From: Hasllibacter sp. MH4015
GTDB lineage: Bacteria > Pseudomonadota > Alphaproteobacteria > Rhodobacterales > Rhodobacteraceae
Assembly: GCF_020177575.1 (NCBI RefSeq)
Contig: NZ_JAHTBK010000001.1
Coordinates: forward strand, 2,725,875 to 2,789,874
DNA: 64,000 bases
Reading direction: 5' to 3'
Within the stretch, counting starts at the first letter, position 1. Each line of letters begins with the position of its first letter. Below, in pieces: positions 1 to 64,000 of the stretch. The notes beneath the pieces were generated by a model, which was not told where the DNA came from, searched no databases, and was given only the letters and a program-made list of their open reading frames with translations. A program made the position numbers and the translations under genes.

Positions 1-1
1 A

Positions 2-595
2 TTCCAACTGGCCGATGAATTCGGGGTCAGCCAGGGCACGATGCGGCGCGCGCTGATCAGCCTTGAGGATATGGGATACCTCAACCGAAAGCCCGGACGC
101 GGCACGCTTGTGGCAACCAATATGCCCACGAAGCCGAGCGCGCCCGCGCCGGTGCCACGCCTCTTGACGGAAGACGGCACGCCCCTGGTGCTTGATCCCT
201 TCCGGGCACGCACCGACACACGCGGCGCGACCCCCGGGGAGGCGGATCTGTTCGGGTCCAACCGTCTTGCCACGATGGAACGGACGCTGAAGTGCAATGG
301 CACGCGGGCCGCGGTGGACGAGGTTGTGGTGCCCGAGGCCTTGATCCCGGCCTTGGACGAGGATGCCCCCGCAGACCTCGCGTCGCTCTTGCAGGCCCAT
401 GGCCAGGAGGCCGCGCGGATCACCGCCACCGCCCGCGCAGAGATGACGGACATGGCGCTCTCCGTTGCGCTTTCGACCGACCGGCACACGCCGCTTCTGT
501 GCGTCACCAGCGTGGCGCTGGACGGCAGCGGTGCAGCAATCGCCAGACAGGTGTTGCGCATAGCCATGCGCGGCGTCACCCTCGCCCACGAATAG
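2..595 (+). CDS. GntR/HutC-type transcriptional regulator, 5'-truncated
   Basis: The reading frame is open from base 2 to the TAG at 593-595, so the true start lies left of the window; an internal ATG at 41 is inside the DNA-binding domain and is not the start. The visible N-terminus is the second half of a winged helix (ADEFGVSQGTMRRAL, then LEDMGYLNRKPGRGT), typical of the GntR superfamily. The remaining ~140 residues look like a UTRA-type effector domain (TEDGTPLVLDPFRAR at its start and a C-terminal strand), which binds small molecules in HutC-like regulators. The ligand and target genes cannot be told from what is visible. It lies directly upstream of a tRNA gene on the same strand. Confidence 0.75.
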   Translation, partial: FQLADEFGVSQGTMRRALISLEDMGYLNRKPGRGTLVATNMPTKPSAPAPVPRLLTEDGTPLVLDPFRARTDTRGATPGEADLFGSNRLATMERTLKCNGTRAAVDEVVVPEALIPALDEDAPADLASLLQAHGQEAARITATARAEMTDMALSVALSTDRHTPLLCVTSVALDGSGAAIARQVLRIAMRGVTLAHE

Positions 596-621
596 CGCCG
601 GCACGCCGCCCTTTTTTGATG

Positions 622-650
622 TTGACGCACGACCCGCGCTGTCATACCCA
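622..650 (+). promoter_or_regulatory. Candidate promoter of the tRNA-Met gene
   Basis: TTGACG at 622-627 matches the -35 consensus at five of six positions. A 17-bp spacer leads to TACCCA at 645-650, a weak -10 match. The pair ends 14 bp before the tRNA 5' end, which is about right for a stable-RNA promoter. Inference from motif and spacing only. Confidence 0.35.
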
Positions 651-664
651 CAGCGCGCTTAGAT

Positions 665-741
665 GGCGGAGTAGCTCAGTTGGTTAGAGCAGCGGAATCA
701 TAATCCGCGTGTCGGGGGTTCAAGTCCCTCCTCCGCTACCA
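665..741 (+). tRNA. tRNA-Met (CAT anticodon), elongator type
   Basis: A 77-nt cloverleaf can be drawn. The acceptor arms are GGCGGAG (665-671) and CTCCGCT, and the D arm contains AGCTCAGTTGGTTAGAGC. The anticodon stem GCGGA/TCCGC closes the 7-nt loop ATCATAA with anticodon CAT, and the T arm contains GGGTTCAAGTCCC. The 3' CCA is encoded. CAT anticodons occur in initiator Met, elongator Met and lysidine-modified Ile tRNAs. The paired first acceptor position argues against the initiator, and the overall sequence resembles alphaproteobacterial elongator tRNA-Met. The 3' half is repeated about 110 bp downstream. Confidence 0.93.
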
Positions 742-891
742 TTTCCCGACCGAACGTATCCGGTTCCAACGCAGTGCCATAAGGCGCGCCCGACCGACGC
801 GCATCGCTGCAAGATGCTCTGGGTCGGGGGGTCAAGTCCCTCCTCCGCTACCATTTCCCGAACCGCACGTATCCTGTTTCAACGCGGTGCC
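711..891 (+). repeat. Direct repeat of the tRNA-Met 3' half plus downstream flank
   Basis: Bases 711-778 (tRNA variable/T-arm region, CCA and about 37 bp of flank) recur at 823-891. The first 38 bp, including the acceptor 3' strand and CCA, are identical except for one base (T719 versus G831). The remaining ~30 bp of flank are clearly related but diverged, with several substitutions. The second copy has no 5' half, so it cannot fold as a tRNA. It could be the relic of a tandem duplication or an attachment-site pair left by an excised tRNA-targeting element; only about 45 bp now separate the copies. Confidence 0.85.
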
Positions 892-1109
892 CGTCGGCAG
901 CCGCGATCGAACAGTCGAGGCTGGGAATCAGGCCGGTCAGGCCGCGGTCCTGTCCTGAAATTGTGTTGCTGATAGGATCGGCACAGGTCCGCGCCGCCCC
1001 TGCGGCTTAAATCAATTCGATTGGACCGGTTCGCGCGCGGTCGCGTTGCGTCGATGCTCCGACCACGTGGCACGGTCGGGTGGGGCCGTGCATCCAACAT
1101 GGACCGACA
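892..1109. other. Non-coding gap with no recognisable gene
   Basis: No credible ORF or RNA was recognised between the tRNA repeat and the end of the aldolase gene. The only structure seen is an inverted repeat GCACGG (1070-1075) / CCGTGC (1086-1091) just beyond the stop of the minus-strand aldolase gene. It lacks a T run, so it is at best a weak 3'-end hairpin for that operon. Confidence 0.5.
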
Positions 1110-1892
1110 TCAATCGCCCGTGAGAGCTTGGGTCCAATTCGCGAAGGCGGTCGCGATCAGGATCTTGTCCGAGCCGATCACGAATGTGCGTACGCCCCGC
1201 TCGCGCCATCCAGCCACCAGATCCGCACATTCCGACGGGTCGGGCGAAAAGACGGGCATGATGACCGGCAGATCCGCATCAAGCGCGGTGGCCACCATCC
1301 CCTCCACCGCCAACCGCACATCGGCATGGCGCCAATCGCCGTTCAGGCCCATGGAGACGGACAGATCGAACGGACCGACCATCACGGCGCGCAGGCCTTG
1401 GGTCGCGCAGATGTCCTTGATGTTGCGATGCCCTTCGGCTGTTTCGACCAAGGCGATGATGCCGACACGCGCCTCCTCTTCGGCCACGTAGTCCGTCCAG
1501 TTGCGGATGAAGTGCCCGCCCGAACGGCAACAGGGGCAGGCCCCGCGCAGACCCTGTGGGCCGAAGCGTGTTGCCGCGACCGCCTGAGCGGCGTCGGCCC
1601 CCGAGGAGAGGTTCGGGACGACGACATGTCGGATGCCCGCATCCAGCGCCTTCATGATGAGCACCGGATCATTGCGCGGCACCCGGACGGCGCAAGCGAT
1701 GTCATTGGCGTCCGCGGCACGGGCGAGGTTCTCGGCAGTCTCCATCCCGAAGACGCCGTGTTCGCAGTCGATGATCGTGAAGCCGAACCCGTTCAAGCCG
1801 ATCAGGTCCACCATTTCGGGTGCCGCGATCTGCGACCACGTGCCAAGCGTCACCGCGTCTGATGCGAGAAGCGTTCTGAGGTCGCGAGTCAT
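1110..1892 (-). CDS. HpcH/HpaI-family aldolase
   Basis: A 260-residue class II (metal-dependent) aldolase of the HpcH/HpaI/GarL family, which in characterised members cleaves or makes 4-hydroxy-2-oxoacids with pyruvate as the common half. Visible family features are IIDCEHGVFG (residues 40-49, with Asp42/Glu44/His45), the phosphate/carboxylate-binding Arg in AVRVPRND (Arg70), RFGPQGLRGA, the metal-binding Glu in LVETAEG, and VMVGPFDLSVSMG. The ATG at 1892 overlaps the TGA of the upstream RidA gene (ATGA), which fixes this start over the longer upstream frame. It is the last gene of the BKACE-TRAP-E1-RidA operon. The substrate is unknown, and a second paralogue sits in the next operon at 11082. 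Confidence 0.85.
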   Translation of the reverse strand: MTRDLRTLLASDAVTLGTWSQIAAPEMVDLIGLNGFGFTIIDCEHGVFGMETAENLARAADANDIACAVRVPRNDPVLIMKALDAGIRHVVVPNLSSGADAAQAVAATRFGPQGLRGACPCCRSGGHFIRNWTDYVAEEEARVGIIALVETAEGHRNIKDICATQGLRAVMVGPFDLSVSMGLNGDWRHADVRLAVEGMVATALDADLPVIMPVFSPDPSECADLVAGWRERGVRTFVIGSDKILIATAFANWTQALTGD

Positions 1893-2293
1893 GCGTCTGA
1901 CAGGCCGAGGATGGCCTTGCATTTGATCTCGACCAATATGCCAGGCATCGAGAAACCCTTGACCGAAAAGCCTGTCCAAGTCGGGTATCGGTTGGTGAAG
2001 TACCGGTCCTTGACGGCCATGAAGGTCTTCAGCTCGTCCATCGAGCCCGCGAACCAGCTTTCGAGCTCGACCACATCATCAAAGCTGGCCCCGGCCGCGG
2101 CCAGAACCTTGCCCGCATTCTCGAAGGCCTGGGTGAACTGCGCCTCCGCTCCTTCGACCACGTTGAGGTTTTCGTCCCGGCCCACCTGACCGGAGCAATA
2201 AAGCGTGTCGCCCACCAGAATGCCGGGGGCGTAGTGATAGGTGTCGTAGATGTTCTCCATCCCCTCGGGGATGATGACCTTGCGGCTGGGCAT
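1889..2293 (-). CDS. RidA/YjgF family protein
   Basis: 134 residues, the normal length for a Rid (YjgF/YER057c/UK114) subunit, a trimer that usually hydrolyses enamine/imine intermediates or performs related deamination. Recognisable segments are YHYAPGILVGDTLYCSGQVG near the N-terminus, FENAGKVLAAAGASFDDVVE, and a C-terminal PGILVEIKCKAIL. In typical RidA proteins a conserved Arg near residue 105 binds the substrate carboxylate; here the region reads GFSMPGILVEIKC with no obvious Arg, so it may belong to a Rid subgroup other than canonical RidA. The start has a good GGAGG ribosome site that overlaps the stop of the E1 gene. Its place in the operon suggests handling a reactive amino or keto intermediate of the same pathway. 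Confidence 0.8.
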   Translation of the reverse strand: MPSRKVIIPEGMENIYDTYHYAPGILVGDTLYCSGQVGRDENLNVVEGAEAQFTQAFENAGKVLAAAGASFDDVVELESWFAGSMDELKTFMAVKDRYFTNRYPTWTGFSVKGFSMPGILVEIKCKAILGLSDA

Positions 2294-2298
2294 TGGGC

Positions 2299-4329
2299 TT
2301 ACCTCCTGTAGCAGACGGATTTCACGGCCTCGGCGATGCGGCGCGCATCGGGCATGTATTGGCGTTCCAGCCTGTCGTTGTAGGGCACAGGCATCTCGGG
2401 CGCGCCGATGCGGGCGACGGGCGCGTCGAGCCAGTCAAAGGCGGCCTCATTGATGGCGGAGGCGATTTCACCGCCGAACCCGCCGAAAAGCGGCGCCTCG
2501 TGCACGACAACGGCGCGGTTCGTCTTGCGGACACTGTCGGCGATTGTGTCGATGTCGAACGGCTTGATCGTGCGGGGGTCGATGACCTCCACGCTGATCC
2601 CTTCATCGGCGAGTTTCTCGGCGGCCTGAACGGCACGCTCCACCATCGCCAAGGTGGCAACGATTGTGCAATCCGTCCCTTGCCGCACAACGCGCGCGCG
2701 GCCCGGTTCGATCGCGTAGGTCTCGTCAGGAACAGGTTGCGGTTGTCCCAGGTATAGAAGCTTGTGTTCCAGAAAAACGACCGGCCCGTTGTGACGGATG
2801 GCGGCGGCCATGAGGCCCTTGGCGTCATAGGCGGAGGCGGGCGCGTAGATCTCCAGCCCCGGTACGTTGGCAAAAAACATCTCAAGCGATTGGCAATGCT
2901 GTGCGGCCAGTCGGATGCCCGCGCCCTGGGGACCGCGGAACACGATGGGAACCTTGGCCTTGCCACCCAGCATGAAGCGCGCCTTGGCGGCCTGGTTGAC
3001 GATGGCATCCATCATGAGGGTCACGAAATCCCAAAGCTGAGCCTCCACCACCACGCGCTTGCCACGCATCGCCGCACCGACGCCGCAGGTTGCAATCGCA
3101 CCCTCAGAGATCGGCGTGTCGCGCACGCGATCTGGTCCGAAGTCGTCGAACAGGCCGCGCGTCAGGCCGAAAATGCCACCGGTTTTGCCAATGTCTTCGC
3201 CCAAAAGGACCACATCCTCGTCGCGGGCCATTTCCTGGGCAAACGCCTCGGTGATGGCTTGCGCATATGTGATTTCGCGGTTGCCCGGGGCGGGCGGTGC
3301 CGCTTTCAGCTTGGGGCGCGGCGCGCTGACAAGGGCCATGGCGCCACCCATGTCGGGTTCGGATTGGGATTTGGCCCAGTCGATCGCGGCTTCGATCTCG
3401 GTCTCAGCGGCTTCGTTCAGCGCGGTGTAGCGTGCGTCGTCGAGTTCGGAGCGTGCCGCCATGTCCGCGCCGAGACGGATGATCGGATCGCGGGATTTCC
3501 ACGCCTCCTCCTCCGCCTCACTCCGATAGGCGGGCAGGTTGGCGCGCATGGAATGGTCATCCCAGCGATAGGTCAACGCCTCGATCAGGGTCGGCCCATC
3601 GCCCGCGCGGGCGCGCAGGGCGGCGCGGGTCACGGCAGCATGGACAGTCGCCAGATCATTGCCATCGATCCGGTCGTTCGGGACGCCGTAGGCGTCGGCC
3701 CGGCCCGCGATCGTGGCACCCGCCGTGACCGCCTCCGTCGCTGTTGTCAGACCGTATTGGTTGTTTTCGCAAAAGAAGATCAGCGGCAGGTTCCAGATCG
3801 CGGCAAGGTTCATGGCCTCGTGGAAGATGCCCTCATTCGCCGCGCCATCGCCGAAGAAGGTGATCCCGATGGCACCGCTGCCATCAAGCTGCTCAGCCAG
3901 GGCCGCCCCGGTCCCAAGGCCCATGCCCGCGCCGATGATGCCGTTTGCGCCCAGAATACCCTCGTCGAAATCCGCGATATGCATCGACCCGCCCAGGCCC
4001 GCGCAATAGCCTGCTTCGCGCCCCATCAATTCGGCAAACATCCGGCCCAGATCGGCCCCTTTTGCGATTGTGTGGCCGTGGCCGCGATGGTGGGTCAGGA
4101 CGAAGTCCTGCGGCTCCAGCACGGCGCAGGCCCCCGCCGCGATGGCCTCCTGCCCGACGCTGGAATGGGCGGTGCCTTTGATCACGCCCTGCAGGAACAG
4201 CTCCTTCGCGCGGGTCTCAAACCGGCGAATGCGAAGCATCATTTTCAGGCCAGCCAAACGCTCTTCCGGCCCCAGCGTATTGCCGCTTGGGTCAGTGCGA
4301 AGCGTGTCGAGGATGGAGGGATCAGCCAT
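2299..4329 (-). CDS. Fused alpha/beta E1 component of a 2-oxoacid (or acetoin) dehydrogenase
   Basis: A 676-residue ThDP enzyme joining E1 alpha (about 1-335) and E1 beta (about 348-676), normally separate subunits. The alpha half carries the substrate/phosphate motif HHRGHGHTIAKG and a ThDP-binding GDGAANEG...ENNQYGL motif. The beta half begins REITYAQAITEAFAQEMARD, contains LLGEDIGKTGG and ends with the transketolase C-terminal domain. E1 enzymes decarboxylate a 2-oxoacid (or cleave acetoin) and pass the acyl group to an E2 lipoyl protein. No E2 or E3 gene is in this window, so it must borrow a housekeeping partner or use another acceptor. It starts 3 nt after the TRAP permease stop, in the middle of the operon. 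Confidence 0.88.
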   Translation of the reverse strand: MADPSILDTLRTDPSGNTLGPEERLAGLKMMLRIRRFETRAKELFLQGVIKGTAHSSVGQEAIAAGACAVLEPQDFVLTHHRGHGHTIAKGADLGRMFAELMGREAGYCAGLGGSMHIADFDEGILGANGIIGAGMGLGTGAALAEQLDGSGAIGITFFGDGAANEGIFHEAMNLAAIWNLPLIFFCENNQYGLTTATEAVTAGATIAGRADAYGVPNDRIDGNDLATVHAAVTRAALRARAGDGPTLIEALTYRWDDHSMRANLPAYRSEAEEEAWKSRDPIIRLGADMAARSELDDARYTALNEAAETEIEAAIDWAKSQSEPDMGGAMALVSAPRPKLKAAPPAPGNREITYAQAITEAFAQEMARDEDVVLLGEDIGKTGGIFGLTRGLFDDFGPDRVRDTPISEGAIATCGVGAAMRGKRVVVEAQLWDFVTLMMDAIVNQAAKARFMLGGKAKVPIVFRGPQGAGIRLAAQHCQSLEMFFANVPGLEIYAPASAYDAKGLMAAAIRHNGPVVFLEHKLLYLGQPQPVPDETYAIEPGRARVVRQGTDCTIVATLAMVERAVQAAEKLADEGISVEVIDPRTIKPFDIDTIADSVRKTNRAVVVHEAPLFGGFGGEIASAINEAAFDWLDAPVARIGAPEMPVPYNDRLERQYMPDARRIAEAVKSVCYRR

Positions 4330-4332
4330 GCA

Positions 4333-5649
4333 TCACCCGTAAAACAGCCGTGGCAACCAGAGCGACAGATCGGGCCACAGGATCACGATGGCCAGCGCGA
4401 TGATCTGCAACCCGATGAACGGCCACTGGGCGGAGAAGATGTCTTGCAGCGTCACGCCCTCGGGGGCCGCACCTTTGAGGTAGAAACAGGCCGGGCCGAA
4501 GGGCGGTGTGAGGTAGGCGATCTGCATCGACAGGTTGAAGACGATGCCGAACCAGATCGGGTCATAACCCAGTTCCGTCAGAACCGGCAGGAAGATCGGC
4601 ATGGTCAGGAAGAGGATGCCTATCCAGTCGATGAAGAACCCCAGCAGGATGAAAACACCAACCATCACTGCCAGGATCACGGACGGATTGTCGGACACGC
4701 CCGCCAGCATGGTCGAGGCGAAGTCGATCCCGCCCATCAGGTTGTAGACCCCGATCAGGGCGTTGGTGCCGAAGACCAGCCAGAACACCATGCCGCAGGT
4801 GCGCAGCGCCTGGACCATCACCTCGCGGATCATCGCGTAGCTGAGCGTGCCGCGCGCCCATGCGGCGACGGCGGCCCCGAAGGCCCCAAGGGCCGCGCTT
4901 TCGGTGATGGAGGCGAGGCCCGCATAGATCGACACCAAAACCCCTCCCGCAACGGCCACGGGCAGGGCCACACCCTTGAAAAGGCGCAGCTTTTCGGAAA
5001 GCGGCATATCCCGCTCCTCCGGGCCGAGAGCCGGGCCCATGGCGGGGTTCAATCCGCAGCGCAGCAAAACGTAGGTTGCGTAGAAGCTCGCCAGCATCAG
5101 GCCGGGGATCAAGGTTGCGAGGAAGAGGTGAGAGATATTCACCTCTGCCGTCAGACCGTAGAAGATCAGGATGATCGAGGGCGGGATCATGGTGCCGAGC
5201 GATCCGCCTGCCGTGATGATGCCGATGGCCAGCTTCTTGTCATAGCCAAGCCGCAGCATCTGGGGCAGCGCGATCAGGCCCAGGAGGACGATTTCGCCAC
5301 CTATGATGCCGGTTGTGGCCCCAAGGATGACGGCCACGAAGATCGTCACCACGCCGATGCCGCCGCGCAAGCTGCCGGCCCAGACATGGAACGCGCGGTA
5401 GAGGTCCTTGGCGACGCCCGACTTCTCCATAAAACTCGCCATGATGACGAACATCGGCACGGCGATCAGCGCGAAGCTGTCGATGAAATCGACCGTTCGG
5501 CTCGCCACGATGAACAGCGAATTCGGACCGAAGAACGTGACGGCCAGAATGACGGCGATGGACCCGGACACGAAGGCGAGTGGCACGCCCATCATCAACA
5601 GCGTCGCCATGGCTGCGATGATCAGAAGGGTGATCGTGCCGATATCCAT
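4333..5649 (-). CDS. TRAP transporter large permease subunit (DctM family), system 1
   Basis: 438 residues, almost entirely hydrophobic, with the roughly 12 membrane segments of DctM proteins. Recognisable are the N-terminal LLIIAAMATLLMMGVPLAF, the loop GATTGIIGGEIVLLG, the conserved GGSLGTMIPPSIILIFYG and a C-terminal NLSMQIAYLTPPFGPACFYL. This subunit forms the Na+-coupled substrate channel together with DctQ and the periplasmic DctP. It starts 3 nt after the dctQ stop, so the genes are co-transcribed. The substrate is not evident; operon partners (BKACE, ThDP enzyme, aldolase) suggest an organic acid. Confidence 0.93.
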   Translation of the reverse strand: MDIGTITLLIIAAMATLLMMGVPLAFVSGSIAVILAVTFFGPNSLFIVASRTVDFIDSFALIAVPMFVIMASFMEKSGVAKDLYRAFHVWAGSLRGGIGVVTIFVAVILGATTGIIGGEIVLLGLIALPQMLRLGYDKKLAIGIITAGGSLGTMIPPSIILIFYGLTAEVNISHLFLATLIPGLMLASFYATYVLLRCGLNPAMGPALGPEERDMPLSEKLRLFKGVALPVAVAGGVLVSIYAGLASITESAALGAFGAAVAAWARGTLSYAMIREVMVQALRTCGMVFWLVFGTNALIGVYNLMGGIDFASTMLAGVSDNPSVILAVMVGVFILLGFFIDWIGILFLTMPIFLPVLTELGYDPIWFGIVFNLSMQIAYLTPPFGPACFYLKGAAPEGVTLQDIFSAQWPFIGLQIIALAIVILWPDLSLWLPRLFYG

Positions 5650-5652
5650 CGC

Positions 5653-6144
5653 TCAACGCGCCTTTTGCGGCAGCGCGCGGCGCAGCAGGACCAGAAGGAA
5701 CAGGACCGCGCCAAGAAACAGCATGACTTTGAGGTAGGAGGGAAGCGGAGAGTTGAAGGTCGATCCCGTACGCTCCGGCATCCACGAGCCGTCGAGCGCG
5801 AACCGCCAGATCGCGCGCTCGGCCATACGCCAGGAGGCATAGGCGAGGCCGGACAGGTAAATCGCGCCCGCCGCGATGCTCAACCAATGCGAAACGCGCT
5901 CCAGCCGCGGGTTCTTCTCCACCAGGAAATTGATCCGCATATGCGTGCCCTCGGCCATGCAGAAGGCACCCCCGAAAATGAACGCGAAACCCGCCAGCAG
6001 GACGGAGATTTCGTGGGCCCACGCCGTCGGCGCGCCAAAGCCGTAGCGGGCGACGACCTCGTAGACCATCACGAGGATGATGGCGCCGAAGCACCAGGCC
6101 GCCGTCCGCCCCAACCACAGGGCGAATGTGTCGAGAAATCGCAT
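5653..6144 (-). CDS. TRAP transporter small permease subunit (DctQ family), system 1
   Basis: 163 residues from ATG 6144 (MRFLDTFALWLGRTAAWCFG), with four hydrophobic segments as in DctQ proteins and the family motif around FGAPTAWAHEISVLLAGFAF followed by EGTHMRINFL. A longer upstream frame exists but would begin inside the intergenic hairpin, so the ATG next to the start of hydrophobicity was chosen. DctQ bridges the receptor and the DctM channel in the inner membrane. A strong hairpin separates it from the upstream dctP gene, while dctM follows after 3 nt. Confidence 0.88.
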   Translation of the reverse strand: MRFLDTFALWLGRTAAWCFGAIILVMVYEVVARYGFGAPTAWAHEISVLLAGFAFIFGGAFCMAEGTHMRINFLVEKNPRLERVSHWLSIAAGAIYLSGLAYASWRMAERAIWRFALDGSWMPERTGSTFNSPLPSYLKVMLFLGAVLFLLVLLRRALPQKAR

Positions 6145-6159
6145 AGGCGTTGCCCTTTC

Positions 6160-6187
6160 GTCGGGGCCGCCCGAAGGCGACCCCGAC
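6160..6187 (-). promoter_or_regulatory. Intergenic hairpin between dctP and dctQ (mRNA stabiliser/attenuator)
   Basis: On the minus strand, 12-nt arms (GTCGGGGTCGCC and GGCGGCCCCGAC) pair completely with one G-U and enclose a TTCG tetraloop. The hairpin starts 4 nt after the dctP stop and ends 15 nt before the dctQ ATG. No T run follows, so it is not a standard terminator. Hairpins between dctP and dctQ are known in other TRAP operons, where they are thought to keep receptor mRNA in excess over the membrane subunits. Confidence 0.85.
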
Positions 6188-6191
6188 ACGC

Positions 6192-7196
6192 TCAGTTCAA
6201 GCCCAGTTCGGTCAGGAAGGCGCGGTGGCTGTCGACGATGGCCTGCGCATTCGGGCTGCGCCCGCCCCATTCCGTCCAGACCTCATCGGTCAGGGCGCGG
6301 AAGGTTGCGGCCTCCGCCTCGCCGAATTCGATGAAGGTCACGCCCAGTTCCGTCTGCGCCTGTTCGGCGGCGGCCGCATCGGCCTCGGGCAATTCCGTGG
6401 CAAGCCGTTCGGACATCGCGTTGCAGGCGTCTTCAAAGGCTTGCTGGTTCTCCGGCGACAGGGCGTTCCATGTGTCCATCGACACGCTCATTTCCGTGAC
6501 GGCCATTGAGTGGCGGGCGAGGATCGAATAGTCGGCCTGATTGTGCATGCCGAGCGCCACGTTGAGGGCCACATTGGCAAGGTCGGTGGCGTCCAGCACA
6601 CCGGTTTCCATCGCCGTCACGCTTTCGCCCACACCCATCGTCACAAGCGACGCACCCGCCCGGCTGAGCAGGTCGGAGGCGAGGCCGCCGGGCGCTCGCA
6701 TGGACAGGCCTTCGAAATCGGCGACCGTGTTGATCGGCACGGTGGAGGGGATCTGCTCCGGCGGCCAATAGACGGGGCAGATGAACATCATGTCATATTG
6801 CGCATAAAGCGCGCGGGCGAGGTCGAGGCCGCCGCCTTCGGTGAACCAGCGATTGCGCGTCTCGCTGTCGGGATAGGCGGCAATCGTGTCGCCCAGAACG
6901 CCCATGGCGGGGTCGCTGCCCGCGAAGTACGTGGGCGCGGTGTACTGGCCTTCGAGGATGCCGTTCTGGATCGCCTCGATGGTTTCCGCGGCACCCACGA
7001 CCGCGCCACCGGGCAGGACGGTAATCTGCACTTCGCCCCCCGTCGCCTCGGCCAGTTCGGCGGCCATATCCTCGAACGCGACGGTTGTTGCGGCGGTCGC
7101 GCCAAGGAAGGTCTGCATTCGGATCTCTTCGGCATAACCGGTGGTCGCGGCGACGGCGCCAATCGCGCCGCCAAGCAGCAAGGTCTTGATCTTCAT
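6192..7196 (-). CDS. TRAP transporter solute-binding protein (DctP family), system 1
   Basis: 334 residues with a clear Sec signal peptide (MKIKTLLLGGAIGAVAATTGYA, cleavage probably before Glu23). The mature protein shows DctP-fold features: GGEVQITVLPGGAVVGAAE near residues 53-71, LSMRAPGGLASDLLSRAGAS with the carboxylate-binding Arg, and METGVLDATDLANVAL. The receptor delivers substrate, normally via a carboxylate salt bridge to that Arg, to the DctQM permease encoded downstream. It resembles the branch of DctP proteins for keto or aromatic acids, but I cannot assign the ligand. The gene lies 40 nt downstream of the BKACE gene in the same operon. Confidence 0.92.
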   Translation of the reverse strand: MKIKTLLLGGAIGAVAATTGYAEEIRMQTFLGATAATTVAFEDMAAELAEATGGEVQITVLPGGAVVGAAETIEAIQNGILEGQYTAPTYFAGSDPAMGVLGDTIAAYPDSETRNRWFTEGGGLDLARALYAQYDMMFICPVYWPPEQIPSTVPINTVADFEGLSMRAPGGLASDLLSRAGASLVTMGVGESVTAMETGVLDATDLANVALNVALGMHNQADYSILARHSMAVTEMSVSMDTWNALSPENQQAFEDACNAMSERLATELPEADAAAAEQAQTELGVTFIEFGEAEAATFRALTDEVWTEWGGRSPNAQAIVDSHRAFLTELGLN

Positions 7197-7236
7197 CTCG
7201 TATTCCTCCCTGAGATGTCGGATGATGCTCGCGGTC

Positions 7237-8136
7237 TCAGGCCGCGATGCGGGGGGTCTTTATGTTGAGGATGCGGCGCGTCTCGGCGACCGTCGCGGGC
7301 TCGCGCCCAAGGCTGCGGGCCTGATCGGCGACCTTGGCGATGACCTCGGCGTTGGTCATGTGTCGCGCGCCATCCATGTAGGCATAATCACCGAGGCCGA
7401 TGGAGATGTGTCCACCCTGCCGGATGATCTTTTCGGTCAGCTCGAACAGGTCGCCCTTGTAGTTCACGACCGTCCAGACGGTTTCAAATTCGGGCGGCAG
7501 GAAAGCCGTGTGTGCATCAAGCCCGGCTTCGGTGCCGGGATGACCGGCGAAGATGATTTCATCGGTCATGCAAAAGCAGACATAGGCCGGCGCGTCGAGC
7601 ACACCCATTTTGAGGAATTGCTCGATCTGCCGCGTGAAGCTGACGTTCCAGCTGACCAGGTAGGGCGTCAGATTGTAGTGGCGGATGCGTTCGGCGAAAT
7701 ACATCAACGTGCCGGTGGAGTTCTTGTAGATCAATTCGGTGGTGTCGTATTTCCCCTCCGTGGGGTTCCACCAATCGACATTCACGCTGCCGGTGTCCAT
7801 CGGTGCGAAATCGGGAGCGGTGTCGGCGGATTTCATCATCTCTTCGATGGCGGCAAAGCGGCCCTTTGCATCGGCGTCATTGGCCACGTAGCCAAGCGTC
7901 GGGTGGATCAGGATATCCGATTGCGCGCGGATGCCCGCGTTTGTCTCAAGATAGAAATTCGGATCGTGGGACGGCGTGCCATCGGCGTTGCGACCGTGGA
8001 AATGCACGATGGATGCGCCCGCGTCATAACACGCCTTGGCGTCGGCGATGATCTCCGCTGGCAGGAAGGGCACATGCGGGTTGCCCTGCCGTGTCGCAAG
8101 CTCATTCACCCGTGCCTCGATGATGATCTTCTCCAT
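7237..8136 (-). CDS. BKACE family beta-keto acid cleavage enzyme (DUF849), substrate unknown
   Basis: 299 residues from ATG 8136, chosen because GGAGGG lies 8 nt upstream; the frame extends further 5' without a ribosome site. BKACE enzymes condense a beta-keto acid with acetyl-CoA and release acetoacetate plus a new CoA ester, using Zn2+. The Zn ligands of the family are seen in ASIVHFHGRNADG (His45, His47), with an early Glu in IIEARVNE and a C-terminal ISIGLGDYAYM. It heads the operon with a TRAP importer, a fused E1, RidA and an aldolase, so its natural beta-keto acid is probably made from the imported compound. A second BKACE at 52058 belongs to the carnitine cluster and has a quite different sequence. 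Confidence 0.88.
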   Translation of the reverse strand: MEKIIIEARVNELATRQGNPHVPFLPAEIIADAKACYDAGASIVHFHGRNADGTPSHDPNFYLETNAGIRAQSDILIHPTLGYVANDADAKGRFAAIEEMMKSADTAPDFAPMDTGSVNVDWWNPTEGKYDTTELIYKNSTGTLMYFAERIRHYNLTPYLVSWNVSFTRQIEQFLKMGVLDAPAYVCFCMTDEIIFAGHPGTEAGLDAHTAFLPPEFETVWTVVNYKGDLFELTEKIIRQGGHISIGLGDYAYMDGARHMTNAEVIAKVADQARSLGREPATVAETRRILNIKTPRIAA

Positions 8137-8215
8137 CCCCGCGCCCTCCCAAACGCAGCCCACCTTCGGGCGAGTCGGGTCGACGATGGGCGAACACGCG
8201 CACAAAATCCAGACT

Positions 8216-8267
8216 TAAGTTATATAACTGTTGCGAAACCCGGCATTCTGTATATCGTAAGTTATAT
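8216..8267. promoter_or_regulatory. Repeated palindromic operator between the BKACE operon and the PAS-LuxR gene
   Basis: The decamer TAAGTTATAT occurs at 8216-8225 and exactly again at 8258-8267, 42 bp apart (about four helical turns). The left copy is part of the perfect 12-bp palindrome AGTTATATAACT (8218-8229). The right copy runs into the ATG of the LuxR-type gene. It is an AT-rich island in an otherwise GC-rich divergent promoter. It is probably the binding site of the adjacent regulator; this is an inference from position and symmetry. Confidence 0.6.
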
Positions 8268-9120
8268 GTCCGAACGATTATCTCAACGAAACACCGTCCA
8301 CGACGTCGGCGACTTACTTGGAGGCGCCTTTGCCGGGCACACCATGCAGCGCCTCAGAACGCCGGAGGGGAAGTACCGATACAGCTATGTCAGTGCCGGG
8401 CTGAAGGCGTCCTTCGGGTTGGACCCGGCGGAGCTTATGGAACTGGACGAGGTGGATCACCGCTGGATTCATCCAGACGATCGGCAGGGTTTCATCGACG
8501 CGCTGGAACACTCCGCCGCGACCCTCACGCGCCTGGATGAGGAAGTCCGCGTCGCCAAGGCGGGTGGCGGCTATCGCTGGGTGCGATCGGTCGGCAATCC
8601 GCGCCGTCTTGATGACGGCACGATCATCTGGGACGGCGTCGCGCTGGATGTGACGGATCGGCACGAGGCGCACGAGGCGCTGGAGCGCTCGTTGCAACAG
8701 GCCCGCCAAAACGAGACGTCGGAGGGGCGGTTCTCCTATATCGCGGCGCAAGACGTGCTGGACGGCCTGTCGCGACTGCGCGCCGCGGTCGACACGCTCA
8801 ACCCGCAACAGGCAGACGCGCGCCACGTAAAGGCCGTCTTCTCCGAATTCGAGCGCGCCATCCTCGCCGCAAGGGACCTCGTGGAACAGCCCGCCAACGA
8901 CACGGGTCCGGCGCCGCAATCCTCCGCGTCCGTCCACGATGCGCTGACCGATCGGCAAAGAGAGATCCTGTCCGCCGTCGCGCGCGGCGCGACCAACAGG
9001 GACATCGCGCAGGAGATGCAGATATCGGAGGGCACCGTGAAATTGCACATCTCAGCGATCCTGAAACGGTTGGGTGTGCAGAACCGGACGGAGGCTGCGC
9101 TCGCCTGGCGGGTTGCGTGA
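8266..9120 (+). CDS. PAS-domain LuxR-type transcriptional regulator
   Basis: 284 residues from ATG 8266. Residues about 25-125 look like a PAS_3 fold (TPEGKYRYSYVSAGL, then RVAKAGGGYRWVRSVGNP and WDGVALDVTDRHEA), a ligand-sensing domain. A helical linker follows, and the C-terminal ~62 residues are a GerE/LuxR helix-turn-helix (ALTDRQREILSAVARGATNR, then EGTVKLHISAILKRLGVQNR). No acyl-homoserine-lactone domain is present. No good ribosome site precedes the ATG, so the transcript may have a very short leader. Divergent orientation from the BKACE-TRAP operon and the shared repeats suggest it controls that operon in response to a small ligand. Confidence 0.85.
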   Translation: MSERLSQRNTVHDVGDLLGGAFAGHTMQRLRTPEGKYRYSYVSAGLKASFGLDPAELMELDEVDHRWIHPDDRQGFIDALEHSAATLTRLDEEVRVAKAGGGYRWVRSVGNPRRLDDGTIIWDGVALDVTDRHEAHEALERSLQQARQNETSEGRFSYIAAQDVLDGLSRLRAAVDTLNPQQADARHVKAVFSEFERAILAARDLVEQPANDTGPAPQSSASVHDALTDRQREILSAVARGATNRDIAQEMQISEGTVKLHISAILKRLGVQNRTEAALAWRVA

Positions 9121-9153
9121 ATGGCCGGCAGGGCCTTGATCTTCGGTCCTCGC

Positions 9154-9175
9154 GACGCCTCAAGATACAGGCGTC
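9154..9175. terminator. Hairpin between convergent luxR-type and quiC-type genes
   Basis: GACGCCT (9154-9160) and AGGCGTC (9169-9175) are perfect inverted repeats around an 8-nt loop. It lies between two convergent stop codons and could end transcription from either side. No T run follows, so this is a weak call. Confidence 0.35.
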
Positions 9176-9194
9176 AACCGCCGCATCGACAGAC

Positions 9195-11075
9195 CTAGCC
9201 GCGCGGTATTCCCCTGCCCCGACCCAGGCGTTTCAACGCGGCGATGCGGAAGGGCGCGTTGGCCGCGCCGTAGCCTGTGTAGCCGTCCGACCGTTGCACG
9301 ATTTCGAAGAAAAGACCGCTCAGGAACGGGCGCGAGTAGAGCTGGAAGAATTCCGCCCCCCCGTCGCGTTCATAGAGGATGTTGGCCCGCGCCATGGCCT
9401 CCAGCATCGCGGGCGCCAGATCGAAGCGGGAGGCGAGGTCGGCGTAATAATTCTCAGGCATCGGGAGGGCCCGGAAGCCCGTGCCGTCCAGCGCGCGTGC
9501 GGTCGCGAATATGTCATCGGTCGCAAATGCAACGTGCTGAACGGATGCGCCAAAGCTTTCGGCCAGGAACCCGCCCGCGAGGGTCCGGTGGGTGTCGGCC
9601 CCGTTCAGGGTGATCCGGACGCCGCCATTCGGTGAGGACAAGGCCTGGGACCGGACCAATCCGTCCGGATCGATCACGTCGATCATCGGCTCTTTGCCCA
9701 GTCCGAACAGCGTGGTGTAGAACAGCGACCACGACAGCATCTCTTCGTAGCCCATGGTCTGGGCCACGTGGTCCACGGCGATCAGCCCCGCATCCGGGCC
9801 GCTTGACGCGACCGGGTCGAATTCTACGTCCCAGACCTGCAACGTGCCGCCATCCACGAAATGCAGGACCGACCCGCCAAGCCCACGGATTGCGGGCAGG
9901 TCCATCTCTCCGGTTTGGCGGGGCTGTAGGAAGGGGCTGGCGCCAAGCGCCAAGGCACGGCCCATGGCATCCGTCGCCGACGGCACACGCAGGCCGAGAT
10001 CACAGACATTCGTGCCGCGCGCGATATAGGACGTGTCGGCATGGCCGCGCGTCTCCGCGTTCAGGAGGATGCGGATGCTGCCCTGTTGCCAGAGTGCCAA
10101 ATCCTTGGTCTTGTGCTGCGCCGTGTGCCGGAACCCCATCGTTTCAAGCAGGCGCGAAAGGGCCTCCGCCTCCGCGCCGCGCGTGGCGAACTCGACGAAT
10201 TCCACAGCGGTCGGGGGTGTCGGCGCGGGCATCGGAGGCAGGGCGACCGTGATATTCGGCTCCGTCCTGCGAACGTCATCCATCAAGTTGAGGAGCGCGC
10301 GTTTGCCTGCCTGCGCGATCTGTTGGGCCGGTCCACCACGGAATTGGTCATTGAAGATTTCGAGGCTTGCGGGGCCCTCGTATCCGGTCGCCATGACCGC
10401 ACGCATGAAGGCAGGCACGTCCAGGTCACCCTCACCGGGCATGTTGCGGAAGTGGCGGGACCAGTAGAGAAGGTCCATGTCGATTTTCGGGGCATCGGCC
10501 AGTTGCACGAAAAAGATGCGGTCGCCGGGGATGCGGCGGATCGTGTCGGGGTCAATGCCGCGCCCGAGGGTGTGAAAACTGTCGAGGATCAGGCCGACAT
10601 TCGGGTGATCGGCGCGACGAACGATCTCCCACGCGTCGCGGTGATCGTCGACGTGACGGCCCCAGGCCAGGGCCTCAAAGCCGATGCGAAGGCCGCGCGG
10701 CCCGGCCCGCTCCCCCAATTCAGCGAAATCGTCGGCGGCCCGGTCGATGCCGCCGAGCGCGTCTGGATGGACGGAGGAACAGACGAGCACGAGCTCGCAG
10801 CCCAATTCTTGCATAAGATCGAACTTGCGTTCGGCCCGGTCGAACGCTTTGCGGCGCAAGTCGCCTGGCAGCCCCTCGAAATCACGGAAAGGCTGGAACA
10901 GCATTAGCTCCAGCCCCGCCTCGCGGATGCGCTGCCCCACCGCACGGGGTGGCCGCGTGTCTGCGATGAAATCCTGCTCGAAAATCTCGATCCCGTCGAA
11001 ACCCGCGCCCGCGATGGCATCGATCTTCTCGTCCAGCGTGCCGGAGATGGAGACGGTGGCGATGCCGAGCTTCAT
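9195..11075 (-). CDS. quiC: 3-Dehydroshikimate dehydratase, QuiC type, fused to an HPPD-like domain
   Basis: 626 residues. The first ~275 form a xylose-isomerase-like TIM barrel beginning MKLGIATVSISGTLDEKIDA with GFDGIEIFEQDF, GFEALAWGRHVDD, LILDSFHTLGRG and ASLEIFNDQFRGG, matching QuiC-type dehydratases that turn 3-dehydroshikimate into protocatechuate. From about 300 onward a vicinal-oxygen-chelate region resembles 4-hydroxyphenylpyruvate dioxygenase (VDHVAQTMGYEEMLSWSLFY, ASVQHVAFATDDI, SRPFLSGLFFEIVQRSDGY). This two-domain layout is known for QuiC1 of Pseudomonas. It is the last gene of the second TRAP operon, 6 nt after an aldolase gene, and points to quinate/shikimate-type catabolism. 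The function of the C-terminal half is not certain. Confidence 0.87.
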   Translation of the reverse strand: MKLGIATVSISGTLDEKIDAIAGAGFDGIEIFEQDFIADTRPPRAVGQRIREAGLELMLFQPFRDFEGLPGDLRRKAFDRAERKFDLMQELGCELVLVCSSVHPDALGGIDRAADDFAELGERAGPRGLRIGFEALAWGRHVDDHRDAWEIVRRADHPNVGLILDSFHTLGRGIDPDTIRRIPGDRIFFVQLADAPKIDMDLLYWSRHFRNMPGEGDLDVPAFMRAVMATGYEGPASLEIFNDQFRGGPAQQIAQAGKRALLNLMDDVRRTEPNITVALPPMPAPTPPTAVEFVEFATRGAEAEALSRLLETMGFRHTAQHKTKDLALWQQGSIRILLNAETRGHADTSYIARGTNVCDLGLRVPSATDAMGRALALGASPFLQPRQTGEMDLPAIRGLGGSVLHFVDGGTLQVWDVEFDPVASSGPDAGLIAVDHVAQTMGYEEMLSWSLFYTTLFGLGKEPMIDVIDPDGLVRSQALSSPNGGVRITLNGADTHRTLAGGFLAESFGASVQHVAFATDDIFATARALDGTGFRALPMPENYYADLASRFDLAPAMLEAMARANILYERDGGAEFFQLYSRPFLSGLFFEIVQRSDGYTGYGAANAPFRIAALKRLGRGRGIPRG

Positions 11076-11081
11076 GGCCGT

Positions 11082-11843
11082 TCAGAACGTCGCGCGCAGG
11101 GCGGCGATACTGTCGGCCAGAAGGACAAGGTCCACGCCCACCGCGGTCATCGTCGCGCCGAGCGCAATGTAGCGTTTCGCGTCCTCGGGGTTCAGGGCCA
11201 TGATGCCGATGGGCACGTTCAGGCGCTTGAGCGTGTCGAAGGCCCCTTCGATGACGGACACCACGTCGGGATGATTGACCTGCCCGCGCAGTCCCATGGA
11301 AGCGCTGAGGTCGGCGGGGCCGATGAACACACCGTCCACGCCGTCGGTCGTGGCGATGGCCTCCAGATGTTCCAGCGCCGCGATCGTTTCGACCTGAACG
11401 ATCAGGCACAGCTCCTCCTCCGCGCGATTGTAGTAGTCCCTGACCTGCCCGTACCGAGTGGCGCGCGTCATCCCCGCCATGCCGCGCATGCCTTGGGGAC
11501 CGTAGCGCATGGCGCGAACGGCGGTTTCGGCCTCTGCCGCCGATTGCACATATGGCACCAGCAGGGTTTGCGCCCCCATGTCGAGCAGCCGCTTGAACAG
11601 CGTCGGATCGTTGGTCGCAGGCCGCACGATGGCCGAGGTCTCCGGCACCTGCCCGATGGCTTGCAGCGCCGTCAGAACCTCGATCGTCTCGATTGCGGAA
11701 TGCTCGCAATCGACCAAAACCCAGTCGAACCCCGCCCCGCCCAGAAGCTCCGGCACCGTATTGCCGCCAATGGTGTTCCACAGGCCGATCTGGCTGCGCC
11801 CCTCTTTCAAGGCGGCTTTGAAGCGGTTCTTTGGCAGGTCCAT
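11082..11843 (-). CDS. HpcH/HpaI-family aldolase
   Basis: 253 residues from ATG 11843, which has GGAGG 7 nt upstream; the longer frame is rejected. Class II HpcH/HpaI motifs are clear: WVLVDCEHSAIE (Asp45, Glu47, His48), YGPQGMRGMAG, LIVQVETIAALE and VFIGPADLSASMG. These enzymes split 4-hydroxy-2-oxoacids into pyruvate and an aldehyde or a second oxoacid. It sits between the TRAP permease and the QuiC-type gene in the second operon. The first operon also ends with a member of this family, only distantly similar. Its own substrate cannot be read from sequence; a lower-pathway aldolase is one option. Confidence 0.85.
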   Translation of the reverse strand: MDLPKNRFKAALKEGRSQIGLWNTIGGNTVPELLGGAGFDWVLVDCEHSAIETIEVLTALQAIGQVPETSAIVRPATNDPTLFKRLLDMGAQTLLVPYVQSAAEAETAVRAMRYGPQGMRGMAGMTRATRYGQVRDYYNRAEEELCLIVQVETIAALEHLEAIATTDGVDGVFIGPADLSASMGLRGQVNHPDVVSVIEGAFDTLKRLNVPIGIMALNPEDAKRYIALGATMTAVGVDLVLLADSIAALRATF

Positions 11844-11865
11844 GGGGAAGCCTCCGTTAAGATTG

Positions 11866-13161
11866 TCAGCCGCCGTAGCCGAAACGACCCGGCAGCCAGA
11901 GGACAAGGTCAGGCAGGAAGACGAGCAGCAAGAGCGCGCAGACCAGGACGGCGAGGAAGGCCCAGACCTCGGAAATGATCTCCCGCAGCGGGATGCCGGT
12001 GACAGCGTTGATGACGAAGAGCAGGATACCGTAGGGCGGGGTTATGAGGCCGATCATGGAATTGACCACGACCAGCACGCCGAAATGCACAAGGTCGATG
12101 CCCAATTCGCGGCACGCGGGGATGAACAGCGGCACGATGACGAGGATGATCGTGGTGGCATCCAGCACGCAGCCGAGCAACAGGACCAGCAGCATCACCA
12201 GTAGCAGGAACAGCGTGGGCGACATCTCGATGCCCACAAGCGCGTCGGCGACCATGCCGGGGATATTCTCGGACACGACGATGAAGTTCAGGATCAGCGC
12301 GCCGCCGATGACCACGCCCACGGCCGCCGAGGCGCGGGCGCTTTCGACGAAAATCTCGTAAAGGCCCCGCAGGCTGAGCGCGCGATAGAACAGGCCCGCG
12401 AGCAACAGCGCGTAAAGCGCGGCGATGGCCGCGGCCTCCGTCGGGGTCGTGACCCCGCCATAGATGCCGTAGAGCAGGATTACGGGCATCAGCAGCGCCG
12501 GGAAGGCGTTCGCGGTCTTCTTCGGCAAGTCGCGCAGCGGCACGGGTTCTTCCAAGGCGAAGCCACGTTTGTGGGCAATGTAGCTGTTCATCGCCATCAG
12601 GACCACGCCCATGATGAGACCCGGAATGATGCCCGCCAGAAACAGCGCCCCGATGGAGGATTGGGAGACGAGCGCGTAAAGCACCATCGGGATCGACGGC
12701 GGGATGATCGGGCCGATGGTGGCCGAGGCCGCGGTGATCGCAGCGGCATATCCGCGTCCGTAGCGGCCATCCTTGGTCATCATCTGGATGATGATCTTGC
12801 CGATGCCCGCCGCGTCCGCCACCGCGGAACCCGACATGCCGGAAAAGATCAGGGAGGCCACGACATTGACGTGCCCGAGGCCCCCACGGAACCGGCCCAC
12901 GGCGGCCACGCAGAAGCCCAGTAATCGGTCCGATATCGTGCCTGCGTTCATGATGTTGGCGGCCACGATGAAAAGCGGCACGGCCAGCAAGACAAAGCTG
13001 CGGTAGAGGCCCTGGATGATCTTCTCCCCCGCCAGTGCGAGGTCCATCCCGCCAAGGCCCAGATAGACCAAAGCGGCAAGTATGATCGAATAGCCAATGG
13101 GCGTGCCGATGCCTGCCAAAAAAAACAAGGTGGCGATACAGGCCAGAACCTCGAAACTCAT
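11866..13161 (-). CDS. TRAP transporter large permease subunit (DctM family), system 2
   Basis: 431 residues with the hydrophobic profile and motifs of DctM proteins: FLAGIGTPIGYSIILAALVY near the N-terminus, GMSGSAVADAAGIG, ASATIGPIIPPSIPMVLYAL and a C-terminal MIGLITPPYGILLFVINAVT. It overlaps the upstream dctQ gene by 4 nt. It forms the transport channel of the second TRAP system, whose operon partners (Gfo/Idh dehydrogenase and QuiC-type dehydratase) suggest a cyclic hydroxy acid such as quinate or shikimate as substrate. Confidence 0.93.
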   Translation of the reverse strand: MSFEVLACIATLFFLAGIGTPIGYSIILAALVYLGLGGMDLALAGEKIIQGLYRSFVLLAVPLFIVAANIMNAGTISDRLLGFCVAAVGRFRGGLGHVNVVASLIFSGMSGSAVADAAGIGKIIIQMMTKDGRYGRGYAAAITAASATIGPIIPPSIPMVLYALVSQSSIGALFLAGIIPGLIMGVVLMAMNSYIAHKRGFALEEPVPLRDLPKKTANAFPALLMPVILLYGIYGGVTTPTEAAAIAALYALLLAGLFYRALSLRGLYEIFVESARASAAVGVVIGGALILNFIVVSENIPGMVADALVGIEMSPTLFLLLVMLLVLLLGCVLDATTIILVIVPLFIPACRELGIDLVHFGVLVVVNSMIGLITPPYGILLFVINAVTGIPLREIISEVWAFLAVLVCALLLLVFLPDLVLWLPGRFGYGG

Positions 13162-13769
13162 GTCGCATCCTCGCCATGGCGGATGGCCGGTGGCTCGGGC
13201 TCAAGGTCGATCAGGTGATGATCGTCGGGCGGTCCGTTGCGGAGCGTGTCGATGAACCGCCAGCCGTAGCGAAGGACCAGCGCGCCGAGGAACACCATGT
13301 AGATGATGAAGATCCATTTCAGGCGGATACGATCGCCGGTAAACGGGTTCTCGACCGTCGACGTCCGGCGCATGCGCATGAAATCGACGTAGTCCCAAGT
13401 GGGCAGGAACGACAGCGCCATGCCCACGACGATGGCCGCCGACGCGATCAGGGCCATGATGCGGCGCGGCCCGCGCGGTGCGGCGAGGTAGAAGATGTCG
13501 AAGGTCACGTGATCCTTCTCGCGCACGTTGAACGCGCAGCCGAAGAACACGATCCAGACCCACAGGATCAGGCAAAGCTCAAGCGTCCATCCCAAAGGCT
13601 CGATATTGTCGAGCCAGACGTAACGGCCACTCAGACCAAGATTGTCCACGATCTGCGGCGTGTAGCGAGAGCCGACCTGTAGCAGGAAGGTAAAGAACAT
13701 CGCCGCGAGCATGGCCGCGGCGATGGAATTGGTAAGGGTATCGAGGCCCGCTTTCAGTCTTGTGAACAT
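13158..13769 (-). CDS. TRAP transporter small permease subunit (DctQ family), system 2
   Basis: 203 residues, somewhat longer than usual for DctQ because of a polar C-terminal tail (RNGPPDDHHLIDLEPEP). Four hydrophobic segments are visible, with LCLILWVWIVFFGCAFNVRE followed by KDHVTFDIFY, the family's characteristic charged motif after the third strand of hydrophobicity. It lies 20 nt downstream of dctP and overlaps dctM by 4 nt. Confidence 0.88.
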   Translation of the reverse strand: MFTRLKAGLDTLTNSIAAAMLAAMFFTFLLQVGSRYTPQIVDNLGLSGRYVWLDNIEPLGWTLELCLILWVWIVFFGCAFNVREKDHVTFDIFYLAAPRGPRRIMALIASAAIVVGMALSFLPTWDYVDFMRMRRTSTVENPFTGDRIRLKWIFIIYMVFLGALVLRYGWRFIDTLRNGPPDDHHLIDLEPEPPAIRHGEDAT

Positions 13770-13789
13770 GGGCGAGCCCCTTCCCTGGC

Positions 13790-14800
13790 TCAGTTGCCGA
13801 GCGCGTTGATCTGCTCCAGCACGCCTTCGGGCCAGGTCTCCGCGAATTCGCTTTCGAGATAGGCGGCTTGAACGGCCTCGCGGAACGCCGCGAGGTCGGG
13901 CTCATAAAGCGTCAGACCATTCTCTTCCAGGAAGGACCCCAGCTCCGCCTCCAGCTCCAGCTGGCGGGTGCGGCCAAGCTCCGCCGCATCATCAGCAGCC
14001 TGCTGGACGATGGCCTGCTGCTCCTCGCTCATGCCTTGCCAGACCTCTTCCGAGATGGCGATGTAGTTGAGGTCCACAAGGTGCGAGGTCAGCGCGATCT
14101 GGCACGTCACTTCGTAGAAGCGGGCGTCCACGACGGTCGGCAGCGGGTTGTCCTGCCCGTCCACAGCCCCGGTCGAGAGGGCCGTGTAGACCTCCGAGAA
14201 GGCCATCGGGGTGGGTGAGGCACCAAGGGCCGATCCCAGGAATTGCCACGCATCAGTGCCGGGCATCCGCAGGTTCACGCCGTCCAGGTCGGCAGGCGTT
14301 TCCACTGTCAATTCATCGGGGCACTGGCGCAGGTTCACGTGCCGGCGGCCCAGATACATGACCGACAAAAGCCGCACGCCAAGCTCATCAATCGCCTGCT
14401 GCTTGAAGGGGTCCATCAACGGATCGTTGAACACGGCAACCTGATGGGCCGCGTCCTGATGGACGTAACCTGCCGTGAAGATGGAGAATTCCGGGAAGAA
14501 CTGGGCCAGCTCCTGCGCCGATGCGATGGTCATTTCCAGGTTGCCCCGGCTGATCGCCTCAAGCTCGGTGCCCTGGGCGAACAATGTCGCGTTATAGGCG
14601 GGCTCGTAGCTGGCGAAGTCGGACACGGCGGGCCCGAAGACCTCGGCCATCGCGACGGAGCGTTGATCCGTCTCGGACCCCGACATGGACAGGCGCAACT
14701 GGATGGCGTGGCCGTCGGCAAAGGCCCCCGTGGTGGTCGCCACGAGCGATAGTGCCGTGGCCGTGGTCAGCGCCATGCGGCGGGTGAATTTCGTGATCAT
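13790..14800 (-). CDS. TRAP transporter solute-binding protein (DctP family), system 2
   Basis: 336 residues from ATG 14800, with GGGAGGA 7 nt upstream. The signal peptide MITKFTRRMALTTATALSLV continues to a probable AFA cleavage site near residue 29; the two early Arg residues are a weak Tat-like feature but no SRRxFLK motif is seen. The mature protein has DctP features, including TPADLDGVNLRMPGTDAWQF with the ligand-binding Arg, MAFSEVYTALSTGAVDGQDN and a helical C-terminus. Placement between a Gfo/Idh dehydrogenase and QuiC-type genes suggests it binds a cyclic polyhydroxy acid, an inference only. Confidence 0.92.
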   Translation of the reverse strand: MITKFTRRMALTTATALSLVATTTGAFADGHAIQLRLSMSGSETDQRSVAMAEVFGPAVSDFASYEPAYNATLFAQGTELEAISRGNLEMTIASAQELAQFFPEFSIFTAGYVHQDAAHQVAVFNDPLMDPFKQQAIDELGVRLLSVMYLGRRHVNLRQCPDELTVETPADLDGVNLRMPGTDAWQFLGSALGASPTPMAFSEVYTALSTGAVDGQDNPLPTVVDARFYEVTCQIALTSHLVDLNYIAISEEVWQGMSEEQQAIVQQAADDAAELGRTRQLELEAELGSFLEENGLTLYEPDLAAFREAVQAAYLESEFAETWPEGVLEQINALGN

Positions 14801-14896
14801 TATTGGTCCTCCCATAGTGATAGATCACCTTCTTTTTCTCGGCATGATGCCGAAATCGTTTCGCATCACAAGATTCTTGCGAAAACCTCCGATAAT

Positions 14897-15970
14897 TCAT
14901 TCTGCGGCGTTAGCACTCTCCTCCATCGCGCCCAGATGTATTGGCTGGCCCGTTGCGGCGGAGGTCTGGATCGCCTCGATCACGCGCAGGGTGCGCAGCC
15001 CCTCCTCCGCGGGGACAAGCGGCGACGCCCCGTCGGCGATCACATCGCGGAAATGGCTGATCTGATTGACCAGCGGGTCGGACATGCCCCTTTCGATGGG
15101 ATGTGCCGCGATTGGCGTCCACCAATCTCTCTGACCGTTTTTGTGCGTCCATACCCGCAGGTCCGGCAGCGACAGGCCGCCTTCGGACCCGCCGATCATG
15201 TAGCAGCTTTCGTCGGTCTGCGGGTAGATCGGGTATTCGCGCGACGTCATTTCCCACGACCATGGCGCGACGATGCTGTCGGACACCGTGATGGTCGCGA
15301 TGGCACCCGTCGCAAGTGTCAGGACGGCGGCCGCCACATCCTCGTTCGCATATCCCCGCGCTGACGGGGCCGCCTGCGCGGAAACGGAAGCGACGTCGCC
15401 GCAGAGATAGCGGATCAGGTCGATATCATGGACGAGGTTGACCGAAACCGGCCCTGCCCCCGTTTCCTTGCGCCAGGGCGCGACATCGAAATAGGCGTCG
15501 GGCTTGTAGAACCAGCACAGCGCATTCACGGCCCGGACATCGCCGATCCGTCCGCGAGAAATCACGTCATGGGCCGCCTGGATGATCGGATTATGCCGCC
15601 GGTGGTGCCCCACGAGCACCGGCACGCTTCGTTGGGCGGAGGCGGAGACGATCGCGCGCGCGGCCTCGACATGGGTTGCGAGGGGCTTTTCGACCAGTAC
15701 CGGGCAGCCGCGCGCAATGGCATCGAGCGTGTTGTCAACGTGGAGCGGTGTGGGCGTGGCGACGATCAAGCCGTCGATTGGTCCAGCGGCGAAGAGCGCA
15801 TCCAGCGACATGTGGCAGGCAAGGCCCTGCGTGGCGGCAGTGGCACGTCCAGCCTCCGACGGCTCCACGACCGCGCTCACCGTCACACCGGGCACGGCCT
15901 TGGCAGCTTCGGCATGACGCTGGCCCACAAGACCGAAGCCGCATATCGCCAGTGAAACCGGTTTGTCCAC
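14897..15970 (-). CDS. Gfo/Idh/MocA family NAD(P)-dependent dehydrogenase
   Basis: 357 residues from a GTG at 15970, supported by GGGGAGGGG about 10 nt upstream; no ATG fits. The Rossmann fold begins at once (SLAICGFGLVGQRHAEAAKA), followed by DGLIVATPTPLHVDNTLDAI, the EKPLATH motif carrying the catalytic Lys, and GHHRRHNPIIQAAHDVI. Family members oxidise or reduce sugars, inositols and polyols. In an operon with a QuiC-type enzyme it could oxidise shikimate or quinate, as some relatives of this family do. It is the first gene of the operon and divergent from a GntR-type regulator. Confidence 0.85.
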   Translation of the reverse strand: MDKPVSLAICGFGLVGQRHAEAAKAVPGVTVSAVVEPSEAGRATAATQGLACHMSLDALFAAGPIDGLIVATPTPLHVDNTLDAIARGCPVLVEKPLATHVEAARAIVSASAQRSVPVLVGHHRRHNPIIQAAHDVISRGRIGDVRAVNALCWFYKPDAYFDVAPWRKETGAGPVSVNLVHDIDLIRYLCGDVASVSAQAAPSARGYANEDVAAAVLTLATGAIATITVSDSIVAPWSWEMTSREYPIYPQTDESCYMIGGSEGGLSLPDLRVWTHKNGQRDWWTPIAAHPIERGMSDPLVNQISHFRDVIADGASPLVPAEEGLRTLRVIEAIQTSAATGQPIHLGAMEESANAAE

Positions 15971-16111
15971 GTTTGTTGCCCCTCCCCCCGGGGGGCTCGC
16001 CGCTCCCTCGGTCCTACGGCGCACGCTAGACCGGATTTTGGATATTTACAATAATCTCATATATTTTTCTTTTTACCGGTTTTTATGCGGCGATCTTGTC
16101 GTATCACCGGG

Positions 16112-16130
16112 TTGGTATATGACTGACCAA
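16112..16130. promoter_or_regulatory. Candidate GntR operator between the Gfo/Idh operon and the regulator
   Basis: TTGGT (16112-16116) and ACCAA (16126-16130) form an inverted repeat with a 9-nt spacer, about 20 bp before the regulator start. Inverted repeats of the TGGT...ACCA type are common targets of FCD-subfamily GntR proteins. Inference from symmetry and position. Confidence 0.4.
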
Positions 16131-16153
16131 ACGGAAAATATCGGGCTTTCGTG

Positions 16154-16810
16154 ATGGCGCATTCCACATCCACCGTCGGCAGCAGCACCTACCACCGGAT
16201 CAAACGCGACATCTTGGTGGGGCAGCTTGAACCGGGATCGAAGCTCAAACTCGACGCCTTGAAACAACGCTACGCCGCCAGCCTGTCGACGCTGCGGGAA
16301 ACCCTGAACCGGCTGGCCAGCGAGGGATTCGTGGACGCGCCCGAACAGCGGGGGTTCTTCGTCAAACCCGTCTCCACCGAGGATCTTCACGAGATCGCGC
16401 AATTGCGCATCCTTCTGGAATGCCACGCCCTGCGCCTGTCCATCGCAAATGGCGACACGGAGTGGGAAGGCAGGCTGGTGGCCGCGCACCACAAGCTGCA
16501 CGTCATGGAGCTACGGCTGCTAGACGGCGACGAGTCCCAGAAGGAGAAGTGGAAAAGGTACGATTGGGAGTTCCACCAAGCCCTGATCTCCGCATGCAAC
16601 TCCGCGAACCTTCTGGCGTTGCATGTGACGCTGTTCGACAAGTACCTGCGCTACCAGATGTTGGTCCTGACCCATCGCGGGCAGGAAGCCGCGCAGGAGC
16701 ATCGCACGATGTTCGAAGCCGCACTCGCGCGGGATGCGGACCGCGCCGTGGCCGCGTTGGAGACCCATGTCACCAAGGGGCTGGAACATACGGTCGACGC
16801 AATGACCTGA
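16154..16810 (+). CDS. GntR-family regulator, FCD subfamily
   Basis: About 218 residues; translation may start at GTG 16151 or ATG 16154, and neither has a strong ribosome site. The N-terminal winged helix is seen in TYHRIKRDILVGQLEPGSKL followed by SLSTLRETLNRLASEGFV. The C-terminal FCD domain has the expected metal/ligand residues in LRILLECHALRL, WEFHQALISACNSANL and EEHR-like QEHRTMFEAALARD. Such regulators usually repress an adjacent catabolic operon until an acid metabolite binds. Divergence from the Gfo/Idh-TRAP-QuiC operon makes that operon the likely target. Confidence 0.88.
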   Translation: MAHSTSTVGSSTYHRIKRDILVGQLEPGSKLKLDALKQRYAASLSTLRETLNRLASEGFVDAPEQRGFFVKPVSTEDLHEIAQLRILLECHALRLSIANGDTEWEGRLVAAHHKLHVMELRLLDGDESQKEKWKRYDWEFHQALISACNSANLLALHVTLFDKYLRYQMLVLTHRGQEAAQEHRTMFEAALARDADRAVAALETHVTKGLEHTVDAMT

Positions 16811-16872
16811 CGCGGATGCGGGGTTGGGCGGTGGTCTCAGATGACGCGCGGTCCGCCACCCCCGTCCAAATC

Positions 16873-18333
16873 TCAGGCACCGTACCCGTCGCGCAGGACG
16901 TTCTTTTGCACCTTGCCCATCGTGTTGCGCGGCAATCCGGTCAGGAACCGGATCGTGCGCGGGATCTTGTAGCGGGCAAGGTGGTCGTCCAGCGCCGCAA
17001 CGATCGTGGCCTCGTCCGTCGCGCCGGGCTCCGTCAGGACCACGGCGGCGGCGACAGCCTCCCCCAGATCGGGATGCGCAACGCCGTAGACCGCGCTTTC
17101 CTGGACGCCCGGCAAGGCGTCGATCTGCACCTCCACCTCCTTGGGGTAGATGTTGAACCCGCCGGAGATCACCAGATCCTTCTGCCGCCCCACGATCGAC
17201 AGGTATCCGCGCGCGTCGATCTCGCCCAGATCGCCGGTGATGAACCATCCATCCTCGGTGAAACTCTCGTCCGTCTTCTCGGGATTGCGCCAGTAGCCCG
17301 GTGTCACGTTTGGCCCCTTCACCTCGATCCCGCCGATGCCGTGTTCGTCGGGCGACGCGATCCGCAGCGACACGTCCGGCAACGGCAGCCCCACTGTCCC
17401 GGCGATGCGCGGACCATCATAGGGGTTGGAGGTGATCATGTTGGTCTCCGTCATGCCGTAGCGTTCCAGGATCGCGTGGCCGGTCTGGCGCTCGAACGCG
17501 GCATGGCTTTCGGACAGGAGCGGGGCAGAGCCGGAGATGAAAAGCCGCATATGGGCAAGGGCGGCACGGGTGAAGCGCGGGTCGGACAGCATGCGGGTGT
17601 AGAAGGTCGGCACACCCATCATCGCAGTGCAGCGCGGCATGTGTTCGGCCAATGCGTCAAGGCCGAAGGCGGGCAGGAACAGCATCCTTGCGCCCGCGCC
17701 CAACACAACGTTGGTGGCCACAAACAGGCCGTGGGTATGGAAGATCGGCAGCGCATGCAGCAGCGTGTCGTCCGTCGTGAACCGCCAAAGCCCGGTCAAG
17801 GCATGGGCGTTGGAGATCAAGTTGCCATGGGTCAGCATCGCCCCTTTCGACCGCCCGGTCGTCCCCGACGTGTAAAGAATCGCGGCCAGATCATCGGAGG
17901 CGCGGGGCACCGGCGCGGCTTCAGGGCCCTCGGCAGTCAAAGTAGCCGGGCTGACCACGGCAACGCCGCGCACGGTGGCCGCGTCCCGCGCGTGTTGGGT
18001 CGATGCATCAAGGATCAGGAGCGACGGGTCCGCGTCTTGCAGGAAATAGTCGATTTCCGCACCGGTGTAGCCTGTGTTGAGCGGCACGAAAATCGCGCCC
18101 GCCCCCACGGTGGCCAGATAGAGGATCAGGCCCTCGGGCGATTTTTCGATTTGGCATAGCACGCGGTCCCCGGGGGCGACGCCCGCGTTCTGAAGATGCG
18201 CGATGGCCTGCAGTACCTTGCACCGCAGATCGCCGTAGCTCAGCGGCGACGTGCCGGGTGCCTCAAGGAAGGGGTCCGCGTCGGCCTGCGATTGCAGGAG
18301 CGCGTCGAACAGGGCGTTTTCTGTCATTTCCAA
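16873..18333 (-). CDS. AMP-forming acyl-CoA ligase, malonyl-CoA synthetase (MatB)-like
   Basis: 486 residues of the ANL superfamily. The ATP-binding loop AILYTSGTTGRSKGAMLTHG, the YGMTET motif, the TGD in DGWFITGDLGEID and the C-terminal catalytic Lys in PRNTMGKVQKN are intact. The N-terminal third (GAGAIFVPLNTGYTGAEIDY) resembles MatB malonyl-CoA synthetases. It would activate malonate or a related short acid to its CoA ester. No malonate decarboxylase or transporter is adjacent, so the substrate is uncertain. It stands alone, convergent with the GntR gene at 16154 and divergent from the molybdenum hydroxylase genes. Confidence 0.8.
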   Translation of the reverse strand: MEMTENALFDALLQSQADADPFLEAPGTSPLSYGDLRCKVLQAIAHLQNAGVAPGDRVLCQIEKSPEGLILYLATVGAGAIFVPLNTGYTGAEIDYFLQDADPSLLILDASTQHARDAATVRGVAVVSPATLTAEGPEAAPVPRASDDLAAILYTSGTTGRSKGAMLTHGNLISNAHALTGLWRFTTDDTLLHALPIFHTHGLFVATNVVLGAGARMLFLPAFGLDALAEHMPRCTAMMGVPTFYTRMLSDPRFTRAALAHMRLFISGSAPLLSESHAAFERQTGHAILERYGMTETNMITSNPYDGPRIAGTVGLPLPDVSLRIASPDEHGIGGIEVKGPNVTPGYWRNPEKTDESFTEDGWFITGDLGEIDARGYLSIVGRQKDLVISGGFNIYPKEVEVQIDALPGVQESAVYGVAHPDLGEAVAAAVVLTEPGATDEATIVAALDDHLARYKIPRTIRFLTGLPRNTMGKVQKNVLRDGYGA

Positions 18334-18564
18334 GTCCTTGGATTGCGGGATTCGGTCGCGTCGGGATCGTAGTGAATTTGCAGCGCGTTACCATCTCTGT
18401 GCCGGTCCGATCACCGGTGAAACCTGAGGGGCGCGTTGCCGGCACTCCCGCCTTACGGCCGCGCGCGCTGCGCGGTCTAGTCCTGCGACCGGCTTGCGGG
18501 AAAGTGGTTCCGCGACGACACTGGGGTCGCAGCGGATCGGCAACCTGTCCGCATGGGGGACGGC

Positions 18565-19008
18565 ATGAAGGACAAGACGATCCGGCTAAACGTGAATGGC
18601 GCGACGAGGGAGGCCACGCCGCGCGACGGCCTGAGCCTGCTGCTTTACCTGCGGGGGGAGCTTGGCCTGACCGGCGCCAAGCAGGGATGCGGTAGCGGCG
18701 ATTGCGGCGCCTGCACCGTGCTGGTCGACGGCACCGCCACCAAATCCTGCATCACGACGCTGGCTGCGGTCGAGGGGGCCGATATCCAGACGATCGAAGC
18801 ACTATCCGCCACACCGCGCGGTGCGGTGCTCACGCGCGCGCTGATCGCGGAAGGGGCGGCGCAATGCGGCTATTGCCTGCCCGGGATCGTTGCGGCCGCC
18901 CTTGGCAGCGATGCGCCGGACGCGACGACCCTTGATCGGAATATCTGCCGGTGCGGCACCCATCACCGTATCCTCGCCGCGTTGCGCCACGGAGCCTCCG
19001 ATGACTGA
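18565..19008 (+). CDS. 2Fe-2S subunit of a molybdenum hydroxylase (xanthine dehydrogenase family)
   Basis: 147 residues from ATG 18565 (GGGGGA upstream); an ATG at 18553 lacks a ribosome site. The N-terminal ferredoxin-like domain has KQGCGSGDCGACTVLVDG, and the C-terminal helical domain has QCGYCLPG and NICRCGTH, giving the eight Cys for two 2Fe-2S clusters. This is the electron-transfer subunit of enzymes such as isoquinoline 1-oxidoreductase or nicotinate dehydrogenase. The gene's end overlaps the start of the large subunit. Confidence 0.92.
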   Translation: MKDKTIRLNVNGATREATPRDGLSLLLYLRGELGLTGAKQGCGSGDCGACTVLVDGTATKSCITTLAAVEGADIQTIEALSATPRGAVLTRALIAEGAAQCGYCLPGIVAAALGSDAPDATTLDRNICRCGTHHRILAALRHGASDD

Positions 19009-20971
19009 GCCGACGTCCCCGCACCGACTTTGTTTTGACCGCGACACGCGGCTCATCGGGCTCAGGGTCGGCAAGGTCGAACTGGGGCAGCATATCCACG
19101 ACGCCTTCCGCCTCCTCGTGTCGGGCGTCTTCGGCGTTGGCGTGGACCGGGTGGTTGTCATGGACATCTCCACCGCGACCTGCCCCGATGACGGGATGAC
19201 CGTCGGCAGCCAATCGGTGCAAGTGACCGGCGCGGAGGTTGAAGCCGCCGCCCACACCGCGTGGGACGCCTTGCGCAATACCGCCGGCCGCCGGTTGAAT
19301 GTCGACACCGCCTCTCTCCACTTCGACCCGGATGACATGATGTTCCGCTCCGGCGCGGCCGAGTGCGATCTCTTTGCGTTGGTGGAGCCTGCCGACCTTG
19401 CCGACATCCGGCCCGCGCCGCCCGCCGATCCGATCCTCGGCCAACGGATGTTTATTCAGGACATGACCCTGCCCGACCTGCTGCACGGGCGCGCCTTGCG
19501 CGGGCGGGAGGCAGCGGCAGCCAAGGCGTTGCTGGCGGAAGGGGAGCATCTGATCGAGGACGGCGGCTTCGCGGCCATCGTGGCGGCAGACGAGGCCCGC
19601 CTTGCCGCACTCTGGGCCAAATTGCCCGAGCCGCCCGTGCCGGGCCCGTCCCGGTTTGACGGTCCCGTGCGCGACTGGATCGGCGACGCCCGGACGCTCG
19701 ACGATGGTGCGCCACGCGACACAGGCGAATTCGCCCATTCACTGTCCGCGTCCCGACCGTTCATCCTGCACGGCTCCATCGCGCCGTCCTGCGCGCTTGC
19801 GCAATGGTCGGAGAACACGCTGACGGTCTGGACCCATTCCCAAGGCATCTTTCCGCTGCGGGTCCAGATCGCACGCGGCCTCGGCCTCGATCCTGCGCAG
19901 GTGGAGCTTCGCCATGTCCCGTCCGCGGGAAGCTACGGTCATAACGGCGCGGACGATGCGGCGATGGACGCGGCAATGATCGCGATGCAGGTGGGCGGGC
20001 GACCGGTGCGTGTCGCCTGGCCGCGGGCGGATGATATGCGGGCCGCGCCGGTGGGCGCACCGATGCTCATCCGGGCCGCGGCCGATCTCGATGAGTCGGG
20101 CCGCATCACCCGGTGGCACCAGCATGTGCAAAGCGGACCCCATGGCCAGCGGCCCGGCAGCGGCGGGCACGTGAACCTTCTGGCTGTGCTGGAGCGGGAG
20201 CCTGACGTGCGCCCCGGCGATATTCCGGAACTGCCCGTTTCCTTGGGCGGCGGGGCCGCGCGCAACGCCATTCCGCTCTATTCGATACCGGACATCACAA
20301 CCCATACCCAGATCGTTCAGGACCTGCCGGTGCGCACGTCCTCTCTCCGGGGTCTGGGGGCGCAGATCAACACGATCGCGATCGAGGCGCTGATGGATCA
20401 GATCGCCGCCGCGCGTGGGGAGAGCCCCTTCGCCATCCGCAGGCGCCACCTGGACGATCCCCGTGCGATCGCGGTGCTTGAAGCGTTGGAGGCCCGCTGC
20501 CCCCGCTCCGCCACCGCCGAGGAAGGGATCGGGATTGCCATTGGCCGGTACAAGAACAAGGCCGCCTATGCGGGCGTCGCGATGCGGATCGCGCTCTTGG
20601 ATGTCCCGCATCCGCTTGAGGTCATTGCCGTCGTCGATGCGGGGCGGATCGTCAGCCCAGATGGCACGCGCAATCAGGTCGAGGGCGGGATCATGCAAGC
20701 ACTCAGCTGGACCTTGTGCGAAGCGGCCTACCTGCGCGACGGGCGGATCGACGCGCAGTCGTGGTCGGACTATCCCGTGCTTGACTGGGGCTGGGTCCCC
20801 TCCCTCGACATCCACCTGATGGAGCATCCGGACGCGCCGCCCCTTGGCGTCGGTGAATGCATGGTCGGCCCCGCCTCCGCCGCTGCGGTGAACGCGGTGA
20901 CGGCCTGCGTGGGGCAGCCGATCACCGACCTTCCGTTGACCCGGGAGGCGCTGATTGCCGCGCTGGCCTGA
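19001..20971 (+). CDS. Molybdopterin-binding large subunit of a two-subunit Mo hydroxylase
   Basis: 656 residues, start fixed by the overlap with the 2Fe-2S gene stop. Family landmarks include QNTxTVWTHSQGIFPLR-like WSENTLTVWTHSQGIFPLR, GSYGHNGADDAAMDAAMIAM, SSLRGLGAQINTIAIEALMD, and the catalytic Glu in LGVGECMVGPASAAAVNAV near the C-terminus. The layout resembles the IorB/NicB branch, in which large and 2Fe-2S subunits work without an FAD subunit and use a cytochrome or quinone acceptor. No FAD subunit, cytochrome, or XdhC/CoxI-type maturation gene is adjacent. The substrate (N-heterocycle or aldehyde) is unknown. Confidence 0.85.
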   Translation: MTEPTSPHRLCFDRDTRLIGLRVGKVELGQHIHDAFRLLVSGVFGVGVDRVVVMDISTATCPDDGMTVGSQSVQVTGAEVEAAAHTAWDALRNTAGRRLNVDTASLHFDPDDMMFRSGAAECDLFALVEPADLADIRPAPPADPILGQRMFIQDMTLPDLLHGRALRGREAAAAKALLAEGEHLIEDGGFAAIVAADEARLAALWAKLPEPPVPGPSRFDGPVRDWIGDARTLDDGAPRDTGEFAHSLSASRPFILHGSIAPSCALAQWSENTLTVWTHSQGIFPLRVQIARGLGLDPAQVELRHVPSAGSYGHNGADDAAMDAAMIAMQVGGRPVRVAWPRADDMRAAPVGAPMLIRAAADLDESGRITRWHQHVQSGPHGQRPGSGGHVNLLAVLEREPDVRPGDIPELPVSLGGGAARNAIPLYSIPDITTHTQIVQDLPVRTSSLRGLGAQINTIAIEALMDQIAAARGESPFAIRRRHLDDPRAIAVLEALEARCPRSATAEEGIGIAIGRYKNKAAYAGVAMRIALLDVPHPLEVIAVVDAGRIVSPDGTRNQVEGGIMQALSWTLCEAAYLRDGRIDAQSWSDYPVLDWGWVPSLDIHLMEHPDAPPLGVGECMVGPASAAAVNAVTACVGQPITDLPLTREALIAALA

Positions 20972-21021
20972 ACGCGGATGCGCCTATGCCGGGGCGGTCG
21001 CAGGCCCACCCAATGGATCGC

Positions 21022-21738
21022 TCACGCCCCACCCGGCGCGGCGCGGATGGCGGCGCTGCCATAGGTTTTGCGCAAGAACAGATCGGCATAATTCAGGGTG
21101 GCAAAGCTGTGTTCGCGCATCATCGCCTCGGCCCGTGGACCGTCGCCTTGCTTGATCGCATCGAACAGGATGACGTGCTGGGAATGCCCGACCGTCAGGC
21201 GCATCCGTTCGCGGCGCGAATTTCCGCGGTCGAACACAAGCGATCCCAGCTTGGCCAGCGGCAGCATCGCGATCCGCTCGAACGTGTGGGCGATCAGGTC
21301 GTTGCCGCACTTTTGCATGATCGTCTCGTGGAAAACGACATTGGCGGCGTGGTAGCCGTCCAGCAATTCCTTCACCGGCGTCTCGGATTCCAGAATCGCC
21401 TCCGTCGTTGCGATGGATGAAAGCAGCGTCGCCTCCACCTCTTCATCCATGCCGGTCTCTGCCATGGTCTTGGCCGCCAGCGCCTCCAGCGTTGCCCGCA
21501 CGGCGATGGCGTTGGAGACATCGGCCTTGGAAATCGAGCGCACGGTATAGCCCCGTCCCTCGCGCTTTTCGATCAATCCCTCCGCCTCCAACCCGGCCAG
21601 CGCTGTGCGCGCGGGCGTGCGGGAGACGTCGAATTCGGCGGCAAGCGCCACCTCGTTGATCCGCGAGCCGGGCTCTCGTCCGCCCGAAACGATCTGACGG
21701 CGTACGACGGATTGAACATGCTGAGCGTTGGAATGCAT
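21022..21738 (-). CDS. GntR-family regulator, FCD subfamily
   Basis: 238 residues. Winged helix: NEVALAAEFDVSRTPARTAL and LEAEGLIEKREGRGYTVRSI. FCD domain: VRATLEALAAKTMAETG, YHAANVVFHETIMQKCGNDL with its metal-binding Asp/His positions, and the final GHSQHVILFDAIKQGD. It is divergent from the third TRAP operon, and the shared region carries repeated TGGATACA boxes, so it most likely represses that transporter until its ligand appears. Confidence 0.88.
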   Translation of the reverse strand: MHSNAQHVQSVVRRQIVSGGREPGSRINEVALAAEFDVSRTPARTALAGLEAEGLIEKREGRGYTVRSISKADVSNAIAVRATLEALAAKTMAETGMDEEVEATLLSSIATTEAILESETPVKELLDGYHAANVVFHETIMQKCGNDLIAHTFERIAMLPLAKLGSLVFDRGNSRRERMRLTVGHSQHVILFDAIKQGDGPRAEAMMREHSFATLNYADLFLRKTYGSAAIRAAPGGA

Positions 21739-21748
21739 GTCCCGAAAA

Positions 21749-21818
21749 TGGATACAAAATCTGGGCCTGTCGAGCGATTTGCGCGCGCCAATGAAGAAAA
21801 TTGTTCACTTTGGATACA
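21749..21818. promoter_or_regulatory. Repeated TGGATACA boxes upstream of GntR regulator and TRAP system 3
   Basis: TGGATACA occurs at 21749-21756 and 21811-21818 as direct repeats, 62 bp apart, each followed by an A/T-rich stretch ending AAAAT. The left box starts 11 bp from the regulator's start codon. The surrounding 21739-21985 region holds no credible separate gene. The boxes are candidate operators for the adjacent FCD-type GntR protein; inference only. Confidence 0.45.
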
Positions 21819-21985
21819 TAAAATGCATGCTGACGGGGGAGAGAGCACATGTGGCCACGCCCGCGCGCTTGCATGGTCACGCTATGCGGTGCTGCTGGGG
21901 CGGAGGTGGGGACGCATCAACGATAGGCGCCCGTGCCAAGGCCCGTGACGAATTGCTGACGATGAACCTGGGGAGGATATTAACG

Positions 21986-22966
21986 ATGAAATTCAATACG
22001 ATGATCTTGGGGGCCGCGCTGACACTGAGCCCGGTGGCCAGCCAGGCGGAGGAGTTGAGCCTTGCCTACTGGATGGGTCCCGGCCACCCGATGAATGCCG
22101 CCGTCTTCACACCGTTTGCCGAGAATCTGGCCGAGGTTTCGGGCGGGGAAATGACCGTGGAATTGTTCGGCGGCGGCGCCCTGAACGGATCACCGCCCGC
22201 GCAATACGGCATCATGCTGGACGGTGTGGCCGACATCGCCTTCGTCATTCCCGGCTATACCGGCGACGTGTTCCCGGTGACCGGCGTCATCACCTATCCC
22301 GGCATTTGCGAGAACGCCGCCGAATGCACCACGTCGCTGTGGCGCGCGCGCGATCAGATCGCAGCGGAATACGATGCGGTCCTTCTGGGATTGTGGGGCA
22401 ACAACCCGCCCATCCTCATCACCCGCGACCGCCCGGTCCGGACGCTTGAGGATCTGGCGGGCATGATCGTACGCGTTACCTCCACGCAAGACGTGGCCTT
22501 CGCCGAGGCGCTAGGCGCGTCCGGCGTAACGCAGCCGGTGAACGTCATCAACCAGAACCTGACCAACGGCGTCGTGGATGCCATCGCCATCGGGCCATCG
22601 GCCATCGGATCGTTCAACCTGCACGAGCCCGGCAATTACATCACGACCTACTTCCCCGGCTCCGGCTCGGCCTTCGCGCTCCTGATGAACCAGGACGTGT
22701 TCGACGACCTGACGGAAGAACAGCAGGGCTGGGTGCTTGAGGCCGCCGACGAAAGCCTGTCCCAGGCCGGTGGCGCCTTCTACGACCGGGCCGCCGCGCG
22801 CGGCCTGGAGATCGCGCGGGAGGCGGGGGTGGAGATCATCGACCTCACCCCCGAAGAACGCGCGCGCTGGGACGAGGCCATGGCCCCGCTGATCGAAGAG
22901 CTCCGGGCGCAGGAAATGGGCGGCACCACGGCGGGCGCAATCATGGACATCATGATCGGCGAATGA
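21986..22966 (+). CDS. TRAP transporter solute-binding protein (DctP family), system 3
   Basis: 326 residues from ATG 21986, preceded by a strong GGGGAGGA at 21971-21978; the much longer upstream frame is rejected. Signal peptide MKFNTMILGAALTLSPVASQ ends at a probable SQA cleavage site. Mature features are YWMGPGHPMNAAVFTPFAEN, VELFGGGALNGSPPAQYGIM, and LAGMIVRVTSTQDVAFAEAL with the carboxylate-binding Arg. It starts a three-gene plus-strand TRAP operon with overlapping genes and no dctP-dctQ hairpin, unlike system 1. Ligand unknown. Confidence 0.92.
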   Translation: MKFNTMILGAALTLSPVASQAEELSLAYWMGPGHPMNAAVFTPFAENLAEVSGGEMTVELFGGGALNGSPPAQYGIMLDGVADIAFVIPGYTGDVFPVTGVITYPGICENAAECTTSLWRARDQIAAEYDAVLLGLWGNNPPILITRDRPVRTLEDLAGMIVRVTSTQDVAFAEALGASGVTQPVNVINQNLTNGVVDAIAIGPSAIGSFNLHEPGNYITTYFPGSGSAFALLMNQDVFDDLTEEQQGWVLEAADESLSQAGGAFYDRAAARGLEIAREAGVEIIDLTPEERARWDEAMAPLIEELRAQEMGGTTAGAIMDIMIGE

Positions 22967-23505
22967 CCGTGCCGGATGCGTCGGACCATATTCCCGGCCC
23001 GCTGCGTGCGGCGGACCGGGCGCTGCGATGGGTGTCGGGGGGGCTGGCGGCCATCGGCGCGCTCAGCATCGTGGGCCTGATGGGGCTTACCCTCGTCGCG
23101 GTGATCTGGCGCTATTGGTTCCGCGCGCCGATCTCCGGAACCGGCGACATCTCCCAGATGACGCTCATCATCGTGGCCGGTGCCGCCGTGGCCTACGGCG
23201 CGCGCCATCAGGCCCACGTCAGCGTCGACCTGATCGCCCCCCTTGGGCGGCGGGTGACGCGGATCACCGACATTGTCATGCGCGTCCTGACCCTGTTCAT
23301 CATCGGGCTGTCGGTCTACGCCCTCATGGACAAGGCCTGCGGGTTGGAACGGGCCTGCATCACCTCGACGCTCTCCATCGAACACCGGCCCTTCTACTGG
23401 TACCTCGCCGTTGCCATGGCGATCTACGCGGCCCAGGTCGCCGTACATCTGTTGATCGGGATCGCCACGCTTGGCGGGGATGACCCGAACGAGGTCAGTT
23501 CCTGA
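22963..23505 (+). CDS. TRAP transporter small permease subunit (DctQ family), system 3
   Basis: 180 residues, overlapping dctP by 4 nt at its start and sharing its final base with the start of dctM. Four hydrophobic segments (around 28-50, 58-80, 98-118 and 140-160) and the DctQ motif region FRAPISGTGDISQMTLIIVA followed by RHQAHVSVDLIAPL identify the family. The insert KACGLERACITSTLSIEHRP in the third loop, with two Cys, is unusual for DctQ. Confidence 0.88.
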   Translation: MTVPDASDHIPGPLRAADRALRWVSGGLAAIGALSIVGLMGLTLVAVIWRYWFRAPISGTGDISQMTLIIVAGAAVAYGARHQAHVSVDLIAPLGRRVTRITDIVMRVLTLFIIGLSVYALMDKACGLERACITSTLSIEHRPFYWYLAVAMAIYAAQVAVHLLIGIATLGGDDPNEVSS

Positions 23506-24809
23506 TGGATCCGGCCACCATCGGCTTCATCGGCTTCGGCGTTCTCTTCGTGCTGCTGTTCATCCGGATGCCCGTGGGGGCCGCGATGATGCTGGTGGGC
23601 ACGGGCGGCATCTGGTTCATCCGTGAACGCGCCGCAATCCCCAAACTCGCCGGTGAGATCTTCAACGAGGCGTCGAATTACCCGCTCACGATCATTCCAC
23701 TGTTCGTGCTCATGGGCAATCTGGCCGGCGTCTCGGGGATGAGCCGGGACCTCTACACCGCCGCCCATGCATGGCTGGGGCACCTCAAGGGCGGGCTGGC
23801 CTCGGCCACGATCGTGGGCTGCGCGGGGTTCTCTGCCCTGTCAGGCTCCTCGCTCGCTGCGGCGCTGACGATGGGCCGCGTGGCCCTGCCGGAGATGCAG
23901 CGGTACAAATACGACAACGGACTTGCCACAGGGGCCATCGCCGCGGGCGGCACGCTCGGCATACTCATTCCGCCGTCGGCCGGCTTCGTGGTCTACGCGA
24001 TCCTGACCGAGGAAAGCATCGGGCGGCTGTTCATGGCGGGCGTCCTTCCGGGCCTGATGCTGACGACGCTCTTCATATTCGCGATCTGGCTGTCGGTCCT
24101 GCGCAAGCCCGAACGCGCGCCCGCCGCGGCGGAGCGTATGGCGCTGGGGCAGCGGTTCGCGGCCCTCTTCCGGTCGTTCTGGATCATCGGGATCATCGTG
24201 GCGACCATCGGCGGCATCTATACCGGCGTCTTCTCGGCGGTGGAGGCGGCGGGCGTGGGCGCGTTCCTGGCCCTTCTGGTCACGCTGATCCGGGGCGCGA
24301 TGACCTGGGCCAACATGGTCGACGTCTTCACCAGCACCCTGAAATCCACCGGCACCGTTTTCCTGATCCTGTTCGGGGCCTTCGTGTTCAAATCCTTCGT
24401 GGGGTTCACCGGCATCACCATCACCCTGTCGGAATGGGTAGCGTTGCAGGGCTTCACCGGGTTCCAGATCGTCTGCGCCTTCCTAGTCCTCTTCATCATC
24501 CTGGGCATGTTCATGGAAGGCTTCGCGATCCTTGTCCTCACCGTGCCGCTGATCCAGCCCATCATCCAGCCGCTGGGGATCGACATGATCTGGTTCGGCG
24601 TCTTGATGGTGATCGTTCTGGAGATGGGGCTGATCTCACCGCCCGTCGGTGTGAACGTCTTCGTCGTGAAAGGGATCGCGCGCGACGTGCCGCTCAACAC
24701 CATTTTCCGGGGCATCTGGCCATTCTGGTTCGCCATGCTGGCCGCCGTCCTGTTGATCCTCGCCTTCCCGCAAATCGCGCTGACCCTGCCGAACACTATG
24801 TTCGGCTAG
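23505..24809 (+). CDS. TRAP transporter large permease subunit (DctM family), system 3
   Basis: 434 residues with the DctM profile: FIGFGVLFVLLFIRMPVGAA at the start, GCAGFSALSGSSLAAALTMG, AAGGTLGILIPPSAGFVVYA, and MGLISPPVGVNVFVVKGIAR near the end. It completes the third TRAP system in the window. An OsmC-like gene follows 29 nt downstream on the same strand and is probably co-transcribed. Confidence 0.93.
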   Translation: MDPATIGFIGFGVLFVLLFIRMPVGAAMMLVGTGGIWFIRERAAIPKLAGEIFNEASNYPLTIIPLFVLMGNLAGVSGMSRDLYTAAHAWLGHLKGGLASATIVGCAGFSALSGSSLAAALTMGRVALPEMQRYKYDNGLATGAIAAGGTLGILIPPSAGFVVYAILTEESIGRLFMAGVLPGLMLTTLFIFAIWLSVLRKPERAPAAAERMALGQRFAALFRSFWIIGIIVATIGGIYTGVFSAVEAAGVGAFLALLVTLIRGAMTWANMVDVFTSTLKSTGTVFLILFGAFVFKSFVGFTGITITLSEWVALQGFTGFQIVCAFLVLFIILGMFMEGFAILVLTVPLIQPIIQPLGIDMIWFGVLMVIVLEMGLISPPVGVNVFVVKGIARDVPLNTIFRGIWPFWFAMLAAVLLILAFPQIALTLPNTMFG

Positions 24810-24838
24810 CGGGCCCGCCATTCAAAAGGACCGAACCC

Positions 24839-26029
24839 ATGACACACGCAGAAGACATCATCGGACAAGCGGACACGGCGCCGTTCTTCAAGGTCGCCAA
24901 CGCGGGTGAGATCGGCCTGGACCTGCCCGCGATCCGCCACGGGGACGCGGTGCGGTGCTGGGTCAACGCACTGGCCGGTTTCCAGAAGGAGGCGCTGGTC
25001 GGCTCCACCCGGTCGGGCAATGTGTGGCGCTTGGTCTCGGACGAAGGCGGATATCTCAACGGCCACGATGCCGCGCCTTGCCCGCTGTCATTCCTCAGCA
25101 CCGGCATGGTGGCGAGTTATATGAACGAGATCCTGGCCCTGGCGGAGCAGCGCGGAGTCACGCTGCGCAAGCTGCGGCTGATCCAGAACAATTACTACAC
25201 CATGAAAGGCTCCATGCGGAAACGCACGATGACCGGCGGCGCGCTTCCGGTTGAGCTTGAGGTGCAATGCGAAAGCGACCTGGATGACGCGGCCCTGCAG
25301 GACCTTGTGGCAGGCGCCGTCCATGCCTCCCCGCTCAACGGGTTGATGCGGGGCAAGCTGCCGTCGCTCTTCACGCTGACCCGGAATGGGGAGCAGATTG
25401 AAACGGGGGAGGCCGTGGCGCTGGACGCGCCGGTCGTGGGCGACCCGTCGGGCGATGCGCCGGTGGCGGAGGCGAGTGATCTGACGCTCATCGCGCGCGA
25501 AGGGATGTCGCCCAAGAAGGACGTCGCCAAGGGCACGGCAGGCTCCGCCACATCGCTGACGGACGAGCAGGACCGCACGCTGAACCCCGGCGTCATCTGC
25601 ACCCTGCGCGAGGATGGGATCAAGGAAATCGAGCAGCATCTTTATTCCCCTCACGGCTCCGTCTTCCGGTTCCTGAGCGAGGAGGCGGAGCCTGCGGGCG
25701 GACGGGGGCGTGCGCCCGACGCGGTCAGCTATATCTCCGCGGGCATCGCGTTTTGTTTCATGACGCAGTTCGGGCGGATGGCGTCGATGGAGAAGCTGGA
25801 CCTGTCCCATTACTCCATCGTGCAGGACACCCATTTCTCGCTTGGCGGAGCGTCGGGCGGCACGGGGAAACCGGGCAGCGCGGACCCGGTGGAAACCCAC
25901 GTTCACCTGCGCACCACTGAGAGCGATGACGTGGCCCGCGACATGCTGGACGTGTCCGAGCGGACCTGCTTCCTGCACGCCTTCTGCCGGACGGACCTGA
26001 AGACGAAGCTGAAGATCACCCGGATTTGA
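24839..26029 (+). CDS. Tandem OsmC-domain protein
   Basis: 396 residues built from two OsmC-like domains (about 40-185 and 240-396) joined by a linker rich in Ala/Gly/Asp. OsmC/Ohr proteins are usually single-domain homodimers that reduce organic hydroperoxides with two Cys. Domain 1 keeps a first Cys (Cys81 in DAAPCPLSFLSTG), but the place of the second reads VHASPLNGLM without Cys. Domain 2 has Cys306 (AGIAFCFMTQFG) and Cys377/Cys383 (SERTCFLHAFCR). The protein thus looks like a covalent dimer with possibly one competent thiol pair. It follows the TRAP system 3 operon closely, so it may protect against or process the imported compound. OsmC fusions of this size are uncommon. Confidence 0.75.
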   Translation: MTHAEDIIGQADTAPFFKVANAGEIGLDLPAIRHGDAVRCWVNALAGFQKEALVGSTRSGNVWRLVSDEGGYLNGHDAAPCPLSFLSTGMVASYMNEILALAEQRGVTLRKLRLIQNNYYTMKGSMRKRTMTGGALPVELEVQCESDLDDAALQDLVAGAVHASPLNGLMRGKLPSLFTLTRNGEQIETGEAVALDAPVVGDPSGDAPVAEASDLTLIAREGMSPKKDVAKGTAGSATSLTDEQDRTLNPGVICTLREDGIKEIEQHLYSPHGSVFRFLSEEAEPAGGRGRAPDAVSYISAGIAFCFMTQFGRMASMEKLDLSHYSIVQDTHFSLGGASGGTGKPGSADPVETHVHLRTTESDDVARDMLDVSERTCFLHAFCRTDLKTKLKITRI

Positions 26030-26060
26030 GGCGTGATGCTCAAGGTTGAGCAATAGGGTT

Positions 26061-26082
26061 AAGCCACTGAAAAAATTGGCTT
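26061..26082. terminator. Weak bidirectional terminator candidate
   Basis: In the A/T-rich gap between convergent genes, AAGCCA (26061-26066) and TGGCTT (26077-26082) pair around a 10-nt A-rich loop, with a GTTAA/TTAAC pair further out. It is short and not followed by a proper T run. Confidence 0.35.
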
Positions 26083-26142
26083 CCCAGATTTTCGTTAACT
26101 GAATTTTAGGTATCTCAACGTGGCGGAGAGGTCAATTCCGGC

Positions 26143-27702
26143 TCAGGTTCCGGTTGCGCGAGACAGGATCGTGCGCGCTTCGCCCGTGTCGCCCGCCCAG
26201 GCGACATAGCCGTCAGGGCGGACAAGGATGGCGCGGGCCTCGTAATCGCGCCGTTCGCCGTCGAAGGTGTCCGTGACGACCGCGAGGGGAACTCCCCGCG
26301 TTTGGGCGGCGGCGGCAAGATCCTCGGCCAATCCCGCGCCGAAATCGAACAGGGTGAAGCCCGGTCCAAGCGCCTGATACGTCGAGCGCCCGTCCAACAG
26401 CGCGCGCGGCGCAAGGTGATGGCCCGCGCGTGCCGCGAACCTGTGATCCCCCTTGGCGCTGGGGCGGCCTTCCCCGCCGATGATGGGCGAGCCTTCGTAA
26501 TTCGGGGCGAAGGCAAAGACCTCGGACGCGCCTTCGTTCCGGGCGGCCCAGACCTGCGCAAAATCGGGATCGCTTGGCGCGTGACGTGCCAGGAACGCGC
26601 GGTCTTCCTCGATGAAGCGGCGGATGAAATCGCGGTCGGTGGAGGCGAAGACGGGACGACGTTCGGCGTCGTAGCTGTCGAGCAGATCCGGCCCCGCCCA
26701 TCCTTGCACCGTCGCCGCCAGTTTCCAACCGAGGTTTCGCGCATCCTCGAACCCGGTGTTGATCCCGTAGCCGCCATAGGGCGGGTGCGAATGGCAGGCA
26801 TCCCCGGCGATCAGCACGCGGCCCGCCCGGTAGGTATCGGCCAGTGCAAACCGCAAGTCCCAGAAGCCCACATATGTCACATCCAGATCGAAGGGCCGTC
26901 CGACGGCGGCGTGAAGCAGCGCGGCGAAATCGGTGTTTTCGCGCGTCGTGTCGGGGGGCACGGGGGCATGGAAAAACCATTCCGTCCGGCCATCGACGCG
27001 ACCGAGGAAGCGCCAATACCCGTCCAATTCCGGGGCCATGGCGTTATAGAAGGCGCGCGCCGCGTAATGTTCGCCGAGGATGTCGTGCAAAACGGGGGAG
27101 GTGAAGACCAGAAGCACCATCTTTCGGTCGTGATCCGACAGGGTCTGGGTGATTTCCGCCGCCGTCCGGACGCCGGATTTGCTCCCGTCGCACCCGACCA
27201 CGTAGCGGGCGCGGATCGTGTCCGTTGCGGCCCCTTTGTGGGCCTTGATCCCGACCGTCACGCCATCGGCGTCCTGCGTCAGCCCGTCGAAGGCCCAGCC
27301 GTACATCGTGTCGATGCCGTCCAGCTCTGCCGCGCGGGCGCGCAACACCGCCTCCGTCCGGTATTGCGGCATCCGGTCGACCGCCTGGCCGTAGAAGGGC
27401 TGAACGCTTTCGCGCGGCATGAAATCATAGGCGTAATCGCTCAGGATCGTGCCGTAGGTCACAAGCCCGCCATTGGCCACGCCCCGGGGCGTCAGGCGGG
27501 CGGCGCGCATCTGCGGCTCACACCCCCAGGCGTCGATATGTTCAAGGCTGCGTTGGGTCATGTTCTGACCCTTCGGCACCTTTTGCGGTTCAAGATACCG
27601 CTCCACCAGGGCCACGCACATTCCGCGTTGCGCCAGGTCGATGGCGAGCCCCGTGCCGACCGGCCCGCCCCCTATCACGGCGACATCGTGGGTGGGTTTC
27701 AT
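26143..27702 (-). CDS. FAD-dependent aromatic-ring monooxygenase (PheA/MhpA type)
   Basis: 519 residues from ATG 27702, with GGGGGAGG 8 nt upstream; the 624-residue frame that reads further is not supported. Group A flavin hydroxylase motifs are all present: AVIGGGPVGTGLAIDLAQRG (dinucleotide-binding), YVVGCDGSKSGVR (DG motif) and RVLIAGDACHSHPPYGGYG (GD motif), and a C-terminal thioredoxin-like region. Such enzymes hydroxylate phenols, 3-hydroxyphenylpropionate or related aromatics with NAD(P)H and O2. It stands alone between convergent and co-directional genes, so its substrate is not indicated. A role in aromatic catabolism alongside the reductive dehalogenase is possible but the two genes are 7 kb apart. 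Confidence 0.85.
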   Translation of the reverse strand: MKPTHDVAVIGGGPVGTGLAIDLAQRGMCVALVERYLEPQKVPKGQNMTQRSLEHIDAWGCEPQMRAARLTPRGVANGGLVTYGTILSDYAYDFMPRESVQPFYGQAVDRMPQYRTEAVLRARAAELDGIDTMYGWAFDGLTQDADGVTVGIKAHKGAATDTIRARYVVGCDGSKSGVRTAAEITQTLSDHDRKMVLLVFTSPVLHDILGEHYAARAFYNAMAPELDGYWRFLGRVDGRTEWFFHAPVPPDTTRENTDFAALLHAAVGRPFDLDVTYVGFWDLRFALADTYRAGRVLIAGDACHSHPPYGGYGINTGFEDARNLGWKLAATVQGWAGPDLLDSYDAERRPVFASTDRDFIRRFIEEDRAFLARHAPSDPDFAQVWAARNEGASEVFAFAPNYEGSPIIGGEGRPSAKGDHRFAARAGHHLAPRALLDGRSTYQALGPGFTLFDFGAGLAEDLAAAAQTRGVPLAVVTDTFDGERRDYEARAILVRPDGYVAWAGDTGEARTILSRATGT

Positions 27703-27796
27703 CGGGTGCCTCCCCCGGGACCGGGCGGAGTATGGCAACGCGGTTCGGCATGTTTGCGGCGCAAGGGGAGGGAGTGGGGTTGCACGTCGATCCTTC

Positions 27797-29008
27797 CTAG
27801 CGACCTGGGGCAAGATGGGCGGCGGCATCGGCGAGGACTTGAAGGCCGACGACCAGATCATCCTCCGCCGTGTCTTCTTCGAATGCGTGGGATATTCCGT
27901 TGATCGAGGGGACGAACAACATCCCGACCGGCATAAGTGCCGCAACGTTGGAGGCATCGTGAAGCGCGCCGGAGGGCATGGAGCGCCATTGATCCGGCGC
28001 GACCGCTTCAGCGGCACGGGTCAAGGCCGCCTGCATGGTCTGATCCATCGGCACGGGCTTGAGATCCTGGCGCAGACGCTCCACCGCGATCGTGCAGCCC
28101 GTCTCCTCCTGCACCTGCGCGATCACGTCGTGGATCACCTGTTCCATGCGGGCAAGCCGGTCGTCGTCCGCGTCACGCCATTGCAAGGTGAAGGTGGCGC
28201 GCCCCGGCACGATGGACGATGCGTTGGGCTCCAGCCGCAGATGTCCGACGGTCCAGACCGAGTTCGGCGTGACGACATTGGCCATCCGGTCCTCCACCCT
28301 CGTCGCGATCCGGGTGACGGCGGTGAAGGCATCCCGGCGCAGCGCCATCGGCGTTGTTCCGGCGTGGTTTTGCTGGCCCTGCACGATGATCTGGACCTGC
28401 CGCAATCCGACGATCCCGGTCACGACCCCGATCCGGTCCGTCGATGCGTCAAGCGCGGGGCCCTGTTCGATATGCATCTCGAGAAAGCCGTTGAAGCGCG
28501 CGGGGTCGACGAAATCGCCCTGGCGCCCGGCAAGGCATTCGCGCGCCTCGGCAAATCCGGTGCCGTCGGTCGCGCGCAAGATGTCGGCCTGGGCCAAGCT
28601 CAGCTTGCCGGCCCAAACGGAACTGCCGGTCAGCGCGCCGAAGCGCCCCTCCTCATCCTGGAAACTGACCACCGAGATGGCGTTTCCGCCCGCCTCCCCA
28701 TGGGCGCGCGCGATTTCGAGTGCCGCGATCACCCCCAGCGCGCCGTCGAGCCATCCCCCCTCGGGCTGCGTGTCGGAATGCGACCCGATCAGGAGAGAGC
28801 GGCCCGGCGCCAGACCAAAGAGATTGCCGACCGGATCGAAGCACGGCGTCAGGCCGGCATCGGCGAATTGTCCCGCAAGCCAGTCGCGCGCGGCCATGTC
28901 GGCGTCGGTGAAGGCACGGCGACGCACGCCGTTGCCATCCTTGCCGAACCCCCGAAGCGTGTGGAGATCGCGCAGAAACCGGGTCGGGTCGACGGAAAAG
29001 GGCGTCAT
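27797..29008 (-). CDS. M20-family amidohydrolase (N-carbamoyl-amino-acid / allantoate hydrolase type)
   Basis: 403 residues. Metal ligands of the hydantoinase/carbamoylase branch of M20 peptidases are visible: His77 in [17 protein letters not shown], Asp88, Glu119/Glu120 in [15 protein letters not shown], and the MHIEQGP motif around residue 176. The dimerisation-domain substrate residues QNHAGTTPM follow. These enzymes hydrolyse N-carbamoyl amino acids, ureidoglycine/allantoate or similar amides. A hydantoinase or allantoinase gene is not nearby, so the natural substrate is open. It lies about 95 bp upstream of the flavin monooxygenase on the same strand and could share its transcript. Confidence 0.85.
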
Positions 29009-29089
29009 GCGGGCATGGTAGCGATGCGCCGGGGGTAGTCCAGCCTAGCGGGTGAAGGTGGGCTGCCGTGCACGGGATCGAGTGCCCCC

Positions 29090-29770
29090 CTACCCCGCCA
29101 ATTCAAACCGGCGGATGAGGTGGAAGGTGCCGTCGGCGCGCTCTCCCATCAGGGCGAGGTGATCGACGGTGAACCGCGCGGGCAGGTCCGGGGCGAAGTG
29201 GCGCGCGAGGGCATCGTGGACGTCATCGGCGCGGTCGGTCGGGCCGGTCAGGGTCATGTGGAACCGAAACGCCTCCATCACATGGGGATAGCCCCATTGC
29301 TCCAGCATCGCGTCTTGCAACGCGGTCAGGCCCCGCGCGCGGCGGCGGGCAAGCTCCGCCGCGGAGGGGGGCGCGCGGAACCGATCAAACGCGCGCACGG
29401 TATCGGCGGCAAGGTCGTGCAGCGCACGGGTCGGCGCGGCGGGGGTAAGCGCCACGAACCGCCCGAGGCGGCGCACCTTGAGACCGGGAAGGACAACCGG
29501 CGCACGCCCCGCGCAGAAGGTGGACAACGCCGTCGCAAGCTGCGCCGCATCGGTGCCGGGGGCCAGCGCGAAGGGCGCCTTGATCGTGCCGTGGAAGCCG
29601 TAGCGCCGGGGCACCTTGGTCAGACGTTCGGCGGGCACCGGCAGATCCTCCACCACCGGAGGGTCGAGGGCCGTGCCCGCCACGCAATCCCACCCCAGCC
29701 AGCGGGAGGCCACGTCGAACAGCGCGCCGTCGGGCACCACGAAGATCGCGTATCGGGTGTAGCTGTCCAT
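29090..29770 (-). CDS. DUF1045 protein, putative 2H phosphoesterase of phosphonate metabolism
   Basis: 226 residues from ATG 29770 (MDSYTRYAIFVVPDGALFDV). It has both His-x-Thr-type motifs of the 2H phosphoesterase fold: RYGFHGTIKAPFAL (about 72-85) and AFRFHMTLTGPTD (about 175-187). DUF1045 proteins are usually found in C-P lyase (phn) clusters, where their role is not firmly established. No phn gene is in this window, so this copy is an orphan. The start has only a weak ribosome site. It may share a transcript with the M20 hydrolase gene 81 bp downstream. Confidence 0.8.
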   Translation of the reverse strand: MDSYTRYAIFVVPDGALFDVASRWLGWDCVAGTALDPPVVEDLPVPAERLTKVPRRYGFHGTIKAPFALAPGTDAAQLATALSTFCAGRAPVVLPGLKVRRLGRFVALTPAAPTRALHDLAADTVRAFDRFRAPPSAAELARRRARGLTALQDAMLEQWGYPHVMEAFRFHMTLTGPTDRADDVHDALARHFAPDLPARFTVDHLALMGERADGTFHLIRRFELAG

Positions 29771-29963
29771 CGGAGCGTTCCTTCCCGGCGGGAAACCATG
29801 CGGGACTGCCCCGCCCTGATGCAGGAGCGCGGAGGATTTGCCAATGGCCGAACGCATGTGTGGTGCAGGCAATGACAGGGGCGACGCGACGGCGCGGTGC
29901 GAAATCGCGGTGACGGTCCCGGGCTTGGCGCTTGACGCCACCATGGCGGACGCCTTGAAGTCT

Positions 29964-29993
29964 TTGTAATTGTGGCCGCTTTCCCCATAGGAT
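29964..29993 (+). promoter_or_regulatory. Weak promoter candidate for the MFS gene
   Basis: TTGTAA (29964-29969) and TAGGAT (29988-29993) are partial -35/-10 matches with an 18-bp spacer, about 60 bp before the MFS start. The 285-bp gap 29771-30055 otherwise shows nothing. Confidence 0.25.
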
Positions 29994-30055
29994 GGCCGAA
30001 TGAGCGCGACACCTGCCTATTGCTGGACACTTCCATCCCCCAAGGGCCGGTCCCG

Positions 30056-31345
30056 ATGGTAAGAAGCCTTCTGCCCCTGACCGCCCTTCTGATGGGCTCC
30101 GCCTTCTTGCTGTTCGCGGGCGGGGTGAATGGCCTGATCCTGCCGATCCGCGGCGAGGCGGAGGGTTTTACCGCCGCATCCCTTGGTCTTTTGGGGACGG
30201 GATGGGCCATCGGATACGTGGCGGGTTGCCTGCGGACCCCGGCGCTGGTGGCGCGGGTCGGCCATATCCGGGCGTTCGGCGCGATGTGCGCCATCGCGTC
30301 AATCGCGGTGCTTCTGTCGCTTCTGCTCATCACGCCCTGGATCTGGATTCCGGTGCGCGCCCTGTCGGGGTTCTGTTTCGCAGGGGCGGCCATGATCGTG
30401 GAAAGCTGGCTGAACGAGCGGGCCGATGCATCGTCGCGCGGGCGGATCTTCGGCATCTACACGATGGTGAACCTTGCGGCGTCCACCGCCGGGCAGATGA
30501 TTCTGACCATGGGCGACGCGAGCGGCTATTTCTTCTTCGTGCTGGCCGCGATGGTCTATTGCCTCGCCCTTCTGCCCACGGCGGTCAGCGCCACACAGAC
30601 GCCGCGCCCGCTGACCAAGGTGTCGCTGAACCTGCCCGGGCTCTGGCGCAATTCGCCCATCGCCCTCGTGGCGGTGCTGATGGTGGGTATCTCCAACGCG
30701 TCCTTCGGCACGCTGGCCGCCGTCTACGCCGCCCGTATCGGGCTGACCCATGGCAGTATCGCGCTGTTCGCCAGCATCCCGATTCTCGCCGGTGCGCTGT
30801 TGCAAATCCCGGTCGGCATGGCGTCGGACCGGTATGACCGCCGGATCGTGCTGGTCTGTATCGGCATCTTCGCCCTGATCGCCGACGCGCTGTTCCTGTT
30901 CGCGGGCGCGACCCAGCCAATCATCGTCATGGCGCTTGCGGCGTTGTTCGGGGCCACGGTCTTTTCCATGTACCCGGTGATCGTGGCCCACGCCAACGAC
31001 CATGCGGAGCCCGGATCGTTCATCCAGGTCAGCGGTGGATTGCTGCTGGTCTATGGCATCGGGTCCATCGCGGGGCCGACCATGGCAGGCTTCGCGATGA
31101 CGGCCTATGACCCATCGAGCCTCTTTGCCGTCACCGGCGCGGCCCATATCCTTTTGATCGTGTTCGCGCTGGCCCGGATCCGGTTCGCACCAGCCGTGGC
31201 GAATGACGACAAGATCGCGTTCCAGGCCGCGCCGCTTGCGCGCGCCAGCACGCCCGAAACCGCGGCGCTTGCCGCCGATCAGGCGGAGCTTGACGCCGAT
31301 CAGCCACGGCGCGACGACGCGGTGCAGGGCTCGGACAAGACCTGA
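30056..31345 (+). CDS. MFS permease
   Basis: 429 residues from ATG 30056 (MVRSLLPLTALLMGSAFLLF) with about 12 transmembrane segments and a polar ~45-residue C-terminal tail. Visible MFS features include ESWLNERADASSRGRIFGIY after segment 4 and the loop-8/9 motif GMASDRYDRR, the standard DRxGRR-type motif. The ESWLNERA segment is typical of the YcaD/UMF-like MFS subfamily, whose substrates are poorly known. It is convergent with the DUF2147/histidine kinase genes. Confidence 0.85.
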   Translation: MVRSLLPLTALLMGSAFLLFAGGVNGLILPIRGEAEGFTAASLGLLGTGWAIGYVAGCLRTPALVARVGHIRAFGAMCAIASIAVLLSLLLITPWIWIPVRALSGFCFAGAAMIVESWLNERADASSRGRIFGIYTMVNLAASTAGQMILTMGDASGYFFFVLAAMVYCLALLPTAVSATQTPRPLTKVSLNLPGLWRNSPIALVAVLMVGISNASFGTLAAVYAARIGLTHGSIALFASIPILAGALLQIPVGMASDRYDRRIVLVCIGIFALIADALFLFAGATQPIIVMALAALFGATVFSMYPVIVAHANDHAEPGSFIQVSGGLLLVYGIGSIAGPTMAGFAMTAYDPSSLFAVTGAAHILLIVFALARIRFAPAVANDDKIAFQAAPLARASTPETAALAADQAELDADQPRRDDAVQGSDKT

Positions 31346-31380
31346 GGATCAGCAAAGCCCGTCGCGGTCGGCCAGTCGCC

Positions 31381-31779
31381 CTATTCCACGCGCCGCCAGG
31401 TCTGCCCCCCGCAGACGAGGCCCCCCAGAACGCAGCCGGAAACGCGCAATTCGTCGGGTCCACGAAACCGCATCCGGGACAGGTAGACGCGGCCGTTTTC
31501 CACGTCCAGCAGCTCACCTCCCGCGAATTCCCCGCCGGTCCATTGCATCCCGGTGACAAGAACGGTGCCGAAATACTGCGATTGCACATTCGCACCGCCG
31601 CCACCGATCAAGGTGCCGCAAAAGGCCGGGCCGCACGGGGCGAAGCGGACATAGCCCCACGATCCCCCGCGCGCGCCCGTTTGCCAGACCCCGTTCAGGT
31701 CATGGGGCGGTGCCTGCGACTGGCCAAGGGCGGCGGCTGGCGCAAAAAGAAGCGACAGGAAGATCGCAAGGCATCTCAT
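31381..31779 (-). CDS. DUF2147-type exported protein
   Basis: 132 residues: a signal peptide (MRCLAIFLSLLFAPAAALGQ) followed by a small beta-rich domain starting NGVWQTGARGGSWGYVRFAP and ending GGLVCGGQTWRR, the pattern of DUF2147 proteins. Four Cys occur in two close pairs and could form periplasmic disulfides. Function unknown. Its start overlaps the end of the histidine kinase gene by 4 nt, so it is expressed with the kinase and may be an accessory sensor partner. Confidence 0.75.
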   Translation of the reverse strand: MRCLAIFLSLLFAPAAALGQSQAPPHDLNGVWQTGARGGSWGYVRFAPCGPAFCGTLIGGGGANVQSQYFGTVLVTGMQWTGGEFAGGELLDVENGRVYLSRMRFRGPDELRVSGCVLGGLVCGGQTWRRVE

Positions 31780-33308
31780 GGCGCGTCTCCGGCCTTTGCG
31801 GTGGGCACGCGGATCACGACGCAGGTTTCATCGTCCGCGCAATCCGGCGCCGAAACCTCCACGCCCGCGCGGGCGGCCTGTTCCCGGACGATGGCTAGGC
31901 CAAGGCCGGTGCCGTCCGACCCGTCGCCCTTGGACCACGGATCGAAATCCAGAACGCCCGCGCCGGGATTGCGGATGCGGAAGGTGTAGCCATCCGCCGC
32001 CGCCGCCCCGCTGACGGAAAGCGTTCCGGGCGCGCCATGGGCGATGGCGTTGGAGACGACGTTGCACAGCACCCGCATCAGGGCCAGCGGTTGCGTGTGC
32101 AGGCCCGCCGGGGCCACGTCGAGGTCGAGCACGAGGTTCCGCTTCGCGGCGTCGTCTTCGAACATGCGCTGCAAGGTCTGCCCGATCTGTTCGGCCCGCA
32201 CGTTGTGGTCGGCCTCGGTATCCAGCCGCTCCCGCTCGGCCAGGGCTATGGGATCGGCGGCCTCGTCCGTGGCCTCGCTCATGTAGCTGGAGGCCAGTTC
32301 ATCGAGGTAATCGAGCGAATCCCGCAGATGATCGCGGGTGTCGGCGGGCATGTCGCGGGCGAGCACCGAAAAGGACGTGCGCAGGGAGGATAGCGGTTGC
32401 CGGATGTCGTGGGAGGCGGTTGCAAGGCGCAAGGTGCGCGCGCGGGCCAGGTCGACGGCGGCCTTGTGGTTGTCTTGCGCTTCCAGAAGCTCCTGACTGA
32501 TGCGGGCCTGTTCGATGGCGCGGTCCAGCGCCTCCTGCACCGCGATTTCCCGGTCCGATTGCAGCACGAAGATGTTACGGATGAACAGCGCGCCGAAGCC
32601 GATGGTGATGGCCGCGATCAGGAACCGGTTGATTGCAACCGTCAGATCCTGGCCGTCGAACGCGCCGGCCACCACGACGGTGCCACCGATCAGAACCCCG
32701 GTCAGGAGCACCCAGATCAGGTTGCGGATGATACGGTCATATCCGCCACGCAGCTTTGTGAAGGTCGATACCGGGAAGAAATGCGCAATTGCCACGGTGC
32801 AGCCGGTGACGCTGAACAACAGGTGGGCGAATTCGAGCGATCCCGTCCGCCCGATGGCCCAGATGCCCCAGATCCCGATGGCGGCGACGGCGAATGGCCG
32901 TTTCAGCCAGCCCCAGCGGTGGTCGGCGGGAAGGGTGTTGGACGCCACGAGGTAATTGATCGACAGCATCGCGTAGCCACAGGCGATCAGGCTGTGGGGC
33001 CCGATGTCGATCCCGGACCAGACGATCCCGGTGATGTTCTGCTCGAACAGGCCGACATAGATCAGCCCCAGAAGCACCAGAAGCGTGTAGAGCGCCCAGG
33101 TCCCATGCCGCAGCGACAGGGCGATCGCCATGAGGACCGCGAGGACCGAAAAGGTGCACAGGTAGAACGCCGCCGCCGCCACCGCGCCCGCCGCCACGTC
33201 CCCCAGCGGTTGGGCGGGCACATCGAACGTCACCGCCCCGCTGAAGGAGGCCGATAGCCCAAGGGCCAAGCCCGCCCGGGTCACGATGGGGATTAACGGC
33301 TTTGTCAT
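31776..33308 (-). CDS. Sensor histidine kinase with a multi-pass membrane sensor
   Basis: 510 residues. The first ~245 residues hold seven or more hydrophobic segments and no large periplasmic loop, resembling 7TM-type sensors. A coiled-coil linker leads to the dimerisation box LATASHDIRQPLSSLR with phosphoacceptor His300. The ATPase domain has an N box (LCNVVSNAIAHG, Asn420) and a G box (GTGLGLAIVRE). The 62-bp gap to the divergent response regulator gene at 33371 makes the two a pair. The signal is unknown; an intramembrane or envelope stimulus is likely. A small exported DUF2147 gene is translationally coupled downstream. Confidence 0.9.
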   Translation of the reverse strand: MTKPLIPIVTRAGLALGLSASFSGAVTFDVPAQPLGDVAAGAVAAAAFYLCTFSVLAVLMAIALSLRHGTWALYTLLVLLGLIYVGLFEQNITGIVWSGIDIGPHSLIACGYAMLSINYLVASNTLPADHRWGWLKRPFAVAAIGIWGIWAIGRTGSLEFAHLLFSVTGCTVAIAHFFPVSTFTKLRGGYDRIIRNLIWVLLTGVLIGGTVVVAGAFDGQDLTVAINRFLIAAITIGFGALFIRNIFVLQSDREIAVQEALDRAIEQARISQELLEAQDNHKAAVDLARARTLRLATASHDIRQPLSSLRTSFSVLARDMPADTRDHLRDSLDYLDELASSYMSEATDEAADPIALAERERLDTEADHNVRAEQIGQTLQRMFEDDAAKRNLVLDLDVAPAGLHTQPLALMRVLCNVVSNAIAHGAPGTLSVSGAAAADGYTFRIRNPGAGVLDFDPWSKGDGSDGTGLGLAIVREQAARAGVEVSAPDCADDETCVVIRVPTAKAGDAP

Positions 33309-33370
33309 GGGCGGTGCATCGGATAGGTTTTCCCGAAAGCTTGGTCGATGTCAGGCCGTCGGAGCTGAGG

Positions 33371-34021
33371 ATGACAAGACGCTACACCGGAATGCTTGCC
33401 GACGATCACAAGATTGTCCGGATGGGCCTGAGAACGGCGCTGACCCATGACGACGCGATGCATGACACGCCGGTCGATATCGTGGCGGAGGCCGAAGACG
33501 GGTTGCAGACCATCCAGGCGGTCAAGACCCATCGCCCCGATCTGCTGATCCTCGACGTGTCGATGCCCATCGCCTCGGGCGCGGAGATCGTGGCGGATGT
33601 CCAGCGTTGGAGCCCGGACACGAAGGTCGTCGTCTACAGCGCCGTCACCTCCCCCGGTCTTCTGGCGCATCTGATCGAGGCGGGGGTGCATGGGCTTTTC
33701 GCGAAAGGGTCGGATGCGGGCGGAATGCTGGCCGCCTTGCCGCTGATCCTGCGCGGCGGGCGACAGGTGGAGCCCGCGATCCTCGACCTGGTGCGCGGCG
33801 CGCCGGAACCGGCCAGCCTGACGGCGCGGGAGCGGCAGACGCTCAACATGGTTCTGGCGGGCAAGACCAATGCGGAGGTCGCGCGCCTGATGGGGATCAG
33901 CCCCAAGACCGCGGAAAAGCACCGCGCCAGCATGATGGCCAAGCTGGAAGTCCGCACCCTGGCGGAGTTGATGGCCAAGGCGCTGCAGGATGGCCTGATC
34001 GAGCAGCATGGTCTGATGTAG
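33371..34021 (+). CDS. Response regulator, NarL/LuxR type
   Basis: 216 residues from ATG 33371 (GGAG just upstream); an in-frame ATG at 33308 region would overlap the kinase start and has no ribosome site. Receiver domain: acidic pair Asp11/Asp12 in MLADDHKIVRMG, phosphorylated Asp62 in LLILDVSMP, and Lys in LFAKGSD. The C-terminal GerE-type helix-turn-helix reads SLTARERQTLNMVLAGKTNA and SPKTAEKHRASMMAKLEVRT. It is divergent from the histidine kinase at 31776, its likely partner. The next downstream gene encodes a small exported protein that may be a target. Confidence 0.9.
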   Translation: MTRRYTGMLADDHKIVRMGLRTALTHDDAMHDTPVDIVAEAEDGLQTIQAVKTHRPDLLILDVSMPIASGAEIVADVQRWSPDTKVVVYSAVTSPGLLAHLIEAGVHGLFAKGSDAGGMLAALPLILRGGRQVEPAILDLVRGAPEPASLTARERQTLNMVLAGKTNAEVARLMGISPKTAEKHRASMMAKLEVRTLAELMAKALQDGLIEQHGLM

Positions 34022-34193
34022 CGGCATCGCGCATCTCCGGGATTTGATGCATGGAAGCTAGGATAGCCGGGGGCAGCCCCATATGGGGAGTCCCCCCCAT
34101 ATTTCCGACGGGCGGCGACGGGTAGGTCTGGCTCAGCGGTCGCACGATGTGGCCCCGACCGAACCCGACGCTTTAACCCAAAGGAATACTTCA

Positions 34194-34625
34194 ATGACCC
34201 CTTCCCTGACCAAGACAATTCGCCTTGCCACCGCGGCCGCCATCGTTGCCGCTTCCGGCCTTGCCGCCACCGTAGCCACGGCGCAGACCTTCGAGCCCGG
34301 CTTCATCCAGTCCCTGAGCGTGACCTCCACCCGTGGCGAAAGCCAGATGGACCAGTTTTTCAATGACGCCACCAGCGGGAACCCGGCGATCACGCGGGTC
34401 TGCGTGGTGAACTTCGGCTCCGTCCAGCGCGCCTTCACCCACACGGTTGCGGGCATAAACCCGCTGATCGCGCAACCCGGCAGCCAGAGCTGCGCCAACT
34501 TCGATTCCAGTAGCCGCGTGGCCTTCGGGATGGTCGACGGGTTGGAGCCGGCACAGGCCAACCGCGCGATGGTCATGAACCTTGACGCATTCGCGGGCGG
34601 TACGGTCAGCTTCGTCTGGCAGTGA
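34194..34625 (+). CDS. Small exported protein of unknown function
   Basis: 143 residues from ATG 34194, with AAGGAA about 10 nt upstream. A clear signal peptide (SLTKTIRLATAAAIVAASGL) is cut probably after ATA/ATAQ near residue 32. The mature ~110 residues have two Cys (CVVNFG and QSCANF) that may form a disulfide and look beta-rich. I do not recognise a family. It follows the response regulator with about 170 bp between and is followed by two hairpins, so it is probably its own transcription unit, perhaps regulated by the neighbouring two-component system. Confidence 0.65.
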   Translation: MTPSLTKTIRLATAAAIVAASGLAATVATAQTFEPGFIQSLSVTSTRGESQMDQFFNDATSGNPAITRVCVVNFGSVQRAFTHTVAGINPLIAQPGSQSCANFDSSSRVAFGMVDGLEPAQANRAMVMNLDAFAGGTVSFVWQ

Positions 34626-34636
34626 TCCCGCCACGC

Positions 34637-34706
34637 GCCCGCCCTTCGGCTTTGGCCGTGCGGGCCAACAATTCACGCAAGGTTTCGCCCGGCCAAGTGC
34701 CGGGCG
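34637..34706 (+). terminator. Two hairpins ending the small exported gene / rdhA region
   Basis: Hairpin 1: GCCCGC (34637-34642) pairs with GCGGGC (34660-34665), with an inner CGGC/GCCG stem. Hairpin 2: CGCCCGGC (34686-34693) pairs perfectly with GCCGGGCG (34699-34706) around CAAGT and is followed by TTCCCGTTT; outer GGTTTC/GAAACC arms (34681-34721) extend it. They lie between the ends of convergent genes and probably terminate one or both. The T-rich tract after hairpin 2 is imperfect. Confidence 0.55.
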
Positions 34707-34763
34707 TTCCCGTTTGAAACCGCCCCATGCCCGTCACTGGTCGCCAGGCACAGGCGAGCCCGA

Positions 34764-37700
34764 TCAGAGGTCCAGCTCGATCACGCCCCCGGCTTCCGCC
34801 GCGCGGGACTGGCACAGGATGATCGCATCTTCCCGCTGCGCCTTCGACAGGACGAAATCGCGGTGCTCCACGTCGCCGGATACGATCCCGCATTTGCACA
34901 CGCCGCAAATCCCGTCGGAACATTTCAGGTCGATCGGGAAACCATTCTCGATCAGCACGTCCGCCGCCGTCTTGTCGGCGGGGACCGCGAATTCGACCCC
35001 GGATTTCGCAAGCCGGATGGTAAACTCGAAATTCTCGTAATCCGGCTGCTCGGGGACAGAGAAATACTCCAGGTGCCGGGCTTGTTCGGGAAAGCCGCTG
35101 GCCTCCGCCTGCTCCATCACCGCGCCCATGTACCGGTCCGCACCGCAGGTATAGACGTGCCAGCCCGGCTGATACCGCGACAGGACGGCGCCGAGGTCGA
35201 CGCGCGTATCCTCATCGGTGACATGCAGCTGCACCCTGTCGGCCCAGGGAAACGTCGCGATGTCGTCCAGAAACCCCATCGCGGCGCGTGTCCGTCCGGA
35301 ATAATGCAGATCGAAGCTGCGCCCTTGGGCGTGCAATTCATGGGCCATCGCCAGCATCGGGGTCACGCCGATACCGCCGCCCATCAGCAGCGAATGCGTC
35401 GCACCGGGGTCGAGGGGGAAGTGATTGATGGGTTTGGAGACGAAGATCCGCCGCCCCTCGCTGAAGATCCGATGCAGCAGCTTGGACCCGCCGCGCCCCG
35501 CATCCTCCCGCAGGACGGCGATCTGGTAGGTGTGGCGGTCGGCCGGATTGCCGGACATCGAGTATTGCCGCAGGAATTCCGGGGCCACGACAATGTCGAG
35601 ATGTGCGCCCGCGTTCCATTCCGGCAAGGCGCTGCCATCGGGGGCCTGGAATTCGTATTTCACCACGCCGTCCGCCATCTCCTCCACCTTGGAGATGACC
35701 ATTTGCAGGACCGGGCTGTCGCCGTCATTGGTGTAACGGTGCAAATACGGCTCCAGCGTCCCATCCTCGGCGCGGCGCTGGTATTCCTCGGCGGTTATCA
35801 TCGCCTGGTAGGCCTCGATCCCCGCTTCCCGGTCCATGGGGAACGGATAGGGATAGGGGTGCGGCGCAAGGTTGGCGGGATAGACGGCGAGCGTCTGATC
35901 CTCGTATTTCAGAACCAGATCGGTCTGGAGCGAGCGGGTGTTGACCGGCTTGTCCGTCGGGCGATACGCGCCGTCCTCCTCAAGCTCCAGATCCCACCAC
36001 CACTTCTTCACCGGGTTCAGGGCGCCGTTTTCCACGTAATCATCCAGCTTGGCGAGGATCGGAGCGGCACCAGGCATGTTCATCGCCGCCCATCGGAACG
36101 GCTTTTCCTTGAACAGCCCCTCAAGGTTCCAGGGGCAGGTTTTCATGCAGCGCCCACACATCGCACCGCCCGGCGTGGTGACGCGATACGTGGTGCATTT
36201 CTGGCTGTCGCTTTTCCAGATCTCGTAGCCGTTGAACATCAGCTTCGGTCCGGCGGTGATCGCGCCCGACGGGCATTCGCGCGCGCATTTGTTGCAGCTT
36301 TCGCAAAAGGTCTGGAGACCGAAATCAATCGGCTTGTCGTGTTCCATCGGCAGATCGGTCGTGACGACGCCGGATTTCAGGCGCGGGCCAAGGAACGGGT
36401 TGAGGATGACCTCGCCGATCCTGCTGACCTCGCCCAGGCCCGACAGCAGCAGGAGCGGAGGTTGCAGAACCTCCCCATCCATCACGGAATGCGCCTTGGC
36501 CTTGTAGCCGAGGTTGCGGATCTGCCGGGCGATGACACCGCCCAGCAGCGAGAAACGCAGATAGGCGCGCATGGATTGGGCGACCGCGATCCAGTCATCG
36601 CCCGATGACCCCTCCATCGTCTCGTAGCCCTGGTCGATGATCATGCTGATGGCCTGGTCGTGGGGCGGCTCCAACACCTCGCCCCGCGCGTCGTGGCTGT
36701 ACCACGCCCAATCCGGGCAGCGCGAAATGCCCACGGCATCCACCCCGATGAAATAGCTCGTCGCCTTGATGAGCGCCGCCGCCTCTGCCGGGTCGAGCCG
36801 CACCTTGTCGGGGGCCGAAGCGCCGTCTTGCAACAGCACGAACGCCCCCAGCGCGCGGCGTTGCGCGGCGGACGGGGCGGCCTTGCGCACGTAAAGGCCA
36901 CCCTTGGCCCCGTCTTGCAGGTTCTTGCCCAGGTCGCCGAAGGTGGATCGCGCGAACATGTCGGTGCGCTTGGGCACCCGGGCGACATTCGGCTCGTCGA
37001 TATAGGTGGTGGGCGTGTCTACGCGGGTCAGCGTCTCGAACGGATGCGCGCCGTCGACGAAGCGACGGTCGCGGTAGGGCACGGCATTGGTGGCATTCTT
37101 GGCGAACCCGCGCCCCATTTTCCACGCCAGCCCGAAGGCGGATTTCGGTTGCTGGTCCAGCGGCACAAGGGGCAGGTCGACGGCAATCTCGAACGTGGTC
37201 GTCACCGCCGACAGGCCGAACCGCGTGCCGATATAGGGATGGGTCAGCACCCCGTCCTCCACCGTGGCAAGGCCCGCGGCCACCGCCAGCTTGTTGAGGT
37301 CCACGTCCGAGCTGGAGACAGTATGCCCGCGCGCGTCGAAGCCGAGGATGCGCAGGTAGTTCGACAAGACCGCCGCCGTTTCCGCCGCAAGCAGTCCGGC
37401 GCGGTGGGCCTGCGCGTCCTGGATCCAGTCGGCCCCGACCTCCCCCGGTTCGGGATCGCGGGGGTTCTCATACAAGAAGACCATCGCGTGGGTGTGGCCG
37501 TCGATCCCCGAGGGCGGGGCCATCATCGATTCCCGCAAATCGGCCATCACCATGTCGATACCGGCGGCGAGCGTCTTGGTCTGGCGGGTCTTCAGATCCT
37601 CCGCCAGTCGATCCACGTCAGGGTTCTTGAACGGCGTCTCCAGCATCGCCTCATCCGGCAGGCGGCAGGCCCCCGCCAGCGCGGCATCCGCGAAATAGGC

Positions 37701-37976
37701 AAACGCCTTGAGGTGGTTGGCCCGTTCTACGGGGTCTGGTGGGCATTCAGCCACGGATCCGTTGATCAGCCCGTCCCGGATCGCGTCGAGCATCGCCTGG
37801 TGTTCGCGCATCGCGTTGACGATGGAATGCGGAGCGTCTGGCCGGTCGAACGACACCTGGCCATGGGCGGGCACCTTCGACAGGTCCGACAAGTCCGCCC
37901 GGCGCGCCAGCAATTCCGATGGATATCGGCCCATATGGACGGGGCGATCCTTGTCGGAGAAAAAGCGTAGTGTCAT
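34764..37976 (-). CDS. rdhA: Cytosolic, self-sufficient reductive dehalogenase (NpRdhA/BhbA type)
   Basis: 1070 residues in one chain. Residues ~150-560 form the cobalamin-binding dehalogenase region, preceded by a degenerate copy of itself (about 183-260 against 461-540). Candidate catalytic residues are Tyr472 (MRAYLRF) and Lys534 (PRLKSG), 62 residues apart, the same spacing as I recall for Tyr426/Lys488 of NpRdhA. Two 4Fe-4S motifs follow: Cys558/561/564/568 and Cys594/607/610/614. From ~745 comes a flavin/NAD(P)H reductase of the phthalate-dioxygenase-reductase type (RQYSMSG at 803, GGGIGVTPM at 866), then a plant-type 2Fe-2S ferredoxin (Cys1019/1024/1027/1055). There is no Tat signal and no RdhB membrane anchor gene, so it is a cytosolic catabolic enzyme, not a respiratory one. 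Known relatives remove halogens from halogenated phenols and hydroxybenzoates using NADPH and B12. Substrate here not proven. Confidence 0.92.
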   Translation of the reverse strand: MTLRFFSDKDRPVHMGRYPSELLARRADLSDLSKVPAHGQVSFDRPDAPHSIVNAMREHQAMLDAIRDGLINGSVAECPPDPVERANHLKAFAYFADAALAGACRLPDEAMLETPFKNPDVDRLAEDLKTRQTKTLAAGIDMVMADLRESMMAPPSGIDGHTHAMVFLYENPRDPEPGEVGADWIQDAQAHRAGLLAAETAAVLSNYLRILGFDARGHTVSSSDVDLNKLAVAAGLATVEDGVLTHPYIGTRFGLSAVTTTFEIAVDLPLVPLDQQPKSAFGLAWKMGRGFAKNATNAVPYRDRRFVDGAHPFETLTRVDTPTTYIDEPNVARVPKRTDMFARSTFGDLGKNLQDGAKGGLYVRKAAPSAAQRRALGAFVLLQDGASAPDKVRLDPAEAAALIKATSYFIGVDAVGISRCPDWAWYSHDARGEVLEPPHDQAISMIIDQGYETMEGSSGDDWIAVAQSMRAYLRFSLLGGVIARQIRNLGYKAKAHSVMDGEVLQPPLLLLSGLGEVSRIGEVILNPFLGPRLKSGVVTTDLPMEHDKPIDFGLQTFCESCNKCARECPSGAITAGPKLMFNGYEIWKSDSQKCTTYRVTTPGGAMCGRCMKTCPWNLEGLFKEKPFRWAAMNMPGAAPILAKLDDYVENGALNPVKKWWWDLELEEDGAYRPTDKPVNTRSLQTDLVLKYEDQTLAVYPANLAPHPYPYPFPMDREAGIEAYQAMITAEEYQRRAEDGTLEPYLHRYTNDGDSPVLQMVISKVEEMADGVVKYEFQAPDGSALPEWNAGAHLDIVVAPEFLRQYSMSGNPADRHTYQIAVLREDAGRGGSKLLHRIFSEGRRIFVSKPINHFPLDPGATHSLLMGGGIGVTPMLAMAHELHAQGRSFDLHYSGRTRAAMGFLDDIATFPWADRVQLHVTDEDTRVDLGAVLSRYQPGWHVYTCGADRYMGAVMEQAEASGFPEQARHLEYFSVPEQPDYENFEFTIRLAKSGVEFAVPADKTAADVLIENGFPIDLKCSDGICGVCKCGIVSGDVEHRDFVLSKAQREDAIILCQSRAAEAGGVIELDL

Positions 37977-38069
37977 CCGGGCCGCTCCCCATGGGCTGTG
38001 GCGTCGATGTCGGGTGCGGACCGGCCCGGTTCCCGCACCGAGTCCGCCCCTGCCCGCGTCGGCGCGCTT

Positions 38070-38102
38070 GTGAAATGGTTACTCAATGCAACTACCTTTC
38101 AC
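38070..38102. promoter_or_regulatory. Nested symmetric operator between rdhA and the aminotransferase gene
   Basis: GTGAAATGGT (38070-38079) and ACCTTTCAC (38094-38102) are inverted repeats with a single-base bulge. Inside them, GTTACTCAATGCAAC (38078-38092) is itself a near-palindrome with the same centre (about 38086). It is the least GC-rich stretch of the 271-bp divergent gap. It is likely a regulator site, perhaps of MarR type as in other catabolic dehalogenase loci, though no regulator gene is adjacent. I saw no cobalamin riboswitch. Confidence 0.55.
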
Positions 38103-38247
38103 AACCTTCGGCCCCGTGCCCGCCCCAGGCCGCGCCGCTGTCGCATCACGGGCGTTGTAGTTTTCGGCCCGGTGGGTGTAATGGCCCGCAGCCGCATAAT
38201 TCACCGCCGCGTTGCGCGCAGGTCCGATGAGAAGGGGAGATCGAGAC

Positions 38248-39444
38248 ATGTTTGAATCCGTCGAAAGCCGAGGCGTCGATCAGATCCTCGCCCTGATGCA
38301 GGCCTTCCGGGCCGATCCGCGCCCCGGGAAGGTCGACCTTGTGGTCGGTGTCTACAAGGATGCGCAGGGCCGCGTGCCGGTGATGCGCGCCGTCAAGGCG
38401 GCGGAGCGTCTGTTGATCGAAGCCGAAGACACCAAGACCTATGTCGGGATGGCGGGGGATGCGGATTACCGCGCCCATGCCGCGCGCCTGCTGCTGGGGA
38501 ACGATGCCCCGCAGATCGCGGAGGGTCGCGTGACCAGCCTTCAGACCGTCGGCGGATCGGGCGCGTTGCGCGTCGGCTGCGACCTTCTGAAATCGCTGAA
38601 CGCGGACATGAAGCTCTGGGTCAGCACGCCGACCTGGGCCAACCATGTGCCGGTTGCAACCGATGCGGGCCTGCGCACGGATGCCTACCCCTATTTCCGC
38701 CCCTCCGACCGGGGTCTCGATTTCGACGGCATGATGGCGCATCTGGACGCGCAATCCGCGGAAGGTGACGCGATCTTGCTGCACGCCTGCTGCCACAACC
38801 CTACCGGCGTCGACCTGTCGTTCGACCAATGGAAGACGGTCACGGATTTCTTGGTCGCGCGCGGCCTGCTTCCCTTTGTGGACTGCGCTTATCAGGGGCT
38901 TGGCAAGGGGATGGAGGAAGATGTGGCGGGCCTGCGCCACATGGCGGCCCACGTGCCGGAGATGCTGATCGCCAGCTCTTTTTCCAAGAACTTCGCCGTC
39001 TACCGCGAACGCACCGGGGCGCTGACCATCATGGCCCGCGCGGCGGAGGATATCGGCGCGATCCAGGGCGCGGCGGAAACGGTGATCCGCTCCAACTATT
39101 CCATGCCGCCCAGCCACGGCGCGCGGATTGTGGCCGCCGTCCTGGACGATCCGGCCCTGACCGCCGATTGGTCGGAGGAACTGGACGAGATGCGCAAGCG
39201 CATCGCTTCGGTTCGCCAGACCCTGCGGACGATGTTGGAGGAGCGTCAGGTCACGAAAGACCTGTCCTTCGTGACGGATCAGACCGGCATGTTCTCCTAT
39301 ACCGGGTTCGGGCCGGAGGCCGTCGCGACCCTGCGCGACGATCACGGCATCTACATCGCCGGGGACGGGCGGATCAACGTGGCCGGCCTGTCCGAGGACA
39401 ACCTCGACGCGGTCGCCGACGGGTTCGCGGCCGTGATGCGCTAG
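38248..39444 (+). CDS. Aromatic/aspartate aminotransferase (AspC/TyrB family)
   Basis: 398 residues from ATG 38248, with AAGGGGAG upstream. It is a fold-type I, PLP-dependent class I aminotransferase: the PLP Lys is Lys247 in SSFSKNFAVYRER, Asn184 lies in CCHNPTGVDLS, and VDCAYQGLGKG follows. These enzymes transaminate aspartate and aromatic amino acids with 2-oxoglutarate. Sequence alone does not separate aspartate from tyrosine/phenylalanine preference. It is divergent from rdhA across a 271-bp gap with a symmetric operator-like site; if co-regulated, a halogenated aromatic amino acid route would be one explanation. Confidence 0.88.
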   Translation: MFESVESRGVDQILALMQAFRADPRPGKVDLVVGVYKDAQGRVPVMRAVKAAERLLIEAEDTKTYVGMAGDADYRAHAARLLLGNDAPQIAEGRVTSLQTVGGSGALRVGCDLLKSLNADMKLWVSTPTWANHVPVATDAGLRTDAYPYFRPSDRGLDFDGMMAHLDAQSAEGDAILLHACCHNPTGVDLSFDQWKTVTDFLVARGLLPFVDCAYQGLGKGMEEDVAGLRHMAAHVPEMLIASSFSKNFAVYRERTGALTIMARAAEDIGAIQGAAETVIRSNYSMPPSHGARIVAAVLDDPALTADWSEELDEMRKRIASVRQTLRTMLEERQVTKDLSFVTDQTGMFSYTGFGPEAVATLRDDHGIYIAGDGRINVAGLSEDNLDAVADGFAAVMR

Positions 39445-39480
39445 GCGGCGGCACGGCCCGAGGCACGGCGCGGGCGCGGC

Positions 39481-40683
39481 CTATTCCGCCGCGATCCGAA
39501 GCTCTTCCGGGTGCTTGGGCGCATAGCCATCCCGCGTCTGCGGCGTCTTGATGCCGAGCACCGATCCGGCAACCTGGGTGCGCAGGATCTGAGCGGTGCC
39601 GCCGCCGATCGTGAACATCCGCACATCGCGGTACATCCGCTCCAATGGTTCCCGGTCGCCGTACCCCCGCGCGCCGAACATCTGCAGCGCATCATTGACG
39701 ACCTTGATCCCCATCTCCGACGCGAACAGCTTGGCGCGCGCCGCCATGGTCATGTCGGGGAACCGCCCGCCGGACCGCGCCGCATCGTGCAGCAACAGAC
39801 GGGCGGCGTGGATCTGCACATCCATATCGGCCAGCATCCATTGCAGGCCCTGGAATTCTGCAAGCGGGCGACCGAATTGCTCCCGTTCCAGCAGGTAGCG
39901 TCTGGCATGGTCGAAAGCCCCGGCGGCAACGCCCAGGGCAATGGTGCCTGCGCCCACGCGCTGCGAGTTGTAGGCGTTCATCAGGTCCGCGAAGCCGCGT
40001 TTCAGCCCGGAAGGCGGGGTCAGCAACCACCGCTCGTGGACTTCCAGATCGTCGAAGCGCAACTCCGCCTCGGGCATACCGCACAGGCCCATCGTGTGTT
40101 CGCGCCCGTCGATGTGGAATCCGTCGGGCAGGTTCTCGGGATCGGCATGGACGATGAAGCCGCCGATGCCTTCTTCGTGCCCCGCCTCATCCAGGACCCG
40201 CGCGAAGATGAGGTGAAGTTTGGAAACCCCGCCGCCCGTGATCCAGTGCTTGCGTCCGTTCAGGATATAGGTGTCGCCGTGCTTGCGCGCGGTCGTGCGC
40301 ATATCCGTCGCGGCACTTCCGGCGTCGGGTTCGGTGATGCAGATCGCGGGCTTGTCCCCGGCCAGAACGATGGGTGCGCAATAGGCTTTCTGGGCGTCGG
40401 TGCCATAGGCCATCACCGCGCTGATGCCGCCCATATTCGCCTCCACCACCACGCGCGCGGTCAGGGTGCACGCCTTCGCGATCTCCTCCACCACCATGGC
40501 GACGTCGAGGAAGCTGGCCCCCTGCCCGCCCAGCGCCTTGGGGATGGACATGCCCATGATGCCCGCCTCGCTCAGCTCCTTCACGTTGGCCCAGCAATAG
40601 CTGCGCGTGCGATCCCAGTGTGCTGCACGCTCGGCAAAACCGGGGGCAAGATCGCGGGCGGTGGAGACAAGGGGGTGGGACAT
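39481..40683 (-). CDS. Acyl-CoA dehydrogenase family protein
   Basis: 400 residues with the ACAD fold: the flavin/substrate region CITEPDAGSAATDMRTTA, HWITGGGVSKLHL and the C-terminal helical domain with LLEREQFGRPLAEFQGLQWM. In short/medium-chain enzymes the catalytic base is the Glu of an EGT motif; here the site reads RMFTIGGGTAQIL, with Gly. The base may be elsewhere, as in isovaleryl-CoA or long-chain dehydrogenases, or the reaction is unusual. It is divergent from a LysR regulator and shares with it a strongly symmetric promoter. The acyl-CoA substrate is unknown. Confidence 0.85.
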   Translation of the reverse strand: MSHPLVSTARDLAPGFAERAAHWDRTRSYCWANVKELSEAGIMGMSIPKALGGQGASFLDVAMVVEEIAKACTLTARVVVEANMGGISAVMAYGTDAQKAYCAPIVLAGDKPAICITEPDAGSAATDMRTTARKHGDTYILNGRKHWITGGGVSKLHLIFARVLDEAGHEEGIGGFIVHADPENLPDGFHIDGREHTMGLCGMPEAELRFDDLEVHERWLLTPPSGLKRGFADLMNAYNSQRVGAGTIALGVAAGAFDHARRYLLEREQFGRPLAEFQGLQWMLADMDVQIHAARLLLHDAARSGGRFPDMTMAARAKLFASEMGIKVVNDALQMFGARGYGDREPLERMYRDVRMFTIGGGTAQILRTQVAGSVLGIKTPQTRDGYAPKHPEELRIAAE

Positions 40684-40740
40684 GGGGCGGATCCTTCTTG
40701 GCAGGGACGCTCACAGACGTGTGATGACAAGACATTACGC

Positions 40741-40797
40741 ATCCTGTAATTCATTTCCATCGAATAAGATTTGATCTTAAGTTCAGGAATACAGGAT
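40741..40797. promoter_or_regulatory. Nested inverted repeats, LysR-type operator
   Basis: Three nested symmetric elements lie between the divergent dehydrogenase and lysR genes. Outer arms: ATCCTGTAATTC (40741-40752) against GAATACAGGAT (40787-40797), complementary but for one extra base. Inner elements: ATTC-N9-GAAT (40749-40765), which includes a T-N11-A LysR motif, and the perfect TAAGAT-TTG-ATCTTA (40765-40779). The right arm overlaps the ribosome site of lysR, which suggests autorepression. Confidence 0.65.
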
Positions 40798-40799
40798 TT

Positions 40800-41660
40800 A
40801 TGCAAACCCGCGCCCTCAGGACACTGGTGAAACTCTCGCGCGTTCCGTCCTTCGTGCAGGCGGCCGATCAGCTTGGCATGACCCTTTCGGCCCTTTCGAT
40901 GCAGATGAAGGCGCTGGAGGCCGAGCTTGGCGTTGCCCTGTTCGACCGCACGACGCGCCCGCCCAGGATGACTCCCGTGGCCCACGCCATCGTGGAGGAG
41001 GCGATCCCCCTCCTCCGGCGGGAGGATCGGCTGGTGGAGATGTGCCGCCCGACCGATGATCTCGTGGGGCGCTTCAAACTTGGCTTCATCACCACCGCGG
41101 CGGTCCGCCTGCTGCCGGGGTTCTTGCAACAAGCGCAGGCCCAGGCCCCGCTTGCGCGGTTCGAGGTTGAAACCGGCCTTTCCGCGACCCTGCAAAGCAA
41201 GGTCCTCAACGGACAGATCGACGGGGCAGTCGTCACTGATGCAGACGGCCTTCCGGCGCAATTGTCCGCCCGTCTGCTGCGCGAGGAGCCGTTCGTCTTC
41301 GCCGCCCACAGGGCATTGATGGAGGGCGGGTTGGACGGCCTTCTGTCCCGTCAGACTTTCTTTCACTTCATGCCGGAGACGGGGATCGGCAAACTGATCG
41401 CCCGGGCCATGTCCGACTACGCCCGCCCGGCAGAGGCACGCACGATCGTCCTCGACAATCTGGAGGCGATCATGGAATGCGTGGCGGCGGGGCTTGGTTT
41501 CACCCTCATGCCCGTACCCGACGTGACGCGCTATCTGACCGACGACATCCAGACATTGCCGGCCCCGGACATGCTGCAACGCCGCCTGATCCTTGCCGTG
41601 CTGAAGGACAGCCCGCTGGCCCGGCGCGAGGCGGCGCTGGCCGCGCTCTTCGCGGAATAG
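40800..41660 (+). CDS. LysR-family transcriptional regulator
   Basis: 286 residues. The N-terminal winged helix reads SFVQAADQLGMTLSALSMQM and LEAELGVALFDRTTRPPRMT; the rest is the two-lobed periplasmic-binding-like effector domain. The start at 40800 has AGGA 5 nt upstream, inside the right arm of the nested operator. It is divergent from the acyl-CoA dehydrogenase gene, its likely target, and is followed 74 bp later by a citryl-CoA-lyase-like gene on the same strand. Confidence 0.9.
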   Translation: MQTRALRTLVKLSRVPSFVQAADQLGMTLSALSMQMKALEAELGVALFDRTTRPPRMTPVAHAIVEEAIPLLRREDRLVEMCRPTDDLVGRFKLGFITTAAVRLLPGFLQQAQAQAPLARFEVETGLSATLQSKVLNGQIDGAVVTDADGLPAQLSARLLREEPFVFAAHRALMEGGLDGLLSRQTFFHFMPETGIGKLIARAMSDYARPAEARTIVLDNLEAIMECVAAGLGFTLMPVPDVTRYLTDDIQTLPAPDMLQRRLILAVLKDSPLARREAALAALFAE

Positions 41661-41736
41661 GCTGCGGGCGGCCCTCGACAATTCCACCCGACGCGGCAAA
41701 TGTGGGGCCGCTTGGACAGGCGGGTGGGCGTATGTG

Positions 41737-42546
41737 ATGACGAAAACGGATGATCTCGGCGCGTGGTGGCGCACGTCCATCATCGACATGGAGCCCGGGC
41801 GCATCGCGATCCGCGGCACCCCGATCGAGGAGCTGATCGGGACCGTCAGTTTTCCGCAGATGATCTGGCTGATGACCCGCGGCGACCTGCCCGAATCCGC
41901 GCAGGCGCAGCTTCTGGAGGCCGCGCTGGTCGCCGGTGTGGACCATGGCCCGCAAGCCCCGTCCATCGCCGCGGCACGGATGGCGGCGACCTGCGGGCTC
42001 GGCCTCAACAACGTTATGGCGACCGGCGTGAACATGTTGGGCGATGTCCACGGCGGCGCGGGAGAGCAATGTGCGGAGCTGCTGTTCGACATCTCCGCGC
42101 GCGTGGACTGCGGGGCCGATCCGGAAAAGGCGGTCGCGGACGTCCTGTCCGCGTGGCGGGACACGCATGGCAAGATCATTCCCGGCTTCGGCCACCGTTT
42201 CCACAAACCCGTCGATCCGCGCGCCCCGCGCCTGATGGCCCTTGTGCGGGACGCGGCGCAGGCGGGAACCGTCAGCGGGCGCTTCGCCGAGATCGGGGAG
42301 GCCGTGCAGACCCGCATCGGCGCGGATCGCGGGGCGCCCATTGCGATGAATATCGACGGGGCCACGGCGGTCATCTTCTGCGAATTGGGCTTCCCGCCGC
42401 CGCTGGCGCGCGGGCTGTTTTGCCTGTCGCGGTCGGTCGGCATCCTTTCCCATGGCTGGGAACAGATGCAGCAGGGCGGGCGCAACAAGGGGCCGATGCC
42501 ACCCGGCTATCTTCCACACTACGACGCGCCGGACGAAGATGCGTGA
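41737..42546 (+). CDS. Citryl-CoA lyase-like protein (citrate synthase family)
   Basis: About 269 residues; start either ATG 41737 or the GTG just before it. It is the short citrate-synthase-fold version: GDVHGGAGEQCAELLFD with a catalytic-type His, IPGFGHRFHKPVDPRA with the CoA/oxoacid His, and AMNIDGATAVIFCELGFPP with the catalytic Asp region. Citryl-CoA lyases split citryl-CoA (or related malyl/citramalyl-CoA-like esters) into acetyl-CoA and an oxoacid; bacterial short homologues are often of unproven specificity. It follows the LysR gene and precedes copA, but copA has its own promoter. Confidence 0.8.
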   Translation: MTKTDDLGAWWRTSIIDMEPGRIAIRGTPIEELIGTVSFPQMIWLMTRGDLPESAQAQLLEAALVAGVDHGPQAPSIAAARMAATCGLGLNNVMATGVNMLGDVHGGAGEQCAELLFDISARVDCGADPEKAVADVLSAWRDTHGKIIPGFGHRFHKPVDPRAPRLMALVRDAAQAGTVSGRFAEIGEAVQTRIGADRGAPIAMNIDGATAVIFCELGFPPPLARGLFCLSRSVGILSHGWEQMQQGGRNKGPMPPGYLPHYDAPDEDA

Positions 42547-42555
42547 CGGACGGCC

Positions 42556-42586
42556 TTGACCTTCCCGTGACTGGAAGGTTTATGTC
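42556..42586 (+). promoter_or_regulatory. CueR-type copper-responsive promoter of copA
   Basis: A -35 box TTGACC (42556-42561) and a -10 box TATGTC (42581-42586) are separated by the over-long 19-bp spacer typical of MerR-family promoters. The spacer contains the dyad ACCTTCC-N7-GGAAGGT (42559-42579), the classic CueR operator layout. The copA start follows at 42611 behind a GGAGGGAG ribosome site. The cueR-like gene is the next gene in the same operon, so the circuit would be self-controlling. Confidence 0.9.
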
Positions 42587-42610
42587 TCTGCTTCCAGGAG
42601 GGAGAGACGC

Positions 42611-45082
42611 ATGTCCAACCGCCCATTCACCGCGACGATCCCCGTCTCCGGCATGACCTGCGCGGGATGCGTGGGGCGTGTCGAACAGGCGTTGCGAACG
42701 GTCGAGGGCGTGTCCAACGTGTCGGTCAACCTCGCCACCGAAGCGGCCACGATCACCGCGCGGGATGCCGCATCACTCACCCGCGCAACGGACACGCTGA
42801 GCGACCGCGGCTATCCCGCCCGCGTGACGGAGGCGCGCCTCGCCGTCAGCGACCTGTCCTGCGCGTCCTGCGTCGGGCGGGTGGAGAGCTATCTGAAAGA
42901 CATCCCCGGCGTGGTGGCGGCGGAGGTGAACCTTGCCACGGAAACCGCGCGCGTCCGCTACCTCGCCGACACCACCACGCCGCAGGCCATGGCCCGCGCG
43001 GTGACGGAGGCCGGGTATCCGACCGTCGCGCAGGGCTCGGAACCGACACCCGACCGCGAGGCCGAGAAGATGCAGGACATGGCGGACGCGTGGCGGCGGT
43101 TCACCATCGCCTGCTTGCTGACGCTTCCGGTGTTCGTGCTGGAAATGGGCGGCCATCTGTTCCCGCCGCTTCACATGTTCATCGGTCAGACCATCGGCCA
43201 CCAGGCAAGCTGGATCATCCAGTGGGGCCTGACCACGGCGGTCCTGCTGTGGCCGGGTCGTGGCTTCTTCACCAAGGGCTTTCCCGCCCTCCTGCGCGGC
43301 GCGCCGGACATGAACAGCCTTGTCGCCGTCGGGGCCTCCGCGGCTTACCTGTTCTCCGTCGTGGCGATCTTGGCGCCCGCCCTCCTGCCACAGGCCACCC
43401 GCGCGGTTTATTTCGAGGCCGCCGCGGTGATCGTCACCCTGATCCTGCTTGGCCGGTTCCTGGAGGCGCGCGCCAAGGGCCGGACCGGCGCGGCGATCCG
43501 CAGCCTGATGGAGCTGCGCACCGACACAGCGCGCGTGGTGCGCGAAGGCGGGGCCGTCGACCTGCCGCTGGAAGATGTTGTGGAGGAAGACTTGATCCTC
43601 GTGCGGCCGGGCGAACGGATCGCCACCGATGGCATCGTCACCGAAGGCGAAAGCTACGTCGATGAAAGCATGATGACGGGGGAGCCGTTGCCGGTGGCCA
43701 AGGCCCACGGCGATCCCGTCACCGGCGGTACCGTCAACGCGGCCGGCAGCCTGACCTTCCGGGCGACGCGCGTCGGCGCGGACACGGTGCTGGCGCAGAT
43801 CATCCGCATCGTACAAGACGCACAGGGCGCGAAATTGCCGGTGCAGGCGTTGGTCGACCGCGTGACGCTGTGGTTCGTGCCTGCGGTGATGCTATTGGCT
43901 GCGCTGACCGTCACGATCTGGCTGATCTTCGGCCCCGATCCCGTGCTCAGCTACGCGCTGGTGGCGGGCGTCTCCGTCCTCATCATCGCGTGTCCCTGTG
44001 CCATGGGGCTGGCCACGCCGACCTCCATCATGGTCGGCACAGGCCGCGCGGCGGAGATGGGGGTGCTGTTTCGCAAGGGCGATGCATTGCAACAGATGGC
44101 ACAGGTCCAACTGGTCGCCTTCGACAAGACCGGTACATTGACCGAGGGTCGCCCGGAACTGACCGACCTGATCCTTGCCGAGGGCTGGACGCGGGCGGAG
44201 GCGCTCAGCCTCGCCGCAGCGGTGGAGGGCAAGTCGGAACATCCCGTCGCCCGCGCCATCGTCACTGCCGCCGAGGGCGAGGGGATCGCTGCGCAGGACT
44301 CCACGGAATTCAGCGCCCGCCCCGGCTTCGGCGTGGCCGCAATGGTGGGTGAGCGGCACGTCGTGATCGGTAGCGCCCGGTTGCTTGAGACTGAGGGGAT
44401 CGTCCCGGAGCCAATGGCGGTAGACCACGCGCGGCTTTCGGAACAGGGCAAGACCGCGCTTTACATGGCGGTGGATGCGCAGGTCGTCGCGACCCTTGCC
44501 GTCGCGGACCGGGTGAAGGACAGCAGCAGGGCGGCGATTGCCGCGCTTACCGCGCGCGGCATCGCGGTTGCCATGATAACCGGCGATCAGGAGGCGACCG
44601 CATGCGCCGTGGCCGATGACCTCGGCATCTCGATCATCCATGCGGGCGTCCTTCCCGGCGAAAAACGCGATGTGGTTGCAGGGCTGCAACGAGAATTCGG
44701 CGCGGTCGCCTATGTGGGGGACGGCATAAACGACGCCCCCGCGCTCGCCCGAGCGGATGTAGGGATCGCCATCGGCACCGGCACGGATGTCGCCATCGAA
44801 AGCGCCGATGTGGTCCTGATGTCGGGCAATGTGCAGGGCGTTGTGGCGGCGGCGGAAATCTCTGCCCGGACGATGGGGAATATCCGGCAGAACCTGGTCT
44901 GGGCCTTTGCCTACAACACTGCGCTGATCCCGGTCGCGGCGGGGGTGCTGTTCCCGCTCTTCGGCATCCTCTTGTCCCCGATCTTTGCGGCGGCGGCGAT
45001 GGCCTTGTCCTCCGTCTCCGTCATCACCAACGCGCTCCGCCTGCGCAACGTGCAAGCACCCACCGAACGAGAGGTTCCATGA
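42611..45082 (+). CDS. copA: Copper(I)-exporting P1B-type ATPase
   Basis: 823 residues. Two N-terminal heavy-metal-binding domains carry GMTCAGC (Cys17/Cys20) and DLSCASC (Cys84/Cys87). The transmembrane Cu-binding motif is [13 protein letters not shown] (CPC at 461-463), the phosphorylated Asp is Asp505 in [10 protein letters not shown], the actuator has TGEP (356-359), and [10 protein letters not shown] closes the P domain. It exports Cu+ from the cytosol through the inner membrane. It sits behind a CueR-type promoter and overlaps the cueR-like gene by 4 nt. Confidence 0.96.
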
Positions 45083-45480
45083 ATATCGGCGACGTGGCCA
45101 AGGCCAGCGGCCTGCCCCCCAAGACCATCCGCTATTACGAGGATATCGACCTGATCCGCCCCCTGCGCGGACCCAACGGATACCGGCAATTCCGCGAGAC
45201 GGACCTGCACAAACTTGCCTTCCTGGGCCGCGCCCGCGCGCTTGGCTTTTCCATCGAGGATTGCCGCGCGCTTCTGGCACTCTACGAGGATGCGGGGCGC
45301 AGCAGTGCGGAGGTGAAGGCCATCGCGCGCCACCATCTGGCTGAGATCGATACGAAGATCGCGGCCCTGTCGGAGATGCGGGATACGCTTGCTACGCTCG
45401 TCGCCTCCTGCGCAGGCGACGCACGCCCCGATTGTCCGATCCTTGAGAGCCTGGCCGATTCGGAAATCAGTCGATCCTGA
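45079..45480 (+). CDS. cueR: Copper-responsive MerR-family regulator
   Basis: 133 residues. The MerR DNA-binding domain ([20 protein letters not shown], ending [11 protein letters not shown]) is followed by a long dimerisation helix and the metal loop Cys111-x7-Cys119 (CAGDARPDC). The coordination loop has Ser76 where divalent-ion sensors have Cys, as in Cu(I)-sensing CueR. It is translated from an ATG overlapping the copA stop, unlike the usual divergent or separate cueR genes. Its last 14 bp overlap the end of the convergent AruI-like gene. Confidence 0.92.
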
Positions 45481-47053
45481 TCTCGATCAGGCGCGGCGCG
45501 CGGGCCTTGTGGGCGCGGTCGAGCGCGGCGGCAAAGCCCTCCAGCCCGTCAATCGCCTCCGCCTCCATGCCATAGGCCTGCGCCACCGCGACGAAATCCG
45601 GCGCGCTCGGGCGGACACCTTCGGGCGCGATGCCGTTGTCTTCCATGTAGCGCTCGATCTCTTGATAGCCGTTGTTGTTCCACACCACGAAGATCACCGG
45701 CGCGAGTTCGTCCATCGCCGTGCCAAGCTCCGCCAGAACGAACTGCAATCCGCCATCCCCGGTGATGCAGACGACCGGCGTGTCCGGCGCGCCCAAACAC
45801 GCCCCGATGGCCGCAGGCGCGCCGTAGCCCAACGCGCCATAGCCGGTGGAGGCGTTGAACCAGCCCCGAGGCTGGTCGATATCCGCATACAGGTTTCCCG
45901 CATAGACCGCTTGCGTGCTGTCGCCCACGATCCGTGCGCCGGGGATGATTTCGCGAATGGTGTCGATCATGGCGATGGAGGTCTTGTAGCTTGCGCTGAG
46001 CGAGCCGTGGGCCTCTGCCCGCAATCTGGCGGCCCATGCCGCGCCGTCGTTGGACGCCGCCTTGCCGTCCAACCCAACCAGTATGCGCGCCACGGCCTGA
46101 CCCGCATCGCCAAGAACCGGGATATCCGGCACCCGCCCGCGCGTCATCTGCATCGGGTCGCAATCGACCCGGATCAGGCACGCGATCTTCGGCAAATTGC
46201 CCGCGTCGTAGACATCGTAATCGGTGCGCCCGAATTGGGTGCCGACAGCAAGGATCACGTCCGCCTGCGCCATCGCGTCTTGCACCGCCGGGAAGGACGG
46301 GCTGGCCGGCACGCGCAGGTCGTGGCCGCCAAGGATGCCGCGCCCGTTCGTCGTCGTGATGACCGGCGCGTCCAGCCGCTCGGCCAAACGCACAAGATCG
46401 TCCGCCGCACCCACCGCACCGCCGCCTGCGAGGATCAAGGGCCGCTCGGCTTTGCCAAGCGCCGCCACGGCAGCGGCGATGTGTTCCGCATCCACGGCGC
46501 GCCGCGCGGGGTCTGCCGCACGCGGGGGTGGCACCTCGATCCGCTGCGCCATCACGTCGGTCGGGATCTCGATATGAACCGGCCCCGGACGGCCCTGCGT
46601 CATGGCGGTAAACGCGCGTTCCACCACCCGGTCTAGGTCTTCGGCACGGCTGAGCGTGTGACTCCAGATCGCGACGCTGCCCATGGTGGCGGACTGGTCC
46701 GGCAACTCGTGCAGGAACCCGTCCTCATGACCGTGGGTGGCGACCGGGTTCACGCCCGATATTACCAGCATCGGCACGGAATCCGCCCGCGCCTGCGCCA
46801 TCGCGGTGATCGCGTTGGTCACGCCGGGCCCTGTGATGAGCAGGCAGATACCGGGTTTGCCTGTCGCCCGTGCATAGCCATCGGCCATGAAACCCGCGCC
46901 CTGCTCATGACGCGGCGTGACATGCCGGATGGAAGACGCCTTGAGGCCGCGATAAAGCTCCACGATATGCACGCCGGGAATGCCGAACACCATCTCCACC
47001 CCGCGGCGTTCCAGCAGCGTGACCAGTACTTCCCCAACCGTCCCCTGCGCCAT
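45467..47053 (-). CDS. ThDP-dependent decarboxylase, 5-guanidino-2-oxopentanoate decarboxylase (AruI)-like
   Basis: 528 residues in the acetolactate-synthase superfamily: the N-terminal catalytic Glu in TPRHEQGAGFMADGYA (Glu49), HIEIPTDVM closing the first domain, and the ThDP motif TGDGGLQFVLAELGTAMDE with WNNNGYQEI. The N-terminus resembles AruI, which decarboxylates 5-guanidino-2-oxopentanoate in the arginine transaminase pathway; other superfamily activities are possible. Its partner transaminase AruH is not in the window. It lies 5 nt downstream of a GATase1-AraC regulator gene and is co-transcribed with it. Confidence 0.7.
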   Translation of the reverse strand: MAQGTVGEVLVTLLERRGVEMVFGIPGVHIVELYRGLKASSIRHVTPRHEQGAGFMADGYARATGKPGICLLITGPGVTNAITAMAQARADSVPMLVISGVNPVATHGHEDGFLHELPDQSATMGSVAIWSHTLSRAEDLDRVVERAFTAMTQGRPGPVHIEIPTDVMAQRIEVPPPRAADPARRAVDAEHIAAAVAALGKAERPLILAGGGAVGAADDLVRLAERLDAPVITTTNGRGILGGHDLRVPASPSFPAVQDAMAQADVILAVGTQFGRTDYDVYDAGNLPKIACLIRVDCDPMQMTRGRVPDIPVLGDAGQAVARILVGLDGKAASNDGAAWAARLRAEAHGSLSASYKTSIAMIDTIREIIPGARIVGDSTQAVYAGNLYADIDQPRGWFNASTGYGALGYGAPAAIGACLGAPDTPVVCITGDGGLQFVLAELGTAMDELAPVIFVVWNNNGYQEIERYMEDNGIAPEGVRPSAPDFVAVAQAYGMEAEAIDGLEGFAAALDRAHKARAPRLIEIRID

Positions 47054-47058
47054 CGTCC

Positions 47059-48006
47059 CTAGCCCTTTCGCAAACGCGCCGCGCGCGCCGCTGACGGGGT
47101 GATCCCGAAGGCCGCCTTGAACGCGCGTGTCATAGCGGTGGCATCGCCATAGCCGGAGCGCAAGGAAATCTCCGCAATGCTGTCGCGCGTTTGCTCTACC
47201 CTGCGGCGGGCCTCAGACAGGCGGATGGCGCGGTAGGCCGCGGCGGGCGTCTGGGTGCCGTGGCTCCGGAACGCCCGCTCCAGCGCCCGTTGAGACAGGC
47301 CCAGACATGACGCCACCGCCCCGATCGTCAGCGGTTCCTCGATATGACGCCGCATGATCGCGGCCGCGGCCCGGATCGTCTGGCAATCCGGCATCAGGCG
47401 GGCGGGATCAAGGGCCGGGTCACGCTCCCCGTGCATGAAGAGCGCCGCAACCTCCAGGGAAAGCGCCGCGCCGTGCCGCCCCTCGATCAGGTCCAGCATC
47501 AGGTCGAACGTAGTGGTCGCGCCGCCGCACGACGCCCGGTCCCGGTCCACCACGAACCGCGCCTCCGTCACGTCCACCTCGGGGAAGGTTTCCGCCAGAT
47601 CGGCCAGGATGTCCCAATGGGACGTCGCGCGGTAGCCGTCCAGCAGACCCGCATGGGCCATCAGCCACGATCCGGTATCAAGGCCCACCAAAGTCCCGAA
47701 ATGTTTGGCCGCCGCGCGCAAGGCCCGCCCGGTGGCCGCATTCGCCAAGGCCTCGTGCCCGTAGCTTGGCATGACGAAAAGGTAATCCCCCCGCGCCTCC
47801 GCCCCCAACGCGTCTGGCTGAACCGGGACACCGCTGGACGAGGCAAGGGGCGCCCCCGACATGCCGAAAAACCTCCAGTCGTAGAGCGTGCGGCGCGACA
47901 ACGTGTTGGCGGCCCGCAACGGCTCCACCGCATTTGCAAGGCAGAGGTTGGAGAAGCCGTCGAACAACAGCAGGGCGAAGCGTTCGGGCTCTGTCGATCT
48001 TCGCAT
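47059..48006 (-). CDS. GATase1-like AraC-family regulator (GlxA/CdhR type)
   Basis: 315 residues. The N-terminal ~185 residues form a DJ-1/PfpI-like domain (FALLLFDGFSNLCLANAVEP, VGLDTGSWLMAHAGLLDG); a normal catalytic Cys is absent there, which is usual for the regulators of this group. The C-terminal half is an AraC-type double helix-turn-helix (CLGLSQRALERAFRSHGTQT and SLRSGYGDATAMTRAFKAAFG). The architecture is that of GbdR/CdhR/ArgR/GlxA regulators for betaine, carnitine and arginine catabolism. It is divergent from the carnitine operon and co-transcribed with an AruI-like enzyme, so it may sense carnitine, a betaine, or arginine. Confidence 0.85.
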   Translation of the reverse strand: MRRSTEPERFALLLFDGFSNLCLANAVEPLRAANTLSRRTLYDWRFFGMSGAPLASSSGVPVQPDALGAEARGDYLFVMPSYGHEALANAATGRALRAAAKHFGTLVGLDTGSWLMAHAGLLDGYRATSHWDILADLAETFPEVDVTEARFVVDRDRASCGGATTTFDLMLDLIEGRHGAALSLEVAALFMHGERDPALDPARLMPDCQTIRAAAAIMRRHIEEPLTIGAVASCLGLSQRALERAFRSHGTQTPAAAYRAIRLSEARRRVEQTRDSIAEISLRSGYGDATAMTRAFKAAFGITPSAARAARLRKG

Positions 48007-48080
48007 GATTTTTATCTAATTCTGCAAGGTTGTCGCCGAACCCTACGCCTAGGCTTTCGCCTGTCACAAGGGGGACGTCG

Positions 48081-49241
48081 ATGGATTTTGGCCTTAGCGA
48101 AGAGCAGGAGATGATCGTCTCCACCGTGCGCAGTTTCGTGGAGAACGAGATCTATCCCCATGAAGCGGAGGTGGAGCGGACGGGCCACGTCCCCCCCGAA
48201 CTGGCGCAGGCGATCAAGCAAAGGGTCATCGACCTTGGTTTTTACGCCTGCAATTTCCCACAGGATGTCGGCGGCGCGGGCCTGTCGCATCTGGATTTCA
48301 CCTTGGTGGAACGGGAACTGGGCCGTGGTTCCATGGCGCTGACCCATTTCTTCGGACGCCCGCAGAACATCCTGATGGCGTGCGAGGGCGAACAACGGGA
48401 CCGCTACTTGCTGCCCGCCGTGCGAGGGGAGCGGATGGACGCGCTGGCCATGACCGAACCCGATGCGGGCTCCGACGTGCGGGGCATGAAATGTACGGCC
48501 GTGCGCGACGGCGGTGATTGGGTCGTGAACGGATCGAAACACTTCATTTCCGGCGCGGAACATGCGGATTTCTTCATCGTCTTCGTGGCCACAGGCGTCG
48601 ATGATACGCCGCGCGGTCCGAAGAAGCGGATCACCTGTTTCCTCGTGGATCGTGGACATCCCGGGTTCACCGTGCGCAACGGCTACAACTCGGTCAGCCA
48701 TCGGGGGTATAAGAATTGCATCCTCGATTTCGACAATTGCCGCCTGCCCAACGCGCAAGTGCTGGGGGCGGTCGATGGTGGCTTCGCGGTGATGAACGAA
48801 TGGCTCTATGCCACCCGCCTGACCGTGGCCGCGTTCAGTGTCGGGCGTGCGCGGCGGTGTTTCGACTATGCCCTGAACTATGCCGCCGAGCGCAGGCAGT
48901 TCGGCCAGCCCATCGCGAAGTTCCAGGGCGTCGGTTTCCAGGTCGCCGACATGATAACGGAGATCGACGCCGCCGATTACCTGACCCTCGCGGGCGCCTG
49001 GCGTCTGGACCAGGGGTTGCCCGCGAACCGCGAGATCGCATCGGCCAAGCTCTACGCGACCGAGATGCTGGCGCGGGTCACGGACACCAGTTTGCAGATT
49101 TTCGGCGGTATGGGCCTGATGGACGATTTCCCGATCGAGCGGTTCTGGCGCGATGCACGGGTGGAGCGGATCTGGGACGGAACCTCCGAAATCCAGCGCC
49201 ACATCATCTCGCGCGACCTGTTTCGCCCGCTGGGGGCCTGA
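48081..49241 (+). CDS. Acyl-CoA dehydrogenase, probably gamma-butyrobetainyl-CoA dehydrogenase
   Basis: 386 residues from ATG 48081 (MDFGLSEEQEMIVSTVRSFV). ACAD motifs: MTEPDAGSDVRGMKCTA, VNGSKHFISGAEHADFF, AERRQFGQPIAKFQGV and FGGMGLMDDFPIERFWRDAR. The catalytic base position reads RIWDGTSEIQR, with Asp instead of the usual Glu of the EGT motif. As first gene of an operon with a CoA ligase, a hydratase and a carnitine dehydrogenase, it should make crotonobetainyl-CoA from gamma-butyrobetainyl-CoA. Assignment is from context and family; Glu-to-Asp change is directly visible. Confidence 0.8.
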   Translation: MDFGLSEEQEMIVSTVRSFVENEIYPHEAEVERTGHVPPELAQAIKQRVIDLGFYACNFPQDVGGAGLSHLDFTLVERELGRGSMALTHFFGRPQNILMACEGEQRDRYLLPAVRGERMDALAMTEPDAGSDVRGMKCTAVRDGGDWVVNGSKHFISGAEHADFFIVFVATGVDDTPRGPKKRITCFLVDRGHPGFTVRNGYNSVSHRGYKNCILDFDNCRLPNAQVLGAVDGGFAVMNEWLYATRLTVAAFSVGRARRCFDYALNYAAERRQFGQPIAKFQGVGFQVADMITEIDAADYLTLAGAWRLDQGLPANREIASAKLYATEMLARVTDTSLQIFGGMGLMDDFPIERFWRDARVERIWDGTSEIQRHIISRDLFRPLGA

Positions 49242-49242
49242 C

Positions 49243-51279
49243 ATGGATTTGGGTTGCCTTCTGCGTCCCCGCTCCATCGCCGTGATCGGCGGCGGGGTGT
49301 GGTGCGAAAACGTGATCCGGGAATCCCGCAAGATCGGCTTTGATGGCGATCTTTGGGCAGTCCATCCGACCCGCGCTGATGTCGGCGGTGTGCCGGCCTT
49401 CGCGTCGGTGGACGACCTGCCCCGCGCGCCCGACGCGGCCTATGTCGCCGTCAACCGACACGCGACGATTGAGGTGGTCCGCGCGTTGTCCCGGATCGGG
49501 GCCGGAGGCGCGATCTGTTTCGCGTCCGGCTTTCGGGAGGCGGCGGCAGAGCTGGAGGATGGCGACGATCTTCAGGCGAAGCTGTTGGAGGCGGCGGGCG
49601 ACATGCCGATCCTCGGGCCGAATTGCTATGGCCTCATCAACGCGCTTGATCGCGTCACGCTCTGGCCCGATCACCATGGGCTGATGCCGGTCGAACGTGG
49701 CGTCGCGATCATCACGCAATCGTCGAACATCGCGCTCAACCTGACGATGCAAATGCGCGGTCTGCCCATCGCGGCGCTCGTGACCATCGGCAACCAGGCG
49801 CAAATTGATATACCATTGATATGCTCCGAATTGCTGAAAGACCCGCGCATCACGGCGCTGGGTCTGCACATCGAAGGCGTCGGTGATCTGGCCCGGTTCG
49901 AGGGTTTGGCAGGCGCGGCGCACCGGGCGGGCAAGCCCATCGTGGCCCTTAAGGTGGGCGCATCGGATCAGGCGCAGGCCGCCGCGATCAGCCATACTGC
50001 CTCGCTTTCCGGGAGTGCGGCGGGCGCGCGGGCGTTGTTCGACCGGTTGGGCATCGGGCAGGTCTTTGATTTGCCTACATTTCTTGAGGTCCTCAAGCTG
50101 TTGCACGTGATCGGGCCGCTGCCGTCGAACCGGGTCGCCTCACTCTCCTGCTCGGGTGGGGAGGCGAGCCTGATGGCGGATGTGGCGCTTGGGCGCGACG
50201 TGGTCTTTCCGCCCCTGTCGGAGCGTCAGGTGACGGGCCTGCGCGCCGCACTTGGCCAACGGGTCGCGCTTGCCAACCCCTTGGATTACCACACTTATAT
50301 CTGGGCGGACCGCGCGGCGATGGCGGCGTGTTTCTCCGCAATGATGTCGGGGGATCTGGCGCTTGGCCTTGTTGTTCTGGATTTCCCGCGTCCCGACAGA
50401 TGCCCGGCCCCGGAATGGGAGCTTGTCATCGACGCGGTCGAGGACGCGATTGCGCAAACCGGACGCCCCATCGCGATCCTGTCCAGCCTGCCGGAAACCC
50501 TGCCGGAAGCGACCGCGCAACGGCTTCTTGCGCGAGGGATATTGCCGCTTTGCGGGTTTGGGGAAGCGTTGGATTCCATCGCCATCGCCGCCCGGATCGC
50601 AGCCTATCGACCACATTCGGCACCCCTTCAAACACCCTGCGCCGATGGCGATACCTATATCCTGACGGAGGCCGAGGCAAAGGTGGCACTGGACGCATGC
50701 GGCCTGGATACCCCGCAGGGCCAACACATTGAAATCGCTGATATTCCCGCCGATCTCCTCAACGAAATCAACGGCCCCTTCGCGGTGAAAGCCCTCGGCC
50801 ATGCCCATAAAACGGAGGCCGGGGCAGTGGCGCTGGATGTGCCGCGCACCGCCCTGCGGGAGGCGGCGGTGAAGATGGGCGGCACCGCATTCCTGATCGA
50901 GGAGATGGTGCCGGACCCGGTAGCGGAACTCCTGGTCGGTGTCCTGCGTGATCCGGCCCACGGCCTTGTGCTGACGCTTAGCGCGGGCGGGATTTTGACC
51001 GAACTGCTTGCCGACACGCAGCACCTTTTGCTGCCCACGACCGGCCCCGAAATCGAGGCGGCCCTGTCGCGCCTGCGCATCGCACCGCTTCTTGGCGGAT
51101 TTCGGGGCAAACCGGCCGCCGATCTCCGCGCGATTGTCAGCGCCGTTCTGGCCGTGCAGGACTACGTCATGACCCACGCTGAAGACATCTTCGAGGTCGA
51201 GATCAATCCCCTGATCTGCACCCCCACCCGCGCCGTCGCCGCCGACGCCCTGATCCGATTGAGATGCCGTGATGAATGA
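49243..51279 (+). CDS. ADP-forming acyl-CoA synthetase (gamma-butyrobetaine/carnitine activation)
   Basis: 678 residues from ATG 49243, one base after the dehydrogenase stop. Domain order is that of NDP-forming acetate/acyl-CoA synthetases: CoA-binding Rossmann domain (GCLLRPRSIAVIGGGVWCEN), two ligase-CoA domains (phosphohistidine region AAISHTASLSGSAAGARALF), and a C-terminal ATP-grasp (TEAEAKVALDACGLDTPQGQ, FAVKALGHAHKTEAGAVALD). It would convert a carboxylate plus ATP and CoA into an acyl-CoA plus ADP and phosphate. In this operon the natural substrate would be gamma-butyrobetaine, crotonobetaine or carnitine. Confidence 0.82.
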   Translation: MDLGCLLRPRSIAVIGGGVWCENVIRESRKIGFDGDLWAVHPTRADVGGVPAFASVDDLPRAPDAAYVAVNRHATIEVVRALSRIGAGGAICFASGFREAAAELEDGDDLQAKLLEAAGDMPILGPNCYGLINALDRVTLWPDHHGLMPVERGVAIITQSSNIALNLTMQMRGLPIAALVTIGNQAQIDIPLICSELLKDPRITALGLHIEGVGDLARFEGLAGAAHRAGKPIVALKVGASDQAQAAAISHTASLSGSAAGARALFDRLGIGQVFDLPTFLEVLKLLHVIGPLPSNRVASLSCSGGEASLMADVALGRDVVFPPLSERQVTGLRAALGQRVALANPLDYHTYIWADRAAMAACFSAMMSGDLALGLVVLDFPRPDRCPAPEWELVIDAVEDAIAQTGRPIAILSSLPETLPEATAQRLLARGILPLCGFGEALDSIAIAARIAAYRPHSAPLQTPCADGDTYILTEAEAKVALDACGLDTPQGQHIEIADIPADLLNEINGPFAVKALGHAHKTEAGAVALDVPRTALREAAVKMGGTAFLIEEMVPDPVAELLVGVLRDPAHGLVLTLSAGGILTELLADTQHLLLPTTGPEIEAALSRLRIAPLLGGFRGKPAADLRAIVSAVLAVQDYVMTHAEDIFEVEINPLICTPTRAVAADALIRLRCRDE

Positions 51280-52057
51280 CAGTCCCGTAAAGACAAACCG
51301 CAACGGCCATGTGCTGGAGGTCACGCTGGACCGCCCGAAGGCCAACGCCATCGACCTGGCCACCAGCCGGATCATGGGGGACGTGTTCACGCAATTCCGC
51401 GACGATCCGGACTTGCGCGTGGCGATCTTGACCGGTGCGGGGGAGAAGTTCTTCTGCCCCGGCTGGGACCTGAAGGCCGCCGCCGACGGTGATGCGGTGG
51501 ATGGCGATTACGGTGTGGGCGGGTTCGGCGGCTTGCAGGAATTGCGGGGTCTCAACAAGCCCGTGATCGCGGCGGTGAACGGTATCTGCTGCGGCGGTGG
51601 GCTCGAATTGGCGCTGAGCGCGGATATCATTCTGGCGGCGGACCACGCGAGTTTTGCCCTGCCCGAGATCCGGTCCGGCACGGTGGCCGATGCGGCGTCC
51701 ATCAAGCTGCCCAAGCGCATCCCGTATCATATCGCGATGGAGATGCTGTTCACCGGGCGGTGGCTCGACGCCGAAGAGGCCGCGCGGTGGGGGCTGATCA
51801 ACCAGATCCATCCGGCGGACCAGTTGATGGACAAGGCGCGGGACATGGCCGACTTGATCGCTTCCGGCCCGCCGCTTGTGAATGCCGCGATCAAGGAGAT
51901 CGTGCGCGAGGCCGAGAACATGAAGTTCCACGACGCGCTCAACAAGATCACGAAAAGCCAGTTCGAGACGGTCGAAAAGCTCTACCGCTCAGACGACCAA
52001 AAGGAAGGCGCACGGGCCTTTGCCGAGAAGCGCGATCCGATCTGGAAAGGGAAATAG
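51272..52057 (+). CDS. caiD: Crotonobetainyl-CoA hydratase / carnitinyl-CoA dehydratase-like enzyme
   Basis: 261 residues from ATG 51272 (a GTG precedes it). Crotonase-fold landmarks: oxyanion-hole region GEKFFCPGWDLKAA, NGICCGGGLELALSADIILA and FALPEIRSGTVADAASIKL. The N-terminal and WDLKAA segments match CaiD-type carnitinyl-CoA dehydratases, which interconvert crotonobetainyl-CoA and L-carnitinyl-CoA. It overlaps the CoA ligase gene by 8 nt. Position before the carnitine cleavage genes supports this role. Confidence 0.82.
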   Translation: MNDSPVKTNRNGHVLEVTLDRPKANAIDLATSRIMGDVFTQFRDDPDLRVAILTGAGEKFFCPGWDLKAAADGDAVDGDYGVGGFGGLQELRGLNKPVIAAVNGICCGGGLELALSADIILAADHASFALPEIRSGTVADAASIKLPKRIPYHIAMEMLFTGRWLDAEEAARWGLINQIHPADQLMDKARDMADLIASGPPLVNAAIKEIVREAENMKFHDALNKITKSQFETVEKLYRSDDQKEGARAFAEKRDPIWKGK

Positions 52058-52966
52058 ATGCCGCTTGCCATGAACAAAGAGGTGTTCATCACCTGTGCCG
52101 TGACCGGATCGGGCAGCACCCAGGATCGAAGCCCCCATGTCCCACGGTCGCCGCAGCAGATCGCCGACAGCGCCATTGCGGCGGCGCAGGCGGGTGCTGC
52201 GATTGTCCATTGCCATGTGCGCGATCCTGAGACGGGCACGCCGTCCCGCGACCTTGCGCTCTACCGGGAGGTGACGGAGCTGATCCGCGCCTCCGACACC
52301 GATGTCGTGCTGAACCTGACCGCCGGAATGGGCGGCGATATCGTCTTCGGCCCGACCGATGCGCCTTTGCCCGTGCGTGAGGGCACGGACATGATCGGCG
52401 CGGAGGAGCGGGTGGCCCATATCGCCGAATGCCGTCCCGAAATCTGCACGCTGGATTGCGGCACGATGAACTTCGCGGAAGCCGATTACGTCATGACCAA
52501 CACGCCCGGTATGTTGCGCGCCATGGGGCAGATGATGACCGACATGGGCGTGAAACCCGAGATCGAGGCGTTCGATACCGGTCATTTGTGGTTTGCCAAG
52601 GAGTTGGTGAGGGAAGGCGTGCTGGAGGCGCCCGCGCTGGTTCAGCTGTGCATGGGCGTGCCGTGGGGCGCGCCCGATGATCTGAACACCTTCATGGCGA
52701 TGGCGAACAACGTGCCGGACGATTGGACGTTTTCCGCCTTCGCCCTGGGCCGCAACCAGATGGCCTATGCCGCCGCCGCCGTGCTGGCCGGGGGCAATGT
52801 GCGGGTGGGATTGGAGGACAATCTTTGGCTGGAGAAAGGCGTGCTTGCGACGAACGCGCAGCTTGTGGAACGGGCGGTCGGCGTTGTTGAGGGGATGGGC
52901 GCGACGATCATCGGCCCGGATGCTGTCCGCAAAAAACTGGGCCTGACCAAGAGGATGCCGGTATGA
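52058..52966 (+). CDS. BKACE, 3-dehydrocarnitine cleavage enzyme
   Basis: 302 residues, starting directly after the previous stop. BKACE/DUF849 features: KEVFITCAVTGSGSTQDRS, PHVPRSPQQIADSAI, and the Zn ligands His51/His53 in AAIVHCHVRDPETG. The early ITCAVTG motif differs from the BKACE at 7237 and matches members proven to act on 3-dehydrocarnitine. It is predicted to convert 3-dehydrocarnitine and acetyl-CoA into betainyl-CoA and acetoacetate. It is adjacent to the carnitine dehydrogenase-thioesterase fusion that would make its substrate and hydrolyse its product. Confidence 0.85.
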   Translation: MPLAMNKEVFITCAVTGSGSTQDRSPHVPRSPQQIADSAIAAAQAGAAIVHCHVRDPETGTPSRDLALYREVTELIRASDTDVVLNLTAGMGGDIVFGPTDAPLPVREGTDMIGAEERVAHIAECRPEICTLDCGTMNFAEADYVMTNTPGMLRAMGQMMTDMGVKPEIEAFDTGHLWFAKELVREGVLEAPALVQLCMGVPWGAPDDLNTFMAMANNVPDDWTFSAFALGRNQMAYAAAAVLAGGNVRVGLEDNLWLEKGVLATNAQLVERAVGVVEGMGATIIGPDAVRKKLGLTKRMPV

Positions 52967-53490
52967 GATGGCTTTTCCTCGCCCCGCTCGCCCTTGCCGC
53001 GTGTGGCGCCGTCCTTGGACCGTCCTACCGCGATGACAGCGTGACTATCGCGTCCTCTGCCAATTTCGACGCCAACCGCTATGTCGGTCGCTGGTACGAG
53101 ATCGCGCGCTACCCCAACCCGTTCCAATCCGACTGCCCCGGGGCGATCGCGGAATACGGGCCTGCTGACACGCCCGGCGTTCTGACCGTGCGCAACATCT
53201 GCCTCGACGCCGATGGTCGACCGACAGAGACGATCACCGGGACGGCGACCGATGAAGGGCTCGGGCGATTGTCGGTTCGGTTGCAGGGCGTTCCGGTCGC
53301 GGCCCCCTATTGGGTGCTTTGGGTTGATGAAGGCTACCGCACGGCGGTGGTTGGCGCGCCGAACGGGCGGGTCGGATGGATCCTGAACCGCGACCCCGAC
53401 ATTCCGCCGGACAGGCTCGCCGCGGCGCGCGAAGTGCTGGACTTCAACGGCTACGATCTGGACCAGTTGCAGCGGAGCGTCACGCCATGA
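52963..53490 (+). CDS. Lipocalin family outer-membrane lipoprotein (Blc-like)
   Basis: 175 residues with a lipoprotein signal peptide ending in the lipobox LAAC (MRWLFLAPLALAAC). The lipocalin signature is DANRYVGRWYEIARYPNPFQ (GxW motif), followed by a small barrel and a C-terminal helix. Bacterial lipocalins (Blc) bind lipids or lysophospholipids in the outer membrane. It overlaps its neighbours on both sides by 4 nt, so it is firmly inside the carnitine operon, which is unexpected for a lipid-binding protein. Confidence 0.85.
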   Translation: MRWLFLAPLALAACGAVLGPSYRDDSVTIASSANFDANRYVGRWYEIARYPNPFQSDCPGAIAEYGPADTPGVLTVRNICLDADGRPTETITGTATDEGLGRLSVRLQGVPVAAPYWVLWVDEGYRTAVVGAPNGRVGWILNRDPDIPPDRLAAAREVLDFNGYDLDQLQRSVTP

Positions 53491-54887
53491 AGGCGGCCAT
53501 TATCGGCGGCGGCGTGATCGGCGGCGGATGGGCCGCGCGGTTCTTGCTCAATGGTTGGAACGTCGCCGTCTTCGATCCGGACCCCGAGGCGGAACGGAAG
53601 ATCGGAGAGGTCCTGTCCAACGCCCGCCGCGCCCTGCCCGCGCTTTATGATCGGGCCATGCCGCCCGAGGGCACGTTGCGCTTCAGCGATAGCCTCGCCG
53701 ATGCGGTCGCAGGGGCGGATTGGGTGCAGGAAAGCGTGCCTGAGCGGCTTGATATCAAGCACAGGGTGCTGGCGGATTTGAATGCTCATGCGCCCGCGGA
53801 CGCGATCATTGCCTCGTCAACCAGCGGCTTCAAACCATCGGAGCTGACCGCGGAAGGCGCGCGCGTGATCGTGGCGCATCCCTTCAACCCGGTCTACCTT
53901 CTGCCGCTCGTCGAATTGGTGGGCGATGCGGCGACCTGCGGCGCGGCGCAGGCCATGTTGCGGGAGGTCGGGTTCTATCCGCTTCACATCCGAAAGGAGA
54001 TCGATGCACATATCGCCGATCGTTTCCTTGAAGCCGTCTGGCGTGAGGCGCTGTGGCTCGTGAAGGACGGGATCGCCACGACCGAAGAAATCGACGAGGC
54101 GATCCGTATGGGCTTCGGCCTGAGATGGGCGCAAATGGGCCTGTTCGAGACCTACCGCGTGGCCGGGGGTGAGGCGGGGATGAAGCATTTCATGGCGCAG
54201 TTCGGACCGTGCCTGTCCTTTCCCTGGACCAAGCTGATGGATGTTCCCGAGTTCACGGACACGCTTGTGGACCTGATCGCGGGTCAATCGGACGCGCAAT
54301 CGGGCCATATGACGATCCGCGAGCTGGAGCGATTGCGCGACGACAACCTTGTGGGGATCATGCGGGCCCTGAAGCACACGGGCTCCGGCGCCGGTGGGGT
54401 CGTGACCGCGCACGAGGCAAAGCTGGCGCGACCGGGGATGCCGGTGACGCTGGAGCGGCAGATCCCGCCGGGCTGGACCGACTATAACGGCCACATGAAC
54501 GAGACCCATTATCTGGAGGCCGGGTCGAAGGCGACGGACCGGTTCATGGAAATGGTGGGAGCGGACGCGGCATACATCGCGGCGGGGCAAAGTTATTTCA
54601 CGGTGGAGAACCACGTCCGCTATCTGGCGGAGGCCCATGCGGCCGATCACTTGAGGGCCGACACGCGGCTGCTGAATGGGGACGGCAAGAAGCTGCACCT
54701 GTTCCATACGCTGATGCGGGGGGACGGTGAGGTCGTGGCGACAGTGGAGAGCTTCTTGCTCCATGTCGATCTTGGAACGCGTCGATCCTGCCCACCGTCC
54801 GACGCGGTCGCGCGCGCCCTGGCAGAGGTGGCGGAGGCCCAGACGCGACTGCCTGTACCGGAGGGCGCGGGGCGGGTCGGATTATAG
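53487..54887 (+). CDS. lcdH: Carnitine 3-dehydrogenase fused to a thioesterase
   Basis: 466 residues. Residues 1-~315 are a 3-hydroxyacyl-CoA-dehydrogenase-type NAD enzyme (AIIGGGVIGGGWAARFLLNG; catalytic His131 in VAHPFNPVYLLPLVE). Residues ~320-450 are a hotdog 4HBT-type thioesterase (WTDYNGHMNETHYLEAGSKA). The first half oxidises L-carnitine to 3-dehydrocarnitine. The second would hydrolyse betainyl-CoA, the BKACE product, to glycine betaine. Such bifunctional fusions are known in alphaproteobacterial carnitine pathways. The ATG overlaps the lipocalin stop (ATGA). It is the last gene of the operon. Confidence 0.9.
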   Translation: MKAAIIGGGVIGGGWAARFLLNGWNVAVFDPDPEAERKIGEVLSNARRALPALYDRAMPPEGTLRFSDSLADAVAGADWVQESVPERLDIKHRVLADLNAHAPADAIIASSTSGFKPSELTAEGARVIVAHPFNPVYLLPLVELVGDAATCGAAQAMLREVGFYPLHIRKEIDAHIADRFLEAVWREALWLVKDGIATTEEIDEAIRMGFGLRWAQMGLFETYRVAGGEAGMKHFMAQFGPCLSFPWTKLMDVPEFTDTLVDLIAGQSDAQSGHMTIRELERLRDDNLVGIMRALKHTGSGAGGVVTAHEAKLARPGMPVTLERQIPPGWTDYNGHMNETHYLEAGSKATDRFMEMVGADAAYIAAGQSYFTVENHVRYLAEAHAADHLRADTRLLNGDGKKLHLFHTLMRGDGEVVATVESFLLHVDLGTRRSCPPSDAVARALAEVAEAQTRLPVPEGAGRVGL

Positions 54888-54911
54888 GGCTCGCGGCGTC
54901 GAGTGGCCCCC

Positions 54912-54926
54912 TGTGCAAGTTGCACA
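54912..54926. promoter_or_regulatory. Perfect 15-bp palindrome downstream of the carnitine operon
   Basis: TGTGCAAGTTGCACA (54912-54926) is symmetric around a central G, about 25 bp after the lcdH stop, and is followed by an A/T-rich 60-bp tract (54927-54990) that is unlike its surroundings. It could be a weak terminator hairpin or a regulator site; no gene seems to start from it. The gap 54888-55049 otherwise shows nothing. Confidence 0.45.
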
Positions 54927-55049
54927 AGTCATCTATTGCTTTGATTTTGATCACTTTTCGGAATACTGTTAAGCTTTTGCAACTGAAAGAGACGGCCGCT
55001 CGCGTTGATAGACAGGGAGCGCCGCACCCACCTTGCCATTCCTGCGCGA

Positions 55050-55448
55050 TCAATCTGGCGCGTTGGAGAAAAGCGCGATCTTGTTGCCTTGGGGGTCGCG
55101 CAGATAAGCCACGTAGAAATCCGCATTGTAATCCGCGCGGGTGCCCGGTTGCCCTTCATCCGATCCTCCCGCCGCGCATGCAGCGTGGTGCAGCCTGCGC
55201 ACGTCCGCGCGGGTCGGCACGTCGAGGGCGATCATGGTGCCGTTGCCACAGGACGCAACCGCACCGTTGAAGGGCCGCTTGATGTAGAGGTCCGGGACCC
55301 CGTGAGGCGCGTCGGGATCGTGGGGCGGAAGGAAGCTCAGATCGCCCTGGTACCGCTCCATCCTGTAGCCGAGCGGCAGGAGCAGGGCGGTGTAGAAGCG
55401 TTCCGCCGCGTGCAGGTCATCGGCGCCGAGGGTGACATAGGCGATCAT
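55050..55448 (-). CDS. VOC (glyoxalase/dioxygenase superfamily) protein
   Basis: 132 residues from ATG 55448 (MIAYVTLGADDLHAAERFYT), the usual size for a single-chain VOC subunit with two beta-alpha-beta modules; it ends NADFYVAYLRDPQGNKIAL, typical of the family's last strand. Metal ligands and substrate are uncertain. It is divergent from the GAPDH gene. A longer upstream frame is rejected because it would cover the whole divergent promoter. Confidence 0.8.
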   Translation of the reverse strand: MIAYVTLGADDLHAAERFYTALLLPLGYRMERYQGDLSFLPPHDPDAPHGVPDLYIKRPFNGAVASCGNGTMIALDVPTRADVRRLHHAACAAGGSDEGQPGTRADYNADFYVAYLRDPQGNKIALFSNAPD

Positions 55449-55630
55449 TGCAAGTGCGGCCTTCCTTTGGGGTGCAGGTTTGCCTTGATGCACCGGATCG
55501 GGCGGCGTTGCAAAGGGCGCGTCCATCACGTCGCGGCGCAAGGCCAATCACGAAAGACGATTGGACCAAGGGTGTGCTTCCCTTGCACCTTTGCGGCGCG
55601 GGATGCATCACTTCGGCAAAGGAGACGCCC

Positions 55631-56635
55631 ATGACGATCCGCGTGGCGATTAACGGGTTCGGACGTATCGGCCGGTCAGTTCTGCGCGCCTGGGCCCTGG
55701 GCGGCGGGCGGCTTGGACCCCATTGGCCAGAGATCGAGATCGTGGCGGTGAATGACATCGCGGATGCGGCGACCTGTGCCTATCTCTTTGAATTCGACAG
55801 CGTGTTCGGGCCTTACCCCGGCGATGTCTCGGTAAAGGATGGCGATCTGCTGGTCGATGGACGGCGTATTCGCCTGACGATGGAGCGGGATGCGGGTGCG
55901 CTGCCGTTGGCGGATGTGGACGTGTTGATGGAATGCACGGGTCGGGGCAGCCGGGAGATCGCGGAAGCGGCCCTGACCGCAGGCGCGGGGCGCGTCCTTG
56001 TGTCCGGCCCCGCCGTAGATCCCGACCTGACCCTCGTTCTCGGGGCGAACGAGGCGGCGCTGACTGCAGAGCACCGGATCGTTTCCAACGCGTCATGCAC
56101 GACCAACGCGCTCGCGCCGCTGGTGCGGTTCATCGACGAGACCTGGGGCCTTGATTCCGCATTGATGACGACCGTGCATTGCTACACCGGATCGCAGCCG
56201 AGCGTGGACATGCCGATGCGCGATCCGGCGCGCAGCCGGGCGGCGGCGTTGAGCATGGTGCCGACGACAACCTCCGCCGAGCAATTGGTCGATGTGGTGC
56301 TGCCGCATCTTGCCGGACGCGTCACTGGGTCGGCGGTTCGGGTTCCATCGGCCTCCGTCTCTTGCGTGGATCTGGCGGTGATGACCCGCGCCATGCCCAG
56401 TGCCGAGGAGGCGCGCGCGCTCTTGCAAGGAACCGCCGGGCCGATCATTGGGTTTACCGACAAGCCGCTGGTCAGTGCCGACCTGCGGGCGCGCCCGGAA
56501 TCGCTTATCGTGGCAGGGCCCGAAATCAAGCGGTCGAAGGGCGGAATGCTCCGCGTGTTCGGCTGGTATGACAATGAATGGGGATTTTCCTGCCGGATGC
56601 TCGACGTGGCCCGGATCATGGGACCCGGAACCTAG
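55631..56635 (+). CDS. Glyceraldehyde-3-phosphate dehydrogenase (or erythrose-4-phosphate dehydrogenase)
   Basis: 334 residues from ATG 55631, with GGAG 6 nt upstream. Rossmann start VAINGFGRIGRSVLRAWALG, catalytic Cys156 in SNASCTTNALAPLV, and the C-terminal WYDNEWGFSCRM are intact. The segment VNDIADAATCAYLFEFDSVF and the spacing near residue 30 look more like the GapB/Epd branch than glycolytic GapA. It is followed 11 nt later by an aldehyde dehydrogenase gene and probably co-transcribed. The long upstream frame is an artefact. Confidence 0.88.
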   Translation: MTIRVAINGFGRIGRSVLRAWALGGGRLGPHWPEIEIVAVNDIADAATCAYLFEFDSVFGPYPGDVSVKDGDLLVDGRRIRLTMERDAGALPLADVDVLMECTGRGSREIAEAALTAGAGRVLVSGPAVDPDLTLVLGANEAALTAEHRIVSNASCTTNALAPLVRFIDETWGLDSALMTTVHCYTGSQPSVDMPMRDPARSRAAALSMVPTTTSAEQLVDVVLPHLAGRVTGSAVRVPSASVSCVDLAVMTRAMPSAEEARALLQGTAGPIIGFTDKPLVSADLRARPESLIVAGPEIKRSKGGMLRVFGWYDNEWGFSCRMLDVARIMGPGT

Positions 56636-56646
56636 GGAGAGGCGGC

Positions 56647-58095
56647 ATGGCCGATTGGCAGACTTGGATGAAAGAGGCGGCGTATGTCGGGGGCGAATGG
56701 ATCGGTGCCAATAGCGGCGAGACGATCGACGTCACCAACCCCGCCACCGGCGAAATCATCGGCACCGTGCCAAGCTGCGGCACGGACGAGACGATGCGCG
56801 CCGTGGACGCGGCGCAGGAGGCCTTCGCGGGATTTGCCGGGATGTCGCTGATGGACCGGGTGGACCTGCTGTGGAAGCTGCACGATGCGCTGATGGACAA
56901 CAAAGACGCGCTTGGCGAATTGCTGACGATCGAGATGGGCAAACCGCTGGCCGAGGCCAAGGGCGAGATCGCGATCGGTGCGCAATATGTCCGCTGGTTT
57001 GCGGAAGAAGCGCGCCGCGCCAAGGGGGAGATCGTGCCCGCGGGCGTGAACGGACGGCGTATCCTCGTGACGAAGCATCCGATCGGGGTGGTCGGGATGA
57101 TAACGCCGTGGAATTTCCCGTCGTCGATGCTGGCGCGCAAGATTGCGCCGGCCCTCGCCATGGGCTGCCCCGTGGTGGCCAAGCCCGCAACCGCGACGCC
57201 CTATTCCGGGTTGGCCTGGGCCGCCATGGCGGAGGAGGTCGGCTATCCCACCGGCAGCGTCAATGTTCTGACCGGATCGGCGCGCAAAATCGCGGGCGCG
57301 ATGATGGACCGGTTCGAGGTCCGCAAGATTACCTTCACCGGGTCCACCGAAGTGGGTAAGGAGCTGATCCGGCAATCGGCGGACAGCGTGAAGAAGGTGT
57401 CCATGGAACTGGGGGGCAACGCGCCGTTCATCGTATTCGACGATGCCGATCTGGACGCGGCGGTCGAGGGGGCGATGGTCTCCAAGTACCGCAATTCCGG
57501 GCAGACCTGCGTCTGCGCCAACCGTATCTACGTGCAGTCGGGCATCCACGACGCCTTCGTCGAGAAGCTGGTACAGAAGACGCGGGACATGAAGGTGGGC
57601 GATGGCCGGGAGGACGGGGTCGTGCAAGGCCCGTTGATCGACAAGGATGCCGTGGAGAAGGTGGAGGAGCTGCTGGAAGACGCCACGTCCAAGGGCGGAT
57701 CGGTGGCCTGCGGCGGCGGGCGGCACGATCTGGGCGGGACGTTCTTTGAGCCGACCGTCATCACCGGCGCCACGCAGGACATGGCGTTCGCGCAGGAAGA
57801 GATTTTCGGACCCCTTGCCCCGGTCTTCAAGTTCGAGACGGAGGAGGAGGCGATCGACATGGCCAACGATACCGTCTTCGGCCTGGCGAGTTACGCCTAT
57901 ACCAAGGATCTGGGCCGCGCCTTCCGCCTGAACGAGCGGTTGCAATACGGCATGATCGGCATCAATTCCGGCCTCATCACGACCGTTGAGGCCCCCTTCG
58001 GCGGCGTGAAGGAAAGCGGTCTTGGCAAGGAGGGCGGCAGCCAGGGCCTCGAAGATTACATGGAGACGAAATACGTCTGCATTGACGGGATTTGA
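56647..58095 (+). CDS. gabD: NAD(P)-dependent succinate-semialdehyde dehydrogenase
   Basis: 482 residues. ALDH motifs: ITPWNFPSSMLARKIAPALA, the catalytic Glu254 in VSMELGGNAPFIVF, catalytic Cys288 in NSGQTCVCANR, and a C-terminal APFGGVKESGLGKEGG. The sequence resembles GabD-type enzymes that oxidise succinate semialdehyde to succinate, though 4-trimethylaminobutyraldehyde, an upstream carnitine precursor, is an alternative given the nearby carnitine genes. It shares a transcript with the GAPDH gene and is followed by a strong terminator. Confidence 0.83.
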   Translation: MADWQTWMKEAAYVGGEWIGANSGETIDVTNPATGEIIGTVPSCGTDETMRAVDAAQEAFAGFAGMSLMDRVDLLWKLHDALMDNKDALGELLTIEMGKPLAEAKGEIAIGAQYVRWFAEEARRAKGEIVPAGVNGRRILVTKHPIGVVGMITPWNFPSSMLARKIAPALAMGCPVVAKPATATPYSGLAWAAMAEEVGYPTGSVNVLTGSARKIAGAMMDRFEVRKITFTGSTEVGKELIRQSADSVKKVSMELGGNAPFIVFDDADLDAAVEGAMVSKYRNSGQTCVCANRIYVQSGIHDAFVEKLVQKTRDMKVGDGREDGVVQGPLIDKDAVEKVEELLEDATSKGGSVACGGGRHDLGGTFFEPTVITGATQDMAFAQEEIFGPLAPVFKFETEEEAIDMANDTVFGLASYAYTKDLGRAFRLNERLQYGMIGINSGLITTVEAPFGGVKESGLGKEGGSQGLEDYMETKYVCIDGI

Positions 58096-58131
58096 GATAC
58101 GGCTTGCGCGACGCGGCTGTGTATCGAACTG

Positions 58132-58164
58132 GGCGTGCCCCTGAAGGGGCGCGCCTTTTCTTTT
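58132..58164 (+). terminator. Strong intrinsic terminator after gabD
   Basis: Ten base pairs (GGCGTGCCCC with GGGGCGCGCC, one G-U) close a TGAA loop and are followed at once by TTTTCTTTT (58156-58164). It lies 37 nt after the gabD stop and clearly ends the plus-strand unit. It is in the gap between convergent operons. A second, T-less hairpin GCGGGC/GCCCGC (58194-58208) may end the minus-strand galactoside operon. Confidence 0.92.
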
Positions 58165-58234
58165 GCGCGTTCAGCTTCATTTCGGGTGCGATGGCGGGCT
58201 GCGCCCGCTGGCTCTTGAAAAAGGGAAAGAGGGG

Positions 58235-60139
58235 TCAGGTCGGGAGCCAGATCAGGCCCGCCGGGGGGATGATGTGACCGTCGAATTCCACCGGGTCGGG
58301 ACCGTGGTTGAATAGGAACCGGGTCTGTCCGGTGTCGCGGATGCGGATATCCGGCGGCAGGTCCTGCGGCGATAGCCCCGCCGCAATGGCCGCGCGTGTG
58401 AGGATGCGGCTAAGGGCAACCTCGTCCGGCCAGCCCGCCAGATAAGACAGATGACCCTTGCGCACGAGGACCGGCGCACCATGGGCGTCGGCCTCCACCA
58501 CATCTTCCGACGTCTCGATCTGTTCACGCCAGAGGGTCAGATGGCCGCCCTTCTCCAGCAAGACCGGCATGTCGGGGCGCATCGTCTCCACCCGCGCAAC
58601 CGTGAGATCGAACCCCGTCAGCGCCGGGGGAAGCGGCACGGGGATGCCCAGATCGGCGGTCTTTGCATTGGTCCGTGGCCCGAGGATCACCTGGGCATCG
58701 GTCGCCGCGATGGCCGCCTTCAGCTCATCGCGCAACGTGATGACGCCCGGCGCGAGGACAAGGGCGTATCCGTCGAGCGATGCCGTGTCCGGCGGCAGGA
58801 TATCGACAGAGAGGCCGAGCTTCCGCAAACCACGGTAGACTTCGAAGACCAGCCGGAAGTAATCGCATCCCTGCCCTTGCGGTTGCACCGCCCAGGCCCA
58901 GGCGGAGGCATAGTCGAAGACCAGCGCGACCGGGGCCTGCCCGTGTTCGACATCGGGCATTTCGCGTAGCTCCTGCGCCACCTGGGCGGCTTCCGCGAAC
59001 CCCTCCGCCGCCACGCTGTCGGGGCGCAGGAGGCCCGCGTGGTATTGCTCTTGCGCCATTGGGGCCTGTCGCCAGCGGAAATAGGCGACGCATTCGGCGC
59101 CGTGGGCGAAGGCCTCCCACGTCCAGAAGCGGACCATGCCGGGGAGCGGCGCGGGATTGTGCGGCGCCCAGTTCACGGGGCCGGGCTGTTGTTCCATGAC
59201 CCACCAGCGCCCGTCCCGCCCAATCGCACGATAGAGGTCGTGGTGGAACGCCTGAAAATCCGGATCGCCCTGTCGCGCGTAGCGGCGCTTGTGATCCGCA
59301 TCGTCTTCCAGCCGATCCTCCAGAAAGCCCAGGGGATAGCTGTCCCAGGTTGCGATTTCCATCTGGCGACCGGTGGCGAAATGGTCGAATTCGACAATCC
59401 GGCCCATGTAATTGTGACTGATCGGCGCGTCGGATCGCGCGCGGATGGCGTCGACCTGGGCCCGGTTGAACCGCGCCACCTGATCCGATGAGAAGCGGCG
59501 GAAATCGAGCGCGTGGGAGGGATTGGGCTCCGTCACCGTCAGGTTCGGCAGGTCGATCTGGTCGAAGCTGTCGTATTCCATCGACCAGAAGACGTTGCCC
59601 CAAGCCCGGTTCAACGCATCCGGCGATTGATACTTCTGCGCCAGCCAATCGCGAAAGGCGCGGCGGGCCGCGTCGGAATAGCTGTAGATCGTGTCATGGC
59701 AGCCATATTCGTTGTCGGTCTGCCACGCATCGACCTTGCGCCCGAATTGTTCGGCCAAAAGGCGCGTGATGCGGATGGTCTCGTCGCGATATCCGTCGTG
59801 GGAAAAGCAATAGTGGCGGCGGGAGCCAAAGCGCCGTTCGCGCCCCTGCGCATCGACGGCGAGCATGTCGGGGTATTTGTCGAGCATCCAGCGCGGCGGG
59901 GTTGCCGTGGGCGTTCCCAGCACGACCTTGAGACCTGCGCCCTTCAGGATGTCGATGGCGCGGTCCAGCCAATCGAAGTGCAGATCGTCGGGGCGCGGTT
60001 CCAGCCGGCTCCACGCGAATTCACCGATGCGAATCCAGGTCAGGCCCAGATCCGCCATGCGGCGCGCATCCTCGGACCAGATCTCTTCCGCCCAGTGCTC
60101 GGGGTAGTAACAGGTCCCGAGGGTGCGCTTGAGGCTCAT
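58235..60139 (-). CDS. GH42 beta-galactosidase
   Basis: 634 residues from ATG 60139, whose A-T-G-A overlaps the stop of the upstream lactonase gene; a 710-residue frame is rejected. GH42 landmarks: GTCYYPEHWAEEIWSEDARRM at the N-terminus, the acid/base Glu in WQTDNEYGCHDT, and the nucleophile Glu in WWVMEQQPGPVNWAPHNPAP. A Zn-type Cys cluster seen in some GH42 enzymes is not obvious. No signal peptide is present, so it acts in the cytosol on imported galactosides. It is the last gene of the galactoside operon. Confidence 0.92.
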   Translation of the reverse strand: MSLKRTLGTCYYPEHWAEEIWSEDARRMADLGLTWIRIGEFAWSRLEPRPDDLHFDWLDRAIDILKGAGLKVVLGTPTATPPRWMLDKYPDMLAVDAQGRERRFGSRRHYCFSHDGYRDETIRITRLLAEQFGRKVDAWQTDNEYGCHDTIYSYSDAARRAFRDWLAQKYQSPDALNRAWGNVFWSMEYDSFDQIDLPNLTVTEPNPSHALDFRRFSSDQVARFNRAQVDAIRARSDAPISHNYMGRIVEFDHFATGRQMEIATWDSYPLGFLEDRLEDDADHKRRYARQGDPDFQAFHHDLYRAIGRDGRWWVMEQQPGPVNWAPHNPAPLPGMVRFWTWEAFAHGAECVAYFRWRQAPMAQEQYHAGLLRPDSVAAEGFAEAAQVAQELREMPDVEHGQAPVALVFDYASAWAWAVQPQGQGCDYFRLVFEVYRGLRKLGLSVDILPPDTASLDGYALVLAPGVITLRDELKAAIAATDAQVILGPRTNAKTADLGIPVPLPPALTGFDLTVARVETMRPDMPVLLEKGGHLTLWREQIETSEDVVEADAHGAPVLVRKGHLSYLAGWPDEVALSRILTRAAIAAGLSPQDLPPDIRIRDTGQTRFLFNHGPDPVEFDGHIIPPAGLIWLPT

Positions 60140-60990
60140 AGGATCACCCGGTGTTCCGCTTGACCCTTTGCGGACACGGAGACGCGCAGGGTTTGGCCCG
60201 ACAGCGGGGCCGGATCGGCCGGCGCATCCGGCGCACCTTTTTGCGCCGTCGTGACATACAGACCGTCCGGTCCGAATGCGGGACATGTGGGTTGCGGAAC
60301 CGGCAGAATGATTTCTTCTAAAAGATTTCCCTCCGGGCTGTAGCAGGCAACGCGCGACGCGCCCCATTCAGCGCACCAGAACCGGCCGTCGGCATCAACG
60401 ACGGCGCCGTCCGGGTTCACCTCTCGTTCCCGGTGATCGAGGAAAATCCGCGGCTCCCCCTCGGGCCATCCGTCGGGGTCGAGGTCGTAGGTCAAGACCA
60501 GATGTTCGGCGGTATCCGCGAAATAGGCGCGGCGTCCGTCGGGTGCAAAACAGGTCGCGTTGGGAATCGTGACGGCGCCCCGTATCCGGCGCAATTGTCC
60601 GCGATAGAAACGGTAGAGCGCGCCCGCCCCCTTTTCCGCGTTATGGCCCATCGTACCGATCCAGAAGCCGCCTTGCGGGTCAGCGCGGCCATCGTTGGAG
60701 CGTGTGGCGATGTTGTCCGGCTCCAGGTCCGCGACCCGTTCCTGCCCACCCGACGCCAGATCGAACAGGGTCAGGTCCGTTTCCGTGGCCACCAGCAGAT
60801 GCGTGTCATCCACCCACCCCGCGGCGGAAACGGCGCGGTCGAAATCCCATTGGCCCTGGGCGCCGTCGGCATCCCGCGTCAGAAGGCGCTGGCCATGAAT
60901 ATCGAACCAGAACAATTGTCCGAGGCCGGGATGCCAAAGCGGCCCTTCCCCCAGAAGGCACGCCCGGTCGTCGTAGACCTCCACGCTCAT
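60136..60990 (-). CDS. SMP-30/gluconolactonase family lactonase, probable galactonolactonase
   Basis: 284 residues of the six-bladed SMP-30 propeller family: [20 protein letters not shown] with the metal Glu, STxNDGRxDPxG-type motif [20 protein letters not shown], and [20 protein letters not shown]. It would hydrolyse the sugar lactone formed by the upstream dehydrogenase to galactonate. It overlaps the aldolase gene and the GH42 gene by 4 nt each, so the genes are tightly co-translated. Confidence 0.88.
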
Positions 60991-61604
60991 ACCATCGGAC
61001 CCTTCTTGGCGGTGTCGTAGGCGTCCACGATCTTTGCGGCCCGCGTTGCGATGTCGTCCGGGGCGGTGCCGGGCTTGTAGAGGGCCGAGCCGATGCCGAA
61101 GCCGTCCGCGCTGGCCGCGATCCAGTCCGTGAAGTTCTCGGGCCCCGCCCCGCCCACGGCATAAACCTGTGTTCCAAGGGGCAGAACCGCCCGGAGCGCC
61201 TTGAGGCCGCCGGGACCGGCCATGTTGCCGGGAAAGAGCTTCAGGCCGGTCGCGCCCGCTTGCAGGGCTGCGAACGCTTCCGTCGGGGTGAAGATGCCGG
61301 GCCAGGATTGCATCCCGGCGGCCACGCTGGCGCGGATCACATCGGCATCTGTGTTGGGGGACACGATCAGCTTTCCGCCGGCTTCCGCGATTGCGCGGAC
61401 ATCAGCCACGTTCAAAACCGTGCCCGCGCCGATCAATGCGCGCCCGCCGCACGCCGCGGCCATCGCGGCGATGCTGTCCAGCGGATCGGGGGAGTTGAAG
61501 GGCACCTCGATCCTGTCGATACCTGCCGCGATCAGGGCCTCGGCCACCGGCACGGCCTCGGGCGGGGTGATACCGCGCAGGATGGCGATCAGGGGGCGGG
61601 ACAT
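60987..61604 (-). CDS. dgoA: 2-Dehydro-3-deoxy-6-phosphogalactonate aldolase
   Basis: 205 residues from ATG 61604 ([20 protein letters not shown]), with GGAG 10 nt upstream; an upstream ATG at 61613 lies on top of the ribosome site and is not favoured. KDPG/KDPGal aldolase fold: Glu33 in [23 protein letters not shown], and the Schiff-base Lys122 in [12 protein letters not shown]. It cleaves KDPGal into pyruvate and glyceraldehyde 3-phosphate. It lies 1 nt downstream of the kinase gene. Confidence 0.92.
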
Positions 61605-61605
61605 G

Positions 61606-62517
61606 TCAGGCATTCTCCGTGAGCGTTGCATAGACCCGGGCCAGGCCCGCGCGGGTCAGGGGGGCTGCATCGTGGACATCCGGCGTGACGCCCTGCGTTT
61701 TCAGCGCGTCGGCGTAGAGGCGGGTCAGCGTCGGGGTGCCCGCAATCGCAACGGCCTGCCCCAGCCAATAGGGCCGCGCGGCAGCCAGTTCCGATCCGAT
61801 GAGATAGCCGGACAGCTTTGCCCGCGCCGTGGTGCCGTCCTGTCCGTCGAGAACATTCTGGGCGCGCAGCCCGAACAGCCATTGGGACACCTTCTCGGGC
61901 TGGGAAATCGTGTCGGACACCGCCTGCACAAAGGCATCATCGTTCTGGCCCGACGCGGATACCGAGTGGCGCAGGACGGATTCCTCGGCGAGCAATTGAA
62001 ACAATTCACCGGTCATCGCGGTCTGGAAACTCACCACCTCCTCGGCTGAGATACGGACCCATTTGGAATGGGTGCCGGGCAGCACCAGAACGCCGTCGAA
62101 TTTCGGGTTCTGCGCCAGAAAGCCCGCGATCTGCGTCTCTTCCCCGCGCATGACGTCCGCGGGCTTTGCCTGTGACAAGCCCGGCACGACGCTGACATGA
62201 AGGCGGGGATCGGCGGATGGCGCGACGATGGGCGACAGGTCGGTGGGCCGTGCGGGCACGGCGACATAGGGTGCCTCCACCCAGCCCTGACGCGCGCCGA
62301 CCATGCCGCAGGCCACAACGCGCATGCGGCCCGCGCCCAACCACGGCTCGACCAGGCGCAAGAGGGCGGGCTCAAACCCGTCGCGCGGCAGCTTGCCCAT
62401 GCCATCCGCGCTGCTGACCTCTGCCTTCGCCTCGGCCCCGACCATGGCCCAGGCACGCAGATGCGTGGTCCCCCAATCGACGGCGATCCAATCGGCGTAT
62501 GATTGATTGCCGCTCAT
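61606..62517 (-). CDS. dgoK: 2-Dehydro-3-deoxygalactonokinase
   Basis: 303 residues from ATG 62517 ([20 protein letters not shown]), the DgoK family with its N-terminal ASKHA-type phosphate loop [10 protein letters not shown]. Also visible are [20 protein letters not shown] and [11 protein letters not shown] with its ATP/substrate residues. It phosphorylates 2-keto-3-deoxygalactonate at C6, the step before the DgoA aldolase. It overlaps the SDR gene by 4 nt. Confidence 0.92.
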
Positions 62518-63284
62518 CCCGTTGTCACCACGCCGCCGTCGATCACCATGGTCTGACCCGTCATCGCCTTGGAGGCGCGAGAGGCGAGGAAGAGCGTCCC
62601 GCCGACGATATCCTCGGGCTTTAGATGTTCTTTCAGGCACATGCGTTTCATGTGGGCGGCAAGATCCTCGGGTGAGGCCCACATCTCCAGTTGCTTTTCC
62701 GTCAGCACCCAGCCGGGCGCCAGCGCATTGACGCGGATGCGGTCGGGGCCGAATTCACGGGCGAGGCTGCGCGTCAGGGCGGTGATCGCGCCATTGGCAG
62801 CGGTGTACGCGGGGTAGCCCGCATTGCCCATCATGTAGCTGATCGACGACATGTTGATGATGGAGCCACCACCCGCGGCGCGCATCCCCCCGATCACCGC
62901 CTGGCAGCCGAAGAAATAGGCCTTCAGGTTGATGGCCTGGGACCAGTCCCAGAACGCCTCATCCACCTCTAGGGTATTGTGCCGTTTGTCGTTTGCGGCG
63001 TTGTTGACCATGATTGTGACCGGGCCGTGGGCGTCGGATGCCTCAGCGATGGCGGTGCGCAGGCGATCGGTGTCGGTGATGTCACACAGAAGGCTGAGCG
63101 GGCGATTGCCGGTCGCGGCCTCCATCTCATCGGCGAAGGCGCTGGCGTCGGATCGCTGCACGAAGGCCACTTTGGCACCTTGCCGCAAGAACCCTTCCGT
63201 CAGGCTGGCGCCGATGCCTGACCCGCCGCCGGTGATGAACACGGATGCGCCGCTCAAATCAGGATAGATCGCGCTGTCGCTCAT
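62514..63284 (-). CDS. SDR-family sugar dehydrogenase, probable galactose 1-dehydrogenase, with Lys replaced
   Basis: 256 residues from ATG 63284 (overlap with the GH36 stop). Classical SDR: VFITGGGSGIGASLTEGFLR, NNAAND in place of NNAG, active Ser in NMSSISYMMG, and GWVLTEKQLEMW. The YxxxK catalytic motif reads YTAAN (codon AAT on the coding strand), so the usual proton-relay Lys is Asn. By position it should oxidise galactose (or another freed sugar) to the lactone for the SMP-30 enzyme. The missing Lys makes activity or mechanism uncertain. Confidence 0.83.
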   Translation of the reverse strand: MSDSAIYPDLSGASVFITGGGSGIGASLTEGFLRQGAKVAFVQRSDASAFADEMEAATGNRPLSLLCDITDTDRLRTAIAEASDAHGPVTIMVNNAANDKRHNTLEVDEAFWDWSQAINLKAYFFGCQAVIGGMRAAGGGSIINMSSISYMMGNAGYPAYTAANGAITALTRSLAREFGPDRIRVNALAPGWVLTEKQLEMWASPEDLAAHMKRMCLKEHLKPEDIVGGTLFLASRASKAMTGQTMVIDGGVVTTG

Positions 63285-64000
63285 AATCTCTGGCCCTCCA
63301 GGACCCACATCGTATCGGGAAAGTTCCATGGCAAGGTCAGGCCATGATGCATCAGCCACGCGCCGGAGACCTCCACGGGTCCTTGCTTGAGCGCGGGCAT
63401 GCCGCGACTTAGCGCTGGGGCGTTGTGCCGGTTCATCAAGGTGATCCGGTAGGTGGCAGCTTCGTCCAGGGCGGTAAGGCGCAGGGGGCGCGGGGCGATC
63501 TGGTCGGACGTGGCGGACTTGCCCGCGAAGACGACGAATTTGTCGCCGTTGCGCGTGATTTGCTGTTCCGCGATGACCGCCGGATCAGCGGAATCGAGCC
63601 GCAGAAGATCGGCCTGCAACATCCAGGTGCGGTTGTGTTTCCACCAGCTTGTGACTTCGCGCAGCACCGCCGCCTCGCGGTCATCCAGCTCGCGCGGGTC
63701 CATCTCGAACCCCATGTGGCGTTGGGCGGCAACCCAGGCGCGGAAGGAAATGTCGAAGACACGGCCCGACGTGTGGCACCGCCGCGGCCCGACATGGGAG
63801 CCGGTGACGGCGATGGGCAGGAACAGGGCCGCGTCGTGTTGGATGCGCAGGCGTTCGAGGGCGTCATTGCTGTCACTCAACCAAACCCGCTGGGTCCGTT
63901 TCATGATGCCGAAGTCGATGCGCCCGCCGCCCGAGGCACAGCTTTCGATCTCCACCTTCGGGAAATCGGCGCGCAGGCGGTCGATCAGCGCGTAGGACCC
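63281..64000 (-). CDS. GH36 alpha-galactosidase, C-terminal part only
   Basis: The last ~239 residues of a larger protein whose start lies right of the window; the frame is open to base 64000. GH36 landmarks are EIESCASGGGRIDFGIMKRT and the acid/base Asp region VWLSDSNDALERLRIQ, followed by a C-terminal beta domain. It would release galactose from alpha-galactosides such as raffinose or galactosylglycerol. It is the first visible gene of the galactoside operon and overlaps the SDR gene by 4 nt. Confidence 0.88.
   Translation of the reverse strand, partial: GSYALIDRLRADFPKVEIESCASGGGRIDFGIMKRTQRVWLSDSNDALERLRIQHDAALFLPIAVTGSHVGPRRCHTSGRVFDISFRAWVAAQRHMGFEMDPRELDDREAAVLREVTSWWKHNRTWMLQADLLRLDSADPAVIAEQQITRNGDKFVVFAGKSATSDQIAPRPLRLTALDEAATYRITLMNRHNAPALSRGMPALKQGPVEVSGAWLMHHGLTLPWNFPDTMWVLEGQRL

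Follow-up and report, generated by a model that had tools for sequence, protein, structure and literature searches.

The window, the whole stretch of 64,000 nucleotides from Hasllibacter sp. MH4015 that was analysed, encodes a fusion protein that we assign with high confidence to the cytosolic, self-sufficient catabolic reductive dehalogenases of the BhbA/JtRdhA subfamily. Judged by the characterised members, the enzyme very probably removes bromine or iodine from phenol-like compounds, with electrons supplied by the reductase built into it. The gene is a sound, well-preserved and ordinary member of an already characterised family that is common in marine bacteria. The following parts were delineated:

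34764..37976, minus strand: RdhA-PDOR fusion gene (open reading frame, profile matches, NpRdhA and 2pia alignments, column conservation, predicted model)
36813..37976, minus strand: N-terminal part, residues 1 to ~388 (approximate boundary), with Phe341 (NpRdhA alignment)
35784..36812, minus strand: catalytic cobalamin and 2x[4Fe-4S] part, residues ~389-731 (TIGR02486, NpRdhA alignment, conservation)
34767..35711, minus strand: phthalate-dioxygenase-reductase-like module, residues 756-1070, with [2Fe-2S] cysteines 1019/1024/1027/1055 (Fer2, 2pia, Foldseek, conservation)

The gene is a single open reading frame of 1070 amino acids with an ATG start and no internal stops, and GGGGAG is found eight bases 5' of the ATG. 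The initial annotation had described one protein combining a cobalamin core, two 4Fe-4S motifs, a flavin reductase and a 2Fe-2S ferredoxin, and profile and structure searches bear this out. TIGR02486 ('reductive dehalogenase') scores 194 bits against a cut-off of 160.35, the sole match above cut-off in the two-contig, 3.71-Mb genome. Fer4_7, Fer4_16, Fer4 and Fer2 all exceed their own cut-offs. At E 0.001 Pfam PF13486 gave no match to the gene; its single match in the genome is a standalone second gene (see below). The NpRdhA structures 6zxu and 4ras match at E ~1e-158, best over residues 160-730 and more weakly over 2-108, and phthalate dioxygenase reductase (2pia) matches residues 756-1067 at E 6.7e-58. 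The N-terminal part is covered by the NpRdhA alignment and by the fold match. According to the available text of PMC10463259, NpRdhA itself contains a vestigial duplication of the cobalamin domain; by analogy, residues 1 to ~388 probably represent such a region.

Six active-site residues of NpRdhA (F291, S422, M423, Y426, K488 and R552) are named by Fisher et al. in the text available to us (PMC10463259). In the 4ras alignment, with positions counted by hand, Phe341, Ser468 and Met469 stand opposite Phe291, Ser422 and Met423, and Tyr472, Lys534 and Arg598 opposite Tyr426, Lys488 and Arg552. The distance of 62 residues between Tyr472 and Lys534 equals that between Tyr426 and Lys488, as stated in the initial annotation, and the match now extends to the four other named residues. 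Ser468, Met469, Tyr472, Lys534, Arg598 and both sets of 4Fe-4S cysteines lie within residues ~389-731. Conservation was assessed in an alignment of 81 rows (the window protein, 78 other fusions and two proteins without the reductase module) drawn from 107 relatives, in which column identity averages 76%. Phe341, Ser468, Tyr472, Lys534 and Arg598 are invariant in all 81 rows, as are the 4Fe-4S cysteines 558/561/564/568 and 594/607/610/614; Met469 is conserved in 80. The [2Fe-2S] cysteines 1019/1024/1027/1055 are present in 79 of the 81 rows, the remaining two being gapped there and lacking the reductase module. Val465, a valine in 77/81 rows, occupies the position of NpRdhA Ala419, which the available text of PMC7565698 describes as part of a second-halogen pocket.

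An AlphaFold2 model built on 61 rows reached moderate confidence (mean pLDDT 74.2, pTM 0.71), with segments below pLDDT 50 that include 338-351 (around Phe341), 518-527 and 562-592. Foldseek placed NpRdhA chains at ranks 1-14 (TM 0.83-0.85 by target length, rmsd 4.7-5.8, 38-39% identity), followed at ranks 15-18 by two self-sufficient P450s, phthalate dioxygenase reductase and an entry named 'a bacteria protein'. The fold match agrees with the sequence result, NpRdhA being the best match of the model. Because the model is only moderate and has low-pLDDT segments, it leaves Tyr472 and Lys534 unplaced relative to the cobalamin; their position over the cofactor is predicted from the sequence alignment with NpRdhA.

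Clues to the substrate were sought among marker genes in 105 relative loci (80 + 20 + 5 plasmid loci). Homogentisate dioxygenase (hmgA) was found in 11 of them, four from the own genus, and a PobA-type hydroxylase in eight, four directly downstream of the dehalogenase; the latter count was obtained with queries from L070 and Nitratireductor OM-1. These eight pobA loci include the BhbA plasmid and the Nitratireductor OM-1 plasmid. In the flanking sequence covered, either hmgA or pobA occurs in 18/105 loci and neither in 87/105; an FAD monooxygenase occurs in 12 and a TRAP permease in nine. For a single-copy gene, chance would account for ~0.5% of loci, giving p ~8e-12 for hmgA and ~7e-8 for pobA; these figures are optimistic because the markers were chosen after the clusters had been viewed, four hmgA loci belong to the own genus and the L065 and L135 proteins are identical. 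Since the genes of some relatives lie near hmgA or pobA, this linkage hints at halogenated 4-hydroxyphenylacetate/tyrosine and 4-hydroxybenzoate as substrates. The own genome encodes PobA (701 bits) and HmgA (632.6 bits) elsewhere, both above cut-off, and no genes of a halophenol route are adjacent to the dehalogenase in the window.

A respiratory reductive dehalogenase, for which the halogenated compound is the terminal electron acceptor, would share the TIGR02486 core, and the protein does match PceA (E 5.8e-28). We nevertheless consider this reading most improbable. The first 60 residues contain no hydrophobic stretch of the Tat-like kind (best 15-residue hydropathy mean 0.14), and inspection of the ORF lists by eye revealed no small hydrophobic, rdhB-like ORF in the two gaps flanking the gene, in line with the earlier statement on both points. 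Furthermore, the protein carries its own reductase module and its closest solved structure is the catabolic NpRdhA. Equally little speaks for epoxyqueuosine reductase or another cobalamin class III relative, or for a fusion whose dehalogenase activity has been lost: a weak QueG match exists, but at 25.2 bits it falls far under its cut-off of 200 while TIGR02486 exceeds its own, and the six active-site residues are conserved in a protein family with 76% mean column identity.

The gene upstream of the dehalogenase raises a further possibility, that of halotyrosine catabolism. The two features concerned are:

37977..38247: intergenic region from the dehalogenase to the divergent aminotransferase, the ATG of which is inferred at 38248
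38212-39444, divergent to the dehalogenase: aromatic-amino-acid-type aminotransferase (NF006719)

According to this proposal, the dehalogenase would work together with the aminotransferase, and dehalogenated tyrosine or hydroxyphenylpyruvate would be channelled to homogentisate. The aminotransferase scores 535 bits with NF006719 ('aromatic amino acid transaminase', cut-off 377), the two genes share the intergenic region, and hmgA is found near relatives and in the own genome as described above. Yet the aminotransferase was detected in 0/80 and 0/20 relative loci (tblastn E 1e-10, flanks of 10 kb at most and less where contigs were short), and the next gene after it encodes a 3-sulfinopropanoyl-CoA desulfinase, so the aminotransferase may instead serve sulfinate metabolism. 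A halotyrosine operon with the divergent aminotransferase was therefore set aside as the main reading; it remains a rival, and an unlikely one. The intergenic region contains an inverted repeat, TTGTGAAA/TTTCACAA, with arms at 38068-38075 and 38097-38104. K-mer counts across 103 upstream regions returned words rich in G+C along with a CTGTCACCC-type word in at most nine regions, and the inverted repeat was missing from the 12 top words of each length. No claim is made for a common upstream operator among the relatives.

For the preferred reading, a self-sufficient catabolic dehalogenase, the cofactors bound, the activity, substrate and electron path, the use of NADPH and the tolerance of oxygen are all extrapolated from NpRdhA and JtRdhA. 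NAD(P)H would donate a hydride to the C-terminal module's flavin, FMN in the case of JtRdhA (PMC10463259, available text), and electrons would then reach base-off cobalamin by way of the [2Fe-2S] domain and both [4Fe-4S] clusters. The substrate, a phenol halogenated in the ortho position, would be held at its hydroxyl by Ser468, Lys534 and Arg598 with the halogen pointing towards the cobalt, and the carbon-halogen bond would be cleaved reductively, with a proton presumably donated by Tyr472, aided by Lys534. Likely substrates would be bromo- or iodo-4-hydroxybenzoates, bromo- or iodo-4-hydroxyphenylacetates and simple bromophenols, and the product would be channelled through protocatechuate (PobA) or homogentisate (HmgA). 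B12-synthesis genes are present in the own genome, with CobQ (435 bits) and CobN (1001 bits) above cut-off.

Relatives of the gene are numerous. A scan of genome contigs at E 1e-3 yielded 567 stretches, possibly including partial relatives. The best 80 of these 567 are 70-80% identical, 79 being essentially full-length and one (L037) cut at the end; as judged by their titles, these 80 lie mostly in marine-type Alphaproteobacteria, in keeping with the setting first proposed. Among plasmid records, eight have a single location that matches 80% or more of the query, at 51-77% identity, and Comamonas BhbA is one of them at 52%. In a search of 61 genomes, the own included, 36 gave some match and 21 a match over essentially all 1070 residues, namely 13/13 genomes of the own genus and 8/24 other genomes of the family. 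The class had been presented as rare, with only a small group characterised and NpRdhA as one of its fused members. The grouping and the rarity have to be corrected, because the available text of PMC10463259 defines a subfamily of self-sufficient catabolic RdhAs, and that of PMC13101508 describes putative bhbA homologues as widespread across the Roseobacter clade. According to the former, most catabolic RdhAs bear a reductase module, NpRdhA counts among the 'truncated' RdhAs, its redox partners being separate, and JtRdhA (2023), of the same architecture as the window protein, comes with kinetics, EPR and growth tests. The tree legend of that paper names roseobacter sequences, e.g. Ruegeria pomeroyi; the legend text gives no subfamily for them.

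The neighbours of the dehalogenase are not conserved among the relatives. In the tblastn search described above, the neighbours of the gene in the window matched in scattered fashion in the 80 loci: a ring-hydroxylase family in eight (25-29% identical), acyl-CoA dehydrogenases in seven, copper-ATPase-like proteins in two, and LysR, citryl-CoA-lyase-like and MFS proteins in one each. The MFS match (L010, 60%, more than 10 kb from the gene start) is the only close one in these loci that spans most of its query. In the 20 further loci, two LysR and four hydroxylase matches were obtained.

A FastTree gene tree of 106 rows (L037 and L113 omitted) splits the 13 copies of the genus into three places. 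In one, the window gene stands beside Marinovum and a Planktomarina bin; in a second, five genus copies adjoin an uncultured Rhodobacteraceae row; the other seven form a group elsewhere. Placing all 13 copies in a single clade was 137 log units worse (AU p 0.0012), a test that used 52 hand-picked rows, a quick search and LG+G4, with the 106-row tree already seen beforehand; the genus was defined by the tool and not by the tree. A single inherited copy in the whole genus was rejected on this result. Because the genus copies occupy three clades and one clade is rejected, the plain reading is horizontal exchange of the dehalogenase gene. Seven Granulosicoccaceae/Granulosicoccus rows, all MAGs or uncultured isolates, which we take to be gammaproteobacteria, are likewise scattered in three places of the tree. 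The desulfinase and LysR genes recur in 10/12 genus genomes and a kinase block in 4/12, and neither the dehalogenase nor the aminotransferase was found in these 14 stretches. No clean empty site emerged in the genus, since the desulfinase/LysR and kinase blocks are not side by side there.

The genome contains a second candidate dehalogenase:

C1:1197072-1198301 (L003:994-2223): standalone RdhA of 409 amino acids (TIGR02486 156.4 bits, just below cut-off)

This protein is 64% identical over 406 columns to a frame of Roseobacter MED193. That frame contains both motifs printed for Ros_A3X954, a proven, oxygen-sensitive 2,6-dibromophenol debrominase, and a mass of ~50 kDa follows from the kcat and specific activity published for that enzyme (PMC13101508, available text). 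On account of the motifs and the implied mass, we identify Ros_A3X954 with the standalone MED193 protein and not with the MED193 fusion, which shares 71% identity with the window protein. When the fused protein served as query, standalone matches (frames of 410-532 amino acids) were obtained in 9/13 genus genomes; the kinship to Ros_A3X954 refers to the own genome. We tentatively propose, with less than even confidence, that the fusion gene is single-gene mobile cargo re-acquired by marine roseobacters (13/13 genus genomes, three lineages, differing sites), and that many hosts pair the fused enzyme, oxygen-tolerant if JtRdhA-like, with a standalone dehalogenase of the oxygen-sensitive kind, an arrangement that would provide two systems for debromination at different oxygen levels.

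Debromination by aerobic marine heterotrophs touches on the ocean bromine cycle and on bioremediation. As the enzyme class is already described, the present copy adds one member and two testable points, namely the substrate routes to which the genes around its relatives point and the repeated horizontal acquisition inside one genus. Its interest comes from how it is distributed and paired, not from the type of enzyme.

Among the known systems, NpRdhA of Nitratireductor pacificus (4ras, 6zxu) shares the core fold (38-39% identity) together with all six active-site residues named above; it differs in having no fused reductase (PMC10463259, available text) and in its pocket residue, Ala419 in place of Val465. 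It is described as acting on both chlorinated and brominated 4-hydroxybenzoates (PMC7565698, available text). BhbA (WP_015585978.1) from plasmid pBHB of Comamonas sp. 7D-2, which belongs to a bromoxynil pathway (PMC10463259, available text), is a full-length fusion and 52% identical to the window protein end to end. Its gene is plasmid-borne and lies by ligA and an extradiol dioxygenase gene, whereas the window copy sits on a 3.68-Mb contig and has no neighbours of this kind. Ros_A3X954 of Roseobacter sp. MED193 is likewise a B12-dependent, Tat-less roseobacter debrominase in the available text of PMC13101508, but it is standalone, of ~50 kDa by implication and oxygen-sensitive, and its counterpart in the own genome is the second gene and not the fusion. 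JtRdhA (WP_104007082) of the marine Jhaorihella thermophila, purified and assayed in 2023, is portrayed in the available text of PMC10463259 as lacking a Tat signal and having a duplicated cobalamin domain, 2x[4Fe-4S] and a PDOR fusion, with identical residues at the named active-site positions. The difference is one of evidence: JtRdhA has been assayed, with NADPH and in air, as an oxygen-tolerant enzyme that removes Br and I in 1:1 coupled fashion from bromo- and iodophenols and not from chlorophenols, the chlorinated compounds tested only inhibiting it, and the window protein is known from its sequence. The B12-driven removal of halogen first suggested for the window enzyme is compatible with the B12-synthesis genes of the host, but 'halogen' was too wide a term; if it behaves like JtRdhA, it would act on bromine and iodine.

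The histidine kinase block, the desulfinase and the LysR gene near the reductive dehalogenase-reductase fusion gene were followed through the genus, and the following features were annotated in this part of the window.

26143-27690 (-): FAD monooxygenase resembling aromatic-ring hydroxylases (PF01494, 218.5 bits)
27797-29008: hydantoinase/carbamoylase-type amidase (TIGR01879, above cut-off)
31381-34625: block encoding a small secreted-type protein, histidine kinase and LuxR-type response regulator, plus a small ORF
39481-40683 (-): 3-sulfinopropanoyl-CoA desulfinase (NF042439, 662 bits vs cut-off 600)
40800-41660 (+): LysR gene, divergent from the desulfinase gene
41734-42546 (+): citryl-CoA lyase-type protein (NF004864, 442 bits vs cut-off 261)

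The desulfinase and LysR pair occurs in 10 of the 12 other genomes of the genus, where it is separate from the dehalogenase. The secreted-type protein, presumably a DUF2147 protein, was found together with the histidine kinase and the LuxR-type regulator in 4/12, without the dehalogenase. Three of these four also keep the small ORF, and the kinase copy of G005, another genome of the genus, carries an internal stop. The predicted FAD monooxygenase and amidase genes adjoin each other. The citryl-CoA lyase-type gene is flanked by the LysR gene and, on the far side, by a P-type ATPase-like frame, which we take to resemble heavy-metal P-type ATPases.

Outside the window, sequence comparison identified a second dehalogenase in the genome.

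G000:C1:1197072-1198301 (L003:994-2223 in the retrieved locus): standalone reductive dehalogenase, 409 aa

It is preceded by what we assume is an agmatinase/arginase-like gene. The standalone RdhA frame of Roseobacter sp. MED193 shares 64% identity with this protein and contains the motifs of Ros_A3X954, the proven B12-dependent debrominase of that strain.
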